This document shows, piece by piece, positions 1 to 8,570 of a stretch of DNA of 8,570 bases. The translations under genes were made by a program, and so were the position numbers. Origin of the DNA: Candidatus Helarchaeota archaeon. GTDB lineage: Archaea > Asgardarchaeota > Lokiarchaeia > Helarchaeales > HEL-GB-A. Under the pieces are notes generated by a model. That model saw nothing but the letters and a program-made list of their open reading frames with translations. It made no database searches and was not told where the DNA came from. The DNA lies in assembly GCA_013375405.1 (NCBI GenBank), contig JABXJU010000190.1, positions 1 to 8,570 of the forward strand, in the 5' to 3' direction. Each line of letters begins with the position of its first letter. Positions within the stretch are counted from its first letter, which is position 1.

Positions 1-78
1 TATGATGTCCCCGACTTGTGCGAACAACCGCTGGGACCGGTGGGGAAATACTTCCTGAAACTCAGGTTCTTTGAGTAA
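1..78 (+). CDS. Possible C-terminal end of an upstream gene (partial)
   Basis: Frame 1 is open from the window edge for 25 codons and ends Phe-Phe-Glu followed by two consecutive TAA stops (76-81). The other two plus-strand frames are closed early. The peptide (starting YDVPDLCEQP) has a protein-like mix of hydrophobic and charged residues, but I do not recognise a family. The stretch is GC-richer than the genes that follow. It also contains short inverted repeats (CCTGA 54-58 / TCAGG 62-66; CCCC 9-12 / GGGG 42-45), so a structured RNA is an alternative reading. Too short to decide. Confidence 0.25.
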   Translation, partial: YDVPDLCEQPLGPVGKYFLKLRFFE

Positions 79-86
79 TAATCCCT

Positions 87-104
87 CACCAAGAGAACTT
101 GGTG
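87..104. repeat. 7-bp perfect hairpin after the partial ORF
   Basis: CACCAAG (87-93) and CTTGGTG (98-104) are perfect reverse complements around an AGAA loop. The hairpin lies just after the double stop at 76-81. No T-tract follows on the plus strand, so it is not a classical archaeal terminator. It may be part of a structured RNA together with the smaller stems upstream. Confidence 0.4.
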
Positions 105-152
105 TGGCTAGGTAAGTAAATGACCCCCTCCTATTTAAACTCTTGGAATCGG

Positions 153-180
153 TTTGCGCATTTATCCAATTTGCGCATTT
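153..180. repeat. Tandem TTTGCGCATTT motif upstream of tgt
   Basis: The 11-mer TTTGCGCATTT occurs at 153-163 and again at 170-180, a 17-bp period. A partial third copy (TTTTGCG) follows directly at 178-184. The core TGCGCA is itself palindromic, as expected for a dimeric DNA-binding protein site. It lies upstream of AT-rich TATA-like sequence (about 205-222) and about 125 bp before the tgt start. A regulatory role is an inference. Confidence 0.35.
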
Positions 181-204
181 TGCGTGATAGATTTTTAGAA
201 CTTT

Positions 205-1413
<1,209 letters not shown>

Positions 1414-1472
1414 ATATGAGATGCCTTTTTCTATTTAAAGTAGGAAAGAAGTAAAAAAGGAAAGGTATTTGG

Positions 1473-1492
1473 TTTTTTTTCAGGTTTTTTTA
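1473..1492 (+). terminator. T-tract terminator after tgt
   Basis: Eight T residues (1473-1480) followed by CAGG and a second T-run (1485-1491), about 60 bp past the tgt stop, as expected for archaeal U-tract-dependent termination. A 10-bp inverted repeat (AAAAAGGCAT 1355-1364 with ATGCCTTTTT 1421-1430) also spans the gene end, but its 56-nt loop makes it a weak hairpin. Confidence 0.5.
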
Positions 1493-1554
1493 GGTTCAGT
1501 TTCATAGCACCCAATTATAACTATGCGCACATTACCTTTTTTTAATAAAAAGCT

Positions 1555-1881
1555 TTAATAGGCTCTAGAAAACCCAAGTGTTTCGTTAAGAAGCCCTTTT
1601 GATTCAATCATATAACTAATTTTGCCTTCTCTTCGTTTTAATTTCTTTTTTTGAACTTTACCTACAACTTCTACTTCATCACCTATACGAACATAAACAC
1701 GGGAATGATTTGTCGATACTGAAACTACTATCGAATCACCCGTTTTTAATGGAGTATCGGGTATATCTTCTTTTAATTCCATTGAAAACATTGCTTCACA
1801 ATCCAAAGGAAAGTCTGACATTTGAGTGGAAGAATGTATCAGTTGTCCATTTACTTTTCCTTTATATCTATTTTCACCCAA
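1555..1881 (-). CDS. Small basic protein, possible OB-fold
   Basis: A 108-residue protein I cannot assign to a family. The second half alternates short strands with charged turns: GDSIVVSV (48-55), VYVRIGDEVEVVGKVQKKKL, then KISYMIESKGL. The VGDEVEVVGKV-like segment followed by a basic stretch resembles the strands of an OB-fold nucleic-acid-binding domain; this is pattern recognition, not a proven match. No signal peptide, membrane segment or cysteine cluster is seen. The start is TTG, and it is backed by a strong Shine-Dalgarno motif (GGAAGTGAT, ending three bases before the TTG), which also argues that the gene is real rather than a shadow of the opposite-strand frame at 1710-1994. It converges with tgt and is divergent from the nitronate monooxygenase-like gene. 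Confidence 0.65.
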   Translation of the reverse strand: MGENRYKGKVNGQLIHSSTQMSDFPLDCEAMFSMELKEDIPDTPLKTGDSIVVSVSTNHSRVYVRIGDEVEVVGKVQKKKLKRREGKISYMIESKGLLNETLGFSRAY

Positions 1882-1884
1882 TTT

Positions 1885-1893
1885 ATCACTTCC
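1885..1893 (-). promoter_or_regulatory. Shine-Dalgarno deciding a TTG start
   Basis: On the minus strand GGAAGTGAT precedes AAA-TTG. GTGAT pairs with the ATCAC of the archaeal 16S rRNA 3' end at a short but normal distance. It fixes the TTG at 1881-1879 as the start of the small gene. Confidence 0.6.
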
Positions 1894-2154
1894 TATTCTT
1901 TGATTTTAATTCCTTTTCACAAGTTTTTGATCTGATTTTTCGATTAAAAACCGTAAAAAATTATATTTATTACACTAAAATAGTTTTCGTTTAAGTTCTA
2001 TCAGACGTATAAGACGACTATAAGAAAATCTCATCAATTAAATAACGAGTTGGGAAAATTCTGGACCAGCTGCTTTTTCCCCAAAATTCTGGAATCATTC
2101 CCGAAATGATGCATTTTAAATAAACCAATTATAGGACTTCATATTATGGATTGA

Positions 2155-2161
2155 TTTTATA
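2155..2161 (+). promoter_or_regulatory. TATA box for the nitronate monooxygenase-like gene
   Basis: TTTTATA lies about 40 bp before the ATG at 2198. With the usual archaeal spacing of about 25 bp, transcription would start near 2184, giving a leader of only about 14 nt. This agrees with the absence of a Shine-Dalgarno motif. Confidence 0.4.
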
Positions 2162-2197
2162 GAAAAAGTCAAATGTAATTATTTGAATTTTTATAAT

Positions 2198-3067
2198 ATG
2201 AAATGGGTAACAAAGATTACTAAAATGGTGAATTGCCGATTTCCAATCATTTTGGGTGCCTTTGCCGGGCATGATGATACGCAATTAACGGCGGCGGTAA
2301 GCAAAGCAGGAGGCTTTGGAATATTAACGGCCTCTTTCTTTCCAGGGGAAGAACAATTCCGGAAGGCAATTTTGGAAATAAAGAAAATTACAAAGAATCC
2401 ATTTGGTGTGAATTTTTCGGTTGACAAAGAAATAACACCGGCTCATCCTTTCTATCGATATTTAGAAATTTTAAACGAAGAGGGAATTAAGACAATCATT
2501 ACCGCAGCATATAAAGTAGATGCGTTTGGAAAAAAAGCAAAGGAGTATGGCATGAATTGGATTCATAAAGCAACCGTCATGAAACATGCCTTAAAGGGCG
2601 TTACAATGGGTGCTGATGCCATAATTCTCACCGGATTGGAGGGGGGTGGATTGAAGAATCCCAAGCAAAACACGTTATTAATTAACATGGTGAATGCCCA
2701 CAAAATAGTAAATGTGCCTTTTATAGCTTCAGGGGGAATTAGTGATGGTAGAGGCATGTTAGGTGCATTAATTCTGGGGGCGCAAGCTGTTCATCTATGC
2801 ACTGCTTTTTTAGCAACCAAAGAGAGTCCTATTCCAGATGTTTGGAAACAACAATTAATTGATGCGAATTGTTTTGATCCCAAAATAATTAAGAAAGTAT
2901 ACCATTTTGAGTCTAACAGCCCAAAATATGTACCACTCTCTATGGCAGTAGGGACGATTAATGAAATAATCTCAGTAGAAGATTTAATAAAAAAGATGAT
3001 TGATGAAGGTGAAGCAATCTTAAATAGTTTAGGATTTCAAGAAGACACTATCAACTTTATTCGATGA
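2198..3067 (+). CDS. Nitronate monooxygenase / 2-nitropropane dioxygenase family FMN protein
   Basis: A TIM-barrel flavoprotein of the family that includes nitronate monooxygenases and FabK-type enoyl reductases; the true substrate is not readable. The N-terminal FPIILGAFAG and AAVSKAGGFGIL match the family's opening barrel strands. PFGVNFSV follows at about residue 68 (counted from this ATG), then ADAIILTGLEGGG at 139-151. The FMN-phosphate loop FIASGGISDGRGM is at 175-187, then LGAQAVHLCTAFLATKES. The family motif GxEAGGH appears as GLEGGG followed by Leu152, so the usual active-site His is absent and classical nitronate chemistry is doubtful. At 289 residues it is somewhat short for the family (commonly over 300). 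ATG 2198 was chosen because the family N-terminus starts just after it; a TTG at 2183 would add five residues. The stop is 6 bp from the end of the convergent minus-strand gene. Confidence 0.85.
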   Translation: MKWVTKITKMVNCRFPIILGAFAGHDDTQLTAAVSKAGGFGILTASFFPGEEQFRKAILEIKKITKNPFGVNFSVDKEITPAHPFYRYLEILNEEGIKTIITAAYKVDAFGKKAKEYGMNWIHKATVMKHALKGVTMGADAIILTGLEGGGLKNPKQNTLLINMVNAHKIVNVPFIASGGISDGRGMLGALILGAQAVHLCTAFLATKESPIPDVWKQQLIDANCFDPKIIKKVYHFESNSPKYVPLSMAVGTINEIISVEDLIKKMIDEGEAILNSLGFQEDTINFIR

Positions 3068-3073
3068 AGATAT

Positions 3074-4165
3074 TCATTCAGGTCTTGGTGAACCACAGAG
3101 CTGACAAGTTTTATCATCCTTTGATTTAAAGATAAATCCACAGTTCGGACATGAGATCTCTTTTTTCTTTTCTTTTTTTCTTTTCTTTTCAATTTCAGGG
3201 GGTATCGAAGCAAGAAAAGGAACTTCTTTAGTTTCTGGCATTTTATGAGCGTTAGGGGGTGGTTGGGGTTGTGTTTGGGGATAAGGAATGCCCCGGGGTT
3301 CTTTCCGAGTCGGCATTTTAAGGTTTTTAGCGAATCCTTTGCCTTTAACAGGACTTGCAGGCTCTTCAATAATGGGCTCTATCAGATGAGTTTCGGATTT
3401 ATAGACCTTTTGTTCGAGTTCTTGGACAACTTCCATCCAATTTGGGGGGTGAATAGGATCCCAACCTCGAATAGTTTCTAAGGCTTCTCCAGCATCTCCT
3501 AAAATATTATGCAATACTTGAGGAAGATCGAATACAGGAGGATGTGGATAGGGAGAAAAATCAACAATCACCTGATAATGAATAGCTTCCTTCACGCGAA
3601 CCGCAGCGGTTAAAAATAATCTATATTTCGTAATGGTGCCATCTAGCATTTCAACGGCGAATTGTTCTAGTAATTTTGTGGCTTGTTCGGAGTGTTGTGT
3701 AGTTCGACGATTAACCTCCTCACTAGCAGGCGTAACCCCATGGCGCTCCTCAACAGTATGATCTAATTGTTTGAGATCTTCATTTGTTGCAGACACCCGG
3801 ATCATTAGTTCTAAACCTTGGGAGAACTCTGCAATTTTTTCGGGAATAAGTTCGCCGTTTGATAGATCTCCATAGATATTAAATAGCATCTCATAAGCTC
3901 TAATTAAATAAGTCTCAATAAGCTTATCACTTGTATCTAAAGTTGCTGCTAAAATCATAATAATTTCATTAAAATTACCAAAAGCAATCCGCAATTTATC
4001 CCAATGAATTAATTTATAGGTATTTTCATTTTCCCGTGCTACAAAAGGGATATATGCTGTAAAAAAATTGAAAAAGGGATCCCGATCTTGATATTTCGCC
4101 CAATAGTCCTTATAAAAGAGATATTTGCCTGTTACCTTACTGACCACTGCAGCCAAATGAAACAT
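3074..4165 (-). CDS. Longin-like / E2(RWD)-like / zinc-ribbon fusion protein
   Basis: A 363-residue protein with three recognisable parts. Residues 1-100 follow the longin strand/helix order: FHLAAVVSKVTGKYLFYKDYW as two strands, an amphipathic helix DPFFNFFTAYIPFVARE, then strands in KLIHWDKLRIAFGN and IIMILAATLD and a final helix. After a helical linker, residues 160-262 resemble a ubiquitin-conjugating E2 or RWD fold: a helix, strand YQVIVDFS, the YPHPPVF proline turn, then GWDPIHPP and a long helix. No Cys lies where an E2 would carry its catalytic one, so any E2-like role would be non-catalytic (UEV or RWD style). A proline- and lysine-rich linker (about 265-336) ends in a zinc ribbon, Cys339/342 and Cys354/357. 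It starts 26 bp after the preceding gene's stop, with GTGAT close to the ATG, and is probably co-transcribed with it. Longin and RWD assignments are from fold-pattern reading. Confidence 0.8.
   Translation of the reverse strand: MFHLAAVVSKVTGKYLFYKDYWAKYQDRDPFFNFFTAYIPFVARENENTYKLIHWDKLRIAFGNFNEIIMILAATLDTSDKLIETYLIRAYEMLFNIYGDLSNGELIPEKIAEFSQGLELMIRVSATNEDLKQLDHTVEERHGVTPASEEVNRRTTQHSEQATKLLEQFAVEMLDGTITKYRLFLTAAVRVKEAIHYQVIVDFSPYPHPPVFDLPQVLHNILGDAGEALETIRGWDPIHPPNWMEVVQELEQKVYKSETHLIEPIIEEPASPVKGKGFAKNLKMPTRKEPRGIPYPQTQPQPPPNAHKMPETKEVPFLASIPPEIEKKRKKEKKKEISCPNCGFIFKSKDDKTCQLCGSPRPE
3163..3190 (+). terminator. Plus-strand T-rich tract inside the convergent gene
   Basis: The Lys/Glu-rich linker of the minus-strand gene (KKRKKEKKKE) makes the plus strand a series of T-runs of four to seven here, about 95 bp past the stop of the nitronate monooxygenase-like gene. 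No other T-tract follows that stop, so this may be where its transcript ends. Inference only. Confidence 0.25.
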
Positions 4166-4191
4166 CGTATCACAAAAAAATGAGGGGGAGC

Positions 4192-5118
4192 TTAATTCCT
4201 ACGACCGCGTGGATTCTCTAATAACTGTAACTCGTGTCTATCCGGTTTATATGGGAGTTCATTTTTCATATATTTTTTTCTATAGTCGGCTAATCTGTCC
4301 ACAACCTCATCCCAGAACTTTATCAGTGCCCCAAATAAAACCATGGTATTGATAAAGACTTTATTTTTAGCTAGTTCAGGGTCATAAATGTCAATAACCA
4401 CTTTTCCCCCAATATTGAATTTTTTGGAATCGAATTCTGCTAGTGTTTTATCTTTTTCCTGAGCGCGGAATACTTTCCAATCACTACCGATGGTGAAGCG
4501 TTTCTCAGCAATGATGAAGTAATCTATATCTTTACCTTCCTTCTCGAGAATAAGGGGAACCATTACGCGATCCATACTGCCAGAACCCCGTTCAATTTTC
4601 TCTAAATGAAAAATTTTTGTAAATCCTTGGTGAAATACATCAAATACGGGTGTTCCGCGTTCGTAACCTAGGGAAAGCATGAGTCCTTTAATATTGTTTT
4701 GTTCTATGCTTGCAAGCCATCGATCCGTCTCAGTAAAATAGCGGACTACTAAACGTGACAGTTCTCCTTGTTCTGGATGATTATCTTCCCACTCATCCTT
4801 TCTGAATCCCACATGTCCTTTATCCTCGCCACCAATTTTAACCGAACCATAAATATCCATATCTTTTGAGAATTGTCTGCTTTTAGCCCGTAGCTGGTCT
4901 TTTTGACGAATGCCTATTTCTTTGCCATGGAGATCTGTCTTCCAAAAGTCCACCTCCACTTTAAGTCTGGAGATCTCTTCCCATTTTTCTTTCTTCTTTT
5001 TTTTATCCTTCTCTTTTGTTTCCTTCTCTTTTCTTTCCTTCTCGTCTTTTATATCCCTATCTGTTATCTCCGTCGGCTCTTCTTTAATTTCTTCTTCTTT
5101 TTTCTTTTTCTTTGGCAT
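4192..5118 (-). CDS. Lys/Glu-rich protein with possible LURP-one/Tubby-like C-terminal region
   Basis: A 308-residue protein not assigned with confidence. Residues 1-48 are almost entirely Lys and Glu, a charged tail likely to be disordered. Residues 50-190 contain mixed strands and helices (SRLVVRYFTETDRWLASIEQ and neighbours) that I do not recognise. Residues 199-275 read as a strand series: DYFIIAEKRFTIGSDWKVFRA, then a turn, KTLAEFDSKKFNIGGKVVIDIYD, then a hydrophobic helix VFINTMVLFGALIKFWDEV. This order resembles the LURP-one / phospholipid-scramblase / Tubby barrel, where a central hydrophobic helix is plugged by strands; it is a fold-level guess. There is no signal peptide, and the hydrophobic stretch is too short and too charged at its end to call a membrane helix. 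It is the first gene of a probable pair with the longin/E2-like gene. The ATG precedes the charged tail; a TATA-like box lies at 5176-5168. Confidence 0.75.
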   Translation of the reverse strand: MPKKKKKEEEIKEEPTEITDRDIKDEKERKEKETKEKDKKKKKEKWEEISRLKVEVDFWKTDLHGKEIGIRQKDQLRAKSRQFSKDMDIYGSVKIGGEDKGHVGFRKDEWEDNHPEQGELSRLVVRYFTETDRWLASIEQNNIKGLMLSLGYERGTPVFDVFHQGFTKIFHLEKIERGSGSMDRVMVPLILEKEGKDIDYFIIAEKRFTIGSDWKVFRAQEKDKTLAEFDSKKFNIGGKVVIDIYDPELAKNKVFINTMVLFGALIKFWDEVVDRLADYRKKYMKNELPYKPDRHELQLLENPRGRRN

Positions 5119-5167
5119 AAACCTTCACACTTCTCCATTCAATGTAGATAAATTATGTTCAATATCG

Positions 5168-5176
5168 AATATAAAA
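5168..5176 (-). promoter_or_regulatory. TATA box for the two-gene unit
   Basis: TTTTATATT on the minus strand, about 50 bp before the ATG at 5118, predicts a leader of roughly 25-30 nt. The upstream gene ends in its own T-tract, so the pair at 3074-5118 probably has an independent promoter. Confidence 0.4.
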
Positions 5177-5218
5177 TGATCTTTTTAAGATATTATTGCT
5201 TTATTTCACGCATTTTAG

Positions 5219-5226
5219 AAAAAAAA
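5219..5226 (-). terminator. T8 terminator after the Roadblock gene
   Basis: Eight A residues on the plus strand read as a T8 tract on the minus strand, starting three bases after the stop of the Roadblock gene. This is consistent with archaeal T-tract termination and separates this gene from the next unit. Confidence 0.5.
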
Positions 5227-5229
5227 GAA

Positions 5230-5958
5230 TTATAAGGCTATTTTAGACAAGAATTTTGAAATGTTTTGTGCGATTAATTCACTATACATTGAAATGAGAC
5301 CGATATTCGACTTGGGTGACGTGACAATTAGTAAAATTGTGTCCTCATTTACCTTGGTAAGCATTAATACGCTTTGTTCTGCCATAATGCTAACCATGCG
5401 CATCTTACCACCAGAGATGGCACGAATCGAATCTTTTGCGATTCCATAGAGTGTTGAACTTATTGTAGCCATCATTTCAGGTTTAGCTCTCGAAGAATGT
5501 GCTGAGGCCAGTAAAGTTCCGTCGCGTTTGACCACTGCAGAAGCTTCAAGATTTCGATCAAGTTTATTCAACCCTCGTAAGAATTGAATAAGTTGATTTT
5601 GCATACCCTTAGTGAGAACTACGCTTTTCGAACTAGGCCTTGTTTTTATAGGCTTCGCGACCCCAAGCGGTTTCTTTGTAAAGATTGTGGGACGCCCTTT
5701 TCTTTCAGTTACCGCTGCAACCGGTTTGGGGGATGATACGTATGTAGTTGCAGTTGAATTAGCTCTTCTTCTAGCTTCAGACTTCTGTTCTTTCTTATCC
5801 TGTAATCTAGAGAAAAGAGTTGAAGCTGCTACTTCCCTAACGGAAGTATCTATTTGTGTGTGCCCCAGAGGACCGATAGGTGCGCCGCAATTTGGGCAAA
5901 ATCTTTTATTCGATTCTGTTTGAAACCCACATTGAGAACAGATTACTATACTATTCAT
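5230..5958 (-). CDS. Zinc-ribbon plus Roadblock/LC7 domain protein
   Basis: A 242-residue cytoplasmic protein. The N-terminus is a zinc ribbon with Cys7/Cys10 and Cys21/Cys24 (CSQCG and CPNCG). Residues 30-115 are a low-complexity, basic, Ser/Thr/Lys-rich linker. Residues 118-240 form a Roadblock/LC7 domain: an opening helix, strand ASAVVKRDGTLLASA, helix MMATISSTLYGIAKDSI, strand KMRMVSIMAEQSVLMLTKVNEDTILLIV (in two pieces), and a closing helix. Roadblock domains dimerise and commonly serve small Ras-like GTPases as regulators or scaffolds (MglB, Rag/Ragulator); Asgard archaea encode many. No GTPase gene lies in this window, so the partner is unknown. The zinc ribbon suggests binding to another protein or nucleic acid. 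The ATG directly precedes the ribbon. Confidence 0.9.
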   Translation of the reverse strand: MNSIVICSQCGFQTESNKRFCPNCGAPIGPLGHTQIDTSVREVAASTLFSRLQDKKEQKSEARRRANSTATTYVSSPKPVAAVTERKGRPTIFTKKPLGVAKPIKTRPSSKSVVLTKGMQNQLIQFLRGLNKLDRNLEASAVVKRDGTLLASAHSSRAKPEMMATISSTLYGIAKDSIRAISGGKMRMVSIMAEQSVLMLTKVNEDTILLIVTSPKSNIGLISMYSELIAQNISKFLSKIAL

Positions 5959-6014
5959 AAAACCCGTATTCCAACGAACTTACTCATTTTTCTGTTTTTA
6001 AACCAGCGTCGACT

Positions 6015-6049
6015 ACTAGTATTTTTCCTACTTTATTAATAATACTAGT
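6015..6049. repeat. 9-bp inverted repeat upstream of the Roadblock gene
   Basis: ACTAGTATT (6015-6023) and AATACTAGT (6041-6049) are perfect reverse complements separated by 17 AT-rich bases. The element sits about 60-90 bp before the Roadblock gene's ATG and 34 bp after the stop of the upstream nuclease-like gene. Its spacer contains the TATA-like sequence TTAATAAAG on the minus strand, so it could be an operator flanking the promoter; a read-through hairpin is an alternative. Confidence 0.4.
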
Positions 6050-6082
6050 TCCTTTTAGGTGGTATTTCTAAGATCCGGCTTT

Positions 6083-6877
6083 TTATACTAATTTTTTATT
6101 TACAGTCCTAACTTTTTTAGTATGTAGAGTTTTTTGGGCAGAAAGATTTACAGGAAATTGGAGAATCATTTCTGAATAACGGTGATACTCATTAAGAAAT
6201 TTATTTAATTTAAAAAAAGGGAGAATCGGCACATGTTCAAATATTTTTATCTCATACATTTTTGAGGTGACAATCATCGGAATGATTTTTGCGTTCTGCC
6301 AATTAGTGAGATTGAGTTTGTCGCGGACGGATCGTTTCATTGTTGATTTAGAAAATGCTTTAACACGACGGATTTGGTTTTTTACCATTGTTTTTAACGC
6401 ACTTGCACGTCCAGTCTTCCATTTTTTCGCATCTATAGCGAATATTAAGGGCTTTTTTATCCCGATTACATCAATTTCATATCGTTTTTTGTGATGTGTA
6501 AAATAATAATTCTGTATGCAAAAGAATTCATGATGGTCAAGAACTATAAAGCAGAAGTTTTCAAATTCTTTCCAATGAAGCATCGAGATAATCTGATCTA
6601 AACTTACCCCTAGGGATATTGCTTTCTTAACTAAATTCATCTTAGATTTTTTAGGAATTATGATTAAATTCTTTTCAATTTCCATAAATCCAGTCAATTC
6701 TTCATTTAAGTCTTGGATGATTTTGAAAACGTTTTGTGGGGAAAGTTTGGTTTGCTTTACTAAGCTCTCAATGGCAATTTCTTCTTGTTCTTTACTCATT
6801 TGTAGTAAATCTAGAATAAAATTTTTACTGGAGATCACACTTTTCAACCTGTTATATTTCTCACACTCTATTTTCAA
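6083..6877 (-). CDS. Winged-helix protein with a PD-(D/E)XK nuclease-like domain
   Basis: A 264-residue protein. Residues 15-75 look like a winged helix: helices ISSKNFILDLLQ, IAIESLVKQTK and SPQNVFKIIQDLNEE, then the wing MEIEKNLIII. Residues 100-200 carry a restriction-endonuclease-like core: WKEFENF (Glu104, Glu106), a strand, YEIDVIG with Asp136, and FAIDAKKW with Asp149 and Lys151. This is the E...D...(D/E)xK arrangement of Mrr- and Holliday-resolvase-like nucleases. All core acidic residues and the Lys are present, so activity is possible; the substrate is unknown. The tail is basic. No methyltransferase or other restriction partner is nearby, so a DNA repair or maintenance role is as likely as defence. 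The start is TTG without a Shine-Dalgarno motif; a GTG at residue 14 is an alternative, and the ATG at residue 27 would cut the first helix. Confidence 0.82.
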   Translation of the reverse strand: MKIECEKYNRLKSVISSKNFILDLLQMSKEQEEIAIESLVKQTKLSPQNVFKIIQDLNEELTGFMEIEKNLIIIPKKSKMNLVKKAISLGVSLDQIISMLHWKEFENFCFIVLDHHEFFCIQNYYFTHHKKRYEIDVIGIKKPLIFAIDAKKWKTGRASALKTMVKNQIRRVKAFSKSTMKRSVRDKLNLTNWQNAKIIPMIVTSKMYEIKIFEHVPILPFFKLNKFLNEYHRYSEMILQFPVNLSAQKTLHTKKVRTVNKKLV

Positions 6878-6990
6878 ATTTGTATCTAATTTATAAAATA
6901 AGAGGGGGCGAAAAAGATAACTGAAAGGAATTATATAGAGATGGATTTTCTAAATAGATAGTATTTTTAAATTTATAATGGATGGAGAAG

Positions 6991-7212
6991 TCATTCTGTG
7001 GGATATATCGAGTCTTTCCATTCCTGCCATCCGCCTTTATAGCGAAGTACCTTGTTGAATCCGTAGTCTTTTAATCTTTCGGCTGCAATTCCACTTGCTG
7101 GGCAATTAAAATCCAGTGAATTGGTAACTATCATAACAATATAATTTGCTCCTTTGATGTTCTCCTCTTTTAGTTCTATTGCGGTTTTTCTGATCTCATT
7201 TAAAGGAGACAT
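6991..7212 (-). CDS. Half-length rhodanese-like protein
   Basis: Only 73 residues, corresponding to the C-terminal half of a rhodanese domain: the strand YIVMIVTN (24-31), the loop and helix NCPASGIAAERLKDYGF, and the typical ending VLRYKGGWQEW...YP. The N-terminal half with its conserved Asp/Arg motif is missing, and an in-frame TGA lies nine bases before the ATG, so it cannot be extended. In many relatives the active-site Cys follows the strand as VYC; here that position is Asn31 and only the second loop Cys, Cys37, is kept. Sulfur transfer is therefore doubtful. It may be a decayed gene, or a small protein that pairs with another half. It lies downstream of ferritin, separated by a T9 tract. 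Confidence 0.7.
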   Translation of the reverse strand: MSPLNEIRKTAIELKEENIKGANYIVMIVTNSLDFNCPASGIAAERLKDYGFNKVLRYKGGWQEWKDSIYPTE

Positions 7213-7234
7213 CTTGGATCAATCCATTTAAAAT

Positions 7235-7243
7235 AAAAAAAAA
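7235..7243 (-). terminator. T9 terminator after ferritin
   Basis: Nine consecutive T residues on the minus strand about 40 bp past the ferritin stop and about 25 bp before the rhodanese-like start. They probably end most ferritin transcripts. Confidence 0.5.
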
Positions 7244-7283
7244 TTAGATTGAATCAATTTCTGCTAAAATAAAGGAAACGTAA

Positions 7284-7796
7284 TCATTCGGAGGTAGTAG
7301 GCGGAGTAAATACCCGTTGAGCCAGTTCTTGGTCGAGCATGTATAATCCCGAACCAGCGTCTCCGATCATCTTAAGTTTATCAACTATAGCGCTTGCTGA
7401 GGCTTCTTCTTCGACTTGTTCATTAACATACCACTGTAACATTGAAATCGCGGCATAATCATTTTCTTCCGTGGCTAATTTCACTAAATTATTAATCAGA
7501 CCGGTGACCTTTTGCTCATGTTCATAAGTATATTCGAAGGCATCTAATAGTGATCCCCATTTTGTTGGAGGTGCCTCGATGTCAAGAAGGGTGACACGTC
7601 CGCCGCGTCCTATAACATAATCGAAGAATTTCATTGCATGGAACGTTTCTTCTTGAAATTGGACACGCATCCAATTTGCAAAGCCAGAAAATCCTTTTGA
7701 TTCAAAATAAGCAGCCATCGATAGATACAGATATGCAGAGTACAATTCACGATTCAGTTGTTTATTGATAGCTTCCTCTAATGTTTTACTTATCAT
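7284..7796 (-). CDS. ftn: Bacterial-type non-heme ferritin
   Basis: Iron-storage protein that oxidises Fe(II) at a ferroxidase centre and deposits it inside a 24-subunit shell in the cytoplasm. It is 170 residues, the normal length. All ferroxidase ligands of bacterial FtnA occur at the same numbers: Glu17, Glu50, His53, Glu94, Gln127 and Glu130; the third-site residues Glu49, Glu126 and Glu129 are also present. There is no heme-ligand Met as in bacterioferritin at the expected place, so the non-heme type is preferred. The ATG follows GGATGAT on the minus strand, a usable Shine-Dalgarno motif. It lies 65 bp downstream of superoxide reductase with its own TATA-like box. Placement next to a superoxide scavenger fits a role in keeping free iron away from peroxide. 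Confidence 0.95.
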
Positions 7797-7834
7797 TTCT
7801 AATCATCCCTGAAAAAAGTAAAATTTTATTTAAG

Positions 7835-7846
7835 TTAAATATATAG
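7835..7846 (-). promoter_or_regulatory. TATA box for ferritin
   Basis: CTATATATTTAA on the minus strand lies about 40-50 bp before the ferritin ATG, within the 65-bp gap after superoxide reductase. It gives a predicted leader of about 20 nt that includes the Shine-Dalgarno motif. Confidence 0.45.
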
Positions 7847-7861
7847 GAAATTATTGTATAT

Positions 7862-8212
7862 CTATAAATCCAACGAGTTTCGCCATAGACCATGGATATT
7901 ACAATAGGAAGTAGCTAGAATTGTCCCGGATTTTTCGGTATTCAAGACGAAGCTTACCGCAGGTTTGGTGGCAGAATCGCCGTGTGCATTAAACTCAGCC
8001 CTTCCAACATGAAGAGCAAATTTTCCATCTTTAGGGAGGAAATAGACATCGATCCACCGAATGTGGTGTTCAACCGTGTTAGGATGTGGAATTTCTAATC
8101 CCACTGTTACCTTAATTTTTATAGTTTTGTCGCCCTTTTCGAAATCAATGGCTGGAACATGTTTCTCTGTTTTCCAATCCGCAGCCTGATATATCTCATT
8201 TAAATCAACCAT
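7862..8212 (-). CDS. sor: Superoxide reductase (neelaredoxin type)
   Basis: Reduces superoxide to hydrogen peroxide at a non-heme iron centre in the cytoplasm, the usual superoxide defence of anaerobes. From the chosen ATG it is 116 residues, typical for the one-domain class without the desulforedoxin N-terminus. The iron ligands are His18 (in EKHVP), His43 (IPHPN), His49 (VEHHI), Cys104 and His107 (CNIHGLW). Glu16 and Lys17, which sit by the substrate site in known enzymes, are present. The reading frame continues upstream to an ATG at 8257 (131 residues), but the ATG at 8212 is preferred: GGAG lies eight bases before it and the extra 15 residues are mostly a tandem duplication of the start region. 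Next downstream is ferritin, with which it forms a stress-defence pair. Confidence 0.94.
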   Translation of the reverse strand: MVDLNEIYQAADWKTEKHVPAIDFEKGDKTIKIKVTVGLEIPHPNTVEHHIRWIDVYFLPKDGKFALHVGRAEFNAHGDSATKPAVSFVLNTEKSGTILATSYCNIHGLWRNSLDL

Positions 8213-8242
8213 TTTATCATCTCCACTTAAATTAACCATTTT
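8189..8242 (-). repeat. 27-bp tandem duplication at the sor start
   Basis: Two adjacent, diverged 27-bp units (8189-8215 and 8216-8242) each carry AAAATGGTT, a variable base, then ATTTAA on the minus strand. The unit nearer the gene contains the chosen start; the other contains an in-frame ATG nine codons upstream and supplies the GGAG ribosome-binding site. Twenty-seven bases is nine codons, so the frame is kept. Confidence 0.7.
8221..8224 (-). promoter_or_regulatory. Shine-Dalgarno GGAG deciding the sor start
   Basis: GGAG on the minus strand, eight bases before the ATG at 8212. The two upstream in-frame ATGs (8239 and 8257) have no comparable motif. Confidence 0.55.
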
Positions 8243-8273
8243 ATTTTTCCATAACAATTACCTAATTACCCTA

Positions 8274-8294
8274 AATGGCTGGAACATGTTTCTC
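8274..8294 (-). repeat. Remnant copy of a sor coding segment
   Basis: These 21 bases are identical to 8147-8167 inside sor. On the minus strand both encode Glu-Lys-His-Val-Pro-Ala-Ile, the first iron-ligand motif, but the upstream copy is followed immediately by TAG. The flanks are not alike beyond a few bases. It is best read as a leftover of a partial duplication of sor, or a segment copied into its leader. Confidence 0.7.
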
Positions 8295-8312
8295 CGCTTC
8301 CGAACATGTTCC
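8281..8312. promoter_or_regulatory. Large inverted repeat in the sor promoter (candidate operator)
   Basis: GGAACATGTT (8281-8290) and AACATGTTCC (8303-8312) are perfect 10-bp reverse complements with a 12-base spacer. Each arm includes the palindrome ACATGT. The element lies just downstream of the TATA run on the minus strand, so the expected sor transcript start falls inside it. That is a typical repressor site position; an RNA hairpin in the leader is the alternative. Confidence 0.45.
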
Positions 8313-8319
8313 TCTATAA

Positions 8320-8331
8320 CTATATATATAT
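8320..8331 (-). promoter_or_regulatory. TATA-like run for sor
   Basis: An alternating TATATATATA stretch, about 110 bp before the chosen sor ATG. Transcription would start near 8298, giving a leader of about 85 nt that contains half of the inverted repeat and the remnant copy. Confidence 0.4.
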
Positions 8332-8371
8332 TCTACTCATAAAAAAAAGGTTTGGTCTACTCATAAAAAAA
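8332..8371. repeat. Direct repeat TCTACTCATAAAAAAA
   Basis: The 16-mer occurs at 8332-8347 and 8356-8371, 24 bp apart. On the minus strand each copy is a T-tract followed by ATGAGTAGA, so minus-strand RNA arriving from the right meets two successive T-tracts. Related bases (TTTACTCATGGG) occur at 8519-8530. Confidence 0.5.
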
Positions 8372-8477
8372 TACCCGCCCCGCAGGTCTGAGACACCGGG
8401 TCCTTTATAAAGGAACCTACAACCTGCCCTTTTTTTTCGAATGCGGATCCGCAATTAAATGGCACCCAGGGCCGTGG
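8365..8477 (-). ncRNA. Candidate GC-rich structured RNA
   Basis: A consensus TTTATATA box on the minus strand (8504-8497) is followed about 25 bp later by an unusually GC-rich stretch that ends in a T7 tract (8371-8365), about 110 nt in all. It folds locally: GCAGGT/ACCTGC outer stem (8382-8387 with 8422-8427) enclosing TCCTT/AAGGA (8401-8405 with 8410-8414) and a palindrome TGCGGATCCGCA (8442-8453). No open frame of note is seen. I do not recognise it as SRP, RNase P, tRNA or a standard C/D or H/ACA guide. It might instead be only a bidirectional terminator. Confidence 0.3.
8382..8437 (+). terminator. Stem plus T8, T-tracts on both sides
   Basis: The nested stem at 8382-8427 is followed on the plus strand by T8 (8430-8437) and on the minus strand by T7 (8371-8365) beyond a GC-rich spacer. 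This is the form of a bidirectional terminator. No plus-strand gene precedes it here. Confidence 0.4.
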
Positions 8478-8536
8478 ATCGCCGGAAAATGCCCCCTATA
8501 TAAAACAAGTCATGAATGTTTACTCATGGGTTTTAG

Positions 8537-8565
8537 TGGTATCAAAAGCTAGACTTTTGATACTA
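8537..8565. repeat. Perfect 10-bp inverted repeat at the window end
   Basis: GTATCAAAAG (8539-8548) and CTTTTGATAC (8554-8563) flank a CTAGA loop; a G-T and a T-A pair extend it to 12 bp. TAATTTT follows on the plus strand. It could be a hairpin terminator, an operator or an element end; its outer context lies outside the window. Confidence 0.45.
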
Positions 8566-8570
8566 ATTTT

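Follow-up and report, generated by a model that had tools for sequence, protein, structure and literature searches.

Gene and domain organization

The window analyzed here is a stretch of 8,570 nucleotides from Candidatus Helarchaeota archaeon (contig JABXJU010000190.1). A preliminary description of the sequence placed a fused longin, E2/RWD-like and zinc-ribbon protein at 3074..4165, and these limits are exact: a single ORF runs on the minus strand from 4165 down to 3074. The ORF represents a real gene, since 24 database proteins (the window's own included) are related to its product at E ≤ 0.001 and 45 columns are invariant in their 24-row alignment, A1. The relatives with an organism name are three Helarchaeota and one Promethearchaeota, and the sole reference-genome match is Helarchaeota Hel_GB_A (locus L001, 68% identity), in keeping with the Asgard origin proposed earlier. 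All three structural parts are present in the window protein, the E2-like part being recognized through sequence profiles only, but the ribbon is not a constant feature. Between the longin and E2-like domains lies a conserved stretch in which R141, T145, A147, S148, E149, E150, N152, R153 and R154 are invariant in A1. The features are collected in Table 1.

Table 1. Features of the longin gene, its product and the adjacent genes
Feature	Position	Strand	Details
Longin – E2/UEV/RWD-like – zinc-ribbon protein, 363 aa	3074..4165	-	ORF with ATG start; relatives, alignment A1
Longin domain, residues 1-127, order β β α β β β α α	3785..4165	-	AF2 model, Foldseek, VIA, Pfam, PDB sequence
Conserved inter-domain stretch, residues 136-155, HTVEERHGVTPASEEVNRRT	3701..3760	-	Runs into first helix of E2-like domain
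E2/UEV/RWD-like domain lacking the catalytic Cys, residues 158-255: YPHPP, LG, GWDP, ELEQKVY	3401..3694	-	hmmsearch/hhalign with controls, A4, PDB
Conserved tail of E2-like domain, residues 249-269, ELEQKVYKSETHLIEPIIEEP	3359..3421	-	Invariant columns between E249 and E267
Linker rich in proline and modelled with low confidence, residues 270-335	3161..3358	-	pLDDT < 50 in 252-278 and 284-335
Zinc ribbon C-x2-C-x11-C-x2-C, residues 339-357	3095..3151	-	19/24 rows
Predicted Tubby-like β-barrel, 12 strands then C-terminal helix, 308 aa	4192..5118	-	26 bases upstream of longin gene
Zinc ribbon + Roadblock/LC7 protein, 242 aa	5230..5958	-	Pfam Robl_LC7 6.7e-10, Zn_Ribbon_1 3.7e-6

The N-terminal longin domain

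The AF2 model of residues 1-127 is confident and displays the longin topology β-β-α-β-β-β-α-α. When it is submitted to Foldseek, the top 15 matches all bear AP or COPI titles. Fifteen of the 24 family members match Pfam Fuz_longin_1 at E ≤ 1 (best 5e-6); P0017 scores 27.2 bits against a cut-off of 26.1, and the window protein falls below it with 14.5 bits. The A5 profile, built from ten longin proteins, identifies AP-4 sigma (E 0.008), MON1 (0.014) and VAMP7 (0.023) among PDB sequences; L021, L041 and L042 were put into this profile, so their own A5 matches are by construction. The A1 profile matches neither longin nor E2 proteins in the PDB, and phmmer of the window protein against the PDB yields weak matches only, of syntaxin and zinc-ribbon type. 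The N-terminal part is a longin domain, as the preliminary description supposed, and predicted structure, fold comparison (Foldseek, VIA) and sequence profiles agree on this point. Its assignment to a single eukaryotic subfamily was rejected, as AP-4 sigma, MON1 and VAMP7 all lie within E 0.008-0.023 and the folds tie in VIA.

The E2-like middle domain

Residues P207, P210, W235 and D236 of the YPHPPVF / GWDP region are invariant in A1. The earlier reading of these motifs as E2/RWD holds in that profiles place the domain in the E2/UEV/RWD superfamily, but no confident model was obtained. With the 24-row alignment, AF2 gives pLDDT block means of 27-61 over residues 161-260, and no E2, UEV or RWD chain appears in 50 VIA rows, most of which span residues 1-130.

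A profile of residues 146-262 detects the domain with hmmsearch in other Asgard ORFs, often as repeats. Alignment of the target domain (27 rows) with hhalign to repeats 1, 2 and 3 of the RING-like Asgard proteins described below (set A3; L022 omitted from the repeat alignments) gives values of 96.4, 99.7 and 99.0, whereas repeat 4 gives 2.8, which is no match. Ten column shuffles against repeats 1 and 4 yield at most 1.2, and the reversed profile at most 2.8. Among the repeats themselves, 1 versus 4 scores 95.3, against 3.7 for 2 versus 4 and 3.8 for 3 versus 4. In L025, UQ_con finds two stretches, the better of which (37-106) falls in repeat 1; the RWD match (388-478) belongs to repeat 4. The link of the target domain to the RWD-matching repeat passes via repeat 1.

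Against the PDB, the wider A4 profile (42 domains, RING-family repeats included: 41 of the 101 listed domain instances plus the window) has BRE/BRCC45 as its best match (E 3e-4, and 0.0037 for the best stretch), with an alignment that starts ahead of the YPxLPP turn and extends to the W.P.NP helix region. E2 enzymes follow at E 0.006. The A5 profile, from longin proteins alone, reaches BRE at E 2. Direct matches to Pfam BRE are weak and occur in 4 of the 24 family proteins (best 0.0075); residues 178-255 of P0012 match it at E 0.12.

Residues 158-262 are Cys-free in 19 of the 24 rows. The other five (P0020-P0024) have one Cys each, in an 'FFCEF' stretch that ends the first helix, ahead of the YPxxPP turn. 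The predicted lack of a Cys at the catalytic position is thus borne out, and an active E2 enzyme was rejected because no Cys occupies the catalytic place after the turn. Judged by its profiles, the middle domain is a member of the E2/UEV/RWD superfamily and apparently a non-catalytic UEV/RWD-like module.

Linker and zinc ribbon

The linker of the window protein contains one GIPYP motif, and at least one GI.YP is present in 17 of the 24 relatives, with up to three copies; this could be a short binding motif. The four-Cys ribbon noted earlier is found in the window protein and in 19 of 24 rows, and Pfam zinc-ribbon families match the former below their cut-offs. It is not constant, being absent from five of 24 members, and the longin proteins of genomes G002, G003 and G004 stop without it. 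The ribbon is therefore an add-on of the closer relatives, outside the conserved core.

Orthologues and paralogues

The A1 profile has matches in 47 of 147 relatives' genomes. Orthologues matched over both longin and E2-like parts occur in four of the 147 (G001-G004); the preliminary description had suggested checking the three-part architecture across Asgard genomes, and of its parts these two are shared by the four genomes, with the ribbon absent from G002-G004. Nearly all remaining matches represent the E2-like part within other proteins; the exceptions are one match in G119 to the longin only, one in G017 to the tail, and some partial ones. Among the matches listed from a search of 227 genomes of the phylum are additional proteins with longin and E2-like parts from G003, G004 and G023 (L041, L042 and L021); all three were in the query, and their recovery is by construction. 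Taken by itself, the longin part has matches in many other Asgard proteins, for example one of 327 aa in G004 (E 1.7e-29, among the matches listed).

G003 and G004 each encode a second longin + E2-like paralogue (L041:131-880 and L042:5980-6744). The longin of these proteins aligns with the target longin at an hhalign value of 94.2 (shuffles ≤ 1.7). Its weak Pfam match is of INTU/CCZ1/HPS4 type (E 0.034 and 0.12), whereas that of the target is of FUZ/MON1/HPS1 type. On visual inspection the N-termini of L022, L098, L099 and L100 resemble a longin, but they were not counted (0.9 against the target longin). Neither was the 288-aa family (P0056 and others, with member L021), the N-terminus of which scores only 7.3; the target longin compared with repeat 2 as a negative control gives 10.9, so that values of this size carry no meaning.

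Gene neighborhood

A Tubby barrel consists of 12 strands around a central helix, and the upstream neighbor of the longin gene is predicted to have this architecture. No Tubby sequence match to it was found in the PDB, and neither Tubby nor LOR is among the Pfam matches listed for 32 members of its family. The family is matched in 105 of 147 genomes, with one match in 88 of the 105, and is therefore widespread and mostly single-copy in Asgard archaea. The Tubby-like and longin genes are a recurrent pair. The pairing is not obligatory, since the two genes sit on different contigs in G002 and since, of 30 Tubby-like loci whose flanks reached about 1.5 kb at most, 25 showed no recognizable longin protein.

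The zinc-ribbon roadblock protein matches Robl_LC7 with 39 bits against a cut-off of 23, and its gene has the same order in L001 as in the window. A Pfam scan of 10 window ORFs revealed no ubiquitin, ESCRT or GTPase gene, the neighbors that the preliminary description had suggested seeking.

Other genes lie nearby. The ORF at 304-1413 encodes a tRNA-guanine transglycosylase of queuine type, by model name the queuosine rather than archaeosine kind; it scores 470 bits with TIGR00430 (cut-off 307), and L001 has a similar ORF. The product of the ORF at 6083-6877 weakly resembles NERD/Mrr nucleases (NERD E 5e-4, slightly under the cut-off); a similar ORF lies beside the L001 roadblock gene, with the order kept. 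In the neighbor regions of the longin gene in other genomes (L037:14130-17816, L038:10420-11670 and L039:5073-8831), a coiled-coil-like protein of 413-416 aa recurs in G002, G003 and G004, and one of 765-781 aa in G003 and G004. Neither the ~413-aa nor the 765-781-aa neighbor could be placed in a clear family in L037 and L039.

Other Asgard proteins with the E2-like domain

Profile searches find the E2-like domain in at least 77 of 147 genomes. From the matches listed, 39 regions were picked by hand (a non-random sample); 38 contain the domain, and the remaining one is a 10-base placeholder. Nine of the 38 (L075-L079, L101 and L111-L113) show, by reading, a C-terminal JAMM-like HSHP...D motif, and Pfam Prok-JAB matches all five JAMM-like proteins scanned, four of them above the cut-off. 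These proteins, of about 220-280 aa, join the E2-like domain to a JAMM/JAB-like domain, a possible single-chain counterpart of the BRE-BRCC36 pair.

The 25 A3 proteins are mostly 550-620 aa long and contain three or four E2/RWD repeats (as in L003, L005, L011 and L025) followed by a RING-like C-terminus, of which L012 stops short. At E ≤ 0.1, UQ_con and RWD each match 23 of 25 (best 7e-11 and 1.7e-8, respectively). UEV is matched by three (best 1e-5), FANCL_d1 by two (best 9e-4) and a Rubicon-homology family by five (best 4.6e-5). The RING-like finger (for example in L025:856-2508 and L003:649-1821) is of Cys/His type, and its Prok-RING_1 matches are weak (7 of 25, best 0.0014). A family of E3 type resembling FANCL or BRE is one possibility for the A3 proteins. 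With the JAMM-like and RING-like fusions, the connection of the domain lineage to ubiquitin-type machinery is stronger than the window alone could make it.

The domain is also joined to coiled coils or, by reading, to ABC-ATPase-like domains. In L004:100-1698, which adjoins another ABC-type ATPase ORF, E2/RWD-like domains precede an ABC-ATPase-like domain (Pfam ABC_tran 1.4e-6, above the cut-off). L091 and L095-L097 have the same arrangement by eye, and Pfam gives no ABC_tran match in L091.

Proposed function and alternatives

On balance, we consider it probable that the 363-residue protein is a non-catalytic adaptor, uniting longin docking with an E2-like module of the ubiquitin system and acting with a Tubby-like partner. 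By analogy, the longin domain would be a docking and dimerization platform for small GTPases or other longin/roadblock proteins, and the Cys-less module would bind ubiquitin or a ubiquitin-system partner. The adjacent Tubby-like product, the likeliest partner, would keep the assembly membrane-bound. A presumably flexible proline-rich tail would bear the additional zinc ribbon in the Helarchaeota-type members, and in the window and L001 the zinc-ribbon roadblock protein is a further likely partner. We infer the docking to GTPases, ubiquitin-system proteins and the membrane from related systems: longin and roadblock dimers are GTPase platforms (excerpt of PMC10933270) and Asgard UEV proteins interact with ubiquitin (excerpt of PMC9192718), roles that, together with that of the BRE module, would be transferred by analogy.

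The adaptor reading gains support from the presence of the same E2-like domain in Asgard JAMM/JAB and RING-like proteins, from BRE, which among solved structures comes closest to the wider domain profile, and from the position of the gene beside the Tubby-like barrel and roadblock genes. The preliminary description had proposed such an adaptor, and this context favors it, but the ribbon lies outside the core and no ubiquitin, ESCRT or GTPase gene is among the 10 window ORFs scanned. Also counted against it are the low-confidence model of the middle domain, the lack of longin and E2 matches to A1 in the PDB, the failure to match repeat 4, the weak RING and direct BRE matches, and the loci where the Tubby-like gene stands apart.

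A somewhat unlikely but serious alternative is that the protein is mainly a subunit of a GTPase regulator, a GEF/GAP scaffold like MON1 or NPRL2, in which the E2-like domain would be purely structural or assist assembly, with no ubiquitin link. The longin is the best-supported part of the protein, and its Pfam matches lean weakly to FUZ/MON1/HPS1-type longins (15/24; MON1 in the PDB at E 0.014), though AP-4 sigma and VAMP7 score alike and the folds tie. The L041/L042 paralogues, with a related longin and an INTU/CCZ1/HPS4-type match, would fit a heterodimer, and SEA/GATOR contains longin NPRL2/NPRL3 and the RWD protein Sea3 around Rag GTPases (excerpt of PMC8534245). Fusion of the domain lineage to JAB and RING-like parts and the proximity of the wider profile to BRE instead favor a ubiquitin role. 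It is very unlikely, in our estimate, that the protein is a cargo adaptor for coats or sorting, with its longin resembling an AP/COPI small subunit and its UEV-like domain reading ubiquitin or proline motifs as Vps23/Tsg101 does in ESCRT-I. The AP and COPI titles of the best 15 Foldseek matches, the ubiquitin interaction of Asgard UEV proteins (excerpt of PMC9192718) and the published Asgard proteins joining longin with Vps28-C or adaptin appendage (excerpt of PMC10936438) are consistent with this role. On the other side, the window protein's listed Pfam matches, nine families in all, include no steadiness box or Vps23 core, which is weak evidence; Tsg101 is absent from the 23 PDB matches of the domain profile, and none of the 10 scanned window ORFs was recognized as an adaptor large subunit or an ESCRT component.

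A more far-reaching version of the adaptor reading, which we regard as quite improbable, is an Asgard membrane-bound platform in which longin-UEV/RWD dimers and a Tubby-like lipid-binding partner would link the state of small GTPases to a ubiquitin module resembling BRE/BRISC. Some lineages would then pair two paralogues, one with a FUZ/MON1-like and the other with an INTU/CCZ1-like longin, and JAMM and RING parts would be encoded as other fusions of the E2-like domain. Such a platform, without a described eukaryotic counterpart, would be a relic predating the split of GTPase regulators (MON1-CCZ1, GATOR) from BRISC.

These findings address the origin of the wiring between eukaryotic membrane traffic and ubiquitin signaling, and suggest that archaea near eukaryotes may already have linked membrane-switch proteins with ubiquitin handling. 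The single-chain link of longin and E2 fold, paired with a Tubby-like gene in the closest archaea of eukaryotes, offers a small, expressible test protein with which to ask whether an Asgard protein binds ubiquitin, a GTPase and the membrane simultaneously. The wider domain family, with its JAMM-like and RING-like fusions and BRE as nearest relative, provides candidate forerunners of BRISC-type complexes.

Comparison with known systems

In SNAREs the longin is accompanied by a SNARE helix plus a membrane anchor, and GEF subunits of the MON1/FUZ/HPS1 type have three longin domains per chain. The window protein differs from Sec22b, VAMP7, AP sigma, zeta-COP and MON1 in joining one longin to an E2-like domain. 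A tri-longin GEF subunit was rejected, as a single longin is followed by the E2-like domain, linker and ribbon. The Tubby-like neighbor differs from the Tubby, TULP and LOR barrels in having no sequence match to them in the PDB or among the Pfam matches listed for 32 members.

The Asgard UEV/Vps23 proteins of ESCRT-I (Hatano 2022, PMC9192718) likewise contain a Cys-less E2-fold domain. Unlike the window protein, the UEVs in the excerpt of that source join a Vps23 stalk/steadiness box or Vps28, and neither longin nor RWD occurs in its main text. The longin + Vps28-C or adaptin-appendage proteins (Makarova 2024, excerpt of PMC10936438) also unite a longin with an ESCRT-related domain, but there the longin partner is Vps28-C and here an E2/RWD fold; RWD does not occur in the main text of that source, and the passages covered describe no longin-UEV protein. 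PMC12872458 has no occurrence of RWD, longin, tubby or BRCC. Open-licence PMC titles and abstract openings yielded no description of a longin-UEV/RWD fusion, an Asgard BRE relative or an Asgard Tubby-like protein.

BRE/BRCC45 (BABAM2), of the BRISC and BRCA1-A complexes, is, through its UEV-N domain, the top-scoring PDB sequence for the domain profile, a match that needs the RING-family repeats in the profile (longin proteins alone, E 2). BRE has no longin, whereas the window protein has one, together with just one E2-like domain and a zinc ribbon. The UEV-N, RWD and UEV-C domains of BRE stand in tandem (excerpt of PMC7692841), and the Asgard RING-like relatives have three to four E2-like repeats.
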